DNA from: Acidimicrobiales bacterium
Lineage (GTDB): Bacteria; Actinomycetota; Acidimicrobiia; Acidimicrobiales; JACCXE01
Assembly (NCBI GenBank): GCA_035546775.1
Contig: DASZWD010000046.1
Span: forward strand, 1-54,450
Direction: 5' to 3'
Length of the DNA stretch: 54,450 bases
Of the stretch, positions 1-54,450 are shown piece after piece; position 1 is the first letter of the stretch, and each line of letters begins with the position of its first letter. Position numbers and translations under genes: made by a program. The notes beneath the pieces were generated by a model. It had not been told where the DNA came from, did not search any database, and was given only the letters and a program-made list of their open reading frames with translations.

Positions 1-1
1 A

Positions 2-1090
2 CTAGTTGACCGGCACGTACCCGTTGGGCGGCAGCTCGTCGGGCACGTTGCCGCCGCGGGCGCGGATCCGGTCGTGCGGCTCGTCGAAGTGCCAGCGGTG
101 GCCTTCGAGATCGCTCGCCTCGTAGCGGCGCGACCCGTACCAGGCGTCCTCCAACTCCATCGTGATCGTCGCGCCCTGGGAGACGGCGTTGGCGTAGTGG
201 GCGTCGATGTCGTCGACGTCGACGTTGATCATCACCGACGCACCGCCCGCTTCCAGCGGGCTCACGATGTGGTGGATGTCCTCGTTGGAGTGACCGATCA
301 TCACGAGCCCGCTGCCGAACTGCAGCCAGGCGAGCATGTGATCGTCGGGCGTCGTGCCGCCGATGCGTGCCTCGCGTCGCTCCTGGAAGCCGAACACCCG
401 CGTGAGCCACTCGAGGGCGGCGTGCTCGTCGCGGTAGGCGAGCCGCGGGTACATGCGCGGGACTTCTGCGGTCGGCATGGTGTTGGTGCCCACGATCGTG
501 GTCATGAGTCGCTCCTTCTGTCGGGTGAAAACGTTGGCGTGCGTAAGGAGTTCGCCGCGGACGGACGCGAGTTCGCGCAATCTTCCGCGTGCCCGGTTGA
601 GGCGCGAGCGCACGGTGCCGACCGGGACGGCCAGCGCCGCCGCGATGTCGTCGTAGCTCAACCCTTCCCAGGCAGAGAGCACGAGCGTGTCGCGTTCGCC
701 GTCGGGCAGCGCTTCGATGGCGGCGCGCACGTCAGGCAGCACCGCCGCGGCGTACAGGGTGTCGGTCACGCGCTCGGCGAGGTCGTTCTCGTCGTCGACA
801 CCCAGGCGAGCCACGGCGCGGTCGCGCCGCACCGCGTTGCGATTGCGCCGGGCGATCAGGTTCGTGGCGATGCCGTAGAGCCAGGGTCGGGCATCGGCGC
901 GGTCCATGTCGAACGAAGCGCGGCGTTCGAAGGCGATGCGGAATACCTCACCGGTCAGGTCGTCGGCGTCGGAAGGGCCGATGCGGCGCACGAGGTAGCG
1001 ATAGACGGTTGTGGCGTGCCGGTCGAACACCGCTCCGAACGCTTCGGGCGTCACCAGCGACGCGGCGATGGTGTCCGCATCGGTGCCCAC
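2..1090 (-). CDS. ECF sigma factor fused in frame to a VOC (glyoxalase-like) domain
   Basis: A 362-residue open frame joins two proteins that are normally separate. Residues about 15-175 are an ECF sigma factor: region 2 contains FDRHATTVYRYLVRR and DADDLTGEVF, region 4 contains LPDGERDTLVLSAWEGLSY and the helix-turn-helix GTVRSRLNRARGRLRE. Residues 196-362 are a VOC-fold protein of the PhnB type (YRDEHAALEWLTRVFGF, then EDAWYGSRRYEASDLEGH). No stop codon separates the halves. An AAGGAG sequence lies 6 nt before the internal ATG at 505, so the VOC part (503-2, 167 residues) may also be made alone. The GTG at 1090 is preceded by CAATAT with a 7-nt gap, suggesting a leaderless transcript. The domain calls are firm; a single functional fusion is uncertain. 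Confidence 0.8.
   Translation of the reverse strand: MGTDADTIAASLVTPEAFGAVFDRHATTVYRYLVRRIGPSDADDLTGEVFRIAFERRASFDMDRADARPWLYGIATNLIARRNRNAVRRDRAVARLGVDDENDLAERVTDTLYAAAVLPDVRAAIEALPDGERDTLVLSAWEGLSYDDIAAALAVPVGTVRSRLNRARGRLRELASVRGELLTHANVFTRQKERLMTTIVGTNTMPTAEVPRMYPRLAYRDEHAALEWLTRVFGFQERREARIGGTTPDDHMLAWLQFGSGLVMIGHSNEDIHHIVSPLEAGGASVMINVDVDDIDAHYANAVSQGATITMELEDAWYGSRRYEASDLEGHRWHFDEPHDRIRARGGNVPDELPPNGYVPVN
512..517 (-). promoter_or_regulatory. Internal Shine-Dalgarno for separate VOC-domain translation
   Basis: On the minus strand AAGGAG sits 6 nt before the internal ATG (505-503). It is among the best ribosome-binding sites in a window where many genes have none, which argues that the VOC domain is also translated independently of the sigma domain. 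Confidence 0.6.
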
Positions 1091-1137
1091 AACAGCGATA
1101 TTGCCCGCAGGGCGTCCGAAGTTCGCACAATGTTCGC

Positions 1138-1911
1138 GTGGACTGGCTGAACGAGCTCGGTGACACCATCGCCATGGGCACCCGCGTGCTCGACGGTCCG
1201 CTCTTCCTGCGCGACGCCGATTACGCCCGCGACGTCGCCGAAAAGCAGCGACTGACCACCGAACGCCATGAAGAGGTGTTCGCCGCGCTCGACACGCCGG
1301 CCGTGCGCGCCGCGTCGCGTGAAGTGCTGGCCCTCACGGGCACCGACGACGACGACGACGGGCTGCACCCGCTCGACGCCGCCGGCCGGCGGGTACAAGA
1401 AGACCTGTGTCTGCTCGTGCTGCGCGACGGCGCCCCGCACCTCGACGCCGCGTCGCTGTGCTTCCCGTCGTACTGGCGCCTCGCCGACAAGTTGGGCCGC
1501 TCCCTCGCCGACGTCCACGGGCCGGTGCCGCACTACCGCGACCGTCTCGCCGAGCGCGTCGACAGTTTCCTGACGCGCCTGGCGCCCGGGCGCGCCGTAT
1601 GGCGGCGCAACTGGAGCATCCACGACGACCCGACCTACTTCCTGCCCAGCGAGGGGCCGCCCCGTCCCAACGCGCGCGTGCCCGACGACCTCTACCTGCG
1701 CAGTGAACGCCAAGTGCTCTTGCGCCTGTCGACGTCCGCCTCCGTCCTCTTCACGATCCGGACCCAGCAGGTGCCGCTCGCGGCGCTGGGCACGCGGCCC
1801 GACGTGGCGCGCCGGCTCGCCACGGTGATCGACGGCTGGTCGCCTGACCTCGTCGCCTACAAGGGCGGTCACGGGGCGACCGCCGCGCGTGCTTGGCTTG
1901 CATCCCGATGA
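1138..1911 (+). CDS. DUF3445 family protein (haem-dependent oxidative N-demethylase-like)
   Basis: A 257-residue soluble protein of the DUF3445 family, whose characterised members are haem-dependent oxidative N-demethylases. Family features seen are LCFPSYWRLADKLGRS, the acidic stretch VHGPVPHYRDRL, the WRRNWSIHDDPTYFLP region and the late LRSERQVLLRL segment. The open frame extends further upstream, but the GTG at 1138 is preferred because CACAAT lies 6 nt before it and the upstream part is antisense to the sigma gene. The stop overlaps the next start as ATGA at 1908-1911, so the two genes are probably translationally coupled. Substrate unknown. Confidence 0.8.
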   Translation: MDWLNELGDTIAMGTRVLDGPLFLRDADYARDVAEKQRLTTERHEEVFAALDTPAVRAASREVLALTGTDDDDDGLHPLDAAGRRVQEDLCLLVLRDGAPHLDAASLCFPSYWRLADKLGRSLADVHGPVPHYRDRLAERVDSFLTRLAPGRAVWRRNWSIHDDPTYFLPSEGPPRPNARVPDDLYLRSERQVLLRLSTSASVLFTIRTQQVPLAALGTRPDVARRLATVIDGWSPDLVAYKGGHGATAARAWLASR

Positions 1912-2957
1912 CAGCTGAGGACGCACCGATCACGTCGCTGCTGTCGCGGGTGCTCGTCGCCCTCACCATCGAGACCGACAACGAGTTCGAGCATCGCGTT
2001 CCGCACTTCACGTCGAACCACGGCGCCACGCCCGGCGGCGGCGTGTGGCTGGCGTCCTACGCCACCTACGCCAACTTCCTGCGCTTCGTGGGCGACGCCG
2101 GGATCGCGATGGGCGAGCTCGCCACCCGCGCCGGGTACCCGCCGCCGGTGCACCCGGCGTGGCACGGCATGCGGCGCTGGGGCTACGTCACCTACACCCC
2201 TGACATCGCGGGGCCGAGTCCCAGGAAGGCCGACAGCGACGCGGTGGTGCGCGCCACCGCGATGGGCGCGCGGGCGCGCGACACGTGGGTGGCGGTCCTC
2301 GACGATCTGGCGGCGCGGTGGTCGGCGCGCGGGCTCGACGCGTTGCAGGCGGCGCTCATCCCGATCGTCGCCGACGTCGAGCGGCCGTTGCCGGAGTACG
2401 TGCCCACCGTCGAGTGGGGCCGCCGGCAGCCACAGCTGCTGCAACCCGTCAGCCGGCCGCCGATCGAGCTGAACCTGCTCGGGCTGCTGGCCCAGTTACT
2501 CACCGCCATGACCTACGACTTCGAGGCGAAGACGCCGCTGTCGCTGGCCACCTTCGCCGGGTTGCTGGAGCCGCTCGGGGATGAACCGGTCCCGACGCGC
2601 CACCTGTACGAGCGGACGGGGATCGCCACCAAGGAGTGGAGCTCGGCGATGAAGCAACTGGCCGAAGAGGGCCTCGTCGACGTCGGCGGTAAGCCGAAGA
2701 CGATTGCGTTGACGGAGGAAGGTGCCGCCGTGTGCGCCGAAGCGAGGCGGCTACGCGCGGATGTCGAAACCGCCTGGGCCAAGCAGCACGGACCGTCGTG
2801 GGAGCACCTGCGCCATGAGCTCGCGCGCGTCGTCGCCGACGCGTGGGACTGGACCGAGCCGTATCCCGACAACTGGCGCTCGAGGGTGAAGGTGCCGCGT
2901 CGTTTGGCGGGCCACCCCGTCGTCAGCCACCGTGGCGGCTACCCCGACGGCAGCTAG
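1908..2957 (+). CDS. Tandem winged-helix (MarR-like) protein of unknown role
   Basis: A 349-residue protein with two winged-helix-like halves. The N-terminal half opens with a LVALTIETDNEFEHR segment that I recognise from actinobacterial hypothetical proteins, followed by a helix-turn-helix-like stretch (MGELATRAGY, then MRRWGYVTY). The C-terminal half has a clearer MarR-type pattern (HLYERTGIATKEWSSAMKQL, then AEEGLVDVGG). It is probably a DNA-binding regulator, but no ligand or target is evident. The start is the ATG inside the ATGA overlap with the DUF3445 gene. It converges with the next gene, the two stops sharing CTAG at 2954-2957. Confidence 0.7.
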   Translation: MTAEDAPITSLLSRVLVALTIETDNEFEHRVPHFTSNHGATPGGGVWLASYATYANFLRFVGDAGIAMGELATRAGYPPPVHPAWHGMRRWGYVTYTPDIAGPSPRKADSDAVVRATAMGARARDTWVAVLDDLAARWSARGLDALQAALIPIVADVERPLPEYVPTVEWGRRQPQLLQPVSRPPIELNLLGLLAQLLTAMTYDFEAKTPLSLATFAGLLEPLGDEPVPTRHLYERTGIATKEWSSAMKQLAEEGLVDVGGKPKTIALTEEGAAVCAEARRLRADVETAWAKQHGPSWEHLRHELARVVADAWDWTEPYPDNWRSRVKVPRRLAGHPVVSHRGGYPDGS

Positions 2958-3868
2958 AGCTGGGGCATCACTTCGGACGCGATCAGCTCGAGCTGATCGA
3001 CGTCGGTGAAGTCGTGTAACTGCAAGTACGTCGTGGTGGCGCCGATGGCGCCGTAGGCACCGATGCGGTCGACGACTTCGGCGACGCTGCCTGCCAACGC
3101 GTTCTGCTTCATGTGCTCGACGGGTTGCCCGACCTTGGCGGCACGCGCCGCGACCTCCTCGTCGGAGCGCCCGACCGCGATGGCGAGCGCAATCGAGTAC
3201 TCGACCGACGTGCCCCGGGCCGCGCACGCGTCGCGCACGCGGGCGTAGGCGATTGTGGCGATGTCAGGTCCGATGAAGCCGATGTTGAATTCGTCGGCGT
3301 AGGTGGCGGCGAGGCGCGGCGTGCGCTTGGCGCCGAAGCCGCCGATCACGATGCGGGGCCGCACGACGGGTTTGGGCAGCGCCGGCGAATCGACGACGGA
3401 ATAGTGCTTGCCGCTGAACGAGAAACTCTCGCCCGCCGGCGTGTCCCAGAGGCCGGTGATGATTGCCAGTTGCTCCTCGAGGCGCTCGAAGCGCTCGCCG
3501 AGGTCCGGGAACGGGATGGCGTAGGCGGCGTGCTCGTCGCCGTACCAGCCGGCGCCGATGCCGAGCTCGGCCCGGCCTGCGCTCATGTCGGCGACGTTGG
3601 CGACCGAGATGGCGAGCGGGCCCGGATGCCGGAACGTGATCGGGGTCACCAGCGTGCCGAGTTTGACCCGCGTCGTGTCGCGCGCCAGGCCGCCGAGGGT
3701 CACCCACGCGTCGGACGGTCCGGGCAGGCCGTCAGCCGCGCCCATCTTCATGTAGTGATCGGACCGGAAGAACGCGTCGAAGCCGAGGTCGTCGGCGGCG
3801 ACGGCGACGCGCCGCAGGTCGTCGTACGACGCGCCTTGCTGGGGCTCGGTGAAGATGCGCAGCTTCAT
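2954..3868 (-). CDS. LLM-class (F420-dependent type) oxidoreductase
   Basis: A 304-residue luciferase-like TIM-barrel protein. The opening MKLRIFTEPQ, DDLGFDAFFRSDHYM, the GAGWYGDEH motif and the IVIGGFGAKRTPRLAATYAD segment are typical of actinobacterial LLM oxidoreductases that use F420 (sometimes FMN). Substrate cannot be told. It lies 11 bp downstream of the mycothiol-enzyme-like gene on the same strand, so the two probably form an operon. Its stop shares CTAG with the convergent gene. A longer open frame runs upstream, but that part is the wrong frame of the neighbouring gene, so the ATG at 3868 is chosen. Confidence 0.88.
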   Translation of the reverse strand: MKLRIFTEPQQGASYDDLRRVAVAADDLGFDAFFRSDHYMKMGAADGLPGPSDAWVTLGGLARDTTRVKLGTLVTPITFRHPGPLAISVANVADMSAGRAELGIGAGWYGDEHAAYAIPFPDLGERFERLEEQLAIITGLWDTPAGESFSFSGKHYSVVDSPALPKPVVRPRIVIGGFGAKRTPRLAATYADEFNIGFIGPDIATIAYARVRDACAARGTSVEYSIALAIAVGRSDEEVAARAAKVGQPVEHMKQNALAGSVAEVVDRIGAYGAIGATTTYLQLHDFTDVDQLELIASEVMPQL

Positions 3869-3879
3869 GGCGTGCGTGT

Positions 3880-4425
3880 CTAGTACGCGACGAACCGGGC
3901 GCGACCCGACGCAGCGAGCAGATCGGCCCAGGGGTCGCCGGTGCGGGCCACGGGATGCCACCCGGGCGATGACCAATGGGGCCAGCCGCGGGTGTGGTCG
4001 CGCAGGCGGATCACAAGACCCTCGGGTGGCTCGTACTTGATGCCGAGTCCGGCGGCGACGTCGTGGCCGTGCAGGATCATCTCGAGACCGGCGCGGGGCG
4101 CGAACTCCGACGCCGGCGCGACCGTCGGCTCGGGACGGCGCCAGATGATCGCCGTCGCGTCCTCGGGCGTGGTGGCGACGACGCCGGCGACCATGCGACC
4201 CGCGATCGTCATCGCTTCGATCAGCTGCGAGGGCCACGGTGTCTTGCCGGTGTCGATGACGCCGCCCATGTCGGGATACCGGTCTTGGCGGCGCGATGCC
4301 AGGAAGAAGCCAACGGCGAGCACCGCGTCGTACGCGTGCTCGGCCGTTTTGGTGCACGACCACTCCACGGTGCCGGCGCGGGCACTCCAGTCGCGGTCGA
4401 CGCCGCGCTCCCAGGCGGCAGCCAC
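3880..4425 (-). CDS. DinB/maleylpyruvate-isomerase-like (MDMPI) family protein
   Basis: About 181 residues related to mycothiol-dependent maleylpyruvate isomerases and other DinB-fold thiol transferases. WSCTKTAEHAYDAVLAVGFF and LEMILHGHDVAAGLG carry the histidines expected of the metal site. The 5-prime end is uncertain. The annotated GTG at 4425 is the first good start, but coding-like sequence (FTYIDLLALSEY) continues upstream in the same frame without an ATG, GTG or TTG, so the true start may be non-standard or the 5-prime end may have been lost next to the degraded locus at 4503-4783. It is the first gene of a two-gene unit with the LLM oxidoreductase. Confidence 0.68.
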   Translation of the reverse strand: MAAAWERGVDRDWSARAGTVEWSCTKTAEHAYDAVLAVGFFLASRRQDRYPDMGGVIDTGKTPWPSQLIEAMTIAGRMVAGVVATTPEDATAIIWRRPEPTVAPASEFAPRAGLEMILHGHDVAAGLGIKYEPPEGLVIRLRDHTRGWPHWSSPGWHPVARTGDPWADLLAASGRARFVAY

Positions 4426-4502
4426 GTATTCGCTCAGCGCCAGCAGATCGATGTAGGTGAAGCCAGGAATGGATGCCCCCTCGCAACGGGTTCTACAGCA
4501 GT

Positions 4503-4783
4503 ATGAGTGAACGCGAAGAGTGGAACGCGAAGATCATCGACGAATTCCGTAGCAACGCCGGCAAGGTCGGCGGCCCGTCCGAGAACACCCCGCTGCTGCT
4601 GTTGCACCCGACGGCGACAGCTGCGTGATCTTCGCGTCGAAGGGCGGTGCCCCCGAAAACCCGGCGTGGTTCCACAACCTCGCGGCGAATCCATAGGTCA
4701 CCATCGAAGTCGGCACCGAGACCCACGACGCCGTGGCACGTGTCGCCCGGGGCCCCGTGGTCGTCCTCGAACCGACGAGCTAG
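4503..4783 (+). pseudogene. Ddn-like F420-dependent nitroreductase family pseudogene
   Basis: The frame opens with MSEREEWNAKIIDEFRSNAG, the usual start of Ddn-family deazaflavin-dependent nitroreductases, and runs to PLLLL before a TGA at 4626-4628. From about 4610 a different frame carries the family's central segment (DGDSCVIFASKGGAPENPAW, then FHNLAANP). This is cut by an in-frame TAG at 4694-4696, after which VTIEVGTETHDAVARVARG continues to a TAG at 4781-4783. Residues normally found between PLLLL and DGD are missing, so at least one internal deletion with frameshift plus a nonsense mutation are present. Recent decay is inferred because the remaining codons still match the family well. 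Confidence 0.8.
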
Positions 4784-4841
4784 AACTCGACGCGCGTGGC
4801 GCCGCCCGGTCTCTTTGGGGCGCTCGCTACGCTCGCCGCCC

Positions 4842-5588
4842 GTGAAGGACCTCTTCGACCTCACCGGCAAGGTGGCGCTCGTGACCGGCGGCTCGCGCGG
4901 GCTCGGGCTGCAAATGGTGCGGGCTTTCGCCGAGCACGGCGCTGACGTCGTCATCACGAGCCGCAAGACCGACAACTGCGAGGCGGCAGCGCAACAGGTG
5001 CGCGACCTCGGGCGCCGCGCCTTGGCCTTCGGCTGCCACGTCGGCCACTGGGATCAGATCGACGCGCTGGTCGCCGCCGCCTATGCGGAGTTCGGCCACG
5101 TCGACATCCTCGTCAACAACGCCGGCATGTCGCCGCTGGCGCCTTCACTGGTCGAGACGACCGAAGACCTCTTCGACAAGATCGTCGACGTGAACTTCAA
5201 GGGCCCGTTCCGCCTTGGCGCCTTGGTCGGCCAGCGCATGGCCGAGGGCGACGGCGGGTCGATCATCAACGTGTCGTCGTCCGGCGCGCTGCATCCGAGC
5301 CCGCTGTTCGGTCCCTACGCCGGGTCAAAGGCGGCGCTGAACGTTCTGACCGAGGTGCTGGCCCGTGCCTACGGGCCGAAGGTGCGGGCCAACACCATTT
5401 CGGCCGGACCGTTTCTCACCGACATCGCCGACGCGTGGCCGCCCGAGGCGCGGGAGCACGCCCCGAACCCACTCGGCCGTCCCGGTCGGCCCGAGGAGAT
5501 CGTCACGACGGCCCTGTACCTCGCCAGCCCAGCGTCGAGCTTCACCAACGGCGCCCTGCTGCGCGTCGACGGCGGGCTGTATGCCTGA
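4842..5588 (+). CDS. Short-chain dehydrogenase/reductase (SDR)
   Basis: A 248-residue classical SDR, a cytosolic NAD(P)-dependent oxidoreductase. It has the cofactor motif TGGSRGLG (residues 13-20), NNAG (about 92-95), catalytic Ser in NVSSSGAL (about 143) and YAGSK (about 160-164), with the PGRPEEI and LRVDGGLYA ends typical of FabG-like members. The GTG at 4842 begins VKDLFDLTGKVALVTGG, a normal SDR start; TACGCT lies 8 nt before it. The stop overlaps the following phosphotransferase by 8 bp. SDRs of this type often sit with ACAD10/11-like phosphotransferases in lipid or CoA-ester metabolism; the substrate here is unknown. Confidence 0.9.
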   Translation: MKDLFDLTGKVALVTGGSRGLGLQMVRAFAEHGADVVITSRKTDNCEAAAQQVRDLGRRALAFGCHVGHWDQIDALVAAAYAEFGHVDILVNNAGMSPLAPSLVETTEDLFDKIVDVNFKGPFRLGALVGQRMAEGDGGSIINVSSSGALHPSPLFGPYAGSKAALNVLTEVLARAYGPKVRANTISAGPFLTDIADAWPPEAREHAPNPLGRPGRPEEIVTTALYLASPASSFTNGALLRVDGGLYA

Positions 5589-6549
5589 GGTGATCGACGA
5601 GCTGCGCGAGCGCAGCGAACGCCACGTGAAGGTCCGGGCGATCGAACCGCTGACCGGTGGGTCGTCGAGCCTGACCTTCATCGTCACGACTGACGACGAA
5701 CCCGTGGTGTTGAAGGTGGCGCCGCCGGGGCTCCCTCCCGTGCGTAACCGCGACGTGCTCCGCCAGGCGCGCCTGCTGCGCGCCCTCCTCGGGCGCGACC
5801 ACGTGCGCGTGCCGCCGGTGTTGTTCGAGGACGACGGCGACCCGCCGTTCTTCGGCATGGGATTCGTGGCCGGCGAGTGCGTCGAGCCGATTCTCGACGC
5901 GGGGCGCGACCCGGCGAATCACGCGCGGGTGCGCGCCCGCGCCCTCGACGCCATCGACGTGCTCGCCGCTCTGCACCAGCTCGACCCCGCCGAACTCGGC
6001 CTCGGTGCCGAACCCGTCGTCACCCTCGCCGACGAGATCGACCGCTGGACACGTGCCTTCACGACGGTCCCCGCGGAGTGGCAGGGCAACTACGAGGAGG
6101 CGGCGGCCGCGCTCCACGCGACGATGCCATCGCCGCTGCCGCCCGTCGTCAACCACGGCGACTACCGCCTCGGCAACACGCTGTGCGACGGTGACCGCCT
6201 CAGCGCCGTCATCGACTGGGAGATCTGGTCGGTCGGCGATCCCCGCGTCGACCTCGCGTGGTTCTGCTACTTCACCGACGAGGCGCGCCATCCCGCCGCT
6301 TCGTCGACCGAACCCACCGGCATGCCGAGCCGTGACGAAGTCGTCGCCCGCTACGGCGCCGACCTGCCCGATCTCGCGTGGTTCGACGCCCTCGCCCGCT
6401 ACAAGGAAGCCGCCGCCACGGCGCTGATCCTCAAGCGCGTCCCCCGCGACGGCACCGCCACGCCGACGTCGTCACGCATGATCGACGCCTTTCCCACCCT
6501 CCTCGAAGAAGCCCGCACCCAGCAGGTCCACTGGCACTACGGGCAGTAG
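5581..6549 (+). CDS. Aminoglycoside-phosphotransferase-fold kinase (ACAD10/11-like)
   Basis: A 322-residue APH/choline-kinase-fold protein. The catalytic loop is NHGDYRLGN (about 192-200) and the metal-binding motif VIDWE (about 210-214); the N-terminal LTGGSSSLTFIV and VVLKVAPPG carry the nucleotide loop and the lysine. Members near acyl-CoA dehydrogenases and SDRs are thought to phosphorylate hydroxylated acyl intermediates rather than antibiotics, and the coupled SDR upstream (8-bp overlap) fits that. The ATG at 5581 is used because it falls within the overlap. No resistance role should be assumed. Confidence 0.85.
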   Translation: MPEVIDELRERSERHVKVRAIEPLTGGSSSLTFIVTTDDEPVVLKVAPPGLPPVRNRDVLRQARLLRALLGRDHVRVPPVLFEDDGDPPFFGMGFVAGECVEPILDAGRDPANHARVRARALDAIDVLAALHQLDPAELGLGAEPVVTLADEIDRWTRAFTTVPAEWQGNYEEAAAALHATMPSPLPPVVNHGDYRLGNTLCDGDRLSAVIDWEIWSVGDPRVDLAWFCYFTDEARHPAASSTEPTGMPSRDEVVARYGADLPDLAWFDALARYKEAAATALILKRVPRDGTATPTSSRMIDAFPTLLEEARTQQVHWHYGQ

Positions 6550-6583
6550 CCGGCTCGCGGCCATTGCCGCTACCGCAACTCTG

Positions 6584-6633
6584 CCGCCAGTTTCTGGCGG
6601 CCATTTGCGGTCTACGACACGAAATGGCCGCCA
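6584..6633. repeat. Nested inverted repeats between convergent genes
   Basis: Two overlapping dyads lie in the 104-bp gap between convergent genes: CCGCCAG-ttt-CTGGCGG (6584-6600), and a perfect 12-bp arm pair TGGCGGCCATTT (6595-6606) with AAATGGCCGCCA (6622-6633) around a 15-nt loop. Shared bases mean the two hairpins exclude each other. A bidirectional terminator is the simplest role, though there is no U-tract. Confidence 0.55.
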
Positions 6634-6653
6634 AAACCTGGCAGGAGACTCGG

Positions 6654-7472
6654 CTAGGCGACGTCGAAGACGTCGGCGAGACCGGCGAGGAGCCACATGT
6701 CGTCGGCCGCCAGCGGCGACGGCAGCGGCCCGCGGTGCGACAGCCCTTCGACGAGTTCGACGGCGTCGCCGCGCAGCGTCGGGCCGCCGACGAGGCCGTC
6801 GCGCACGACCACCGTGTCCTCGACGTGGACCGTGAAGGCGCACGCCGGGTCTTTCGCTTGCACAGCGAGCGTGCCGCGTCGCCCCGCGCGCGCGGCGACG
6901 GAGATCGCGGGCGACAGCGCGGCGGCGTAGCGCAGGGCGAGGCGCACCTCCTCGTCGTCGACAACCGGCGTCAGCGCGAGGGGCAGCATGATGTCGCGCT
7001 CGTGGATCCAGGCGTCCCACAGCGCATGGAGTGCAGTCGCGTGCAGCGGGATGTGCCCGGGTGGCGCCTCCGAGAGCTGCGACCAGTCGGTGACGGTGTC
7101 GAGCGTCGCGAGGAACGCCGACGTTTTCGCCTCGAACTGCGCGAGCACCTCGTCGGGCGACAGCGTCCGCAAGCCGTCGACCATCTGCTCGGGCGTCGCT
7201 GCCGGATCGAAGTTCGCGAGGAACGTCGTGGGCTCGCCGCGCATCGCAGCCGCCACCGAGATCTCCCAGAACCGGTCCACACCCACGAGGTGCGCCACGA
7301 CGTCCTTGACCGACCACTTGTCGCATCGGCTCGGCGTGTCCCATTGCGGGGCCGAGAGCGTCCCGAGGAGCGCCAGTAAACGTTCGCGCTGCCGCCGCAC
7401 CGCCGCGGCCGGTGACCCCAGCCCTTCGAAGGTCAGTACGGGCACATCGTCATAAACCGGCGAGATCTGCAT
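6654..7472 (-). CDS. Maleylpyruvate isomerase family mycothiol-dependent enzyme
   Basis: A 272-residue protein of the TIGR03083/MDMPI family. The N-terminal DinB-like domain has KWSVKDVVAHLVGVDRFW and HALWDAWIHERDI, which supply the histidines and acidic residues of the metal site. The C-terminal half (LAVQAKDPACAFTVHVED, then LRGDAVELVEGLS) is the SCP2-like domain common in this family. Such enzymes use mycothiol as co-substrate, consistent with an actinobacterium; the substrate is unknown. The ATG at 7472 (MQISPVYDDVP) is preferred over an upstream start that would nearly collide with the divergent gene, whose ATG is 17 bp away. Confidence 0.85.
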   Translation of the reverse strand: MQISPVYDDVPVLTFEGLGSPAAAVRRQRERLLALLGTLSAPQWDTPSRCDKWSVKDVVAHLVGVDRFWEISVAAAMRGEPTTFLANFDPAATPEQMVDGLRTLSPDEVLAQFEAKTSAFLATLDTVTDWSQLSEAPPGHIPLHATALHALWDAWIHERDIMLPLALTPVVDDEEVRLALRYAAALSPAISVAARAGRRGTLAVQAKDPACAFTVHVEDTVVVRDGLVGGPTLRGDAVELVEGLSHRGPLPSPLAADDMWLLAGLADVFDVA

Positions 7473-7489
7473 CGCGCGATGATGCCGCA

Positions 7490-8470
7490 ATGACCCGACT
7501 CGGCTACCAGATCCCGAATTTCAACTATCCGGGGATCGGCCCCGACGGCTTGTTCGACGCCGTCGCGGCGCAGGCCAAGGCGGCCGACGCGTCGGGCTTC
7601 GACACCGTCTTCCTGATGGACCACTTCTTCCAGCTACCGATGCTCGGGCCGCCCGACAACTACATGCTCGAGTGCTACACGACCCTCGGTGCGCTCGCCC
7701 GCGAGACCAAGACGGTGCGGCTCAGCGCGCTCGTCACGGGCAACACGTACCGCAACCCCGCGATCCTCGCCAAGATCGTGACCGCCCTCGACATCGTGTC
7801 CAACGGTCGGGCGATGCTCGGCATCGGCGCCGGCTGGTTCGAACTCGAGCACAACAGCTTCGGCATCGAGTTCGGCAGCTTCAGCGATCGCTTCGAGAAG
7901 CTCGAAGAAGCGCTCAACATCATCCTGCCGATGCTGCGGGGTGAGCGGCCCTCGCTCGACGGTCAGCGCTACCGGGTGAAGGACGCCATCAACGAGCCAC
8001 CACCCGTCAGCCGCATCCCCGTGATGATCGGCGGCTCGGGCGAGAAGAAGACCCTGCGCATGGTCGCCCAGTACGCGGATGAGTCGAACCTCACGTCGCC
8101 CGCCGACCAGCTGCCGCGCAAGCTCGACGTGCTCGCCGAGCACTGCGCGCGGCTCGGCCGCGACCGCACTGAGATCACCCTCAGCCAGCACTTGAACGTG
8201 CTCATCGCCGCCAACCTCGACGACGCCTACAAGCAGGTCGTCGAGTTCCTCCGCAGTCGCGGCCTCGACATCGAGTCGATGGACGAGGACAGCCGCAACG
8301 CATTCCTCAACGTCGTCGTGTGGGGCGACGAGGATCAGGTGGGGGAGAAGCTGGCCAGCGTGGTCGCCCTGGGTGCGCAGGGCATCACGTGTTCGTTGCC
8401 GGGCAACGGCCACGACCCGGCCGCCGTCGAGCAGCTGGGCAAGACGGCGTCGAAGGTGCTGGGCCGCTAA
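7490..8470 (+). CDS. LLM-class F420-dependent oxidoreductase
   Basis: A 326-residue luciferase-like monooxygenase-fold protein of the F420-dependent type. It shows the N-terminal LGYQIPNFNYPG, the SGFDTVFLMDHFFQL active-site strand, the GAGWFELEHNSFG motif and VMIGGSGEKKTLRMVAQYAD. It is paralogous to the gene at 2954-3868 but longer. It is divergent from the mycothiol-enzyme gene with only 17 bp between starts, so the promoters must overlap coding sequence. Its TAA overlaps the stop of the convergent GAF gene (CTAA at 8467-8470). Confidence 0.88.
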   Translation: MTRLGYQIPNFNYPGIGPDGLFDAVAAQAKAADASGFDTVFLMDHFFQLPMLGPPDNYMLECYTTLGALARETKTVRLSALVTGNTYRNPAILAKIVTALDIVSNGRAMLGIGAGWFELEHNSFGIEFGSFSDRFEKLEEALNIILPMLRGERPSLDGQRYRVKDAINEPPPVSRIPVMIGGSGEKKTLRMVAQYADESNLTSPADQLPRKLDVLAEHCARLGRDRTEITLSQHLNVLIAANLDDAYKQVVEFLRSRGLDIESMDEDSRNAFLNVVVWGDEDQVGEKLASVVALGAQGITCSLPGNGHDPAAVEQLGKTASKVLGR

Positions 8471-9003
8471 GCCCGCTGGCTCGGCAAGACGTGCAGGCGG
8501 AACCGGTCGGCGATGGCGTCGGCCAGTTCCCCCGCTAGAGCCTCGCTGGCGAGGTCGCACTGCAAGCGCTCGAAGGACATCACCTCGAGCACGGCCGCCA
8601 TCCGGTCGCCGATGCGGACGGGAAAGCCACCGCCGGAGCGGACGCCGTGGGTCCGGAACGACGAGGCCAGGCCGTGCCAGCCGAACCGCGGGATCGTGGA
8701 GGTCCAAACCGGCCGGCCAAGCCGCAAAACGGCCTCGGTGAAGACCGTGCCCTTGCCGCCGAGGCGGAACAGGGTGCCGGCGAGCTCGCCGTGGTTGATG
8801 GCGTCCTCGCCGAACAGCTTGCCGAGCGGCCGGAACTGCTCGCCCTCCGCGGGGCTGTAGAAGGCGTAAACCAGCAGGTCAGGACGGCCACGGGACAACT
8901 CAAGGCCGGCGTACGAGACGGCTTCTTCGAGGGTCGCGGCATCGCGAATTGCAGCGTGGGGATCCCCATCCCGCAGACATAAGGCGTCGTCGGTCACGGC
9001 CAT
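8467..9003 (-). CDS. GAF-domain protein next to the stress sigma module
   Basis: A 178-residue soluble protein with a single GAF-like sensory fold: LSRGRPDLLVYAFYSPAEG, then FTEAVLRLGRPVWTSTIPRF and RTHGVRSGGGFPVRIGDRM, ending with LADAIADRFRLHVLP. It has no output domain. A longer frame exists to 9102, but the ATG at 9003 is chosen because the family core starts just after it and because a GGGTAC element with a GTTTC box 15 nt upstream (9012-9037, minus strand) points straight at it. That element and the adjacent sigma gene suggest stress-sigma control. Ligand unknown. Confidence 0.7.
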   Translation of the reverse strand: MAVTDDALCLRDGDPHAAIRDAATLEEAVSYAGLELSRGRPDLLVYAFYSPAEGEQFRPLGKLFGEDAINHGELAGTLFRLGGKGTVFTEAVLRLGRPVWTSTIPRFGWHGLASSFRTHGVRSGGGFPVRIGDRMAAVLEVMSFERLQCDLASEALAGELADAIADRFRLHVLPSQRA

Positions 9004-9011
9004 GAGCGGAG

Positions 9012-9037
9012 GTACCCCGCCGCCGTGTGCCAGAAAC
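9012..9037 (-). promoter_or_regulatory. Candidate SigB/SigF-type promoter for the GAF gene
   Basis: On the minus strand GTTTC (9037-9033), a 15-nt spacer and GGGTAC (9017-9012) end 8 nt before the GAF start codon. SigB/SigF-family sigma factors recognise GTTT- or GGWWT-type -35 boxes and GGGTA -10 boxes. The same 15-nt spacing recurs at 10346-10371 and 31722-31747. Confidence 0.5.
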
Positions 9038-9101
9038 TCGGAAATTTTCGGGATATTCGGTTTAGGCGTCGCGAAAACGGGGGTAACCGAACTCCCGAAC
9101 A

Positions 9102-9164
9102 CCGGAAAAGCTCGGGGTGGGTCTCACGGACCGCCCCGCCCCGCACCCGCCTCGAGCTTTCCGG
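9102..9164 (-). terminator. Long hairpin downstream of the sigma-factor gene
   Basis: CCGGAAAAGCTCG (9102-9114) pairs with CGAGCTTTCCGG (9153-9164) with one bulged base, around a GC-rich 38-nt interior that can pair further (GGGTGGGT against ACCC). A second short dyad, CCCTGA/TCAGGG (9177-9182 and 9199-9204), includes the sigma stop codon. Together they probably end or stabilise the sigma mRNA. There is no clear U-run. Confidence 0.45.
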
Positions 9165-9198
9165 GCGTTCCCCTTTCCCTGACCGGGTGCGGCTCGGA

Positions 9199-9933
9199 TC
9201 AGGGCTTTGGCGCGGCTGCGAGCCGGGCGAGCGCCTCACGCAACAAGCGCGATACGTGGACCTGGCTGACGCCGATGCGATCCGCGATCTCGGACTGCGT
9301 AAGCCCCTCGAAGTAGCGCAAATACACGATGTTGCGCTCACGCTCGGGCAGCTGCGCCATGAGGGCACGCACCGTCATCCGGGCCTCGACGTCGTTGTAG
9401 CCGGGCTCGTTCTCCGACAGCGCCCGATCGTCGCGGGCTTCGCCGGTCGACGAGTCGGGCGTGGCCAGGGAACCCGGTCGATACGCCGCGCCGGCTTCCA
9501 TCGCCTCGATCACTTCTTCGTCCGAGACCCCGAGGTGCTCGGCGAGTTCGGGCACCGTCGGGCCGCGGCCGAGCGCCGCGTGCAGGTCGGCGACCGCCGG
9601 GCCGATGCGCAGGTGCAGCTCCTTGAGTCCCCGCGGGACCTTGACCGACCAGGTCTTGTCGCGGAAGTGGCGCTTGAGCTCGCCCAGCACCGTTGGCGTG
9701 GCGAAACTCGAGAACGCGGCGCCCTGTTCGGGATCGAATCGCTCGACGGCACCCACCAGCGCCAAATTCGCCACCTGGATGAGGTCTTCGAGCGGTTCAC
9801 CGCGACGGTCGAAGCGACGCGCCAACGCGGCGGCCAGGCCGGCGTAGCGCTCGACGATGCGATTGCGCGCCGCCTGGCTACGGGTACGGGCGAACTCTTC
9901 GAAGAGCGCCGCCTCCTCTTCGGGCTCTGTCAT
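9199..9933 (-). CDS. RNA polymerase sigma factor, SigB/SigF/SigG (general stress) type
   Basis: A 244-residue group-3 sigma factor. Region 2 reads RYAGLAAALARRFDRRGEPL, EDLIQVANLALVGAVERFDP and FSSFATPTVLGELKRHFRD. Region 3 follows from TWSVKVPRGLKELHLRI. Region 4 ends with LPERERNIVYLRYFEGLTQ and SEIADRIGVSQVHVSRLLR. This is the SigB/SigF pattern, controlled by an RsbW-type anti-sigma factor. The ATG at 9933 overlaps the stop of the upstream anti-sigma-like gene as ATGA, so the pair is coupled. A GGGTAC promoter (10346-10371) ahead of the operon suggests positive autoregulation. Confidence 0.92.
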   Translation of the reverse strand: MTEPEEEAALFEEFARTRSQAARNRIVERYAGLAAALARRFDRRGEPLEDLIQVANLALVGAVERFDPEQGAAFSSFATPTVLGELKRHFRDKTWSVKVPRGLKELHLRIGPAVADLHAALGRGPTVPELAEHLGVSDEEVIEAMEAGAAYRPGSLATPDSSTGEARDDRALSENEPGYNDVEARMTVRALMAQLPERERNIVYLRYFEGLTQSEIADRIGVSQVHVSRLLREALARLAAAPKP

Positions 9934-10325
9934 GCATGTACCGGGCGCGCCGACCGAACCATGCGGAAGGACGCTTCCCCGTTGTCGACGCCGTAGCTGT
10001 AATCGTCGGTGACGACTGCCAGCACCTGATCGCTGAGTTCGTCGGCTTGGAGCTGCGCGCCCGTCGCCATCGGCGCGCTCCCTCGCACTTCGAGCCCGTC
10101 GGCGCCTCCGCGGATCTCGAGCCGCAAGCTCGACCCCTCCGCCGCGCATGCGATCACCGTGCCGCACAGTTCCGATACCGCGATCCGCACGTCTTCGATG
10201 GCGTCGTAGTCCAAGCCGATCTTGCCGGCGACCGCCGTCGTCTGAAGGCGCGCAAAGCTGATGTGGTCGTTGGTCGCCAGGACCGTCAGTGTGACTTCGA
10301 CCGCGCTCAGGTTTGTATCAGCCAT
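9930..10325 (-). CDS. RsbW-like anti-sigma regulatory protein with degenerate ATP site
   Basis: A 131-residue protein with the size, position and fold pattern of RsbW-type anti-sigma kinases (GHKL ATPase fold): YDAIEDVRIAVSELCG aligns with the helix bearing the N-box. However, the N-box asparagine is not present (SELCGTVIACA instead of the usual ELCTNAxxH) and no DxGxG or GxGL glycine boxes are visible. It may bind the sigma factor without kinase activity, or work with another ATPase such as the intact one at 37023-37415. It is coupled to the sigma gene by ATGA and is the first gene of the operon. Confidence 0.78.
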   Translation of the reverse strand: MADTNLSAVEVTLTVLATNDHISFARLQTTAVAGKIGLDYDAIEDVRIAVSELCGTVIACAAEGSSLRLEIRGGADGLEVRGSAPMATGAQLQADELSDQVLAVVTDDYSYGVDNGEASFRMVRSARPVHA

Positions 10326-10345
10326 GCTCCGCAACGTAGATCGGT

Positions 10346-10371
10346 GTACCCACGGCGGGCGAGGATCAACC
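10346..10371 (-). promoter_or_regulatory. Candidate SigB/SigF-type promoter of the anti-sigma/sigma operon
   Basis: Minus strand GGTTG (10371-10367), a 15-nt spacer, then GGGTAC (10351-10346), about 20 nt before the ATG at 10325. The boxes fit the SigF consensus GGWWT/GGGTAY apart from one -35 position, so the sigma factor may drive its own operon. Confidence 0.6.
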
Positions 10372-10386
10372 AAAGCGGGCAACGCG

Positions 10387-10392
10387 TAACGT
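10387..10392 (+). promoter_or_regulatory. Candidate -10 element, leaderless transcript
   Basis: TAACGT with a 6-nt gap before the ATG at 10399 of the phosphatase gene. This placement puts the transcription start at or next to the start codon. No clear -35 was found. Confidence 0.4.
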
Positions 10393-10398
10393 GTGCGG

Positions 10399-11928
10399 AT
10401 GTCGTTGCGGGCGCGGTTGTTCATGCTCTGCGCCGCCATGGTCGTCGTGGTCGTCGCCGTCGCCTCGCTCGGCGCCAACCTCGTGCTGCGCGCCAACGAC
10501 GCCCGCCGCCACCACACCGCCCTGGCGTCGGCCAAGGTCACCGCTGCCGCGCTCGAGGACAACTACGTCGCCCAGGCCGCACAGATCCGCGCGTACTTCC
10601 TGAGCGGCGGCACCGACACGAAGGCCCTGCAGGACTACAACGCCGGGCGCATCCACGCCGGCGACGCCATGGGCCGTCTCCAGGGCTTCCTCATGGACAC
10701 GCCGTTGCTGAACGACGTCACCGCCGTCACCACCGCGGTCCGGACCTGGCGCAGTGACGCTGTCTTGCCACTGATCACGCTCGAACAGCAGGGGGCCGCG
10801 CAACAGGTGATCGACGCGTACCGCAGTGGCAACGCTGTTCCGACGTACCAGACGGTGGCGACGCGCGTGAGCACGCTGCGCGCCGACCTGGCGTCGGCGG
10901 ACGACGCCGCGGCTCACGCCGAGAACGCGGCGCGCACTCGCGTCACGCGCTTCGCCATCGCGTCGGTGCTGGGTCTTTTCGCCGCGTTCGGATTGCTAAG
11001 CGTGCTGACGCGCTGGTGGATTGCGCGGCCGCTGCGGCGGCTGTCGCTGGCGGTGCGCGACACCGCTGAGCGCACGGTTGCCCTGCCCCGGCGCGGTGCC
11101 AAGGAACTGGTACGGCTCGCCGACGACGTCACCGCGCTGCGGGGCCGTCTCCTCGACGAGCTCGACCTGGCGACGCGTACGCGCGAGGGCCTGGCGCAGA
11201 ACGCGGCCGTGCTCATGTCGGTACGCGCCCAGCTCGAGACGTCGCCCGACAACTTGCCCGCGGGCTGGTCGGTGGCGGCGCAGCTGGTCCCGGCGACGGG
11301 CATCGTCGCCGGCGACTGCTACACGGTCGACGTCGTCGGGCGCGACCAGATGACATTGGTCGTGGTCGACGTCGCCGGCCACGGGGCGGGCTCCGCTGTC
11401 GTCGCCCTGCGGGCGAAGGAGCTGCTGCGCGCCGCGGTGCGCAGCTACGACGACCCGAGCGACGCCGTGAAGTGGGTGAGCGCGCAGCTCACCGACCTCG
11501 ACGAGGACATGTTCGTCACCGCCTTTGTCGCCCGTATCGACTTCGGCACGGGCCTCGTGCGCTTCGTGAACGCCGGGCATCCCGAGGCGCTCGTGTGCGA
11601 CAGCGTCAACGTGGTCGACCTACCGCCGACCGGCCCCCTCATCGGCCCGTTCCCCGGGTCGTGGACCACGCGCGAGGCGATCATCGGGCCGGGCCAGATG
11701 CTGGTGTGTTACACCGACGGCCTCGTCGAGGCGCGCGATGAAGAGGGCAACGAGTTCGGGCTCGCCAAGCTGCGGTCGCTCCTGCGCAGTGCCTACGGCG
11801 ACAACACCGAGTCGATCGTCAAGCAGTGCCTGAGCGAGGTCGAGAGCTTCAGTAGCGGGCGCGCCAAAGACGACCTCACGCTGACGATCGTGCAGCGCTA
11901 CTTACCGGGAACGAACCGGTCGAGCTGA
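10399..11928 (+). CDS. Membrane-bound SpoIIE/RsbU-type PP2C phosphatase
   Basis: A 509-residue sensor phosphatase. TM1 (residues about 7-30) and TM2 (about 190-212, IASVLGLFAAFGLLSVLTRW) flank a roughly 160-residue helical extracytoplasmic region that resembles CHASE3-type sensors. A HAMP-like linker (ARPLRRLSLAVRDTAERT) follows. The C-terminal PP2C domain has the metal-binding motifs VAGDCY, VVVDVAGHGAGS, NAGHPEALV, CYTDGLVEARDEEG and AKDDLTL. Proteins of this kind dephosphorylate a STAS anti-anti-sigma factor, and such a gene converges with it (31-bp 3-prime overlap). It probably feeds an envelope signal into the sigma module. The ATG at 10399 is chosen over the GTG at 10393. Confidence 0.88.
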   Translation: MSLRARLFMLCAAMVVVVVAVASLGANLVLRANDARRHHTALASAKVTAAALEDNYVAQAAQIRAYFLSGGTDTKALQDYNAGRIHAGDAMGRLQGFLMDTPLLNDVTAVTTAVRTWRSDAVLPLITLEQQGAAQQVIDAYRSGNAVPTYQTVATRVSTLRADLASADDAAAHAENAARTRVTRFAIASVLGLFAAFGLLSVLTRWWIARPLRRLSLAVRDTAERTVALPRRGAKELVRLADDVTALRGRLLDELDLATRTREGLAQNAAVLMSVRAQLETSPDNLPAGWSVAAQLVPATGIVAGDCYTVDVVGRDQMTLVVVDVAGHGAGSAVVALRAKELLRAAVRSYDDPSDAVKWVSAQLTDLDEDMFVTAFVARIDFGTGLVRFVNAGHPEALVCDSVNVVDLPPTGPLIGPFPGSWTTREAIIGPGQMLVCYTDGLVEARDEEGNEFGLAKLRSLLRSAYGDNTESIVKQCLSEVESFSSGRAKDDLTLTIVQRYLPGTNRSS

Positions 11929-12242
11929 CCGGTGATTTCGAGCAGGCGCTGCACCACGTCGGACGGGTTGCGCACCGTCAGCGCGCCGCCCGCCTGCTCG
12001 GCCGCCTTGTAACCGGCGATCAGCACCCGCAGCCCCGACGAGTCCATGAACGACACCTCGCCCATGTCGACGGTGACCCGCGGGTCGTCGCCGTCGATGA
12101 CTTCGAAGATGGCGTTGCGCAGCGTGTCAGCCGACGCCGCGTCGACCTCGCCGGAGACGCCGACGACCGTCTGGCCACCTTCAGTCGCCGTGGTGACCGA
12201 CAGGGGGTTTTCGATTGCCTCTGATGGCATGTCCTGCACCAT
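11898..12242 (-). CDS. STAS-domain anti-sigma factor antagonist (RsbV/SpoIIAA-like)
   Basis: A 114-residue single STAS domain: VVGVSGEVDAASADTLRNAI, VTVDMGEVSFMDSSGLRVL and the C-terminal NPSDVVQRLLEITGQLDRF. The serine of the conserved DSSGL motif is the expected phosphorylation site. When unphosphorylated it should bind the anti-sigma factor and release the sigma factor. It is encoded convergently with the PP2C phosphatase, its expected activator. Starts at 12242 (MVQDMPSE) or 12230 (MPSE) are both possible; the longer one has a GAGAGGG stretch upstream and a GGGTAT -10-like element at 12253-12258. Confidence 0.88.
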   Translation of the reverse strand: MVQDMPSEAIENPLSVTTATEGGQTVVGVSGEVDAASADTLRNAIFEVIDGDDPRVTVDMGEVSFMDSSGLRVLIAGYKAAEQAGGALTVRNPSDVVQRLLEITGQLDRFVPGK

Positions 12243-12252
12243 AGGCCCTCTC

Positions 12253-12258
12253 ATACCC
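12253..12258 (-). promoter_or_regulatory. GGGTAT -10-like element ahead of the STAS gene
   Basis: Minus-strand GGGTAT lies 10 nt before the ATG at 12242. It matches the SigB-type -10, but the expected GTTT or GGWWT -35 box is poor (GTGTCT region), so this is a weaker candidate than the three with both boxes. Confidence 0.35.
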
Positions 12259-12289
12259 CAACGAAGCCGGTCCAGACACGCCGCTTCTG

Positions 12290-12295
12290 TAGCGT
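12290..12295 (+). promoter_or_regulatory. Candidate -10 element, leaderless transcript
   Basis: TAGCGT with a 7-nt gap before the ATG at 12303 of the epimerase gene; no convincing -35. Confidence 0.4.
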
Positions 12296-12302
12296 GGCGG
12301 GA

Positions 12303-13250
12303 ATGAAGGCGCTGGTCACCGGTTGCGCCGGTTTCATCGGATCGCACCTGGCAGAGGCGCTCGTCGCCAACGGCGACGAGGTCCTCGGCGTGGACCGGTT
12401 GTCGTCGTACTACGACCGCGACCGCAAGCTCGCCAACGTGCGGGCCCTGTGCGCCAACGAGCGCTTCACGTTCGTCGAGTCCGATCTGTGCTTTATGGAC
12501 CTGCCCAAGGTGGTGCGTGACCGCGACGTCGTGTTCCACCTCGCGGCGCAGCCCGGCGTGCGCAGCTCGTGGGGTTCGGAGTTCGCCGTCTACGTCGAGG
12601 ACAACATCCGCGCCACCCAACACCTGCTCGAGGCGTGCCGCGGCACGGACCTGCGCCGCTTCGTGTTCGCCAGCAGCTCGTCCATCTACGGCACGCCCGC
12701 TTCGTTCCCGACCCGTGAGCACGACGCCACGCACCCGCACAGTCCCTACGGCGTCACCAAGCTCGCCGCCGAGAACCTGTGCTCGCTCTATGCCGCCAAC
12801 TGGCAGATGCCGACGACGTCGCTGCGCTATTTCACCGTCTACGGCCCGCGCCAACGGCCCGACATGGCGATGTCACGCCTCATCAGCTGCGCCCGATCGG
12901 GCGAACCGTTCACGCTGTTCGGCGACGGCACCGCAGTGCGCGACTTCACCTACGTGGGCGACGTCGTGCGCGCCAACCTGCTCGCGGCGCAGGCCGACGT
13001 GGCGCCCGGCACCGTCGTGAACATCGGCGGCGGAGGTGGCTACACCGTCAAGGACGCCATCGCCATCGTCGAGCGGGTCGTGGGCCGGAAGGTCAACGTC
13101 AACCGACTGCCGGCGTCACCCGGCGACGTGCCCAAGACAGGCGCGGACATCAGCCGCGCCGCCACGGTGCTCGACTGGAAGCCGGAGATCTCACTCGAGA
13201 CGGGCATCGAACAGCAGGCGTCGTGGCAGATGAGCAACCCCACTTCGTGA
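12303..13250 (+). CDS. NAD-dependent nucleotide-sugar epimerase/dehydratase
   Basis: A 315-residue extended SDR acting on nucleotide sugars in the cytosol. It has the NAD-binding GCAGFIGSH (residues 7-15), ASSSSIYG with the catalytic Ser, the YGVTK active-site motif (about 149-153), YGPRQRPDMAMSRLI and the substrate-loop DFTYVGDVV. The pattern most resembles UDP-glucuronate 4-epimerase or UDP-glucose 4-epimerase, but the exact reaction cannot be fixed from sequence. Position directly before the Wzz/BY-kinase gene places it in precursor supply for the polysaccharide. Its TGA overlaps a GTG of the next frame (GTGA at 13247-13250), although the next gene more probably starts at 13295. Confidence 0.88.
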   Translation: MKALVTGCAGFIGSHLAEALVANGDEVLGVDRLSSYYDRDRKLANVRALCANERFTFVESDLCFMDLPKVVRDRDVVFHLAAQPGVRSSWGSEFAVYVEDNIRATQHLLEACRGTDLRRFVFASSSSIYGTPASFPTREHDATHPHSPYGVTKLAAENLCSLYAANWQMPTTSLRYFTVYGPRQRPDMAMSRLISCARSGEPFTLFGDGTAVRDFTYVGDVVRANLLAAQADVAPGTVVNIGGGGGYTVKDAIAIVERVVGRKVNVNRLPASPGDVPKTGADISRAATVLDWKPEISLETGIEQQASWQMSNPTS

Positions 13251-13282
13251 GTCCGCGACCCGTGAATTCCGGGGCTCCCGAG

Positions 13283-13288
13283 TACTTT
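13283..13288 (+). promoter_or_regulatory. Candidate -10 element, leaderless transcript
   Basis: TACTTT with a 6-nt gap before the GTG at 13295. This supports that GTG as start of the Wzz/BY-kinase gene and an internal promoter after the epimerase gene. Confidence 0.4.
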
Positions 13289-13294
13289 GGCGCC

Positions 13295-15148
13295 GTGGAA
13301 CAGTCGAACCAGTTCGTCGACGTCCGGCGGTACATCCGGATCCTGTTGGCGAACTCGTGGATCGTCTTGCTGGCGGTCGTGATCGTGAGCGTGCTGACGT
13401 ACGTGTGGTCGTCGAGCAAGCCCAGCGTCTTCCAGTCGTCGTCGCTGGTGCGGGTGTACAACCCGAAAGACGATTTGTCGGCGTCGAGCAGCAATCAGAA
13501 AGTTGACCCGGCGCGGGAAGTCGACATCCAGGTGCTGTACGCCACGTCAGCCGACGTGGTCGCGGAGTTCCAATCGGCGCTCGGCGACGACGCCAAGAAG
13601 GTCGAGTCGCACAGCGTAAAGGCCGTCACCAACGCCGACGCCATCCAGATCGCGGTGTCGAGCAAGAACAAAGCATTCGCGCAAATCGCGGCGCGCGTCT
13701 ACACGAACACCTACGTCGAGCAGCAGCGCGCGTCGATCGCCCAGCGCTACGGCGACCAGGCCACGGCGCTGCGCAAGCAGGCGGCCCAGCTCGACACGCA
13801 GATTGCCCAACTCGACACGCAAATCGCGGCCGCCGGGCAGAGCCGTGTCGTGACCATCGGTGGCCGGCCGGTGGTGGTGCCCGAGTCCCAAGAAGCGCGC
13901 AACCTCGACGACCAGCGCACGTCGCTGACCGACCAGCGGACGAAGTTGCTGAGCGACGCCGACGCCCTCGACATCGAACGCAGCGCCCGCCAGAGCGATA
14001 TCGAGATCATCAAGCCGCCGCGACTGCCTTCCGCGCCCAACTCGCCGCTGCCCAACCGCGACGCCGCGGTCGGGGGTCTCGTCGGACTATTCCTGGGCCT
14101 CGGCATCGCCGTGTTCCGCTACCGCCTCGGTGACCACATCGCCACGTCCGACGAGCTGGCGTCAATGCTCGGTCCCGGGATCGTCACGACGTCGATCCCG
14201 TCGTACCGGTCGAGCACCGGCCGCGCCGCCAACGAGCTGGCGCACATCGGCGGGCCGCCGCGCGTGCTCGAGTCGTACCGCATCCTGCGCGCCGAGCTGA
14301 TGTTCGCCACCGCCAACCAGACGCCGTTCTGCCTGCTCGTGTCCTCGGCCCGCGGGTCGGAAGGCAAGACGACGGTCGCGTCGAACCTCGCGGTGAGCTT
14401 CGCCACCGCCGGCGTGCGCGTCGCTCTGGTCGACGCCGACCTGCGCCACGGCCGCGTGCACGACGTGTTCGAGTTGTCGAACCAGACGGGCCTGTCGCAG
14501 CTGCGCAAGAAGGGCTTCGAACTGGCGCGGGCGATGCAGCGCAAGCCCATCGACGGTGCTCCGCTCGACATCCTCACCAACGGCCCGACGCCCCAGAACC
14601 CAGCCGAGCTGCTGTTGAACCCATCGGCGCTGAGCGTGATCGCCGAGCTGAAGAAGCACTACCAGTACGTGATCATCGACGGCCCGCCGGTGTTGCCCGT
14701 TGCCGACGCGCTGCACCTGGCGCGCGCCGCCGACGGCGTACTGCTCGTCGGCCGCGCCAACTTCACGCAGTTCGCGTCGTTCCGCGCCGCCCTTGACCGT
14801 TTCCGCCAGTCGACGGCGCGCATTATCGGCGCGGTTCTCGTCGACGCCGAGCCCGAGCGTCACGACGACAAGTACTACTACTCGTACAGCGACTCGCCGA
14901 AGGAGCAGCGGGCAGGCTCCAAGCGCAAGGGCCAGCAGGCCAAGATCGACTTCCCAACGCTTCCGCCTCCGCCTCCGCCGCCGCGGCCCGCGGCCCCGAC
15001 ACCGCAAGCAGAACCCGAACCGGTCGTCTACGGCGCCGACAGCGGCATTCCGACGAACGTCACCGACTTCGGCAATCCCGACGTCGTCAGCCTCGCCGCG
15101 CCCACGCAGCCTCGGGAAGGGCAGCCCCCGCCGGCGCCTGAGCGCTGA
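13295..15148 (+). CDS. Chain-length regulator fused to BY-type tyrosine kinase (Wzc-like)
   Basis: A 617-residue inner-membrane co-polymerase with a fused cytoplasmic kinase. The Wzz part has TM1 (about 17-36), a coiled-coil-prone external region with a repeated TQIAQLDTQI, and TM2 (about 255-275). The kinase domain has Walker A SSARGSEGKTT (about 350-360), Walker A-prime ALVDADLRHG and Walker B YVIIDGPPV. A C-terminal tyrosine cluster DDKYYYSYSDS (about 523-533) is the likely autophosphorylation site, followed by a Pro-rich tail. Such proteins control length and export of extracellular polysaccharide. GTG at 13295 gives a normal N-terminus; GTGs at 13247 and 13262 are alternatives. The 3-prime end overlaps the convergent ligase gene by 62 bp. 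Confidence 0.9.
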   Translation: MEQSNQFVDVRRYIRILLANSWIVLLAVVIVSVLTYVWSSSKPSVFQSSSLVRVYNPKDDLSASSSNQKVDPAREVDIQVLYATSADVVAEFQSALGDDAKKVESHSVKAVTNADAIQIAVSSKNKAFAQIAARVYTNTYVEQQRASIAQRYGDQATALRKQAAQLDTQIAQLDTQIAAAGQSRVVTIGGRPVVVPESQEARNLDDQRTSLTDQRTKLLSDADALDIERSARQSDIEIIKPPRLPSAPNSPLPNRDAAVGGLVGLFLGLGIAVFRYRLGDHIATSDELASMLGPGIVTTSIPSYRSSTGRAANELAHIGGPPRVLESYRILRAELMFATANQTPFCLLVSSARGSEGKTTVASNLAVSFATAGVRVALVDADLRHGRVHDVFELSNQTGLSQLRKKGFELARAMQRKPIDGAPLDILTNGPTPQNPAELLLNPSALSVIAELKKHYQYVIIDGPPVLPVADALHLARAADGVLLVGRANFTQFASFRAALDRFRQSTARIIGAVLVDAEPERHDDKYYYSYSDSPKEQRAGSKRKGQQAKIDFPTLPPPPPPPRPAAPTPQAEPEPVVYGADSGIPTNVTDFGNPDVVSLAAPTQPREGQPPPAPER

Positions 15149-16304
15149 CGAGCGCGCTCTGCGCCGCCAGCAGCACGAGGACGAAGAAGCTGAACTTCTG
15201 GTTCTCCCAGGTCAGCGTCGACGCCCCGCAGAGCCATACAGCCGCCAAGCCGAACCACAAGCGCCGTGTAGTGGGTGGGAGAAATCGCAGATTGCGCGCC
15301 GCGTAGAGGAACATCGACACGAACAACACGAGCCCCACCACTCCGGTATCCGCGGCGACGCCGAGGAACGAGTTGTGAGCGACGCGCGAGATGCCGATCT
15401 GGGCTTCGGAGTAGTCGCGGAACACGGCGGCGCCGAGCCCTTCAACCGGGTGCGAGACGAACACCTCGAGCGCGAGGTGCCACTGGGTTGTGCGGCCGTT
15501 GGCCCCGCTCTCGGCGGCCGCGCCCACAGTGCCGAGGCGGTCCAGCTGGCGTGACGACACGACGTGCAGGATGGCGAAGCCGGCGGCCGCAACCAGAACG
15601 ACCGCAATGAGGACGTTGCGCGGCTTGATGAGCCGCTTGTCGGCCAGCGCGACGATCGTCGCCATGCCGAGAACGAGCAGCGCGGTGCGCGAGGCCGTCG
15701 AGAAGACTTCGACCGTGCCGACGACGAAGAACACGACGTAGAAACGCTTCCACCACTTGGTGGTGTCGGGTTGGCCGAGCAGCCAGTAGGCCGCGAGCAT
15801 GGCGAAGACGACTTCGATGCCGAAAGAGTTGGGGCCGCCGACGGAGTAGCGGGCGACGCCCGTCGCGTCGTGAGGGTGACGGGCGACGAGCGAGTACACC
15901 GAGCCGAAGAACACACCACCGATGAAGGTCTGGAGCGCGACCTTGATCCGCGCCTGCGTCGTGATTTGCTGCCACAGCACGACCGTCGCCAGTAGCAGCT
16001 GGATGTTGGTGACCATCCGGCCAAGAGTGAGCCCCTTGTCGGCACTCCAGAAGTACGACAGCACCGCCCAGCCGACGAAGGCGCCGAACAGCAGGATGGA
16101 TGCGTCGGTGCGCCGTACGCGCAGGCCGCCGCCGATCAGGGCGAAGAAGGCGCTGGCGACGAGGATGACGCCGCCGCCCTTGGCGAAGGAACCGAGGATG
16201 CCGAGATGCAGGAGGCCCTCGAGCGGCACAGACACGACGAACGTCATCGCGCCGATGAACGCCATGCGCTCGAGAGCGGCGTTGGTGCCACCGCGGACGG
16301 GCAT
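15087..16304 (-). CDS. O-antigen ligase/polymerase-family (Wzy-like) membrane protein
   Basis: A 405-residue polytopic membrane protein with roughly ten hydrophobic segments and a large loop (about 220-300) containing the Wzy_C-like pattern RTTQWHLALEVFVSHPVEGLG, then VAHNSFLGVAADTGVVGLVL; the HNSFL motif is characteristic of O-antigen ligase/polymerase proteins. In a Gram-positive locus the likely role is polymerising polyprenyl-linked repeat units outside the membrane. The ATG at 16304 is favoured because TACAGT lies 7 nt upstream; an ATG at 16370 would overlap the sulfotransferase gene by 20 bp. It is the last gene of a minus-strand run after two sulfotransferases. Confidence 0.87.
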   Translation of the reverse strand: MPVRGGTNAALERMAFIGAMTFVVSVPLEGLLHLGILGSFAKGGGVILVASAFFALIGGGLRVRRTDASILLFGAFVGWAVLSYFWSADKGLTLGRMVTNIQLLLATVVLWQQITTQARIKVALQTFIGGVFFGSVYSLVARHPHDATGVARYSVGGPNSFGIEVVFAMLAAYWLLGQPDTTKWWKRFYVVFFVVGTVEVFSTASRTALLVLGMATIVALADKRLIKPRNVLIAVVLVAAAGFAILHVVSSRQLDRLGTVGAAAESGANGRTTQWHLALEVFVSHPVEGLGAAVFRDYSEAQIGISRVAHNSFLGVAADTGVVGLVLFVSMFLYAARNLRFLPPTTRRLWFGLAAVWLCGASTLTWENQKFSFFVLVLLAAQSALVSAQAPAGAALPEAAWARRG

Positions 16305-16311
16305 GGCTACG

Positions 16312-16317
16312 ACTGTA
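16312..16317 (-). promoter_or_regulatory. Candidate -10 element, leaderless transcript
   Basis: Minus-strand TACAGT with a 7-nt gap before the ATG at 16304; it supports that start and an internal promoter for the ligase-like gene. Confidence 0.4.
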
Positions 16318-16350
16318 CCGAGCGATGCTCCGCGAACCGGTGCGGGAGTC

Positions 16351-17094
16351 CTACGGCGCGTCGAGGTCATAACCGTACCGTCGGGCGTCGTCGCCGAACC
16401 GGCGTACGAGGGCGCGTGTGTACAGGCCGTTGAGGGCGTGCCACCGGGCCGTGTACTTGTCGGAGACCGACGCGTCGATGGCGCCGTCGGCGAGGGTCGC
16501 GACCGGCTCCACGCCGATGAAGCGCTGCACGGTGTCCAGCGTTGTGGTCGGGTCGCTCACGAGGTCTTCGTACTTCACGAGTAGGAAGTGGTCGAGGTGT
16601 TGCGCGTCCTCTAGCGCTAGGTCGTGGGCGACCACCCAATGCCGGATGAGCGACCAGAGCGTTTGCGTGCGTCGCCACTTCTTCGTGGCCAGCGAGGTCG
16701 TTACGGGGTGGCGGAGGATGACGATGAAGCGCGCTCCGGGGAACACCGACTGCAGGTAGCGCATGTGCACGAGGTTGGGAGGCGACTTCTCGACGAGCAC
16801 GCGTCGTGCGAGGTCCCAGTGCGGGCTCCACGCCGCCATGAGCTCGCCGCGGTGGCGCGCCGCAGTGTCGTCGTCGACCTCGACGAGATGCGCTTGCGGC
16901 TTCCGGGCGAACTTGCCGGCGCCACCGAACGCCTTGGCCGGCGCGTACGTCGACTGGAGGTGCTGACCCTCGTCCTCGCGCACGCCAGTCGCGCGAAACC
17001 CACTCACCTCGGGGTGGTCGCGCAAGACCTGGAACAGCAGGCTCGTGCCGCTGCGGTGCAGCCCGCCGATGAAGACGTATTGGTGGTCGGTCAT
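16351..17094 (-). CDS. Sulfotransferase (1 of 6)
   Basis: A 247-residue PAPS-dependent sulfotransferase-fold protein. The 5-prime-phosphosulfate loop is FIGGLHRSGTSLLFQVLRDH (residues about 8-27) and the 3-prime-phosphate motif is RFIVILRHPVTTSLATKKW; later LVKYEDLVSDPTTTLDTV is the usual C-terminal strand-helix. It would sulfate a sugar hydroxyl or amine of a glycan precursor. ATG 17094 overlaps the TGA of the upstream sulfotransferase (17091-17094), so the two are co-translated. The acceptor is unknown; its place beside polymerase and BY-kinase genes implies polysaccharide. Confidence 0.86.
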   Translation of the reverse strand: MTDHQYVFIGGLHRSGTSLLFQVLRDHPEVSGFRATGVREDEGQHLQSTYAPAKAFGGAGKFARKPQAHLVEVDDDTAARHRGELMAAWSPHWDLARRVLVEKSPPNLVHMRYLQSVFPGARFIVILRHPVTTSLATKKWRRTQTLWSLIRHWVVAHDLALEDAQHLDHFLLVKYEDLVSDPTTTLDTVQRFIGVEPVATLADGAIDASVSDKYTARWHALNGLYTRALVRRFGDDARRYGYDLDAP

Positions 17095-17993
17095 GGCCGC
17101 GCGGCGCGATACCCGTAGCGCCACCGCATGGGCGCGGTCAGGGCCGTGGTGAGTCGGAAGTCGGCGGCGCCCAGCGCTGCGACCCACGCACGGTCTTCGC
17201 TGAGGGCCACGGGTCGTGCGACGAAGCGGCCTTCGCCCGTCGGCGTGTGCGCGGTGGGTAGCAGGACGGTGCCGTCGGTGCCGACGGGAAGGACGGCGTC
17301 CTCGCCGACGAAGCAGGCCACGCGGGCCATCGTGCCCGACGGATCCGCGGCCAGGTCCTCATAGCGCAGCGTCAGGAAGCGGTCGGCGCCGACGACGTGG
17401 CGCAGGGCCACAGCAGTGGCGTTGCGCCCGGCCCAGAGCGCGCTGGCGAGCATCACTTGCCGCGGGTGGGCGTGCGCTTCGGCGTCGGCGCGCCGCGCCA
17501 GGGAGTACGCGATCCCGCGGGGGTCGCGCACCACATGCAGAACGTACGCGTCGACACCCGACTTCGCCGCCACGTAAGCGTCGGTCGGCAGTTTCGAGGC
17601 ATCGACGACGACGCGCGCGTTGGTCGCGTCGGCGAAGGCTGCATACACCCGTCCCGTCAGCGCGGCGTACTTCGCGTCGGCGTCGCCGCGGCGCCCGGAC
17701 AGCAACCGCGCCAGCTTGCCAGCCGAAGCACGGTCGGGCGCGGCGGCGCGTTGCCACGCCCGCGCCAGCGCGGCGTCCGTCCCGGCGAGCGCTGCCGGCA
17801 TCGCGCGTGACCACACGGGGCACGCGGCGAGACGTTGCCCGCAGCCGCAGCGCACCTCTGTCCCGACTCCGCGTTCCCACAAGCGATGCATTTCACCGCC
17901 GTACGCGAAGCCGGGCAGCGCGCCGGCGACGCGTCCCGCGATGGTCGTGCCGCCTCGCTGCGTGCCCAGGATGTAGAGGACCTTCACGTTCAT
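17091..17993 (-). CDS. Sulfotransferase (2 of 6), cysteine-motif subtype
   Basis: A 300-residue sulfotransferase. The PAPS loop is LGTQRGGTTIAGRVAGALP (residues about 9-27) and the 3-prime-phosphate motif LHVVRDPRGIAYSLARR. Between them is a Cys-rich segment, RCGCGQRLAACPVW, also found in the sulfotransferase at 22936-23871; in other proteins such CxCG...CxxW patterns suggest metal binding or disulfides, which is inference here. TLRYEDLAADPSGTMARV marks the C-terminal half. Its ATG lies 14 bp from the divergent sulfotransferase start at 18008, so a shared divergent control region must be very short. Confidence 0.85.
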   Translation of the reverse strand: MNVKVLYILGTQRGGTTIAGRVAGALPGFAYGGEMHRLWERGVGTEVRCGCGQRLAACPVWSRAMPAALAGTDAALARAWQRAAAPDRASAGKLARLLSGRRGDADAKYAALTGRVYAAFADATNARVVVDASKLPTDAYVAAKSGVDAYVLHVVRDPRGIAYSLARRADAEAHAHPRQVMLASALWAGRNATAVALRHVVGADRFLTLRYEDLAADPSGTMARVACFVGEDAVLPVGTDGTVLLPTAHTPTGEGRFVARPVALSEDRAWVAALGAADFRLTTALTAPMRWRYGYRAARP

Positions 17994-18007
17994 GGCACAC
18001 TCGCCGC

Positions 18008-18871
18008 ATGACGCTGCCGCGCTTTGTCGTCGCCGGCGTGCCCAAGGCCGGCACCACGTCGCTGTACCACTACCTCGCCGCGCAGTCCGGCGTGTACGTC
18101 AGCGACGTGAAGGAGATCAACTTCCTCTCCTATCCGGGAGCCGAAGAGGCGCTCCAGCGCTACCCATGGCTGCGCTTCCCGGTCACCTCCGTTGAGCAGT
18201 ACGAGGCCCTGTTCGCGCCGGCCGCTGATCGGGTGCCGATCGACTTCTCGCCGTCGTGCTTTCGCAGTCATGTCGCCGTCGACCGCATTCGTCAGTTCGT
18301 GCCCGCCGCCGGGATACTGCTCGTCCTGCGCGATCCCGTCGGCCGTGCGTGGTCGGCGTATCAGCACCGCATCCGTAAGGGCTACGAGCGGCGCGGTCCG
18401 GAGGATGCGCTCGTCGCCGGCGATCGCGTCGTCGACATGGGCTTTTACGCGGACCGTGTCGAGGAACTGCGGCGTGCCTTCGGTGCCGAGCGCGTGGGCG
18501 TGTGGTTGTTCGACGATCTGTCGGCCGATCCGGTCGCAACCGTCGGCAGCATCCTGCGCCACGTCGGCGCGACACCGGCCGAGCCGGCGAAGATCGACGG
18601 GCGCGCACACAACGCCGCGCGCTTGCCGCGTAGCCAGTTCCTCCATCGCCTGTTTCCCGACCACGCGCGTCGCCGCGCCATCCTCGAGCGCGTGCCGCGC
18701 GGCGCGCTGAGGCCGCTCGAGTGGGTGTGGCGCGCGAACCAGCGCGCCGGAGACGCCATCCCCGAGGCCACCGAAGCCCGATTGCGCGCCCTGTACGCGG
18801 AAGATGTGGCGCGGTTGCAAGCGATCCTTCAGCGAGACCTCACCGGCTGGCTGCCTGGCGCGAGGGTGTAG
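18008..18871 (+). CDS. Sulfotransferase (3 of 6), NDST/heparan-type
   Basis: A 287-residue sulfotransferase of the subtype with the KAGTTSL loop: VVAGVPKAGTTSLYHYLAA (residues about 7-25), the following DVKEINFL strand, and the 3-prime-phosphate motif LLVLRDPVGRAWSAYQHR. The C-terminal LRALYAEDVARLQAIL is typical of heparan-sulfate-like sulfotransferases. The sulfotransferase at 26079-26990 is the same subtype. ATG 18008 is preceded by CACACT at a 6-nt gap. A hairpin follows the stop. Confidence 0.86.
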   Translation: MTLPRFVVAGVPKAGTTSLYHYLAAQSGVYVSDVKEINFLSYPGAEEALQRYPWLRFPVTSVEQYEALFAPAADRVPIDFSPSCFRSHVAVDRIRQFVPAAGILLVLRDPVGRAWSAYQHRIRKGYERRGPEDALVAGDRVVDMGFYADRVEELRRAFGAERVGVWLFDDLSADPVATVGSILRHVGATPAEPAKIDGRAHNAARLPRSQFLHRLFPDHARRRAILERVPRGALRPLEWVWRANQRAGDAIPEATEARLRALYAEDVARLQAILQRDLTGWLPGARV

Positions 18872-18887
18872 CCGGCCTTCGGAGAGC

Positions 18888-18903
18888 GGGCGCGCATGCG
18901 CCC
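18888..18903 (+). terminator. Small GC hairpin after a sulfotransferase gene
   Basis: GGGCGC-gcat-GCGCCC lies 17-32 nt after the stop at 18871. A 6-bp GC stem is compatible with a weak intrinsic terminator; there is no U-run. Confidence 0.4.
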
Positions 18904-18925
18904 AGACTAGTGCCGCGGTCCTTTG

Positions 18926-18955
18926 TGAAAACGAGGCCGAGCCGTAAGGTTTTCA
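18926..18955. repeat. Inverted repeat upstream of the lyase gene
   Basis: TGAAAAC (18926-18932) and GTTTTCA (18949-18955) form a 7-bp dyad with a 16-nt centre, 28 bp before the GTG start of the Tat-exported lyase-like gene. It could be an operator or a hairpin in the leader. Confidence 0.35.
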
Positions 18956-18983
18956 GCCCAAGTTCCCGATAGGTGCAACCGCA

Positions 18984-20564
18984 GTGCCGCCCATCTCCCG
19001 TCGCCGTTTCATCTCTGGTCTTGTCATCGCGGGCGTCGCGACGCAGGTGCCGGCGCGGCGCGCCTGGGCGGCAGATGCCCCCGCGCCGTGGGACCCGACG
19101 CAGGCGTACGCGTCGGGCGCGCGCGTCACCTACAGCGGGCGCACCTGGCGGGCGCAGGGCCCGACCGGTCGCGGTCAGTATCCGCAGGGCGTGGGCGACG
19201 GATCACGCGCCGATCGCGACCTCCTGCTGGCACAGCGCAACGGCTTTGCCCAAGCGGTGACCGGCGGTGACTCCGGGTCGACCTATGTCGTCACGAGCAC
19301 CGCGGACTCGACGGCGCCCGGAACCCTGCGCTACGGCCTCACGCGCCCGACTCCGCTGTGGATCGTGTTCGACAAATCGCTCGGTCCGGATGTGACGATC
19401 ACGCTGCTGTCGAAACTGAAGCCTGCGGCCAATAAGACCGTCGACGGGCGGGGCGTAAACGTCACGATCAACGGGAGCTACGACCTGAGCATCAAAGGCC
19501 TTGGCACCGTCAACCACATCTGGGCGTACGTGAACCGCGCCGTCACGCCGATTGACGCGAAGTATTCGGTGAGCCACGCGTTCAGCATCGACGGTTCGCC
19601 GACCAAGGGCGCGCCTGTCGGCTTCGACCTCATCTGGTTGCACCACGTGACGTTCGGCCAAACCGGCGACAGCATCATCGGCATGGGCAAGACAGGCCCG
19701 AACGCGTCGCGCGTCACCGTCGACTGGTGCAGCTTTGGCCCGCAGCCCGACGTCGACGCGTGGGTGTACGCGTACAACGCCCGCACCCTCGGCCAGGACA
19801 ACTCGGCCGAGAACGGCAAGGGCGCGATGTGTGGTCTCGATCCGCAGGACGGAGCGTCGCCGGACGCAATCCAAACGACCTTCCACCACAACCGCATTCG
19901 CGGATCGGTACAGCGCAACATCAAGGTGCACCGCTCGCGCTCGCACTTCTACAACAACTTCATCGAGCGTTGGGGATACCCGCCGCTCGTCACCATTCCC
20001 CCGGACGCCAAGCACCACCCGGACGCCCAGTCGTACGTGACGAACTACCAGGCGAGTTCGAAGGTGAACGCCACGAATCCGAAGTACGGCGGCGGGGCGA
20101 CCGAGATTGGTCCCGACGGTGAGTTGTTGTGTCAGAACAACGTGTACCTGCCGTACGCGCTCAACGAGGAGCACCTGCTCTCACCCGCGCTGGTGAACGC
20201 GGGGTACCTCGCGTCGCCGTGGCGAATCACCGCTCCGCGGCTCAACCCGATGCGGCTGTATCCGGTCAAGGCGAACCCGTCGTTGCCCGATCCGCTGGTC
20301 AAGTCGGTCGGCAACTGGAGTCCGGCAGGTGCGCTGGCGGATCTGAACATGCAACTGCACGCCGAGCAGGTGTTCACCGGCGTGACGTACGCCGCCGCCG
20401 CTTCGCCCTATGGCGCTATCGGCGGTGGCCAAACACGCACCGCCGGCGACAACTGGAACAACGACGCCCCGTACCCGTACGCGTTGACGGCGGCCGACGC
20501 CGCGCTCCAGAACGACCTCACCGTTGCCGCCGGCAACGCACAGATGTGGGTGGCCGAGACCTAG
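18984..20564 (+). CDS. Tat-exported pectate-lyase-like beta-helix protein with CBM5/12-like module
   Basis: A 526-residue secreted protein. The N-terminus SRRRFISGLVIAGVATQVPA, with cleavage after an AWA site near residue 29, is a twin-arginine signal. WDPTQAYASGARVTYSGRTW (about 36-55) resembles a CBM5/12 carbohydrate-binding module. The rest matches polysaccharide-lyase family 1-like right-handed helices: the TLRYGLTRPTPLWIVFDKS strand, IWLHHVTFG, DAIQTTFHHNRIRGSVQR and SRSHFYNNFIERWG. It probably cleaves or trims an acidic polysaccharide outside the cell; whether the substrate is the self-made polymer or plant pectin is not evident. The GTG at 18984 gives the signal peptide directly. Its stop shares CTAG with the convergent methyltransferase gene. 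Confidence 0.84.
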   Translation: MPPISRRRFISGLVIAGVATQVPARRAWAADAPAPWDPTQAYASGARVTYSGRTWRAQGPTGRGQYPQGVGDGSRADRDLLLAQRNGFAQAVTGGDSGSTYVVTSTADSTAPGTLRYGLTRPTPLWIVFDKSLGPDVTITLLSKLKPAANKTVDGRGVNVTINGSYDLSIKGLGTVNHIWAYVNRAVTPIDAKYSVSHAFSIDGSPTKGAPVGFDLIWLHHVTFGQTGDSIIGMGKTGPNASRVTVDWCSFGPQPDVDAWVYAYNARTLGQDNSAENGKGAMCGLDPQDGASPDAIQTTFHHNRIRGSVQRNIKVHRSRSHFYNNFIERWGYPPLVTIPPDAKHHPDAQSYVTNYQASSKVNATNPKYGGGATEIGPDGELLCQNNVYLPYALNEEHLLSPALVNAGYLASPWRITAPRLNPMRLYPVKANPSLPDPLVKSVGNWSPAGALADLNMQLHAEQVFTGVTYAAAASPYGAIGGGQTRTAGDNWNNDAPYPYALTAADAALQNDLTVAAGNAQMWVAET

Positions 20565-21274
20565 TCCGCGGGACGGCGCAACTGCACCATCGCGTACGCC
20601 GTGAGATACGGGTTCGGATGCTTGGCCAAGAAGCGCGATTTCGCGCGTTCGAGTGACTGCAACCACGGCGCCCGCAGCCCGTAATACCCGTGCCCGAAGT
20701 AGCCGTTGTATCGCTCGACGACGAAGCCCAGTCGCTCGAAGTTGGCGATATTTCGCGGCGTGGGCCCACGGCTCCACGAGTAGTACGCCTTGAACTTGCC
20801 GTGGTGTTCTTCGTCGCGCGGCTTGGTCTTGTCGAGCACGACGTGCGACACGCTTTCGGGAAGCAACCGGTTGACGACGAAGGGGAAGGCGTAGAGCGTC
20901 GAGAAGCAGTGCACGGTCAGTCCGCCGGGTCGCAGCGCGCGGAAGATGTTGCCGTAGTACGTGGCGCCGTCGGCGACGTGCTCGTTGACCATGCGACTGA
21001 AGATGAAGTCGAACTGCTCGCCCGCCTGCCACCCCGGCGCCGACACGTCACCGAGCAGCGTGGCGTACCCCGGCCCCGCCTTCGCCAGCTCAACTTCGTC
21101 GACGTCGTTGAGGACGTAGCGCATCCCGTCATCGGGCGACAGCGTGGGGTTGGCGCCGGCGCCGATCTCGAGGACCGAACGCGCACCCTCACGATCGATC
21201 AGGTCGCCGAAGAACGCCGCGGCCCGCTTGATCCCGGGGAAGTCCTGGCGCACGCCGTACTCCGTCGCCGTCAT
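20561..21274 (-). CDS. Class I SAM-dependent methyltransferase
   Basis: A 237-residue Rossmann methyltransferase with SAM motif I SVLEIGAGANPTLSP (residues about 33-47), the acidic NDVDEVEL strand, GEQFDFIFSRMVNEHV and ALRPGGLTVHCFSTLY as motifs II-III. The C-terminal WSRGPTPRNIANFERLGF and FGHGYYGLRAPWL do not identify the acceptor. It ends the minus-strand unit sugar transferase, sulfotransferase, methyltransferase; its ATG overlaps the sulfotransferase TGA (21271-21274). O-methylation of a sugar residue or lipid carrier is a reasonable inference. Confidence 0.82.
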   Translation of the reverse strand: MTATEYGVRQDFPGIKRAAAFFGDLIDREGARSVLEIGAGANPTLSPDDGMRYVLNDVDEVELAKAGPGYATLLGDVSAPGWQAGEQFDFIFSRMVNEHVADGATYYGNIFRALRPGGLTVHCFSTLYAFPFVVNRLLPESVSHVVLDKTKPRDEEHHGKFKAYYSWSRGPTPRNIANFERLGFVVERYNGYFGHGYYGLRAPWLQSLERAKSRFLAKHPNPYLTAYAMVQLRRPAD

Positions 21275-22077
21275 GCGCCGAGCAACCTAGCGGTGTCAGG
21301 CCACAACGAAAGATCGATGTCGTCGAAGCTGGCGGACAGGGAGCGCACGTCGGGCGCGTACGCCGCCCGAATCTGTGCGTCGCGCTCGGGCGGCAGCGGC
21401 GGGGCGGCCCCGCCCCGGTTGACCGGCCGGGCGAGGTTGCGCGGAGTGAAGGGCCGCAGGCCGAGAAACGCATAGGTGCGGGCCAACTCGTCGGCCGGCG
21501 CGGCCACGCAGCGTTCGAACTGCAGCACGAGGAGCTGAGCGCGGGGATACGACGCCAGCACGGTCTCGAGCTGCTGCGCGTAGAGGCCGCGTGCCAGCGC
21601 GTCGACCCATGCCGGTTCGGGAGCGACGCCGCGAGCAACCGCGTGGGCGTAGCCCGAACGCAGCCGCGCCACCGGATCGCGCAACAGCACGAGCAGACGG
21701 GCCTGCGGCGCGGCGCGGTGCAGCAACGGCGGCGTAGTGGGGTCGTACATGTAGCGCGGTGTCCATTCACCGGCGATGCGACCCGGTGGCGCCCTGAAGT
21801 ACTCGTGGTACGCCTGCACGTCGTCGTCGGTGAAGGAGTCGCTGGCGAACCGGTCGAAGAAATGCAGTTCCTTGAACGGCCATCCAAGCGCGTGCACACC
21901 TGGATGCGCCTCGAGCAACGAATGCCACCACGAGGTGCCGGAGCGCTGCGCGCCGATGCCCACGAAATCGGGAGGGCGGGCCGGTCGACGCGCGGAGAAG
22001 AGCGGGGGCCGCGACCGCAGGTGGAAGTAGAACTCGGCGGCGCGACGGCGCGCGCCGGGCGCACGCGGTGCGATCAG
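21271..22077 (-). CDS. Sulfotransferase (4 of 6) with probable non-AUG start
   Basis: About 268 residues. The PAPS loop is VGIGAQRSGTSWWHSLLEAH, then GWPFKELHFFDRF, and the 3-prime-phosphate motif LLVLLRDPVARLRSGYAHA. The C-terminus RAAYAPDVRSLSASF resembles the KAGTTSL-type sulfotransferases. No ATG, GTG or TTG lies in frame near the natural N-terminus. The only start consistent with the coupling seen elsewhere is a CTG at 22077 overlapping the sugar-transferase stop (CTGA); the nearest in-frame GTG is about 70 bp inside the upstream gene. The body is firm, the start is not. Confidence 0.75.
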   Translation of the reverse strand: MIAPRAPGARRRAAEFYFHLRSRPPLFSARRPARPPDFVGIGAQRSGTSWWHSLLEAHPGVHALGWPFKELHFFDRFASDSFTDDDVQAYHEYFRAPPGRIAGEWTPRYMYDPTTPPLLHRAAPQARLLVLLRDPVARLRSGYAHAVARGVAPEPAWVDALARGLYAQQLETVLASYPRAQLLVLQFERCVAAPADELARTYAFLGLRPFTPRNLARPVNRGGAAPPLPPERDAQIRAAYAPDVRSLSASFDDIDLSLWPDTARLLGA

Positions 22078-22829
22078 TAGGCCCCGCGCCGCGTGAGGAC
22101 GGCAGGCACCGTGCGCACCAGGATCAGGAAGTCGTGAATCAGGCCCCACCGGTGCACGTAGATGAAGTCGATCACGGCGCGCGTCGGGTAGCCGATCTCG
22201 CTGCGCCCGCGGACCTGCCACTCGCCGGTGATGCCGGGGCGCACCGCCATGTAGGCCGGCTGCAGCGGGCCGTACTTGAGGACTTCGTCAGGCACGACCG
22301 GACGCGGGCCGACGAGGCTCATCTCACCGCGCAGCACGTTGAACAGCTGCGGCAGTTCGTCGAGGCTGGTGCGGCGCAGGAAGCGGCCGAGACGCGTCAC
22401 GCGCTTGTCGACGTGTGCCGGGATCTTGAAGTGGTTGTGTTCGTAGATCTTGGCGAGCGTCGGGTCGGCGGCGAGGCGCTCGGACGCGCCGGCCTCCATC
22501 GTGCGGAACTTGAAGACCTTGAAGTGACGACCACCGCGGCCGACGCGATCCTGGCGGAAGAACACGGGACCGGGTGAGTCGAGCTTGATGGCGAGGGCGA
22601 CGAGGGCGACGATCGGCGCGGCGAACACGACAGCGACCGAGCCGAGTACCAGATCGATGGCGCGCTTGACCTTGGACCGGAAGCGCGGCAAGGCGAGCAT
22701 CAACTCGAAGCCGGGGGCGAGCTCGACGACGTACGCCTCGTCGTGAAGCAGGTCGAACAAGGCCGCCGGGCTGTCGTCCAGCCGCTCGGCCTCCGTTGCT
22801 ATGGGTTCGCGGGTGCGCGTCGCTCGCAC
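22074..22829 (-). CDS. Polyprenyl-phosphate sugar-1-phosphate transferase (initiating, WcaJ/PglC-like)
   Basis: A 251-residue bacterial sugar transferase that starts repeat-unit assembly by moving a hexose-1-phosphate to undecaprenyl phosphate. It has the N-terminal membrane segment [20 protein letters not shown], the [15 protein letters not shown] and [10 protein letters not shown] motifs, and the catalytic-domain end [24 protein letters not shown], then [15 protein letters not shown]. The frame extends to 22964, but the GTG at 22829 has a GGAGG 9 nt upstream and avoids overlap with the divergent sulfotransferase, so it is preferred. First gene of a minus-strand trio. Confidence 0.88.
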
Positions 22830-22935
22830 TGCGTGAATCCTCCGTCCCAAACGCTCGCCCCTCGCGAGCCATGACAAGTATGACGAAATCGGACGGGTCG
22901 CTGCGACTTCCCCGCGCCGGTTACCGTCCGCGGGC

Positions 22936-23871
22936 GTGAGTGCCCGTCCGTCGGTCGTGTACATCGGCGGTACCGGCCGCAGCGGTTCGACGTTGCTGGC
23001 GCGGTTGCTGACCGGTGTGCCCGGCGTTGTCGCGGTGGGGGAACTGCGCTACGTGCTGCAGCGCGGCGTGATCGAGGATCACTTGTGCGGGTGTGGCCTG
23101 CCGTTTCGAAAATGCCTCTTTTGGAAGGAAATACTGCAAAAGTCGTTGCCACCCGGGGATGTTGACGCGGTCACCGCCCATCTCAAAGCACTCGCGCACG
23201 GCGTCGACCGCAACCGCTATATCCCCATGTTGGTGTGGCCGCGCCTGCGCACCCCCGGGTTCCGCCGCCGGTTCGCCGAATACACGGGGTACCTCGGGCG
23301 GCTGTACGCCGCGATTGCAGAGGTTTCCGGCGAATCGGTGATCGTCGACTCGTCCAAGGACCCGTCGTACGCCTTCGTGCTCCACGCGGCCGGCGGTGTC
23401 GACCTTTCGCTCCTCCACCTCATCCGCGACAGCCGCGCCGTCGCGTTCTCGTGGACGCGTCCGAAGTTGCGACCGGAGGTGCATTCACACGTCGCCCACA
23501 TGGCGACGCGCTCGCCGGCCCGCAGCGGTGTCTTGTGGACGGGATATCACCTGTTGTTCGAGTGGCTCGAGCGTCACGTGCGGCGCTACTACCGCGTGCG
23601 CTACGAGGACTTCGTCGCCGAACCCGAGCGCGTGCTCGCCGAGATCACGCAGTGGCTCCAAGCCGGTGTCGACGTACCCGTCGACTCGCTGCGCGCCGCC
23701 GACGTCGTGCACGACATTTCCGGCAATCCGCTCCGCTTCGACGACCAGCCGCTGCGAGTCAGCGCCGATGAGGAGTGGACGACGCGTATGCCGCGGCGCG
23801 CGCACCGCATCGTGACGCTGCTGACGGGTCCGTTGTTGCGACGCTACGGCTACCGCCGCGACGCGTCGTGA
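22936..23871 (+). CDS. Sulfotransferase (5 of 6), cysteine-motif subtype
   Basis: A 311-residue sulfotransferase. The PAPS loop is YIGGTGRSGSTLLARLLTG (about 9-27), followed by the Cys segment HLCGCGLPFRKCLFW shared with the enzyme at 17091-17993. The core strand is VIVDSSKDPSYAFVL, the 3-prime-phosphate region LLHLIRDSRAVAFSWTRP, and VRYEDFVAEPERVLAEI lies in the C-terminal half. It heads a plus-strand operon of glycosyltransferases and sulfotransferases (22936-28995). The GTG start faces the sugar-transferase start across about 106 bp that must hold both promoters (TACCGT lies 8 nt before the GTG). Its TGA overlaps the next GTG as GTGA. Confidence 0.85.
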   Translation: MSARPSVVYIGGTGRSGSTLLARLLTGVPGVVAVGELRYVLQRGVIEDHLCGCGLPFRKCLFWKEILQKSLPPGDVDAVTAHLKALAHGVDRNRYIPMLVWPRLRTPGFRRRFAEYTGYLGRLYAAIAEVSGESVIVDSSKDPSYAFVLHAAGGVDLSLLHLIRDSRAVAFSWTRPKLRPEVHSHVAHMATRSPARSGVLWTGYHLLFEWLERHVRRYYRVRYEDFVAEPERVLAEITQWLQAGVDVPVDSLRAADVVHDISGNPLRFDDQPLRVSADEEWTTRMPRRAHRIVTLLTGPLLRRYGYRRDAS

Positions 23872-24941
23872 AGGTCGCGCTCGTCGTTCCCGACCTCGAC
23901 GGCGCCGGCGCGCAGCGCGTCATGCTCGACCTCGCCGCTGGCATGGTCGAAAGAGGGGTCGAGGTCGACGTGGTCGCGGTGCGGGGCGAGGGCCCCCTGC
24001 GGAGGCTCGTTCCCCCCGGAGCGACCGTCGTCGACCTCGGCGCGAGGCGCGCCGTCAGCGCCGTGGCGCCATTGGTCGGCTACCTGCGCCGGGCGCGGCC
24101 CGACGCCGTCGTGTCGTGTCTGAACCACGTCAACCTCGTAACGATTGCTGCTACTCGCGTCGCGCGTACCGGTGCGATCGTGATGGTGACGCAGCACAAT
24201 CAGCTCTCATCGTCGGCGCCGCGCAAGGACACCCGTCGCGCCCGGGCCATGCCAGCGTTGTTGCGGGTTGGCTTCCGCTTCGCCGACCGCGTCGTTGCGG
24301 TGTCCGATGGTGTGGCTGACGATTTGGCGCGCACCATCGGGCTCGCGCGCAATCGGATCGCAGTCATCTACAACCCCGTCGACGTCGCCCGGTTGCGCGC
24401 CGCGGCGGCGGCGCCGACCGACGTGGTCTGGCCCGACGGCGACGGCGCGAAGCTGCTGGGCGTCGGGCGGCTGATCGAACAGAAGGACTTCCCCAACCTC
24501 CTACGGGCGCTGGCCGCGCTGCCGACGGCTCGACTCGTGCTGCTCGGCGACGGTGAAGACCGGGTCGCCCTGGGGGCGTTGGCCGCCGAACTCGGCGTTG
24601 CCGCCCGCGTGTGCTTCGCCGGTTTCGTGGACAATCCCTTTCCGGTGTTCGCGGCGGCCGACGTGTTCGTGCTGTCGTCGCGGTGGGAGGGCTTGCCGAC
24701 CGTGCTCATCGAGGCGCTGGCGTTGTCGCCCCACGTCGTAGCCACCGACTGCCCGTCAGGGCCCCGCGAGATCCTCGACGGTGGCCGCTGGGGCCACCTT
24801 GTGCCGGTCGGTGATCCGGCGGCCCTGGCGGAGGCGATCGCCGCGTGCGTCACCGAGTCGCCGGTCGAGGCCTCCGAGGCGCTGGCCCGCTACGACCGCG
24901 CGACGGTGACGACTCGGTACCTGGAGTTGCTGGCCACCTAA
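23868..24941 (+). CDS. GT-B glycosyltransferase (GT4-like)
   Basis: A 357-residue family-4-type glycosyltransferase acting at the cytoplasmic face. The N-terminal KVALVVPDLDGAGAQRVML gives the GT-B acceptor-domain start; the C-terminal domain has LLGVGRLIEQKDFPNLLRAL, LGDGEDRVALGALA and FVLSSRWEGLPTVLIEALAL with the E-x7-E motif. GTG 23868 overlaps the preceding sulfotransferase stop. Donor and linkage are not predictable from sequence. Confidence 0.87.
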   Translation: MKVALVVPDLDGAGAQRVMLDLAAGMVERGVEVDVVAVRGEGPLRRLVPPGATVVDLGARRAVSAVAPLVGYLRRARPDAVVSCLNHVNLVTIAATRVARTGAIVMVTQHNQLSSSAPRKDTRRARAMPALLRVGFRFADRVVAVSDGVADDLARTIGLARNRIAVIYNPVDVARLRAAAAAPTDVVWPDGDGAKLLGVGRLIEQKDFPNLLRALAALPTARLVLLGDGEDRVALGALAAELGVAARVCFAGFVDNPFPVFAAADVFVLSSRWEGLPTVLIEALALSPHVVATDCPSGPREILDGGRWGHLVPVGDPAALAEAIAACVTESPVEASEALARYDRATVTTRYLELLAT

Positions 24942-24944
24942 CCT
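24939..24944 (+). promoter_or_regulatory. Candidate -10 element inside the operon
   Basis: TAACCT, whose TAA is also the stop of the previous gene, lies 7 nt before the ATG at 24952. It may be an internal leaderless promoter; this is the only junction in the operon without gene overlap. Confidence 0.35.
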
Positions 24945-24951
24945 GGACGCG

Positions 24952-26082
24952 ATGCCGTTATCCGCGAGGAGTAGACCGCGGCGCGTCGCGCTCTTCACCA
25001 ACCACTTGATGGTCGGTGGCGCGGAAGCGCAACTGGTGCGCCTCGCGGCGCGCCTGGTTGCCCGCGGTGACGAAGTGCGGCTGGTCTCGCTGCTGCCGAC
25101 GGAGGCGTACGAGAAGGAGATGGCCGAACTCGGTGTGCCCATCGTCGAATTACGTGGCGGGCGCGTCCGCAGCGCCGCGTTCGTCGTACAGGCCCGGCGC
25201 GCCCTCAAGGAATACAAGCCGGACGTCGTCGTCAGCTTCCTCTACCAGGCCAATGTCGTGGCCCGCGTGGCCGCCAAGCTCGCCGGTGTGCCCGTGGTCA
25301 TCTCGTCGATCCGCAGCGAGTTCTTCGGCGGTCGCGCGCGCGAGCTCGTCATGCGGTTCACCGATCCCCTGGCGACGATCACCACCACCAACTCGGCGCT
25401 CGCCGCCGAGAGTCTGGTACGCCGCAAGGTCGCGCCCCGCGACCGGCTCGTCGTTGTGCCCAATGGCCTCGACGTGTCGGTGTTCGACGAGGCGCGCCGA
25501 CAGCGCGACGCCACGCGCGCCGGCTTGGGCGTCACGGGTGACGAGTTCGTGTGGCTCGCGGCGGGTCGGCTGGTCCCGCAGAAGGACGTCCCCAACCTGC
25601 TCGACGGCTTCGCCAAGCACCGCGCCGCGCACGATCGCAGCCGCCTGCTGATCGCTGGCGACGGGGTCTTGCACGACGACATGGTCGACCACGCGGCGCG
25701 CCTTGGGATAACCGACTCGGTCACCTTTCTCGGCATTCGTGAGGATCTGCCGTTACTGATGGCCTCCGCCGACGCGTTCGTGCTCGCATCGGCATGGGAG
25801 GGCCTGCCGAACGTGGTGATGGAGGCGATGGCCGCGGCGCTGCCGGTGGTGTCGACGCGTGTCGGCGGTGTCGCGGAACTCGTCGACGACCCCGCCACAG
25901 GCGTGATGGTTCCACCCAGGGACGCCGCCGCGCTCAGCGCGGCGATGAACGCCGTCGTCGAGTTGCCCGCCGACGAACGAATGGCGCGGGGGGAGCGTGG
26001 CCGCGCCAAGATCGCGCGCGACTGGTCATTCGACGGCGCCGGCGATCAGTGGCTCACCCTCATCGACTCCTACGCCAAGTGA
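24952..26082 (+). CDS. GT-B glycosyltransferase (GT4-like)
   Basis: A 376-residue family-4 glycosyltransferase: RVALFTNHLMVGGAEAQLVR at the N-terminus, VVPNGLDVSVFD at the domain hinge, LAAGRLVPQKDVPNLLDGF, LLIAGDGVLHDDMVDHA and LASAWEGLPNVVMEAMAA with E-x7-E. It is a close relative of the preceding gene, probably adding another sugar of the repeat unit. The gap to the previous gene is 10 bp; its TGA overlaps the next GTG (GTGA at 26079-26082). Confidence 0.88.
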   Translation: MPLSARSRPRRVALFTNHLMVGGAEAQLVRLAARLVARGDEVRLVSLLPTEAYEKEMAELGVPIVELRGGRVRSAAFVVQARRALKEYKPDVVVSFLYQANVVARVAAKLAGVPVVISSIRSEFFGGRARELVMRFTDPLATITTTNSALAAESLVRRKVAPRDRLVVVPNGLDVSVFDEARRQRDATRAGLGVTGDEFVWLAAGRLVPQKDVPNLLDGFAKHRAAHDRSRLLIAGDGVLHDDMVDHAARLGITDSVTFLGIREDLPLLMASADAFVLASAWEGLPNVVMEAMAAALPVVSTRVGGVAELVDDPATGVMVPPRDAAALSAAMNAVVELPADERMARGERGRAKIARDWSFDGAGDQWLTLIDSYAK

Positions 26083-26990
26083 CGCGCCTTCCCAACCTGC
26101 TCATCGCCGGCGTGACGAAGGCGGGTACCACGTCGTTGTTCTCGTATCTCGTGCAACACGACGAAGTGTGCGGGGCGTCTCTCAAGGAGACCGAATACTT
26201 CTCGAAGCTGCTGTATCCCGATCACGAGTTGGCACCGCGGCGTGACTACGAGCGTTACTTCCGGCAGTGTGGGGACGAGCGCTACGTGCTCGAAGCAACG
26301 CCCAACTACTGGTACGGCGGCAAGCGGTTGCTCGATGCGACCGAGGCGATCCTCGACCACCCTCGCTACATCATCAGCTTGCGCGATCCCGTGGCGCGGT
26401 TCTGGTCGGACTTCACCTACATGAAGAGCAAGGTGCTTTTGCCGCGCGATCTCAGCGCCGCCGAGTACCTCGACCGCTGCGAAGAATTGCGGGCCGCCGG
26501 CACGGAGTTCACGGCGACCAATCGGTACTACCGCACCCTGTCGACTGGCTTCTACGCCGAGCACCTGCCGGCGCTCATCGACCGCCTCGGCGACCGCTTG
26601 TACTTCGTCTTCTTCGAACGGCTGGCGTCTGACGCGGCCAAGGTTGTGGGCGACCTTCTCGACTGGCTCGAGCTCGACCGAAGTGCCGCCGCAGGCTTCG
26701 ACTTCGCCGCCCACAACTCCACGATCACGGTGCGGTCTGAGCCGGTACAGCGCGTAGCTCACGCGGTCGCCCGTTGGAGTGACACCGTGACGCGGCGATA
26801 TCCCAGGGCGAAGCAGGTCCTGGTCGACGCGTACACCCGCGTGAACCGCGGCGGTGACCGCGACGACGCGATCGACGAGCCGACGCGAGCACGGCTCGCG
26901 GCGCTGTACGCGCCGGCGAATCACGCGCTGCGGACCACGCTCGTCGCGGCGGGCTACACCGACGTTCCGGCGTGGCTCGAGGCCGCGTGA
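26079..26990 (+). CDS. Sulfotransferase (6 of 6), KAGTTSL/NDST type
   Basis: A 303-residue sulfotransferase: LLIAGVTKAGTTSLFSYLVQ (residues about 7-26), SLKETEYFSK, the 3-prime-phosphate motif YIISLRDPVARFWSDFTYM, and LYFVFFERLASDAAKVVGDL. The C-terminal ARLAALYAPANHALRTTL matches the heparan-type family. It is sandwiched between two glycosyltransferases with overlapping starts and stops, which ties sulfation to repeat-unit assembly rather than to an unrelated pathway. GTG at 26079. Confidence 0.86.
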   Translation: MTRLPNLLIAGVTKAGTTSLFSYLVQHDEVCGASLKETEYFSKLLYPDHELAPRRDYERYFRQCGDERYVLEATPNYWYGGKRLLDATEAILDHPRYIISLRDPVARFWSDFTYMKSKVLLPRDLSAAEYLDRCEELRAAGTEFTATNRYYRTLSTGFYAEHLPALIDRLGDRLYFVFFERLASDAAKVVGDLLDWLELDRSAAAGFDFAAHNSTITVRSEPVQRVAHAVARWSDTVTRRYPRAKQVLVDAYTRVNRGGDRDDAIDEPTRARLAALYAPANHALRTTLVAAGYTDVPAWLEAA

Positions 26991-28084
26991 TGCGAGTCGC
27001 GGTGTACACCGAGTTGTATCCGCCGCACGTTGGCGGCATGGAAGTGCGCATGAGCGAATTGGCCAAGGCGCTCGTCGCGCGCGGTCACGCCGTCGACGTG
27101 TTCTGCATCCGCCATGACGTGGCTGTGCCGGCCGAGTCGGTCGAGCACGGCGTACGGGTTCGGCGCTATCCGACGGCGCCGCGCTACCGCCGTTCACTCA
27201 TCCCCAAGATGCCCCGCAGCGTGTGGGCCATTGCTCGCTACGCACGGTGGGCGCGGCGCACCGCCTCGGCAGGCGCCTATGACGTGTACCTGTTCAACCA
27301 GTGGCCCTTCGGCCATCTTGCCGTCGCGCCCGCCTCGGTGCGCGAGCGCGCCATCACCGACTGGTGCGAGGTGCGCGGCGGCAGGCTCTACGGCGCCTTC
27401 GAGCGCCGCCTGCCACGGCGATCGGCGCGCAACATGGCGGTGAGCCGTGAGGTGGCCGAAGGCATAGCTGCCGCGTCGGGTCAATCCGTCGACGCGCTCC
27501 CGACGGGCGTCGACACGCGCCAGTTTCGAGCGGACGTCGTCCGCGGCGGCGTCCTCTACGTCGGTCGCCTCTTCGAACACAAGCGCGTGCCGCTACTGGT
27601 GGAAGCGTTCGCCAAACTGCGCGCCAACGGTTTCACCGGCACGCTGACGATCGCGGGTGACGGACCGGCGCGGACCGACGTCGACCGCGCCGTCGCGTCG
27701 CTCGATGCGGCGACGCGTGCTGCGGTACAGGTCATGGGTTACGTCGACGAAGCCGAGAAAGTGCGGCTGCTCGCGGCCGCGGCGGTGCTCGTGCTTCCAA
27801 GCATGCGCGAAGGCTTTCCGAACGTCGTGTCCGAAGCCATGGCCTCCTCGCTCCCGGTCGTCACCACGAACGACTCGGGCAACGGCACCGCGGCGGTCGT
27901 GCGCGAGTACGGCATCGGTGAAGTAGCCGATCCGACTCCGAGCGCGATCGCGGACGCGGTGCGCACCGTGCTCGAAGACTGGCCGGCGTATTCGCAGCGC
28001 GCTGCCGCCGGCGGCGCCAGCCTCGACTGGTCCGCGCTCGTAGTCCGTTTCGAGGAGATGGCAGCGTCGCTGCCCTCACGATGA
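26990..28084 (+). CDS. GT-B glycosyltransferase (GT4-like)
   Basis: A 364-residue glycosyltransferase: VAVYTELYPPHVGGMEVRM gives the N-terminal GT4 motif, ALPTGVDTRQF the hinge, GVLYVGRLFEHKRVPLLVEA, LTIAGDGPARTDVDR and LPSMREGFPNVVSEAMASS the donor-binding half with E-x7-E. The ATG at 26990 overlaps the preceding stop (TGATG); a GTG one codon upstream is possible. It is coupled by ATGA to the following epimerase (28081-28084). Confidence 0.87.
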   Translation: MRVAVYTELYPPHVGGMEVRMSELAKALVARGHAVDVFCIRHDVAVPAESVEHGVRVRRYPTAPRYRRSLIPKMPRSVWAIARYARWARRTASAGAYDVYLFNQWPFGHLAVAPASVRERAITDWCEVRGGRLYGAFERRLPRRSARNMAVSREVAEGIAAASGQSVDALPTGVDTRQFRADVVRGGVLYVGRLFEHKRVPLLVEAFAKLRANGFTGTLTIAGDGPARTDVDRAVASLDAATRAAVQVMGYVDEAEKVRLLAAAAVLVLPSMREGFPNVVSEAMASSLPVVTTNDSGNGTAAVVREYGIGEVADPTPSAIADAVRTVLEDWPAYSQRAAAGGASLDWSALVVRFEEMAASLPSR

Positions 28085-28995
28085 GAGTTCTTGTCGCCGG
28101 AGGCGCCGGCTTCATCGGCTCGGAGGTATGCCGACAGCTCGTCGGTGAAGGCCACGACGTGCTCGCGCTCGACAACTACTTCACGGCGCGCGAGGGATCG
28201 TTGCCCGATGCGGTCGCCGTCACCCGCATCGACCTCGCGGACCCTGACGATTCAGCGCTGCACGCGGTCGTGACCGCCTACGACCCGGACTACGCCATTC
28301 ACCTCGCGGCGATCTCGTACATCCCGTACTGCCTCGAGCACCCGGGCGATACGTTCCAGACGAATGTCGGTTCGGCCGAGAGGTTGTCGCGGGTCCTGAG
28401 TGGCACCGCGTGCCGGCGACTCGTGATGTCTTCGACGGCCGACGTGTACCAGGTCAACGACGACACGCACCACGAGGACGACGTGCTCGGTCCGCGCAAC
28501 ATCTACGGGCTGTCGAAGCGGCTCTCCGAGGAGATCCTCGAGTGCGCCAGTGCAATTTCGGATCACCTCTCGGCGACGTGTCTGCGCTTTGCCAACGTGT
28601 ACGGCCCAGGCGAGACCAACCCCCATGTCGTGCCCGACGCAATCGCCGCCATCCGTTCGCACGCGACGCCGGAAATACACATGGGCTACCTCGGTGCCGA
28701 ACGGGACTTCGTGCACGTGTCCGACGTGGCGCGGGCGATCCGCACCGCCACCTTCACCGACACCGGGCGCTTCAGCGTGTTCAACATCGGCACCGGACAC
28801 AACACGACGATCCGTCAGCTCGTCGCGTTGTTGCAGGAACTCATCGGCGACACGCGCTCGGTGGTCGAGGACGAACGGCGATTCCGGAGGTTCGATCGCG
28901 ACACGCTGCGCGTCGACACACGACGTATCACAGAAGTCCTCGGGTGGACGCCGGAAGTCACACTGCGTGATGGTCTTGCGTCACTTTTAGCGTGA
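28081..28995 (+). CDS. NAD-dependent nucleotide-sugar epimerase/dehydratase
   Basis: A 304-residue extended SDR: VLVAGGAGFIGSEVCRQL (NAD site), IHLAAISYIPYC, the MSSTADVYQ Ser strand, IYGLSKRLSEE with the YxxxK pair, and RDFVHVSDVARAI. It differs from the epimerase at 12303 in the active-site surroundings, so a second nucleotide sugar is probably made. Last gene of the plus-strand glycosyltransferase/sulfotransferase operon. Exact reaction unknown. Confidence 0.86.
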   Translation: MRVLVAGGAGFIGSEVCRQLVGEGHDVLALDNYFTAREGSLPDAVAVTRIDLADPDDSALHAVVTAYDPDYAIHLAAISYIPYCLEHPGDTFQTNVGSAERLSRVLSGTACRRLVMSSTADVYQVNDDTHHEDDVLGPRNIYGLSKRLSEEILECASAISDHLSATCLRFANVYGPGETNPHVVPDAIAAIRSHATPEIHMGYLGAERDFVHVSDVARAIRTATFTDTGRFSVFNIGTGHNTTIRQLVALLQELIGDTRSVVEDERRFRRFDRDTLRVDTRRITEVLGWTPEVTLRDGLASLLA

Positions 28996-29071
28996 TTTTC
29001 TCTGGTTGCGGGAGGGGATTGTCGGTACAGTGCGACGCAGCATCAACCCTTCAACGCAAGGACCTGGGCCC

Positions 29072-29428
29072 ATGAAGAAACTCCTCCTGGCGGTCGCGGC
29101 CGCCGCTGCCATTGCGACGCCGATCGCACTGAGCGGCGGTTCGGCGAGTGCCGCCGCGGGCAACTCAACCATCAACTGCAACAACTTCGGTGACAACAAC
29201 CGTTGCACGGCCACCGATCCCGACGGCCTCAACTACATCCGGGTCATCGATCCAGCCACCGGCGCACTGGTCAAGTCGATCGACCTGGCGTGCTCCGACA
29301 ACGTCACGAAGAAGGGGTTCAACTTCCCCGACTCCGGTGGCGACCACTACCGCATTCGCATCGCCGACTGCGAGAACAACACCGACACCTACGGCGTCAA
29401 CCCGAAGACCACGGTCGTCACCGCCTGA
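29072..29428 (+). CDS. Small secreted protein of unknown function
   Basis: 118 residues with a clear Sec signal peptide: MKKLLLAVAAAAAIATPIA, then a small-residue region SGGSASAAAG that gives the cleavage site. The mature part, about 90 residues, is acidic and Asn/Asp-rich, with four cysteines (INCNN, NRCTA, DLACSDN, ADCEN) that could form two disulfides. I do not recognise the family. An AAGGA lies 9-10 nt before the ATG, and TACAGT about 45 nt upstream could be a -10 element, so unlike many genes here it has a leader. It follows the polysaccharide operon and converges with a beta-helix gene. Confidence 0.7.
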   Translation: MKKLLLAVAAAAAIATPIALSGGSASAAAGNSTINCNNFGDNNRCTATDPDGLNYIRVIDPATGALVKSIDLACSDNVTKKGFNFPDSGGDHYRIRIADCENNTDTYGVNPKTTVVTA

Positions 29429-29441
29429 TCGTCTCTGAGTC

Positions 29442-30827
29442 CTAGGACTCGCACATCGGACCGCGCATGCTCCCGTCGAGCATGAGGCGGTCCGATGTGC
29501 GCGTAAAGGCCCCGGTGCAGCGCACGCGCGTGTAGGCCACGCTCCACTGCGCCGACTCGTCACGGGCGAAGGCCTGCTGCGAGGGACCCGCCACCCACGC
29601 CCCCTTCGAACCGCCGCCCTGCTTGGCCGGGTTCTGCGCCTGCGGGCCTGCCACCACTGTCACGTCGCTGATCGTGCTGTCGAAAAAGCCTCCGCGCTTG
29701 GCCGCGCCGAGCTTCTCGTCGTCGGACTCGATGACGCCCTGGCTGCACCCCCGCGCCAGTACACCCGATACGTGCACCCCGGTGTTGCGCTGTGCGTGCG
29801 GCGCGAACGACACGGCGCGGTTGCAGTCCACACCGACGATGGTGTCCGCCGTGAGGTCGCGAATCTCGCCACCGAAGGTCTTGTTCTTCGTCGCGTCACT
29901 CTCCAGGCGCAGTGCCGTGCCGCCGCGCGAGTACACGCCCGAAAAGCGCACGGACGTCGCGCCGCCGACCTGGTTCGGTCCGTAGCCGCGCGGGCTGTTC
30001 ACGTTGTAGTGGTGCACGATGGCGCCGTTGCGCGGCTGGGCGAAGGGCGCCTCCACCGGTGAGTCGTCACGCGGCCGCAGCACGAGCACGGCCTTGGCGC
30101 TCGTCGGCCAGGTCGGAGTCGATTCGTCGGCGTTCTGAATCGAGAAGAGATTCTCGACGAGGAAGCCGTCAACGTTGAGCAACTCGATGCCCGACACCTT
30201 GTCGTCAGCGTCGGTGGCGCGCGGGTCGAGGTCCATCGTGAAGGCGTTGGCGATCGACCATCCGGCCTCGACGGGTTCGGCTTGTTGTTTGACGCCGCCG
30301 TCGTGTTGGCCGACACCGACGATCGACACGTTGCGCAACGGCCGCTGCGCGCTCGCACCGTCCCACACGATGAGGTACTTCGAGTTGCCGCCCTTCGCGT
30401 TGCGCCCGCCTGCCTGTTGCAGCACGGCGCCGGCGTCGACCTCGAGCCGGATGTTGTCGCGGAACGCGACGCGCAGAATGCGATGGACGCCGGGGGGCAC
30501 GTACACGACGGCCTGCGGGTCGCCGTCGGGCCCACCTGGTCGGCGATACGCGCTGTGGAGCGCGTCGTCCATCGCGGCTTCGAACGCGCTCGTCTCGTCG
30601 TTGGCGCCCGCGGCGCGTACCGCCGTGGCGTGCGGATCCGGAGCGACGGTCGTCCCCTGCCGCGCCGCCGGGTCGGCGGGAATCGTCGAGTCCGTCGTGC
30701 TGTCGCGTGTGGTCGACGTGGCGCTGCCGTTGTTGCTCGACGTGTCGTCGCGTGTGGCATAGACGACACCACCGGCGATCACGGCGATGGTCACGAGCAC
30801 CAGCGCAAGGACGCCGCGCCGTCGCAT
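29442..30827 (-). CDS. Membrane-anchored right-handed beta-helix (pectate-lyase-like) protein
   Basis: 461 residues. A membrane anchor or uncleaved signal (GVLALVLVTIAVIAGGVVYA, residues about 5-24) is followed by a Thr/Ser linker and a Pel-1-type opening (ANDETSAFEAAMDDALHSA, then AVVYVPPGVHRILRVAFRDN). Repeated strand-turn units then follow (IELLNVDGFLVENLFSIQN, VRFSGVYSRGGTALRLES, IRDLTADTIVGVDCNRAVSF). It is probably an extracytoplasmic polysaccharide-binding, lyase or epimerase-type protein; no catalytic residues can be assigned. The ATG at 30827 has AATACT 7 nt upstream. Divergent from the Ig-like gene. Confidence 0.78.
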   Translation of the reverse strand: MRRRGVLALVLVTIAVIAGGVVYATRDDTSSNNGSATSTTRDSTTDSTIPADPAARQGTTVAPDPHATAVRAAGANDETSAFEAAMDDALHSAYRRPGGPDGDPQAVVYVPPGVHRILRVAFRDNIRLEVDAGAVLQQAGGRNAKGGNSKYLIVWDGASAQRPLRNVSIVGVGQHDGGVKQQAEPVEAGWSIANAFTMDLDPRATDADDKVSGIELLNVDGFLVENLFSIQNADESTPTWPTSAKAVLVLRPRDDSPVEAPFAQPRNGAIVHHYNVNSPRGYGPNQVGGATSVRFSGVYSRGGTALRLESDATKNKTFGGEIRDLTADTIVGVDCNRAVSFAPHAQRNTGVHVSGVLARGCSQGVIESDDEKLGAAKRGGFFDSTISDVTVVAGPQAQNPAKQGGGSKGAWVAGPSQQAFARDESAQWSVAYTRVRCTGAFTRTSDRLMLDGSMRGPMCES

Positions 30828-30834
30828 GGCGGCG

Positions 30835-30840
30835 AGTATT
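30835..30840 (-). promoter_or_regulatory. Candidate -10 element, leaderless transcript
   Basis: Minus-strand AATACT with a 7-nt gap before the ATG at 30827 of the beta-helix gene. Confidence 0.35.
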
Positions 30841-30875
30841 GCATGGCTACTTTCGGGCGAACCGTCGGCCCCCGG

Positions 30876-30881
30876 TAACGT
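30876..30881 (+). promoter_or_regulatory. Candidate -10 element, leaderless transcript
   Basis: TAACGT with a 7-nt gap before the ATG at 30889. With the minus-strand element at 30835-30840 it forms a compact divergent promoter region of about 60 bp. Confidence 0.4.
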
Positions 30882-30888
30882 TGCACGG

Positions 30889-31719
30889 ATGTTCAACCTG
30901 CGGCGGCCGGCGGTTTACGTGCCGCTGCTGCTCGGCCTCGTCGGCGTTGTAGTGGCTGCGATGGCCTTTGTGTCGCGTGGCGACGGCGGCCGGCTCCTGT
31001 CCGCCGGCAAGAGCAACTGCCCGCCCGTCGCCCGCAACGACGCCGCCTTCACCCGTCCGGGGCAACCGGTGACGGTCGACGTGTTGGCCAACGACTCCGA
31101 CGTCGACGGCGATCGTCTGCAATTCGAAGTGATGAGTGTGTCGTCGGGTGAGGCCGATGTCGACTCCGGTGGTAGCCATCCCTTGCTCGAATACACGCCG
31201 GCGGCCACTGCGGTGTCAGGCACCGACGCCATCGTTAAGTACCGCGACCGTGACCCCTCGGGCGACGTAAGCATCGCCACGGTGACCGTGGCCGTCACCA
31301 CCGCGAACGCCTTGCCCCTCGGTCTCGAGTCGGCGCGCCTCACCGACCGCAACGGCGACATCGTCGAGCCGCGCTGCGAGAAGCTCGCCAAGTCGGCGGC
31401 GACGACGGCGACAACGGCCACGACGGTGGCGACCGGAGCGGACGTCACCGCCGCCGAGTTCAGCGCGTCAGGCACGACGCCGACGACGCTCAAGGGGACG
31501 CATCCGTCGACGACGGTCGCCAACGGCACTCCGACGAACAGCGGCGGCCGCGTCGTGGTCGGCGACTCGAACAACAGCGCCCCGCCGCCGACGACCGCGC
31601 CGCCGAGTCACCCGACCACGACGGCGCCACCGGGCTCCAACCCGTGCCAGACCGGTGACAAAGCCGGTTGTCAGGACTACGTCGGCCGCTACGGCACTAC
31701 CACCACGACGCCGCGATAA
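30889..31719 (+). CDS. Membrane-anchored protein with cadherin/Ig-like domain and Thr-rich tail
   Basis: 276 residues. The N-terminal anchor [19 protein letters not shown] (about 9-27) is followed by an Ig-like module of the bacterial cadherin/Big_9 kind: [57 protein letters not shown]. The second half is low-complexity Thr/Pro/Ser (for example [19 protein letters not shown]) with two cysteines near the end ([14 protein letters not shown]). It looks like a surface stalk or adhesion protein; a wall-spanning role is inferred. It starts at the ATG at 30889 ([11 protein letters not shown]). Confidence 0.75.
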
Positions 31720-31721
31720 CC

Positions 31722-31747
31722 GGAATTTCGCGCCTCAGGTCGGGTAC
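31722..31747 (+). promoter_or_regulatory. Candidate SigB/SigF-type promoter of the csbD-like gene
   Basis: GGAAT (31722-31726), a 15-nt spacer and GGGTAC (31742-31747) match the SigF consensus boxes GGWWT and GGGTAY exactly except for a spacer 1-2 nt short. The -10 ends 9 nt before the ATG. CsbD genes are classic SigB targets, which makes this the most credible of the set. Confidence 0.65.
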
Positions 31748-31756
31748 TGCCTAGGT

Positions 31757-31957
31757 ATGCAAAACGCCGACCAAATCAAGGGCCGGGTGAAGGAAGCCGC
31801 TGGCGACCTCACCGACAACGACCGTCTGAAGAACGAAGGCAAGACCGACCGTGCCGCCGGAAAGGCGAAGGAATTCGTCGACAAGGGCAAGGACATGGCC
31901 GAAGACAAGGTGGACGCACTGAAGGACAAGATCCACCAGCTGTCCCGCGACAAGTAG
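31757..31957 (+). CDS. CsbD-family general stress protein
   Basis: A 66-residue, highly charged, Lys/Asp/Glu-rich protein with the family signature [20 protein letters not shown], then a second Lys-rich amphipathic stretch ([20 protein letters not shown]). CsbD proteins are abundant under general stress and biochemically uncharacterised. The ATG at 31757 follows a GGGTAC promoter by 9 nt, so the transcript is likely leaderless or nearly so. Its TAG directly abuts the stop of the convergent hydrolase (31957/31958) with no intervening base. Confidence 0.88.
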
Positions 31958-32773
31958 TCACGCAGTGACCGCGCGTACCGCGCGCACCAGCGCCGGTACG
32001 AAGCGGTCGGGGCGCATCACACAGACGTCGTGACCGCCCTGCACCTCGAACACTTCCGCCCGCGTCAGCTGGGCGAGCTTCGCCTGGCGACGCGGCGGAA
32101 CGAGGCGGTCGTACAACGTGATGACCGATGCCGCCGGCACGTCGATCTCGCCGATCCAATTCGTCGAGTCGAACCGGCGGATGGCCATCGTCGCCTCCAC
32201 GATGGCTGCGGGGTCGTGCCGGTTGAGTTCGTCGACGACCCAGTCGGGGCGCGGCCGGTTGCGTGGATTGAAGTTCATGGCGCCGCGCACCATTTGCTGG
32301 CGCACGAGACGCGGCGTGAAGCGCAGTCCCAGACCGAGCGCGTCGCCCATGGGCGCGAAGCGCATGTCGGCGGGACCGAAGCGGTAACTCGTGGCGCACA
32401 GCACCACGCCGGCCACCACGTCGGGATGGCGCTTCCACGTCAGCTGCGTGATCGGACCGCCCATCGAGTAGCCGGCGACGACGGCCGGACCCACGCCCAG
32501 CTGATGGATCACCGACGCGACGTCGTCGGCGCAGTCTTCGAGCCGGAAGCGGACCCGCGGTTTGATGCCCCGACCGTGGCCGCGGTGATCGACGGCGATC
32601 ACCCGGTGCGTGCGCGCCAGTGCGTCGAAGGACGGGAACCAGTTGAGCAAGCCGGTGGCGCCGAGGCCGTGGAGCAACACGACGGCGGGTGCATCGGCGC
32701 GGGGTCCCGGCAGATCGTGCACCCAGGTGGCGCCGCGTTTGGGTAACTCGAGGCGCCGGCCGTCGGGAAGCAC
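31958..32773 (-). CDS. Alpha/beta hydrolase
   Basis: A 271-residue serine hydrolase: oxyanion HGLGATGLLNWFPSFDALA, VIAVDHRGHGRG, the nucleophile elbow GYSMGG (near residue 100), VITLYDRLVPP carrying the acid and GGHDVCVMRPDRF with the catalytic His. It resembles 3-oxoadipate-enol-lactonase-like or general esterase members; the substrate is unknown. The GTG at 32773 is used. It faces the cyclopropane synthase gene; the starts are 48 bp apart. Confidence 0.86.
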   Translation of the reverse strand: MLPDGRRLELPKRGATWVHDLPGPRADAPAVVLLHGLGATGLLNWFPSFDALARTHRVIAVDHRGHGRGIKPRVRFRLEDCADDVASVIHQLGVGPAVVAGYSMGGPITQLTWKRHPDVVAGVVLCATSYRFGPADMRFAPMGDALGLGLRFTPRLVRQQMVRGAMNFNPRNRPRPDWVVDELNRHDPAAIVEATMAIRRFDSTNWIGEIDVPAASVITLYDRLVPPRRQAKLAQLTRAEVFEVQGGHDVCVMRPDRFVPALVRAVRAVTA

Positions 32774-32785
32774 ACCCCATTTTGG

Positions 32786-32815
32786 TTGACGACTCTATGG
32801 CGGGGGAACAAACCT
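32786..32815 (+). promoter_or_regulatory. Candidate sigma-70 promoter, leaderless
   Basis: TTGACG (32786-32791), an 18-nt spacer and AAACCT (32810-32815), then 6 nt to the ATG at 32822 of the cyclopropane synthase gene. This is one of the few sites here with a recognisable -35. Confidence 0.5.
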
Positions 32816-32821
32816 GGGGAT

Positions 32822-34114
32822 ATGGCTCCGCAGTCGGGCGGCGTCGCAACGTCGCTCCAACCCCTGATCCGGAAACTCATCGGGAACCCGCCGGTGCGTC
32901 TCGAGTTCTGGGACGGTTCCGCCCTCGGCTCGACCGACGCCAAGGGCACGATTCGCGTGATCACGCCGAACGCCCTGCGGCGCATCATCTGGGCGCCGAA
33001 CGAGCTTGGCCCGGGCCGCGCTTACGTCGCCGGAGAGCTCGACGTCGACGGCGACATCTTCACCCTTATCGACGTGCTGAAACCGGCCGGTCTGCACCTC
33101 CAGTCGACGCTGGGGACGATCCCGACCGGAGTCGCTGCCGCGGCGCGCGTCGGTGCGCTCGGACTCCCGCCGTCGCCCCCGCCCGAAGAGGCGCGCCCGC
33201 GGGGCCGGCGTCACAGCAAGCGGCGCGACCGGTCCGCCATCAGCCACCACTACGACGTCGGCAACGAGTTCTACGAACTCGTGCTCGGCCCTTCGATGAC
33301 GTACTCGTGCGCCCGCTGGACCGAACCCGACATGAACCTCGTCGAGGCGCAGGCGTCCAAGCACGACGTGATCTGCCGCAAGCTCGGCCTGCCTGAGCGT
33401 CGCGGTGCCCGGATGCTCGACGTCGGCTGCGGCTGGGGTTCGCTGGCGCTGCACGCGGCGCAGACCTACGACGCCCACGTCGTCGGCGTCACCATCAGCG
33501 AGGAGCAGGCGGCGTACGCCCGGCGCCGCGTCGAGGCGGCGGGGCTGAGCGAAAGCATCGAGATCCGCCTCCAGGACTACCGCGACGTGCGCGGCGAATT
33601 CGACGTCATCTCGTCGGTGGGCATGTTCGAACACGTCGGAGCCGAGCGCATGGCCGACTACTTCGCGGGGCTGCGCGCCCTGCTGGGCGATCACGGGCGG
33701 CTGCTCAACCACGCCATCTCCTCGATCGGCGGCTCGCGCATCAGCCGCAACAGTTTCGTGGGCCGCTACGTGTTCCCCGACGGCGAGCTGATCGACGTCG
33801 GCCGCGTCGTGCTCGCCATGGAGGCGGCGGGGTTCGAAGTGCGCGACGTCGAGTCGCTGCGAGAGCACTACGCCCTCACGCTGCGCGCCTGGGTCGCCAA
33901 TCTCGAAGCGAGCTGGAGCCGCGCCGTCGAACTCGTCGGCGAGACGCGCGCCCGCGTGTGGCGGCTCTACATGGCGGCTTCGGCCGTCGGCTTCGAGGAC
34001 GGCGGGCTCGGCCTGCACCAAGTGCTCGGCGTCGTGCCCGATGCTGACGGCAACAGCGGCATGCCGCGCACCCGCGACGTTTGGTCCGCGTCGTCTACTG
34101 GGCCGAAGGCGTAA
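32822..34114 (+). CDS. Cyclopropane-fatty-acyl-phospholipid synthase family methyltransferase
   Basis: 430 residues. The N-terminal domain (residues 1-130) has the lipid-binding module seen in full-length synthases (RVITPNALRRIIWAPNELGP, GRAYVAGELDVDGDIF). The C-terminal domain has HHYDVGNEFYELVLGPSMTY, SAM motif I MLDVGCGWGSLALHAA (about 198-213), VGVTISEEQAAYARRR and SVGMFEHVGAERM. It transfers a methylene from SAM to unsaturated acyl chains of membrane phospholipid. The 3-prime end overlaps the convergent P450 gene by 20 bp. The ATG at 32822 fits the adjacent promoter. Confidence 0.92.
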   Translation: MAPQSGGVATSLQPLIRKLIGNPPVRLEFWDGSALGSTDAKGTIRVITPNALRRIIWAPNELGPGRAYVAGELDVDGDIFTLIDVLKPAGLHLQSTLGTIPTGVAAAARVGALGLPPSPPPEEARPRGRRHSKRRDRSAISHHYDVGNEFYELVLGPSMTYSCARWTEPDMNLVEAQASKHDVICRKLGLPERRGARMLDVGCGWGSLALHAAQTYDAHVVGVTISEEQAAYARRRVEAAGLSESIEIRLQDYRDVRGEFDVISSVGMFEHVGAERMADYFAGLRALLGDHGRLLNHAISSIGGSRISRNSFVGRYVFPDGELIDVGRVVLAMEAAGFEVRDVESLREHYALTLRAWVANLEASWSRAVELVGETRARVWRLYMAASAVGFEDGGLGLHQVLGVVPDADGNSGMPRTRDVWSASSTGPKA

Positions 34115-35312
34115 ACGTCAGCGGCAGCTTGGCCGGCCCCCAGATGCCGATGTTGGCGGCCTTCCATTCGATCTCGTCGTAGGTCGCCAGGTTCGGCATG
34201 CGCCGCGACAGGATCGTGAGGGCTTCCTGCAACTCGGCGCGCGCCAGGTTGGCGCCCATGCAGAAATGGATGCCCGAGCCGAAGGTCATCTGCGGCTTCT
34301 CGTTGACCCGCGTGATGTCGAAGCGGAACGGGTCGGGGAACACGTCCTCGTCGTGGTTGGCGCTGCCCAGGCTCGTGCCGACGAGCGTGCCGGCCGGGAA
34401 CAGCACGCCGCGGTACTCGATGTCTTCGGACGCGACGCGGGCCGTGCCGCGCACGGCGCCGAGCATGCGCATGGTCTCTTCGACCGCGCCGGTGGCGAGC
34501 TCGGGCCGCTCGGCCAGCAGCGCCCACTGGTCCGGGTGACGGGTGAACAACGCCACCGAGCACGCCAGCTGGTTGCGGGTGGTGTCGGTGCCCGCCATCA
34601 ACACGGCATCGGTCATCATCACGAGCTCGCTCGTCGACATGCGATCGCCGTCTTCTTCCGCCGCGATGAAGTCCGACAGCAGGTCGTCGCCTGGCGTCGA
34701 GCGGCGCTGGGCGATGAGGTCGGTGACGTAGGAGTCGAGCGCTTCGCTGGCGGCCTGGATGAGTGGGCCGTCCTTCTCCCACTCGCCGTTGAAGATGCGG
34801 AAGATGTCGGTGGCCCAGTCGGAGAACAGCTTCCAGTCCTGCTTCGGCGCGCCGAGCAGCTCGCAGATGATCGGGATCGGATACGGCTCGCACACGTCCT
34901 CGATCAGCTCGCAGCGTCCCGCCGCCGCCACCTTGTCGACGAGCCCGTTGATGACGTCGCGCATGAAGGGCCGCAGGCGGTCGGCCGACTTCGGGGTGAA
35001 GGCCGGCGCGGCGAGGCGGCGCAGGCGCGAGTGGTTCGGGCCTTCCATCGTCAGAATCGACTGCTCGCGCGGCCGGTTCATCTCGGGCATGGCGTCGGTC
35101 ATGGTGGCGACGGCCGAGTGCCAGCGGCGGTCGCGCAGGATCGCGACGACGTCCTCGTAATGGGTGACGGAGTAGCCGAAGGTGTCGAGGAACACGTTCT
35201 TCGCCAGCCAGTGCTGGGCGCGCGCCGTGGCCAGCTTTGCCTGCGCCTCTTCGCCCACCGACCCCATCAAGTCGACTTCAGGAAGTTCCAGTTCGTCGAT
35301 GCGCGTCACCAT
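34095..35312 (-). CDS. Cytochrome P450
   Basis: 405 residues, the normal length for a soluble bacterial P450. The I-helix oxygen-activation motif is AGTDTT (about 237-242), the ExxR motif lies in EETMRML (about 277), and the haem-ligand loop FGSGIHFCMG (about 343-352) carries the axial cysteine. The N-terminal half contains the C-helix ILTMEGPNHSRLRRLAAPAF. The CYP family and substrate are not assignable; no ferredoxin gene is adjacent. It diverges from the TauE/SafE gene with 17 bp between starts. Confidence 0.93.
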   Translation of the reverse strand: MVTRIDELELPEVDLMGSVGEEAQAKLATARAQHWLAKNVFLDTFGYSVTHYEDVVAILRDRRWHSAVATMTDAMPEMNRPREQSILTMEGPNHSRLRRLAAPAFTPKSADRLRPFMRDVINGLVDKVAAAGRCELIEDVCEPYPIPIICELLGAPKQDWKLFSDWATDIFRIFNGEWEKDGPLIQAASEALDSYVTDLIAQRRSTPGDDLLSDFIAAEEDGDRMSTSELVMMTDAVLMAGTDTTRNQLACSVALFTRHPDQWALLAERPELATGAVEETMRMLGAVRGTARVASEDIEYRGVLFPAGTLVGTSLGSANHDEDVFPDPFRFDITRVNEKPQMTFGSGIHFCMGANLARAELQEALTILSRRMPNLATYDEIEWKAANIGIWGPAKLPLTFTPSAQ

Positions 35313-35317
35313 CCGGT

Positions 35318-35323
35318 CAAACT
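35318..35323 (+). promoter_or_regulatory. Candidate -10 element, leaderless transcript
   Basis: CAAACT with a 6-nt gap before the GTG at 35330, squeezed into the 17-bp gap between divergent starts. Confidence 0.3.
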
Positions 35324-35329
35324 AACGCC

Positions 35330-36091
35330 GTGACGGGCCTCGAAGCGCTGGCGGTGGTCGCCGCCGGTATGGGCGCCGGGGCCGTCAACGCCATCGCCGG
35401 ATCCGGCAGCCTGATCACGTTCCCGACGCTGTTGGGCGTCGGCTTCTCGCGGGTGACGGCCAACGTCTCCAACAACATCGGTCTCGTGCCCGGGTCGATC
35501 AGCGGGGCCTACGCCTACAAGGACGAACTGCGAGGCCAGGCGCACCGCACCCGCCGCGTCGGCATCGGTTCCGCGCTCGGGAGCATCACCGGCGCCGTGC
35601 TGCTGCTCACCCTGCCCTCGAAGGTATTCGACAACGTCGTGCCCATACTCGTCATCGGCGCCGCGCTGCTGATGCTGTTCCAACCGTGGGTGACGGCGCG
35701 GGTGGCCGCGGCGCGCGCCGCCCGCGGCACGACGCATCACAGCGAGAACCTCGCCGCGGTGTTCTGTTTTCTCGCCGGCATCTACGGCGGCTACTTCGGC
35801 GCCGCCCAAGGCATCATCCTGCTCGCCACCCTCGGCGTGCTGCTGCCCGACGAGTTGGCGCGCACCAACGCGCTGAAGAACGTGCTGGCGCTCACCGTGA
35901 ACGGCGTCGCGGCGGTGATCTTCCTCTTCTCGGGTCACGTGTCGTGGCTCGTCGTCGCGCTCATCGCCGGTGGCTCGGTAGTCGGGGCGCGCCTCGGCGC
36001 CATGGTCGGCAAGCGCGTCCCCGTGCCCTTGCTGCGCGGCTTCATCGTGGTGCTCGGTCTCGGGGTGGGTGTCAAGCTGTTGCTCGCATGA
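35330..36091 (+). CDS. TauE/SafE family membrane permease
   Basis: 253 residues with about eight membrane segments arranged as two repeats typical of TauE/SafE: AGMGAGAVNAIAGSGSLITF and ANVSNNIGLVPGSISGAYAY in the first half, IYGGYFGAAQGIILLATLGV and RTNALKNVLALTVNGVAAVI in the second. Members export sulfite, sulfoacetate or other small organic anions. The GTG at 35330 gives a complete first segment. Its TGA overlaps the next ATG (36088-36091). A link to sulfur supply for sulfation is possible but unsupported. Confidence 0.88.
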   Translation: MTGLEALAVVAAGMGAGAVNAIAGSGSLITFPTLLGVGFSRVTANVSNNIGLVPGSISGAYAYKDELRGQAHRTRRVGIGSALGSITGAVLLLTLPSKVFDNVVPILVIGAALLMLFQPWVTARVAAARAARGTTHHSENLAAVFCFLAGIYGGYFGAAQGIILLATLGVLLPDELARTNALKNVLALTVNGVAAVIFLFSGHVSWLVVALIAGGSVVGARLGAMVGKRVPVPLLRGFIVVLGLGVGVKLLLA

Positions 36092-36987
36092 AAATCCGCA
36101 TCGGCATCGGGATGGGTTCGCTCAGCGGGGCCCTCGACGGCGAACGCTTCGGCGCCATGGTCGACGACCTCGAGCGGCTGCGCTTCGACTCGCTGTGGCT
36201 GTCGGAGCGGGCGACGGGTCACGCGCCCGACCCGATGATCGGCTTGGCCGTCGCCGCCGGCCGCACCAAGAAGCTCAAGCTGGGTACCAGTGTGCAGGTG
36301 CTGTCGGGACGCAACCCGGCGCTGGTGGCCAAGGAGTGGGCCAGCCTCGACCGGCTGTCGAACGGTCGGGCGCTGCCGGCCTTCGGCCTCGGCGTCGCCG
36401 ACCCGAACGAGCAGCAGGCCTTCGGCATCGCCCGAGACCAGCGCGCCAGCTGGTTCGACGAAGCGCTGCCGCTGATCCGCCGCTTCTGGAGCGAAGCTGC
36501 GGTCGACCACGACGGCGAGCACTTCCACTACGCCGGACTCGCCATCGGTCCCAAGCCGGTGCAGTCACCGCCCGACGTGTGGCTCGGCGGCCAGGCGCCC
36601 TCGGAGCTGCGCCGCGTCGGCCGGCTCGGTGACGGCTGGCTGCCCAGCTTCTGCACCCCCGACGACGCCCAGGCGGGGCGTCCCGTCGTCGAGGAGGCGG
36701 CGGACAAGGCGGGGCGCGCCATCGATCCCGAGCACTTCGGCGCCCTCGTCATATACGTGCCGGGCGCCGAAGTGCCGCCGCTGCTCGCCGCGGTGGTCAA
36801 CCGGCGCCGGCCCGACCTCGACCCGACGTCGGTGATACCCGCCGGCCACGCCGCCTTACGCCGCCAGCTCGAGGCCTTCGTCGAACGTGGTTTTTCGAAG
36901 CTCGTCGTCGTACCTGCGGGCGATCCAGCGTCGTGGACCGAGGAACTCGAAGCACTGGCGGCGGAGGTTCTCCCGCTTCAGGCCTGA
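36088..36987 (+). CDS. LLM-class oxidoreductase (F420-dependent type)
   Basis: 299 residues of the luciferase-like family: RIGIGMGSLSGALDGERF, LRFDSLWLSERATG, LGTSVQVLSGRNPALVAKEW, the FGLGVADPNEQQAFG region in place of the usual GAGW motif, and DVWLGGQAPSELRRVGRLGD. The third LLM protein of the window and the most divergent. Translationally coupled to the permease by ATGA. Substrate unknown. Confidence 0.86.
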   Translation: MKIRIGIGMGSLSGALDGERFGAMVDDLERLRFDSLWLSERATGHAPDPMIGLAVAAGRTKKLKLGTSVQVLSGRNPALVAKEWASLDRLSNGRALPAFGLGVADPNEQQAFGIARDQRASWFDEALPLIRRFWSEAAVDHDGEHFHYAGLAIGPKPVQSPPDVWLGGQAPSELRRVGRLGDGWLPSFCTPDDAQAGRPVVEEAADKAGRAIDPEHFGALVIYVPGAEVPPLLAAVVNRRRPDLDPTSVIPAGHAALRRQLEAFVERGFSKLVVVPAGDPASWTEELEALAAEVLPLQA

Positions 36988-37022
36988 AATGTGGGTAGGA
37001 ACACCTCGGGCGATGACGGGAG

Positions 37023-37415
37023 ATGATGGACACGGAGCTCGAACTCGCGGTGCCGGCACGCTTCCAACAGGTGGGAGCGCTGCGACGTGCGGCCAGTGCG
37101 TTTCTCGCCGGGACGACCGACGAGCGCCTGCGCCACACGCTGCTCCTCGTCGTGTCCGAGTTGTGCACCAACGCCATCGAAGCGGTGCAGAACGCGCACG
37201 ACGAATTGACCCTGCGCATCCGCAACAGCGATCGCCATCTCATCATCGAGGTCGAAGATCGCGGCCCAGGGTTCAGCGCCGCCTTCGGGACTTGGGGAGC
37301 CGATGACGACGCCGAGCGCGGGCGAGGCCTGAACATCGTGCGCTCCTTGGTCGACGAGTTCGCCGTCGAGCGCGCACAGAACCGCACGACGGTGCGCTGT
37401 TCGCTGGCGCGCTAG
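37023..37415 (+). CDS. RsbW/SpoIIAB-like GHKL ATPase (anti-sigma kinase family)
   Basis: 130 residues with all nucleotide-site motifs: N-box VVSELCTNAIEAV (about 41-53), G1 box EDRGPGFSAAF and G2 box ERGRGLNIVRSLVDEFAV. This is the serine-kinase or ATP-binding regulator type that phosphorylates STAS proteins. It is an orphan, 27 kb from the sigma module, whose own RsbW-like protein lacks these residues; it could supply the kinase function in trans (inference). Starts at 37023 or 37026 are equally plausible. The stop shares CTAG with the convergent gene. Confidence 0.85.
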   Translation: MMDTELELAVPARFQQVGALRRAASAFLAGTTDERLRHTLLLVVSELCTNAIEAVQNAHDELTLRIRNSDRHLIIEVEDRGPGFSAAFGTWGADDDAERGRGLNIVRSLVDEFAVERAQNRTTVRCSLAR

Positions 37416-38062
37416 GCGCCCGTCAGCAGGAAGCGGCTCTGCGAGCGCAGCAGGTCGACGGCCGCCGCCGGGGCCTTGGTCGGCGAACCGGCGTCGAAGG
37501 GCGGCTGCGGGTCGTATTCGATGCCGAGCTGAATCGTCTGGGCCACGAAGTCGCCCTGGAGCAGCGCGGCCAACGTGAGTGCCATGTCGATGCCCGACGA
37601 CACGCCGGCGGCGGTGATGATCTTGCCGTCGACGACGACGCGCTCGAGCGTGGGCTCGGCACCGAACGTCTCGAGCGTGTCGAGCGCCAGCCAGTGGCTC
37701 GTGGCGCGCTTGCCCGCCAGCAGACCCGCGGCGCCCAGCAGCAGCGAGCCGGTGCACACCGACGTCGTCCACGTCGTGGTCTCGTGGGCGCTGAGCAACC
37801 ACTGGCGAAAGCGTTGGTCGTCGCGCAACTGCTGCTCGCCGCGACCGCCGGGCACCACGACGATGTCGGGATGCGGCACGTCTTCGAGCCGGGCGTCGAC
37901 GTTGATGCCGACGCCCGCGCCCTCCTCGGTGCGCACCACGCCGGTATGCAGGCCGACCCAGTGCGTCGACGCGTTCGGCAAGTGGGCGAGCACTTCGAAC
38001 GGGCCGACGGCGTCGAGGGCCGCCATGTTTTCGAAGGCGACGATGGCGATCTGCGTACTCAT
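37412..38062 (-). CDS. DJ-1/PfpI family protein
   Basis: A 216-residue class I glutamine-amidotransferase-like domain: IAIVAFENMAALDAVGPFEV, DIVVVPGGRGEQQLRDDQ and the nucleophile elbow TSVCTGSLLLGAAGLLAGK with the expected cysteine, then SHWLALDTLE. Related proteins include isonitrile hydratase and the sensor half of GlxA regulators. ATG overlaps the stop of the upstream GlxA gene (ATGA, 38059-38062), so regulator and effector are probably made together. Confidence 0.86.
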   Translation of the reverse strand: MSTQIAIVAFENMAALDAVGPFEVLAHLPNASTHWVGLHTGVVRTEEGAGVGINVDARLEDVPHPDIVVVPGGRGEQQLRDDQRFRQWLLSAHETTTWTTSVCTGSLLLGAAGLLAGKRATSHWLALDTLETFGAEPTLERVVVDGKIITAAGVSSGIDMALTLAALLQGDFVAQTIQLGIEYDPQPPFDAGSPTKAPAAAVDLLRSQSRFLLTGA

Positions 38063-39018
38063 GCGGCGAACCTCTTTCGGTAGTCGTTGGGGTTGGTGCG
38101 CACGATCCGCACGAAGGCGCGCCGCATCGTCTCGGCGGTGCCGAAACCGGCGGCGCGGGCGATGGCGTCGACGCCCTCGTCCGTTTCCTCGAGCAGCCGG
38201 CGCGCCGTTTCGATGCGCGCCTGCTCCACATAGCGCGCCGGCGTCATGCCGACCTCGTCACGAAAGCAACGGGCGAAGTTGCGCTCGCTCATGCCGACCC
38301 GGCGCGCCAGCGCCGCCACCGACAAGTCGGCGTCGGGATGCTCGGCGATGAAGTGCTGCGCGTCGCGCAGCGGGTCGCGCTGGGCCAGCTGCCCGGCGAG
38401 CTGGGCCGAGAACTGCGACTGGGAACCCGGGCGGCGCAGGAATACGACGAGCCGCCGGGCGACCGCCAGCGACGCGTCGCGGCCAAGGTCGTCCTCGACG
38501 AGCGCCAGTGCCATGTCCATCCCGGCGGTGACGCCGGCCGAGGTCACGACGTTGCCGTCGCGCACGAAGATCGGGTCGGGGTCGACGGTGACCCGCGGGT
38601 AGCGCCGCGCCAGCAGGTCGCAGGACTGCCAGTGGGTGGTCGCGCGCCGGCCGTCGAGCACTCCGGCCTCGGCGAGCAGGAACGCGCCGGTGCACACGCT
38701 CGTGACCCGGCGGCTGCGTCGGGCCAAGCGGCGCACATCCTCGATCAGCTTCGTGTCGCGCAGCGCGTCGGTGGTGCCGCCGCCGCCTACGACGACCAGG
38801 GTGTCGATCGCGCCGCGCGCCGCGCTGATGGTGTTGTCGACGCCGAAGCGCAGGCCGCTGCTAGCGACCACGTCGCGGCCCGACGACGAAACCACCTCGA
38901 AGCGGTAGTGGTCGGCGCCGGTCTCCCGGTTGGCGGTGGAGAACACCTCGACGGGACCGGTGACGTCGAGGCTTTGGATGCCGTCGAACACGACGACGAC
39001 GATGCGTCTCGGGGCCAT
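38059..39018 (-). CDS. GlxA-type transcriptional regulator (DJ-1/PfpI plus AraC HTH)
   Basis: 319 residues. Residues 1-190 are a DJ-1/PfpI domain (IVVVVFDGIQSLDVTGPVEV, DTLVVVGGGGTTDALRD, TSVCTGAFLLAEAGVLDGRR). The C-terminal 100 residues are an AraC-type double helix-turn-helix (DLSVAALARRVGMSERNFAR, EVGMTPARYVEQARIETARR, then GFGTAETMRRAFVR). It probably senses a small molecule with the N-domain and controls its own operon with the free-standing PfpI protein downstream. The preceding 106 bp to the divergent nitroreductase gene should contain the operator. Confidence 0.9.
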   Translation of the reverse strand: MAPRRIVVVVFDGIQSLDVTGPVEVFSTANRETGADHYRFEVVSSSGRDVVASSGLRFGVDNTISAARGAIDTLVVVGGGGTTDALRDTKLIEDVRRLARRSRRVTSVCTGAFLLAEAGVLDGRRATTHWQSCDLLARRYPRVTVDPDPIFVRDGNVVTSAGVTAGMDMALALVEDDLGRDASLAVARRLVVFLRRPGSQSQFSAQLAGQLAQRDPLRDAQHFIAEHPDADLSVAALARRVGMSERNFARCFRDEVGMTPARYVEQARIETARRLLEETDEGVDAIARAAGFGTAETMRRAFVRIVRTNPNDYRKRFAA

Positions 39019-39112
39019 GGCCCTATCGTGCGCCCTGCCCCGGTTGGCGGCAAGGCGAATTACCCCACGATTTCAGCCAACCCGGAGTTCGTCACCTGAT
39101 CGTCAGCACGCC

Positions 39113-39118
39113 TAGCGT
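39113..39118 (+). promoter_or_regulatory. Candidate -10 element, leaderless transcript
   Basis: TAGCGT with a 6-nt gap before the GTG at 39125 of the nitroreductase gene; the same hexamer precedes the epimerase gene at 12303. Confidence 0.4.
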
Positions 39119-39124
39119 CCGGGC

Positions 39125-39769
39125 GTGTCCGATGCGCCTTTTGACCTGAACGAAACGGACCGGCTGCTCTCGACGACGCGCAGCGTACGCAAGCGACTCG
39201 ACCTCGAGCGGCCGGTCGAGCGCGGCGTCATCCTCGACTGCATCCGGCTGGCGCAGCAGGCGCCCACGGGCAGCAACATGCAGGGCTGGCGCTGGATGGT
39301 CGTCACCGACCCCGCCAAGCGCGCTGCCATCGCCGAGGCGTACAACGCCGTGGGCAAGGTGTACCTGTCGATGGCGGCGGGCAACGCCGACAACGACGAG
39401 CAGACGCGGCGGGTGTACGAGAGCGCGCTGCTGCTCACCGACATCCTCCCCCGGGTGCCCGTACACGTGATCCCCTGCATCGAAGGGCCGGTGAACCTGA
39501 GTTCGAACGGCGCCGCCGCGTCGGCGTACGGATCGATCATGCCCGCGGCGTGGTCGTTCCTCCTGGCGCTGCGGTCGCGCGGCCTCGGCTCGGTGTGGAC
39601 CACGCTGCACCTGTTCAAGGAGGCCGACGTCGCCGCCCTCCTCGGCATTCCGGAGAACATGACCCAGGTGGCGCTGTTCCCCGTCGCCTACACCGTCGGC
39701 ACGGACTTCAAGCCGGCGAAGCGCCCGCCCGCCGAAGACATCACCTACTTCGACACCTGGGGCGAATGA
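39125..39769 (+). CDS. Nitroreductase family protein
   Basis: A 214-residue FMN-type nitroreductase fold: LLSTTRSVRKRLDLERPVER (the RSVRxF-like phosphate grip), LAQQAPTGSNMQGWRWMVV and the late GSVWTTLHLFKEADVAALLG, then VALFPVAYTVGTDFKPAKR. Such proteins reduce nitro groups, quinones or enoyl compounds with NAD(P)H. The start is the GTG after a TAGCGT element. It is coupled to the SRPBCC gene by ATGA (39766-39769). Confidence 0.86.
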   Translation: MSDAPFDLNETDRLLSTTRSVRKRLDLERPVERGVILDCIRLAQQAPTGSNMQGWRWMVVTDPAKRAAIAEAYNAVGKVYLSMAAGNADNDEQTRRVYESALLLTDILPRVPVHVIPCIEGPVNLSSNGAAASAYGSIMPAAWSFLLALRSRGLGSVWTTLHLFKEADVAALLGIPENMTQVALFPVAYTVGTDFKPAKRPPAEDITYFDTWGE

Positions 39770-40260
39770 TCCGCCACGAGGTGACCTTCGAGGTCACCGC
39801 TCCCCACTACAAGGTGTGGCGCATGTTCCACCCCAAGACGCCGGAGGGCGCCACCGTGCCGCGCACCTTCGAACACCCCAACGGCACCATCACGATCCTC
39901 AAGGACGGCGACGACGACGGCGCCGGTCTCGTGCGCACCGCCACCTTTCCGGTGCCGAAGTGGTTGCTCTCAGGCGGCGTCGCCGAGTCGTTCGAAGTCG
40001 TGGTCGAGGCGCGCAAGAACGAGTACGCCCGCTACGAAGCCGTCGGCAAGCCGCTGTGGTCGCGGACGTCGGGCTGGCACACCCTCGAGGCCGTCGACGA
40101 CAACACCACCCGCCTTACCTTCGTCGAGGTCTACGAAGTGAAGAATCCCCTCCTACGGCGGCTGTTCGAAAAGCGCGTCCACGACTTCATCTCCCGCGAC
40201 AACGACGACACGTACCGCACCGTCCTCGGCCACCTCGGCACCGTCACGCGCCTGCCCTGA
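39766..40260 (+). CDS. SRPBCC (START-like) family protein
   Basis: 164 residues of the SRPBCC fold: HEVTFEVTAPHYKVWRMFHP at the start, FEVVVEARKNEYARYEAVGK, LWSRTSGWHTLEAVDDNTTR and the C-terminal helix LLRRLFEKRVHDFISRDND. These proteins form a deep hydrophobic ligand pocket; they bind or act on lipids, polyketides or aromatics, and no catalytic residue is obvious. It is coupled to the nitroreductase. The 3-prime end overlaps the convergent FAD-oxidoreductase gene by 17 bp. Confidence 0.8.
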   Translation: MIRHEVTFEVTAPHYKVWRMFHPKTPEGATVPRTFEHPNGTITILKDGDDDGAGLVRTATFPVPKWLLSGGVAESFEVVVEARKNEYARYEAVGKPLWSRTSGWHTLEAVDDNTTRLTFVEVYEVKNPLLRRLFEKRVHDFISRDNDDTYRTVLGHLGTVTRLP

Positions 40261-41545
40261 GGAAGTCGTCTCGTGTCAGCACCTTCGCTGGCGGCGGCTT
40301 TGGCTTCGGCTCACCGGCTGCTTGTAGCCGCGCCACCAACGCCGGATCGCTGAACAACTCCGTCGGCGTTGTGAGCAGGCTCATCATGCGCGTCATCTGC
40401 ACGGCCACTTCGGGGTCGTCCGACACCGTCGCCCGCCGCATCGACTGCAAATCGAACCCGCTCAGGTTCGCGGCCTCGGGCTTGTCGGTGAGCAACGACA
40501 TCTCGTACCACGGCTCGACGCGCCGCTGGCTCGCCGCCTCGTAGTCCTCACCCCCTTCCAGCGCGTCGCGCACCAGCACCGCCTGCAACACCGCCAGCGA
40601 CGACCCGCGGCCGTACAGCGGGTTGGTGCACGTGTGCGAGTCGCCGATGGCGAAGAAGCCGTCGAGCCGCGGGTAGCGGCGGATGCGGTTTATGAGACCG
40701 CCCATCGTCTGCACGCCGGTGAGTGGCTCGCCCTGCCGTTCGACGACCGGCCGCATCTCCTTGAACAGCGGCAGAACCGCTTCGAAGTGGTCCTCGTCGA
40801 GCAGGTGCGCCCGCAACTCCGCATCGTCGGCGGGCACCGCGAGCGTGGCCGAGTAGGCGCCGTTGTCGGCCCCGGCGACGACGAAGCCGAGCCCGGCCCG
40901 CCGCCCCCCGACGTATCCCATCGGCGCTTCGTCGGAGCGGTAGAACCGCGACAGGTAGATCGTGCCCGTCGGATGCTCTTCCTCTTCCACGTGCAGCCCG
41001 TGCTCGGCGAACCACGCCGGCGCGGCGCACCGCCGCCCGCTCGCCGCCACGACAACGTCGCCCTCGATCACGTCGCTGTGCAAGCGAATCCCACGCACCG
41101 CGCCGTCGCCCACCGCCAAGCCCTCGACGGCTGCGCCCGTCACGAACTCCACGCCGCGCTCGCCCAGTGCGCAGCGCCGCAGCACGAACTCGAGCGTCGT
41201 GCGCCGCGTCGCCAGCACCTGCAGGTCTTCCTTGTGGCGTTCGTAGTCGGCCACGTCGGGCGTGACGGCCGCTGGCAGCACGCTCACCTCGCGCACCCCC
41301 GCGTCGAGCAACGCTGTGAGTACGTCGGGGAAGTGGTCGCGCAGCGTCGCCCGGATGAGCGCCGGAAAGCCGTGGGTGTGGCGCACCTGCGGCGCCCCGC
41401 GCCGGTCCCACGCGAACGCCCCCTCGACGTCGCTCGGCATCGGCGTGTCGTCGCGCTCGACGACCACCACCTCGTACCCCGCCCGAGCCAACGCGATCGA
41501 CGCCGTCAACCCGCCGATGCCCGCCCCGATCACGACCGCTCGCAC
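40244..41545 (-). CDS. FAD-dependent oxidoreductase/monooxygenase-like
   Basis: 433 residues with a p-hydroxybenzoate-hydroxylase-type FAD fold: AVVIGAGIGGLTASIALARA at the N-terminus, VVVVERDDTP, and the second FAD motif FFAIGDSHTCTNPLYGRGSS (near residue 295), with the GD and NP motifs of the family. Relatives include geranylgeranyl-reductase-like and tryptophan-halogenase-like flavoproteins, but the halogenase lysine motif is not evident. The GTG at 41545 is preceded by TAGTTT at a 7-nt gap. Divergent from the amidohydrolase-like gene. Confidence 0.86.
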   Translation of the reverse strand: MRAVVIGAGIGGLTASIALARAGYEVVVVERDDTPMPSDVEGAFAWDRRGAPQVRHTHGFPALIRATLRDHFPDVLTALLDAGVREVSVLPAAVTPDVADYERHKEDLQVLATRRTTLEFVLRRCALGERGVEFVTGAAVEGLAVGDGAVRGIRLHSDVIEGDVVVAASGRRCAAPAWFAEHGLHVEEEEHPTGTIYLSRFYRSDEAPMGYVGGRRAGLGFVVAGADNGAYSATLAVPADDAELRAHLLDEDHFEAVLPLFKEMRPVVERQGEPLTGVQTMGGLINRIRRYPRLDGFFAIGDSHTCTNPLYGRGSSLAVLQAVLVRDALEGGEDYEAASQRRVEPWYEMSLLTDKPEAANLSGFDLQSMRRATVSDDPEVAVQMTRMMSLLTTPTELFSDPALVARLQAAGEPKPKPPPAKVLTRDDFLRAGA

Positions 41546-41552
41546 GACCCTC

Positions 41553-41562
41553 AAACTAGGTT
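41553..41562. promoter_or_regulatory. Overlapping face-to-face -10 elements
   Basis: The 10-bp sequence AAACTAGGTT contains TAGTTT on the minus strand (41558-41553, 7 nt before GTG 41545) and TAGGTT on the plus strand (41557-41562, 7 nt before GTG 41570). The two hexamers share the central TA, so both promoters cannot be occupied at once. Confidence 0.5.
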
Positions 41563-41569
41563 GCGCTCC

Positions 41570-42406
41570 GTGATCGTGGACGCCTGGGTCAACCTGTTTC
41601 CTGCGCGGTTCGCCGCGCAATGGGCGGCCCAGAAGGAGAACGCCGGCGCCGCCAACCTCTTCGGTGATCTCTCCAAGGGCAGCGAGGTCGACGGCCTCGT
41701 GGCCGCCATGGACGACGCAGGTGTCGACACCGGCGTGCTCACCAGCGGCCTGCGCGCCCCCGATGCCGCCCACCGCAAAGGCATGTTCGCCGCCGAGGAC
41801 TTCCTCGCCGTCGCCGACGCCCACCCCGGCCGCTTCCTCGTAAGCGCCACGGTCGACAAAGCCGCCACGCCCACCGCCAACGCCGCGCGCGTGCGCGAGC
41901 TGGCCCAGCACGACCGCGTCGTCATGATCCGCGTGACCCCGCTCGTCGAGCAGTACGACCTCAATCACCGCCTCTACTACCCCGTGTACGCCGCGTGCGA
42001 AGAGGCCGGCCTGCCGGTGTCGATCAACATCGGCGTCCCCGGCCCGCAAGTGCGCTCGGCCTGCCAGCACCCGCAACTGCTCGAGGACATCCTCATCGAC
42101 TTCCCCAACCTCGCCGTCGTCGGCGCCCACATGGGACATCCGTACGAGTCGCTCGTGATGCAGTACATGCTCAAGTGGCCGAACCTCTTTCTGATGACCA
42201 GCGCCTACCTCGCCACCTACATGGACCCGGCGCTGGTGTCGTTCATGAACTCGTCGCGGGGCCGTGGCCGCGTGTGGTTTGCCTCCGACCACCCCGTCCT
42301 GCCGACCAAGAAGGCGCTCGACGCCGCCCGCGCCCTGCCGCTCTCCGACGAAGCGATGTCGGAGTTCCTCGGCGCCTCGGCGGCGCGCGTGCTGGCGCGG
42401 CACTAG
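41570..42406 (+). CDS. Amidohydrolase-2-like protein lacking the HxH metal motif
   Basis: 278 residues with the TIM-barrel pattern of the ACMSD/amidohydrolase-2 family: GRFLVSATVDKAATPTANAA, GLPVSINIGVPGPQVRSACQ, LAVVGAHMGHPYESLVMQY and RVWFASDHPVLP. The usual N-terminal metal pair (DxHxH) is replaced by VDAWVNLFP, so both histidines are missing, while the later GAHMGHP histidines and ASDHP aspartate remain. A different metal arrangement or a non-hydrolytic role is likely. GTG 41570 follows TAGGTT. The stop shares CTAG with the convergent HNH gene. Confidence 0.82.
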   Translation: MIVDAWVNLFPARFAAQWAAQKENAGAANLFGDLSKGSEVDGLVAAMDDAGVDTGVLTSGLRAPDAAHRKGMFAAEDFLAVADAHPGRFLVSATVDKAATPTANAARVRELAQHDRVVMIRVTPLVEQYDLNHRLYYPVYAACEEAGLPVSINIGVPGPQVRSACQHPQLLEDILIDFPNLAVVGAHMGHPYESLVMQYMLKWPNLFLMTSAYLATYMDPALVSFMNSSRGRGRVWFASDHPVLPTKKALDAARALPLSDEAMSEFLGASAARVLARH

Positions 42407-43548
42407 CCGACCACCGCATCGGGCGCGCGAGCGCGTCGCGACTCCCAGTGCCATCCCTGCTCGTCGTGCCAGAGGTCGTAGAGGCGCGCCGTTTTCAGCC
42501 GGTGGTGGTACGGGCACAGCCAGCCAAGATTCGCCAGCGTCGTCGGCCCGCCGTCACGCCGCTCGTGGGTGTGATCGATCTGAAGCCGTTTCGTCCGCCC
42601 GCACCCCGGCACCGAGCAACACACGCCGATGCTCTCGAGCGCGTCGCGTATTCGCTTCGGGATGTACTTCTTGTAGGTGATGATCTTCGAGGCGTCGATC
42701 ACCTCTTGCACGAGCGTGTCCTTCTCCTGGAGCGCCTCGTCGAGCACCGACAGCGGTACGTGGTCCCCTTCGGCCGTCTCGCACTTCTCGTCCGGCAGCA
42801 AATAGCCGCGCTCGACGGCTTCCTTGGTCGCGATGAGCCGCACCACCGTGCGCGGCCCGCGCCTGCGCCCACCGAGGTCGCCGATCATCCCGGCGAGCGC
42901 GTCGGCCAGGCGGTGCTCCAACGTGTCGGGTGTGCCTCCGCCCCGCGCCTGCTCGCGGAAGAGTCGCTGCGCCCGCGCCTCGAGTTCGGCGACGAGCTTG
43001 GCGCCGAGAAGCGGCTCGAGCGCGAACGAGCCGCGGGTCATGCCGAGCCGGTCTTTCCACGTGCGCATGAATCGCGCGGCGCGCTGGCGCGCCGCCAACG
43101 ACGAATCGTCGCTCGCCTCGCGCCTCACCCGCTCACACTCGTTCAGCAACTCGGTCGTCGACGCCCGCGCGGCGAGCTCGAGCAACGAATCCTCGGCGTC
43201 GGGATTCGCCGCCACCGCGTCGGCGATCGCACCCGCCTGCGTGGGGGAGAGCTTGCCGCGGTCGAAGGCGTCGCGCGTCTTGCCCTTCGCCTGGCGCGCT
43301 GCCTTCGTCTGCTTGCGCGCCGCTCCCGTGGGCACGCCCGACGAGTCGGCAACGATTCCCTCGGCATCGAGACCCACGTCCTCGGCGCGCGCCGCCGTGA
43401 GTAACTTCTGGGCGCACGCCAGTTTCTCGATCGCCGCCCACTCCTCGATGGCGCGCGTCGCAGCCAGCGGAGACAGCAGCGCCGGATCGAATTCGTCGGC
43501 GGTCTTCTCCACCAGCTTGCGCAACCCGGAAACGAGAAACTCGTTCAC
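42403..43548 (-). CDS. DUF222/HNH endonuclease-family protein
   Basis: 381 residues. The N-terminal two-thirds is the DUF222-type helical region common in actinobacteria (GAIADAVAANPDAEDSLLEL, ARQRAARFMRTWKDR). The C-terminus is an HNH nuclease: SVPGCGRTKRLQIDHTHER, GPTTLANLGWLCPYHHRLKT. CxxC and HxxH zinc ligands are present. These proteins occur in many copies in actinobacterial genomes and their role is unclear; mobility is not indicated by any flanking repeat here. The GTG start has an AAGGAG 6 nt upstream. Confidence 0.88.
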   Translation of the reverse strand: MNEFLVSGLRKLVEKTADEFDPALLSPLAATRAIEEWAAIEKLACAQKLLTAARAEDVGLDAEGIVADSSGVPTGAARKQTKAARQAKGKTRDAFDRGKLSPTQAGAIADAVAANPDAEDSLLELAARASTTELLNECERVRREASDDSSLAARQRAARFMRTWKDRLGMTRGSFALEPLLGAKLVAELEARAQRLFREQARGGGTPDTLEHRLADALAGMIGDLGGRRRGPRTVVRLIATKEAVERGYLLPDEKCETAEGDHVPLSVLDEALQEKDTLVQEVIDASKIITYKKYIPKRIRDALESIGVCCSVPGCGRTKRLQIDHTHERRDGGPTTLANLGWLCPYHHRLKTARLYDLWHDEQGWHWESRRARAPDAVVG

Positions 43549-43691
43549 GCGCGACTCCTTGAGCAGGAATCGGACGACCTAGGCAGTCCCCGAACGAACT
43601 GCGATACACGGCATCGTACAGAGGGGGTGTAACACCGAAATTGGACGCGGCGTGGGCCCTTCAGCCGACACCGTGCTAGGCCGATAGGCCG

Positions 43692-44786
43692 ATGGTGACG
43701 GTGAAGCGGCGGTTGCTCGTCCTCGCGGTGGCGCTGGCCGTCGTCGGCACGTTCATCGTGGTACAGCCGCACAAGCAGCCCCGCACCTTCACGTCGGTCG
43801 CCGCCCGCGTGCGCAAGCGCACCACGACCACTACCCGTCGCACCACCACCACCACGAGCAAGCCGACGACGACGACGATCACTACCCGTCGCACCACCAC
43901 CACCACGAGCAAGCCGGCGACGACCACCACGACCCGCCCGTCGACCGGCGCCTGCACCGTCTTCCCCGCAGACAGCGCGTGGAACACCGACATCTCGAAC
44001 TACCCCGTCGACCCGAACTCGGCGAACTACATCGCCTCGATCGGAGCGTCGACCAACCTGCACCCCGATTTCGGCACGTCGTGGAACGGCGCGCCCATCG
44101 GCATCCCCGACGTGCACGTCGGCGCCGGCCAGCCGCTCGTCCCCGTCAGCTTCGACTACGCCGACGAGAGCGATCCGGGTCCCTACCCCATTCCACCGAA
44201 CGCGCCGGTCGAGGGCGGCGACGCGTCGAGCGGCGACCGCCACGTGATCGTCGTGGACGACGCGCACTGCGCGCTCTACGAGATGTGGGACTCGCACAAG
44301 AACGCCGACGGCAGCTGGCACGCCGGCTCGGGCGCCAAGTTCGACCTGCGTTCCAACGCGCTGCGTCCCGACTACTGGACCTCCGCCGACGCCGCCGGAC
44401 TTCCCATCTACGCCGGCCTCGTCCGCTACGACGAAGTGCGCGCCGGCGTCATCAAGCACGCACTGCGATTCACCGTCGCCCATACGCAGCGCGGCTTCAT
44501 TCACCCCGCGACGCACTACGCCAGCTCGTCGACTGACGCCAACCTGCCGCCGATGGGTTTGCGGTTACGCATGAAGGCGTCGTACTCGTGCGCGGCCTAC
44601 AGCGCGGACGTCCAAGTGATCTGCGCGGCGTTGAAGCGCTACGGAATGATCGTCGCCGACAACGGCTCGAACTGGTACGTGTCAGGCGAACACGACGACC
44701 GTTGGAACGACGACGCCCTCGGCGACCTCAAGCGCATCCCGGGTTCGGTGTTCGAAGCGGTGTCCACTGGCTCCGTCATCCGCTGA
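43692..44786 (+). CDS. Secreted Thr-rich-linker protein of unknown function
   Basis: 364 residues. A signal or anchor segment (LLVLAVALAVVGTFIVVQP, about 8-26) is followed by a Thr-rich linker (about 43-84) made of two nearly identical 17-residue units. A globular domain of about 275 residues follows, beginning CTVFPADSAWNTDISNYPVD and containing DDAHCALYEMWDSHKNADGS, FTVAHTQRGFIHPATHYASS and ADNGSNWYVSGEHDDRW. I recall similar WNTxIS domains in hypothetical secreted actinobacterial proteins but cannot give a function. The conserved His/Asp/Trp pattern could suit a hydrolase or sugar-binding fold. The gap to the upstream HNH gene (43549-43691) holds only a short GGTGT/ACACC dyad. Confidence 0.72.
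   Translation: MVTVKRRLLVLAVALAVVGTFIVVQPHKQPRTFTSVAARVRKRTTTTTRRTTTTTSKPTTTTITTRRTTTTTSKPATTTTTRPSTGACTVFPADSAWNTDISNYPVDPNSANYIASIGASTNLHPDFGTSWNGAPIGIPDVHVGAGQPLVPVSFDYADESDPGPYPIPPNAPVEGGDASSGDRHVIVVDDAHCALYEMWDSHKNADGSWHAGSGAKFDLRSNALRPDYWTSADAAGLPIYAGLVRYDEVRAGVIKHALRFTVAHTQRGFIHPATHYASSSTDANLPPMGLRLRMKASYSCAAYSADVQVICAALKRYGMIVADNGSNWYVSGEHDDRWNDDALGDLKRIPGSVFEAVSTGSVIR
43829..43916 (+). repeat. 37-bp direct repeat, 51-bp period, within Thr-rich linker
   Basis: The 37-nt sequence at 43829-43865 recurs exactly at 43880-43916. The 51-nt (17-codon) offset keeps frame, so recombination between copies would lengthen or shorten the Thr-rich linker without disrupting the protein. Confidence 0.85.
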
Positions 44787-45087
44787 TCGGCGTATTACTT
44801 TGTAGTAACCGGACACTTTCTCGGGTTTGGTCAAGCATTTTGACCGGCCGTGACACCAAACCTTCACTATGCCTTTGTTGACGACTGACTAGTCCGTCCG
44901 TACTCTTCCATCGCAAGTGCGGGGCAGCACGAATTTGAAGCACGCCTAACCGCGCTCGTGCAACACCTTGCTTGGGGAAGCTGAGGGAAAACTTTCGGGT
45001 CGGAGACTTGGACTGACAATGGCGTCGGCCCGAGTTAGTTGCACATCCATACAAACCCAAATCCAAACCACACAGAGGGGCAATACC
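44787..45087 (+). other. 301-bp gene-free region: terminator-like dyads, promoter and long pilin leader
   Basis: After the stop at 44786 come two dyads: TTACT-ttgt-AGTAA (44795-44808) and GGTCAA/TTGACC near 44830-44845, probably ending the upstream transcript. A strong sigma-70-type promoter follows at 44878-44906, so about 175 nt of leader precede the TTG start at 45088. The leader is less GC-rich than its surroundings and contains a GCACGA/TCGTGC pair. I do not recognise a known riboswitch in it. Confidence 0.6.
44878..44906 (+). promoter_or_regulatory. Sigma-70-type promoter of the major pilin gene
   Basis: TTGACG (44878-44883), a 17-nt spacer and TACTCT (44901-44906). It is the best housekeeping-type promoter in the window, as expected for an abundantly expressed pilin. 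Confidence 0.65.
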
Positions 45088-45444
45088 TTGATCAAGGACA
45101 TGAAGCGGATGCGGAATGAGCGTGGCTTCACGCTCATCGAGCTCCTCGTCGTCATCGTTATCCTCGGCATCCTGGCCGCCGTCGTCGTCTTCGCCGTGAG
45201 CGGCCTGAGCGACAAGGGTCAGGACAGCGCGTGCAAGATCGACAAGCGCACGCTGGCCACCAGCGAAGAGGCGTCGTTCGCCAAGGACGGCGGCTACCGC
45301 AGCGAGGCCGATCTCGTCAGCGCCGGCCTGCTTGACGCGGAGTCGGACTATCACGACATCACCCTGACGGGCACGTCGCCAGCGGCTACCGCTTACACCA
45401 TCTCCGCTGCAACGACTGGCCCGAAGGCCGGGAAGTGCGCGTAG
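45088..45444 (+). CDS. Type IV major pilin-like prepilin
   Basis: 118 residues with a class III signal: a short basic leader KDMKRMRNERG, then FTLIELLVVIVILGILAAVV with the cleavage Gly before Phe and Glu at +5. The globular part is short (about 85 residues) and has two cysteines (SACKIDKRT and the C-terminal GKCA) that could form the pilin D-loop. The small size and position ahead of pilT suggest the main pilus subunit. The TTG at 45088 is chosen because AGAGGGG lies 7 nt upstream; the ATG at 45100 has AAGGA too close. A strong terminator follows. Confidence 0.87.
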   Translation: MIKDMKRMRNERGFTLIELLVVIVILGILAAVVVFAVSGLSDKGQDSACKIDKRTLATSEEASFAKDGGYRSEADLVSAGLLDAESDYHDITLTGTSPAATAYTISAATTGPKAGKCA

Positions 45445-45468
45445 TTCAGCACTAACCAAGGTTCACTG

Positions 45469-45500
45469 AAGAAGGGCCCGGCTTCGGCCGGGTCCTTCTT
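45469..45500. terminator. Intrinsic hairpin with UUCG tetraloop between pilin and pilT
   Basis: A 14-bp stem (AAGAAGGGCCCGGC at 45469-45482 with GCCGGGTCCTTCTT at 45487-45500, one G-U pair) closes on a TTCG loop. It lies between convergent genes and can fold on either strand, so it probably ends both transcripts. It is the strongest hairpin found in the window. Confidence 0.8.
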
Positions 45501-45505
45501 CGCGT

Positions 45506-46621
45506 CTATCGACGCAGACCGCGCTTGGTTGGCACGGGTTCGCCGGCGGGCTTGGCGTTTGGGTTCGTTATCTCGTGCGGGTGCATGCTGCGGGCCACCG
45601 CGTCGTCGAACGTGATCACACCGTCTCGCACGAGCTCGTCGAGCCGGGCCTCGAGCGTCTGCATGCCGTCGCGCTGACCGGTGGCAACCGTGTTTCGGAT
45701 CTGGCGGCTTTTGCCTTCACGGATCAAGTTCTTGACGGCGTTCGTGCCTACGAGAATTTCGATGGCGGCCACGCGCCCGCCGCCGATGCGCGGCACAAGC
45801 GTCTGGTACAGCATGCCGACGAGCGTGTTGGCGAGCTGCAATCGAATCTGCTGCTGCTCTTCACCGGGGAACACGTCGACGATGCGGTCGACCGCCTGCG
45901 CGGTGTCGTTGGCGTGCAACGTGGCGAACACCAAGTGGCCGGTCTCAGCGATGGTGAGCGCGTTCTGGATTGACTCGAGGTCGCGCATTTCGCCGACAAG
46001 CACGACGTCGGGGTCTTCGCGCAGGACGGCGCGCAAGGCCAGGGGAAAGCTCTCGGTGTCTTCGCCGATCTCGCGTTGCTCCACTGCCGCCACCGCGTGC
46101 GTGTGGATGTACTCGATCGGGTCTTCGATCGTGATGATGTGGCACGGCCGGTTGCGGTTGATGTGGCCGATCATGGAAGCGAGGGTGGTCGACTTACCCG
46201 AGCCGGTGGCGCCGATGACGAGCACGAATCCCTGCGGCAGCATCGCCCACTCTTCGACAATCGGGGGCAGGCCGAGCTCGTCGAAGGTCGGCACCTTGTT
46301 CGGGATGACGCGCAGGGCCATCGCCAGTGTGCCCTTCTGGCGGAAGGCGTTCACGCGCACGCGCGCGCGATCGCGGTAGCTGAACGAGAAGTCCAGCTGC
46401 TTGGCCTTCTTGAACCGTGCCTTCAACTCCATGTCCATGATGCCCATCACGAGTTGCTGCGTGATCTCCGCGGAGTACACCGGCTCGCCCGGCAGCGGAC
46501 GCAGAGAGCCGTCGACGCGCATCAGCGGTGGGGAAGCCGCAGTGATGAGCAAGTCCGAACCCTTCTCTTCCCACATGACGTCGAGAAGTCTTGCGACGGC
46601 TTCTACTTGCGCTTTGGCCAC
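45506..46621 (-). CDS. pilT: Type IV pilus retraction ATPase PilT
   Basis: A 371-residue hexameric secretion-type ATPase that powers pilus retraction. The N-terminal PAS-like domain starts LLDVMWEEKGSDLLITAASP, then Walker A GATGSGKSTT (about 137-146), Asp box IITIEDPIEYIH, Walker B VVLVGEMRDLESI and His box VFATLHANDTAQAVDRI, as in PilT rather than PilB. The AIRNLIRE retraction motif corresponds to NAVKNLIREGKSRQI. The GTG start is 35 bp from the divergent prepilin-peptidase-like gene. Presence of pilT implies retractable pili (twitching or DNA uptake). Confidence 0.94.
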   Translation of the reverse strand: MAKAQVEAVARLLDVMWEEKGSDLLITAASPPLMRVDGSLRPLPGEPVYSAEITQQLVMGIMDMELKARFKKAKQLDFSFSYRDRARVRVNAFRQKGTLAMALRVIPNKVPTFDELGLPPIVEEWAMLPQGFVLVIGATGSGKSTTLASMIGHINRNRPCHIITIEDPIEYIHTHAVAAVEQREIGEDTESFPLALRAVLREDPDVVLVGEMRDLESIQNALTIAETGHLVFATLHANDTAQAVDRIVDVFPGEEQQQIRLQLANTLVGMLYQTLVPRIGGGRVAAIEILVGTNAVKNLIREGKSRQIRNTVATGQRDGMQTLEARLDELVRDGVITFDDAVARSMHPHEITNPNAKPAGEPVPTKRGLRR

Positions 46622-46644
46622 GCGTCGAGGTTATGCGGCGTCGA

Positions 46645-46650
46645 TAGCCT
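46645..46650 (+). promoter_or_regulatory. Candidate -10 element, leaderless transcript
   Basis: TAGCCT with a 6-nt gap before the GTG at 46657. Confidence 0.4.
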
Positions 46651-46656
46651 CACACC

Positions 46657-46950
46657 GTGACCGCCGTCGTCCTCGTGTTCGCCGCGCTGTTCGGCCTCGC
46701 CTTCGGCTCCTTCCTCAACGTCGCGGTCTACCGGTTGCCGCGGCACGAGTCGCTCAGCGATCCGCCGTCGCGTTGCCCCGAATGCGGGACGGCGATCGCG
46801 TGGCGCGACAACATCCCGGTCGTGTCGTGGTTGCTTCTACGCGGACGCTGCCGGGCGTGCCGCGCACCGATCTCAGCGCGCTACCCGCTGATCGAGGCCG
46901 CGACGGCGCTCGTATTTGTGGCCGCCGCCGCGCTCGCGCTCAGTGTGTGA
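46657..46950 (+). CDS. Prepilin-peptidase N-terminal (DiS_P_DiS) domain only; PilD-like, truncated
   Basis: 97 residues matching the first domain of type IV prepilin peptidases: an initial membrane helix ([20 protein letters not shown]), [37 protein letters not shown] and [20 protein letters not shown]. The two zinc-type Cys pairs (CPEC, CRAC) are intact. Normal PilD continues with an aspartyl-protease domain of about 130 residues with two catalytic Asp; here the frame stops after one further helix and runs into the convergent gene (11-bp overlap). It is either a stand-alone accessory or methyltransferase-type domain, or a 3-prime-truncated gene. The protease must be encoded elsewhere. Confidence 0.8.
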
Positions 46951-49498
46951 GGATCGTCCAGGACTCGACCTTTGCCTTGTATCCCGGGCTGATGTTGTTG
47001 TCGGTGTCGTGATCGACCACGCGCACCATCGACCGCAGCGCCGGCACGCCGCCCGACGTACACGGCTTGTCCGGGCAAGCGACGAACAGCATCTCGCGAT
47101 CTGCGCCTACGACGTTGCCGTAGTCGGGTGAATAGATGATCGGGTCGGTGAACTGAGCGTTGGGGAACACCTCGAGATCGATCGTGCGGGCGATGATCCC
47201 GCGGCTGACCACTTGGAAGTTCACCTGTTTGTTCGTCATGTCGACGGCGGCCAGGGGGGCGTAGACCGTGCCGTGGACGATCATCACGCCGTCGACGTCG
47301 ATGAACGCGCAGCCGCTACCGGGATATGGCGTTGCCGAAACGCAGCCGTTCTGCGCCACGAGCTGTCCGTTGGGTGTCTCGACTCCGTAGATGGCGATCT
47401 GCTGGCGGTTGCCGGAAACGGGCGAGCAGATCTCGAAGCGGCTCCCACTGACCTGGAGTTGGCTCGGGCCGCTGAAGATGAACTCCGTGCCGGGATGATC
47501 GACAGTCGAACGCTTGTCGCACATCGAGTCCTGGCTGCCGATGGTGAAGTTGCCGTTGGTGATCTTGGAGTCCGGTGCCGCCGACAGCGTCGCGTGCGTC
47601 GAGTCCGCCACCGCGGTGATCTTGGTGCCGAACGCGAGTGCCGTACCGCTGCTGTTGACGTACTTGCCGACATCGGCGGCGCTGAACGTCGAAGTGGGCG
47701 TGGTGATCGACGTCGAGCCCTTGCTCATCGATGCGGTGAACACGCCGCGCGAGTCCCACGTCGCGTTGCCGCCAACCACGGTCGAGTTGCCGTTGTTCAT
47801 CTTCAGGACCGGTGTCGACTGACCGGTGAAGTCGAAATCGTATGTGCCGGGCTGGAAGTAGAACAGCTTGCCGTCGCAGGAATTGATGAGCGACGACAGG
47901 CCAGCGGCATCGGTGTAGCGACCGGGGCTGAACGTCACGATCTTGCTGGTCGGGCAGGCCGTCGGGCTCGAGGCGTAGGTGCTGCTCACTGACGCGCCGC
48001 ACACGTCGGCCTGCATCGAGCCGCTGTCGTGCGAGTCGGCGCAGTTGTGATTGCCCTTCCCCTTGGCATTCGGGTCGCGGTAGTGGAACTGGATCGAGAC
48101 GCCGCTCGTCGAACCCGTCGACGACAGATCGGCGGTGAAGGTGGCGCCGGTGCTGGTGTCGTACATCGCGTTGCCGTTGCACAGGTCGGGCGCCTGCACC
48201 GACCCCTCGTACGGCACGACCGGCTCGTTCGACGGGTTCGTGCCCGCGAGCCACGGATACCAGCCCGTCGACGTCGGCGTCCACGGACCTGCCGCGAGGG
48301 GCACCACGATGTTGCCCACCACGCTGTCGCCATCCGTGCAACTCACCGGAATCGTCACCTTGGCGTTGGCGAACGTGTAGGGCGTGCCAGCCTGGCCCTG
48401 CAGGTGGTAGCCGCCGGCGATCCAGTCGCCCGCGTGAATGGCGTTCGAGCCGAGGTTGTTGCCCTCCATGGTCCCCGAGATAGTGATCGCGGTGGCCTGG
48501 CCCGCGCCGGAGCCGTAGACGGACTGCGGCGTGAACGTGGTGGCATCGGGCGGGTAAAGGGGATCGCTGGGGTTCAGCGGGTCGAGCGCCGACACGTTGC
48601 AGTGGAAGCTCCCGGCGGTGATGCGATCCCGCGGGCAGTCCATGCCGACGACGCGCGCGTCGCCGTGCGCCGAAGCCGACGGGTGGCACTGGCTGTTGAG
48701 GGCCGGATAGTTCTCTCGGAACGCCACCGACCGGTTGAGCCCGACGACCGTCGTATTGGCCGAAATCGTGACGTTCGCTGCGGTTACGACATTCGAAATG
48801 GTCGACCCCGAGGGTATGCCGCTGCCGCGTATCGGCACCCCCACGTCGGTCTCGTTCGAGCCGTCGTTGTCGGTGTCAGCGGGCGTGCCGGTCTCGTTGA
48901 CCCAGTTCGCCGAGAACGATGTCACCGTCTTGGTGGGCGTGTTGTTGTTCTGCCCGCCGCCCACGAAGATGGCGTCGCTCACTGTCTTCTCGTTGTTGGG
49001 GCACAGGTTGAGCTGCTGGCAGTTGGTACCCGGGCACGTCGAGCCGTTCTGGAAGTCGACACCCCACCGCGAGAACATGCCGCCGTCGACACGTACCGAG
49101 CCGTTCTTGCGTTGGCGATAACCGACCTCGCCGCCCTGGCCGGTCGACAGCGCCAGGATTCCGAGCGGTGGGCTGCTCCCGCCGACGGCGCTCTTGCCGC
49201 TGCCCGGCTGCGGTTGGCACTGCACGTAGTAGGTGCGGCCGTTGAGCGACGCGGTGGTCCCGCACGTGGTGTCACCCTCGACGCCCTTGGCTGGATCGAA
49301 GCGAACCGTCTGGATCGCCTGCTCGACGGCACCGTCGGCGCCATAGAGGTGTCCCGGCTCGACGCGCTTGGTCTGGCTGATGTGCAGGCTGCTCTGCGTC
49401 GAGGTCAGCGTGGCGGTGAGCCAGAGGGAGAAGACGGCAAGAAAGATGAGAGCGATGAGTAATGCGCTACCGCGCTCGTTGCGCTTGATGCGGTTCAT
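46940..49498 (-). CDS. Large PilX-like pilus-assembly protein (possible tip adhesin)
   Basis: 852 residues. It opens [20 protein letters not shown], a PilX/GspK-type membrane helix that follows a basic leader and lacks the usual Glu at +5. The body is Gly/Ser/Thr/Asn-rich with many cysteines. It includes two tail-fibre or lyase-like units of the form DVGxxVxxSGxxxGTxI ([31 protein letters not shown], then [19 protein letters not shown]). The C-terminal region holds [20 protein letters not shown]. Such size in a pilin operon suggests a tip or adhesion protein. The ATG overlaps the upstream TAA by one base (TAATG). A longer open frame upstream belongs to the wrong frame of the next gene. Confidence 0.8.
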
Positions 49499-50670
49499 TA
49501 GTTCGTCCTCGTGGTGCCGCGGAGCTGGTAGGTCCGCTGAACGGTGGAGTGAAGATCGGGTGGTTCGGTGAGCGTCAACGTCACGGTGACGGGCGCGGTG
49601 GTGGGGCCGCAGGCCGCGGGCTCGCAGGTGGCCGAGGCCGCCGTGGTCGCCGCCAGAGCGCGCGCCAGGCTCTGCGTGTCGGTCGGCGTCCGGTTGGTGC
49701 CGGTGCAGTGTTGGCGGAGCAAGACGGTCTCGCCGCCGGTGGAACTGATCGAGTAACTGACTTCGTGAGCCACGTTTGGGGTGCCGCGGTCGGTCCAGTT
49801 GAGGAGCAGCGCTGACGGGAGGCCGCCGCACGGATTGACGCCGCTGGCGTGCTGGCTCACGGTGCCGACACCCGAATAGTCGACGATGCCGCCGGCGGAC
49901 TCCTGGCTGGCGCCGAACGCCCACGTCCAACTGGCAGGGTCGCCGCTCGCCGCGGTGTGGCTGAAGACTGCCGACTGGATCGCGCTTCCGGCCGAACGAC
50001 GCTCGAGCAGCGTCCAACCCGATGGCGTCGACATCGTCACCGTCGAGCCGCCGCGCACGCCGACCTGCGCCAGCAGCACGTCGCCGCTTTGCGTCGCTGC
50101 CGGCCGTCCGATCGTCAGGCTCGCCGCACCCGACGTGCTCGCGCTCGCCGAGCCGCGGCGAGCAATCGACTGCAGCGCGGCCGGCGCCAACGTCACGCTG
50201 TGCGTAAGCGAGCTGGCCCCCGCCGCGGAGTCGGCGACTCGGTCTCCCGTCGCGCCGGTGGAGGTCAGCAGCTCGTCACCGACTCCGACGGTGACGCGCC
50301 CGCTCGACAAAGGGCCCGTGGACGCGCCGTCCCAGATCTCCGCCATGCTGTCGGGGACGGTGAGTGACGTTCCGGTGTTGAGCGTCCAGAAACTCACGAG
50401 CACGTTGTTGTTGCTCGACGGAGCGACGCTCGGTGCACGATGACTGGTCGTGCCGCTCGTCGAGATCGACTCGGCGCTGGCGATGTCCGTCGTGAAGTAG
50501 CCGGCGACGAGCTCGGTGTCGTTCGAACCCGCGATCTTCTTGTTGGTGTTGTCCATGGTGCGCAGCCCGACGAATAGCGCCGACAACATGCCCGCGAGGA
50601 GAGTGCTCGCGATCACCATCGCGACCAACGTCTCGATGAGGGTGTAGCCGCGCTCGTTCCGTCCAGTCAT
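49498..50670 (-). CDS. Prepilin-like minor pilin (PulJ/PilW type) with GW module
   Basis: 390 residues. The N-terminal class III leader is TGRNERGYTLIETLVAMVIA with Glu at +5. The C-terminal half contains an approximately 90-residue module beginning LTIGRPAATQSGDVLLAQVG, then TPSGWTLLERRSAGSAIQSA, WTWAFGASQESAGGIVDYSG. The same module occurs in the adjacent gene at 50667-51749. Length is about twice that of ordinary minor pilins. The ATG overlaps the upstream TGA (50667-50670), giving a coupled pilC, minor pilin, minor pilin, PilX-like series. Confidence 0.82.
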   Translation of the reverse strand: MTGRNERGYTLIETLVAMVIASTLLAGMLSALFVGLRTMDNTNKKIAGSNDTELVAGYFTTDIASAESISTSGTTSHRAPSVAPSSNNNVLVSFWTLNTGTSLTVPDSMAEIWDGASTGPLSSGRVTVGVGDELLTSTGATGDRVADSAAGASSLTHSVTLAPAALQSIARRGSASASTSGAASLTIGRPAATQSGDVLLAQVGVRGGSTVTMSTPSGWTLLERRSAGSAIQSAVFSHTAASGDPASWTWAFGASQESAGGIVDYSGVGTVSQHASGVNPCGGLPSALLLNWTDRGTPNVAHEVSYSISSTGGETVLLRQHCTGTNRTPTDTQSLARALAATTAASATCEPAACGPTTAPVTVTLTLTEPPDLHSTVQRTYQLRGTTRTN

Positions 50671-51749
50671 GGCCGGCGCTTCACCAAGTCGACAGTCTCG
50701 ACATCGTTGCCGTCACTCGAAGCAATGCGAAGCGACACGCGTTGGAGTCCGGTGTCGGGCGATGGGCACGACGCGTCGAACGACGTACCCGTCCAGTACA
50801 ACACCGACGAGATCGTGGCGGTGTACGAACTGGCGGCGACGCCGCCGTACGCGACGATGCCACCCGCCGCGTCGCGGGGCGAGTCGAGGGCCCACGTATA
50901 TGACGCAGCGTCGGAGGACGCCGCGGTGCGCTGGAAGATCGCCGAGAGCACCGATGCCCCATTCGTCTTGGCGTTGACCAGGATCCACCCAGTGGGTGCG
51001 GTGATCGAAGCGGCGTTGCCGCCGCGGACGGCGATCTGCGCGACCATCTCGTCGCCCGCAACGGTGCCCGGCGGCTTCGCCAAGGTGATCGTCGGAACAA
51101 CGGTGGTGGTGGTCGTGCTGGCGCTCGTGGTCGTGGTCGGCGGCGGCGGCGTGACAGTCGCCGTCGACATTCCTCGCAACACGAGCGACCCAGCAGCTGG
51201 GAGCACGACGGTTTGGGCCACGGAGTCGCCGGCGCTTTCCGACGTCGCCGCGCGGGTCCCGGTGGCGCCGCCGGACCACTGCTGATCGTCGAGCGCGGCG
51301 GTGACGCGGTCGGTCGCGCTCGCCGCGCCCGATGCCAGGTCCCAACGTTCGCCCATCGCGCTCGGCGTGCTGAACGAGCTGCCGCGCGCCAAAGCGAAGA
51401 ACGTCAACAGTGCGCCGGCCGGTGCCGTGTCACCAGCGTCGGGCGCAACGTGTGCCGTCGCGTTGGTAAACGAGCTGGCGGCGGACAAGCGGTCGGCAGG
51501 CGTCGGGCTGTAAACGCCGGCGTAGCTCGTCGTAGACGCGCAATCCACGTACGGTGCCGCCTTTACGGCTTCGGCGAAGTTGCGGATGCTCGCTTGACCG
51601 GTCGCCAGTTGCCGATGGAGGTCGGCACTCGTGATGGCGATCCCCATACCGGCCACGAAGACGACGAACGCGATACCGACAATGGCAACTGTGACCAGAA
51701 CCTCGATCAGGGTGAAGCCGCTGTCGCGCGAGCGCCGCCGAGCGGTCAC
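50667..51749 (-). CDS. Prepilin-like minor pilin (PilV/GspI type) with GW module
   Basis: 360 residues. The class III leader RRRSRDSGFTLIEVLVTVAI has Glu at +5. After a Thr-rich linker (VTPPPPTTTTSASTTTTTVV) comes a module that aligns with the neighbouring minor pilin: LAKPPGTVAGDEMVAQIAVR, TAPTGWILVNAKTNGASVLS, YTWALDSPRDAAGGIVAYGG. The GTG at 51749 overlaps the PilC stop (GTGA). The module resembles domains in bacterial surface proteins that follow a GD...PxGW...AGGIxxYxGV pattern; its ligand is unknown. Confidence 0.82.
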   Translation of the reverse strand: MTARRRSRDSGFTLIEVLVTVAIVGIAFVVFVAGMGIAITSADLHRQLATGQASIRNFAEAVKAAPYVDCASTTSYAGVYSPTPADRLSAASSFTNATAHVAPDAGDTAPAGALLTFFALARGSSFSTPSAMGERWDLASGAASATDRVTAALDDQQWSGGATGTRAATSESAGDSVAQTVVLPAAGSLVLRGMSTATVTPPPPTTTTSASTTTTTVVPTITLAKPPGTVAGDEMVAQIAVRGGNAASITAPTGWILVNAKTNGASVLSAIFQRTAASSDAASYTWALDSPRDAAGGIVAYGGVAASSYTATISSVLYWTGTSFDASCPSPDTGLQRVSLRIASSDGNDVETVDLVKRRP

Positions 51750-52954
51750 GTCTTGACCTGGTTGAACACGCCGTACATCGCGGACACGAGAGCGACGGCG
51801 ACGAACCCGACGATGCCGGCGACGAAGAGAATCGCCATCGGCTCGAACATCGTGGTGAGGTTCTTGAGCTTGTACTCCAGCTCGCGTTCGTAATACACCG
51901 CCATCGACTCGAGCTGGCTGTCGAGTGTGCCGGTGTTCTCGCCCACCGACAGCATTTGCGTAACGGCAGCGGGAAACATCTTGGTTTCGCCGATTGGTTC
52001 GGCGAGGCCGCGGCCTTCGAGCATCTCGTGGCGGGCCCGCATGATCGCCTCGGTAAACGGCACGTTGTTGGCTCCCTCGGCGGCGAGCCGCAGCGATTCC
52101 GGCAGCGGTACGCCGGCATTCACCATCGAGGAGAGCACACGGCAGAACCGTTCGACGACGGCGTACTGCACCACCGGACCGACCAGCGGCATGCGCAGCA
52201 TCGCCTTGTGCTTCGCCCGCTTGCCTCCGTAGGTGCGCCCGACCGTGAGGAACAAGGCTGTGACGACGACGGCGAACGCGGCGAACACCCACCAGTAGTT
52301 GGTGGTGATGTCGGTGAAGCCAAGCAACAGGCGGGTCGGCAGCGGGAGCTTGGCGTCGAATTCCTTGAAGAATCCCTTGAAGCGGGGCAGCACGAAGCCG
52401 GCGAGGATGCCGACGACGCCGACTGACATGCACAGCACCATCACCGGATAGGCGAGCGCGGCCTTGATCTTGCGGCGCGCTTCGAGGTCGCGCTCCAGGT
52501 ACTGCGATAGCTGGTCGAGGACAACGTCGAGCTGGCCCGTGACCTCGACGGACTTGAGCACGCTCACGTAGAACGGAGGGAAGGCCTCGGAGTGGGGCGC
52601 GATCGCGTTGGAAAGATTCTCGCCGCGGCGCAGCGACTCCACCATGTCCATGAGCACGCCTTTGAGGACCTTGTCCTTCATCTCGGCGTGCAGCATTTCG
52701 ATGGCGTCGGCCACGGGCACGCCGGCTTTGATGAACGCCGAGAGCTGCCGCGAGAAGTGCATGACGTCGGCGCGGTTCGCCTTGACGGCGGTGATTTCGA
52801 ACTTGAGGGGGTTCGCCTTCTTACGGACGGACCGAATCTCAAGACCCTTGTCCACGAGCATGGACGCGACGCCGTGAACCGACGTGCCCTTGATCGAGCC
52901 GGTTACTTCCTTGCCGTCGGCTCCCACCGCGGCATATCTGAAAGTCGTCGCCAT
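51746..52954 (-). CDS. pilC: Type IV pilus inner-membrane platform protein PilC/GspF
   Basis: 402 residues with the duplicated GspF domain: FSRQLSAFIKAGVPVADAIE and FCRVLSSMVNAGVPLPESLR are the two copies' signature helices. Membrane segments are near 175-197 (VMVLCMSVGVVGILAGFVLP), 220-240 and the C-terminus (PMAILFVAGIVGFVAVALVS). It couples PilB/PilT rotation to pilin insertion. It starts the minus-strand minor-pilin series and lies 49 bp downstream of pilB. Confidence 0.94.
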   Translation of the reverse strand: MATTFRYAAVGADGKEVTGSIKGTSVHGVASMLVDKGLEIRSVRKKANPLKFEITAVKANRADVMHFSRQLSAFIKAGVPVADAIEMLHAEMKDKVLKGVLMDMVESLRRGENLSNAIAPHSEAFPPFYVSVLKSVEVTGQLDVVLDQLSQYLERDLEARRKIKAALAYPVMVLCMSVGVVGILAGFVLPRFKGFFKEFDAKLPLPTRLLLGFTDITTNYWWVFAAFAVVVTALFLTVGRTYGGKRAKHKAMLRMPLVGPVVQYAVVERFCRVLSSMVNAGVPLPESLRLAAEGANNVPFTEAIMRARHEMLEGRGLAEPIGETKMFPAAVTQMLSVGENTGTLDSQLESMAVYYERELEYKLKNLTTMFEPMAILFVAGIVGFVAVALVSAMYGVFNQVKT

Positions 52955-53003
52955 GTACCGCCCCAGCTGTCCCCTCTAACCGCCCACGGAATTATCGCAA
53001 ATT

Positions 53004-54450
53004 TTAGGTCGTATAGACCGTTCGCATGACCTCGGCCACCGTGGTGACGTCCTGATTGACGAGCCTTAGACCTTCGTCGAGCAACGTGCTCATTCCTTGG
53101 AAAACCGCCATTTTCTTCAGCTCCTCGTGCGGTGCGTTCTCCACGACGAGGCGCCGCATGTCATCGGTCATCGTGAGGAGTTCATAGATCCCCACCCGGT
53201 CGAGGTAGCCGGTGCCGGAGCAGAAGTTGCAGCCCTCCCCGTAGAAGAACGTCGTCTTTCCGGCAAAGTCACGCGCGTACTCAAGGAAGAATGCCTCCTC
53301 GTCGACCGACAACGGCCGCGCGACACGGCAGTGCGGGCACGTGCGACGCAATAGACGCTGAGACACGACCATCGACAGCGATGACGCAATCAGGAACCGC
53401 TCGATGCCCATGTCGACGAAGCGGTGCAAAGCCGACGCGCTGTCGTTGGCGTGGATGGTGGAAAGCACGAAGTGTCCGGTGAGTGCCGCTTGCACGCCCA
53501 GGCGCGCCGTCTCGACGTCGCGAATCTCACCCACAAGGATGATGTCGGGGTCCTGGCGCAGGATGGCGCGCAGGCCACCGGCGAAGGTCATGCCGGCTTG
53601 CTCGTTGATCTGCACTTGATTGATCGACGGGAAGACGAACTCGACGGGATCTTCGAGTGTCGTGATGTTTGCCGTCGGGCTGTTGATCTCGTTGAGCGTG
53701 GCGTACAGCGTGGTGGTCTTGCCCGAACCGGTCGGCCCGGCGCACACGAGCATGCCGACGGGGGATCGCACCTGCTTGGCGTAGCGGGCGTGGATCTCGG
53801 GCGGCATGCCGAGGTCGTTGAGCGTGTGGAGCGTGCGCTTGCGGTCGAGGATTCGCATGACGGCTTTTTCGCCCCAGATCGTCGGCATCGTGTTGACGCG
53901 GATGTCGAGCATCCGGCCGTCGATCTCCTGGTTGATCTGACCGTCCTGCGGGCGCCGGCGCTCGACGATATTGAGCCCGGCCATGATCTTGATGCGGCTG
54001 ATGATCGCCGGCCCGAGTGCTTCGGGCAGCGACACCGCGTCGGCGAGGGCGCCGTCGATGCGGTAACGGACGCGCAGCGTGTCGTCCTGCGGTTCGATGT
54101 GGATGTCGGAGGTGCGGTCGCGTACCGCCTGGCTGATGAGCATGTTGACGATGCGCACGACCGGCGCGTCGTCCGGCATGACGTCGGCGGTGGTGACCGT
54201 CGAGCGGCGTGAGGACTCAGCCGCCTCGAACGCTTCGACGAGACGGCCGACGGAGTCGAGCGCGCGGTAGGCGTTGTTGATGGCGCGCTCGATGTCGGAC
54301 GAGGGGGCGATGTGGAGCGTCACCGCCGTCTTCATCGCCGCCTTCAGCTTGGTGGCGGTCTCGGGCGACGGGTCGGCGGCGGCCACGATGACCGTGGTGT
54401 CCTCGGCGCGGTGCAGCGGGATCGCGACCAGCTCGCGCGCGGTGGCCTCC
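53004..54450 (-). CDS. pilB: Type IV pilus extension ATPase PilB (5-prime end beyond window)
   Basis: Assembly ATPase of the pilus. The frame is open to the window edge; at 54387-54450 it still reads family sequence (ELVAIPLHRAEDTTVIVAAA), the MshEN-type N-domain, so the start lies outside. Core motifs are DRTSDIHIEPQDD, Walker A AGPTGSGKTTTLY (about 53705-53745), Asp box ITTLEDPVEFVFP, Walker B DIILVGEIRDVETA and His box LSTIHANDSASALHR. The PilB zinc cysteines CPHC and CNFC are present, separating it from PilT. Confidence 0.94.
   Translation of the reverse strand, partial: EATARELVAIPLHRAEDTTVIVAAADPSPETATKLKAAMKTAVTLHIAPSSDIERAINNAYRALDSVGRLVEAFEAAESSRRSTVTTADVMPDDAPVVRIVNMLISQAVRDRTSDIHIEPQDDTLRVRYRIDGALADAVSLPEALGPAIISRIKIMAGLNIVERRRPQDGQINQEIDGRMLDIRVNTMPTIWGEKAVMRILDRKRTLHTLNDLGMPPEIHARYAKQVRSPVGMLVCAGPTGSGKTTTLYATLNEINSPTANITTLEDPVEFVFPSINQVQINEQAGMTFAGGLRAILRQDPDIILVGEIRDVETARLGVQAALTGHFVLSTIHANDSASALHRFVDMGIERFLIASSLSMVVSQRLLRRTCPHCRVARPLSVDEEAFFLEYARDFAGKTTFFYGEGCNFCSGTGYLDRVGIYELLTMTDDMRRLVVENAPHEELKKMAVFQGMSTLLDEGLRLVNQDVTTVAEVMRTVYTT

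Follow-up and report, generated by a model that had tools for sequence, protein, structure and literature searches.

The window, the stretch of 54,450 nucleotides of DNA analysed here, carries at one end a single reading frame that joins an ECF sigma factor to a VOC/glyoxalase domain. This raises the question of whether the two parts act together and what a VOC domain could contribute to a sigma factor. The gene occupies positions 2-1090 on the minus strand, with a GTG start at 1090 and a TAG stop at 4-2, and encodes 362 residues without interruption. The span agrees with the original prediction, in which the strand, actually minus, had not been stated. Pfam placed sigma region 2 (PF04542, Sigma70_r2) at residues 22-87 (positions 830-1027) and sigma region 4 (PF08281, Sigma70_r4_2) at residues 121-171 (578-730). 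With these two regions, no sigma1 or sigma3, and NCBIfam TIGR02937 likewise above its cut-off, the N-terminal part belongs to the ECF sigma factors (group 4 sigma70). Residues 218-335 (86-439) matched PF00903 above the cut-off over profile positions 8-121 of 121, so that the VOC domain is complete, and the paired beta-alpha-beta-beta-beta fold in the structure model and the fold matches places it in the VOC/glyoxalase-bleomycin resistance superfamily. No stop codon lies between the domains, and GC3 is 0.89, of coding type, along the entire frame. The predicted passage from a sigma domain into a full-length VOC domain was therefore borne out.

With its stop codon, the gene reaches the end of the contig. 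The sequence continues in contig C57 (138437-138577), which overlaps window positions 1-141 by 141 bp and carries a convergent MFS transporter gene that ends where the sigma-VOC gene ends. On the other side, a divergent gene on the plus strand (1138-1908) encodes a protein similar to the HODM alpha subunit (haem-dependent N-demethylase). The two genes have a 47-bp intergenic region in common, and co-regulation is possible. A further sigma70 region 4 match was found inside the window at 9220-9378 on the minus strand.

Relatives were sought with a profile of the VOC part, which gave hits in 6 of 397 genomes of the order, in 6 of 395 genomes in a draw from the class, and in one more elsewhere in the phylum. 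An alignment-based scan of assembled contigs yielded 9 loci, several of them from genomes already found; a single-protein query against the same contigs gave zero matches. After removal of duplicates, the family set comprised 14 loci. Ten of these (L048, L049, L051, L052, L054, L056, G145, G004, G038, and G861) have two genes, and four (the window, G000, with G772, G002, and G754) are single-frame fusions. Whether other genomes carry the fusion or two genes thus has a mixed answer, and a stop codon between the domains is not the rule in all relatives. The part that is fused in the window is homologous to a separate gene beside the same sigma factor in the ten two-gene relatives. In nine of them, the start of this second gene and the sigma stop have 4 nt in common (ATGA or GTGA); in L054 they share 1 nt. 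The sigma and VOC parts are adjacent in 14 of 14 loci, which was partly selected for because the search used the VOC part with its leader. No conserved neighbor genes beyond the sigma/VOC pair were seen around the family loci.

The leader is a conserved segment, DDxDxLRxLRPD...KExLMxxI (consensus DDLDPLRRLRPDRV.PDDP..P.VF.REKERLMS.I), with which gene 2 begins in the two-gene loci. The same leader heads gene 2 after related sigma factors of G030 and G168, which have no VOC domain; according to our reading of the sequence, a hydrophobic, membrane-type segment follows where the VOC domain would be. The G168 locus (L082:3157-4856) consists of an ECF sigma gene and an overlapping gene with this leader and segment. 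Such genes resemble those of the CU044_5270 family (NF038083), which also follow a sigma gene and whose products carry, in the place taken by the VOC domain in the sigma-VOC family, a membrane segment and an outer part. The resemblance is graded: gene 2 of G030 matched the CU044_5270 model only weakly, whereas gene 2 of G008, a further sigma relative, is a clear member (E 1e-44). The leader profile gave no match to the N terminus of the G008 protein. Judged by position and layout, the leader-bearing membrane proteins may be anti-sigma factors; we know of no CU044_5270 protein that is a proven one. In the simplest history, such a leader protein seems to have exchanged its membrane and outer parts for a VOC domain.

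To follow the history of the fusion, a tree was built on the sigma and VOC domains, with the linker left out. The window and G772, which comes from another order of the same class, formed a clade with support of 100/99. G772 is a single-frame fusion like that of the window with a homologous linker (THANVFTRQKERLMTTI versus VHADVFTANKERLMTTI), and the junctions of the two compare at 186 versus 189 nt. The fusion in this pair therefore predates its divergence. G002 paired with the two-gene locus G038 (support 97/95). A single clade of all four fusions was rejected (AU p = 0.0145), as was a clade of G000, G772, and G002 (p = 0.005); joining G754 to the window pair was permitted by the test (p = 0.27). 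Because the one-clade topologies were rejected and G002 groups with G038, the fusion arose at least twice, perhaps three times. The junctions differ accordingly in what they retain. In contrast to the two-gene relatives, neither the window nor G772 has the stop/start overlap any longer, and most of the leader is gone from both; in the window, a remnant, ANVFTRQKERLMTTI, is left at residues 185-199 (494-538), and the LRxLRPD part is deleted. The G002 junction is 71 nt shorter than that of G038, and in G754 most of the leader is kept and the frames are brought together. In the window lineage, a deletion would have taken out the overlap and most of the leader, joining two genes into one chain. 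Repeated fusion of neighboring genes usually indicates that their products act together, and its recurrence here supports joint action of the sigma and VOC parts.

A motif with the sequence CGAACY-N13-GGGVAANA was found directly upstream of the sigma start in nearly every locus. In a set of 15 (the 14 family loci and the truncated G055), all 14 defined positions of this motif, P1, were matched in 11 loci, two of them with a spacer of 14. Where the distance was counted, P1 ends 7-8 nt before the start codon. In the window it reads CGAACTTCGGACGCCCTGCGGGCAATA (1099-1125, minus strand), lies within the 47-bp gap, and ends 8 nt before the GTG. We take this geometry to fit an ECF promoter whose transcript is leaderless or nearly so. 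With a weight matrix derived from the P1 sites, the best match within the sigma gene fell in one aligned place in 11 of the 14 loci, at the R-E-L codons near the end of the sigma part. This second copy, P2, is CGAACTCGCGTCCGTCCGCGGCGAACT in the window (549-575, minus strand), where it has 2 mismatches. The R-E-L copy is also present in G168 and G030; in G168, both P1 and P2 have the variant -10 GGACAA in common. The 11 P2 sites scored 11.6-22.7 bits, compared with about 0-10 at other places in these genes, and a background scan predicted 0.07 matches versus the 11 observed. Synonymous shuffles gave p values from 0.0005 to 0.10, the latter for the window, with a Fisher combination of about 1e-13 that is uncorrected for relatedness. 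The Glu of R-E-L is encoded by GAA in 11 of 11 cases, compared with 38 GAA and 129 GAG among the pooled sigma codons. P2 can be read as a second, internal copy of an autoregulatory promoter, and both motifs would be promoters read by the window sigma factor. Exact copies outside the loci were few in 12 genomes, and when the exact motif was used to look for a regulon, mostly the loci themselves and scattered sites with no common gene were returned, so that no regulon emerged.

The position of P2 bears on the proposal, made in the original prediction, that an AAGGAG and an internal ATG at the domain border allow a free VOC protein to be produced from the same frame. Both elements are present: AAGGAG, resembling a Shine-Dalgarno sequence, lies at 517-512 on the minus strand, 6 nt ahead of an in-frame ATG at 505-503 (Met196). 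This ATG is not the ancestral VOC start, as gene 2 of the ten two-gene relatives begins 30-40 codons upstream of the equivalent position, at the GTG or ATG overlapping the sigma stop. The AAGGAG equally represents the codons of Lys192-Glu193 in the leader motif [KR][ED]xL[ML]xxI, which also occurs in the proteins of G030 and G168 without a VOC domain. From codon usage, about 0.5-0.6 of Lys-Glu pairs are expected to read AAGGAG. The hexamer was found in 3 of the 4 fusions and in 6 of the 10 two-gene loci, it is absent from G002, G038, and L056, and L056 also lacks an ATG at that site. Synonymous conservation at the two codons is modest, with Glu ranking 7 of 122 columns. Because the leader motif and codon usage largely explain it, the AAGGAG is no independent evidence for a second start.

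A dual output, a long sigma-VOC protein and a free VOC protein made from a P2 transcript, from ATG505, or from both, would be compatible with the regulatory reading developed below, and we regard it as a tentative proposal. Two products from one frame are possible, and the promoter-like element at the junction lends them unexpected support. P2 is found there in the fused loci too, with shuffle p values of 0.045 in G772, 0.011 in G002, and 0.027 in G754; the weak value of the window itself counts against the proposal. An in-frame GTG or ATG follows P2 by 4 nt in G002 and G754, and the first in-frame start past P2 in the window is ATG505 with its AAGGAG. Wherever the Lys-Glu pair is present, in 9 loci, it is encoded by AAG GAG, which favors a second start; the protein motif accounting for the hexamer, and the loci lacking it, speak against one. 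In four two-gene loci, the -10-like part of P2 (GGGAGA) could instead serve, or double, as the ribosome-binding site of gene 2, which does not explain the GAAC part. An extended form of the proposal is doubtful but can be stated: a single sigma gene, with its own promoter present both upstream and within the codons of the sigma end, would yield a sigma-VOC protein that senses for itself and, as a separate product, a VOC regulator, together forming a built-in feedback circuit.

The nearest solved structure to the VOC domain is TioX (3itw), with a profile E value of 4e-18, the best Foldseek hits, and about 32% identity; the antibiotic-binding proteins ZbmA and TnmS were among the further fold matches. 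In a motif alignment read by eye, the positions of the four metal ligands (His/Glu) of the glyoxalase I type hold Tyr214, Trp255, Met287, and His334; the usual VOC metal-ligand positions thus appear not to be kept, which argues against a metal-dependent enzyme. Ligand binding by the VOC domain is therefore likelier than catalysis. The structure models were good for both domains, and their arrangement was not reliable (pTM 0.45 and 0.44). A MerR-type regulator with a C-terminal VOC domain related to the sigma-linked one was found in G005 (L083:3149-4195, Pfam), and another in G007 (L084:2824-3621, by sequence reading). By analogy, these fusions offer a precedent for VOC as a probable sensor in another regulator class. 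The neighborhood of the sigma/VOC pair of G038 (L036:3188-5534) also contains a free-standing VOC gene and another ECF sigma gene, whose product has a SnoaL-like region at its C terminus (weak Pfam match).

The reading we favor, with a probability of about 0.6, is that of an autoregulated sigma factor controlled in response to a ligand by a soluble VOC partner or a fused VOC domain. In the relatives, the regulator would be a separate soluble protein, composed of the short leader and the VOC domain and made from the gene that overlaps the sigma stop. A small molecule would be bound by the VOC part, which is probably dimeric as in the TioX-type antibiotic-binding proteins, and binding would release or activate the sigma part, which would then use P1 to transcribe its own gene and perhaps P2 to transcribe the VOC part. 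We infer the control of the sigma factor by VOC, the ligand as its signal, and the direction of control. The loss of most of the leader in the window and G772 counts against this reading, as the leader would be the obvious candidate for a sigma-binding element.

Alternatively, the VOC protein could be an effector, drug-binding or detoxifying, that the sigma factor switches on, with the fusion tolerated and not functional. In favor of such a role, TioX, the nearest solved relative, is an antibiotic-binding protein of the self-resistance type. TioX, ZbmA, and TnmS share the fold of the window domain, but they work on their own, binding antibiotics as self-resistance proteins, whereas the window VOC is coupled to a sigma factor. 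An effector, which we consider unlikely, is disfavored by the occurrence of the same leader in membrane proteins linked to sigma factors, by the strict adjacency of the two genes, by a stop/start overlap of the kind that couples partners, and by the repeated fusion to the sigma factor itself. A sequencing or assembly error, or a recent pseudogene of domains that are normally separate, could be suspected from the two-gene majority and the gene terminating at the contig end, but is hardly credible, as G772 of another order shares the fusion and its linker, the window junction is 68 nt shorter than that of L048, beyond any 1-nt error, the coding composition is intact, and G002 and G754 were fused independently. 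The shared linker rules out an assembly error around the window junction; the G754 fusion alone could stem from a small sequence error, and the other three could not.

The regulatory reading can be compared with known ECF systems. In ECF41, an ECF sigma2-sigma4 core carries a C-terminal small-molecule-type domain in place of a separate anti-sigma factor (PMC3426412 and, in the part consulted, PMC8999054). The parallel drawn in the original prediction holds for this layout, which the window shares with the SigJ/SigI-type proteins and their fused SnoaL domain. It does not hold for the origin: the window extension is VOC and not SnoaL, and it stems from an overlapping downstream regulator, which relatives still encode as a gene of its own. 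No SnoaL match was obtained in the fusion frame with Pfam, and WLPEP, the ECF41 motif in the sigma2-sigma4 linker (PMC3426412), is absent from the window fusion protein. Membership in ECF41 was therefore rejected. Some ECF extensions seem to be derived from translational fusion with an anti-sigma factor, according to the part of PMC8999054 consulted. ECF48/52/53 and IutY of ECF243 resemble the window in that a regulator gene is joined to the sigma gene. Their extensions are membrane-bound, whereas the fused part of the window is soluble. The extensions named in the same part of PMC8999054 are SnoaL, TPR, cysteine-rich, and membrane types; the window fold is not among them, and the review nowhere uses the word "glyoxalase". 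No report of a VOC-fused ECF sigma factor was found in the literature searched, and a numbered ECF group may already include one.

VOC is thus an apparently unreported sensory fold for ECF sigma factors. As one system exists naturally in fused and unfused versions, the way in which a fused domain controls a sigma factor can be tested directly, and the promoter copy conserved within coding sequence is an unusual feedback layout that can be tested. The sigma factor and its compact promoter could serve as a ligand-responsive switch. Within the family, a likely series is visible, from a membrane regulator to a soluble regulator with the same leader and on to the fusion. If the regulatory reading is true, ECF sigma factors controlled through a VOC domain would represent a new sensory type.
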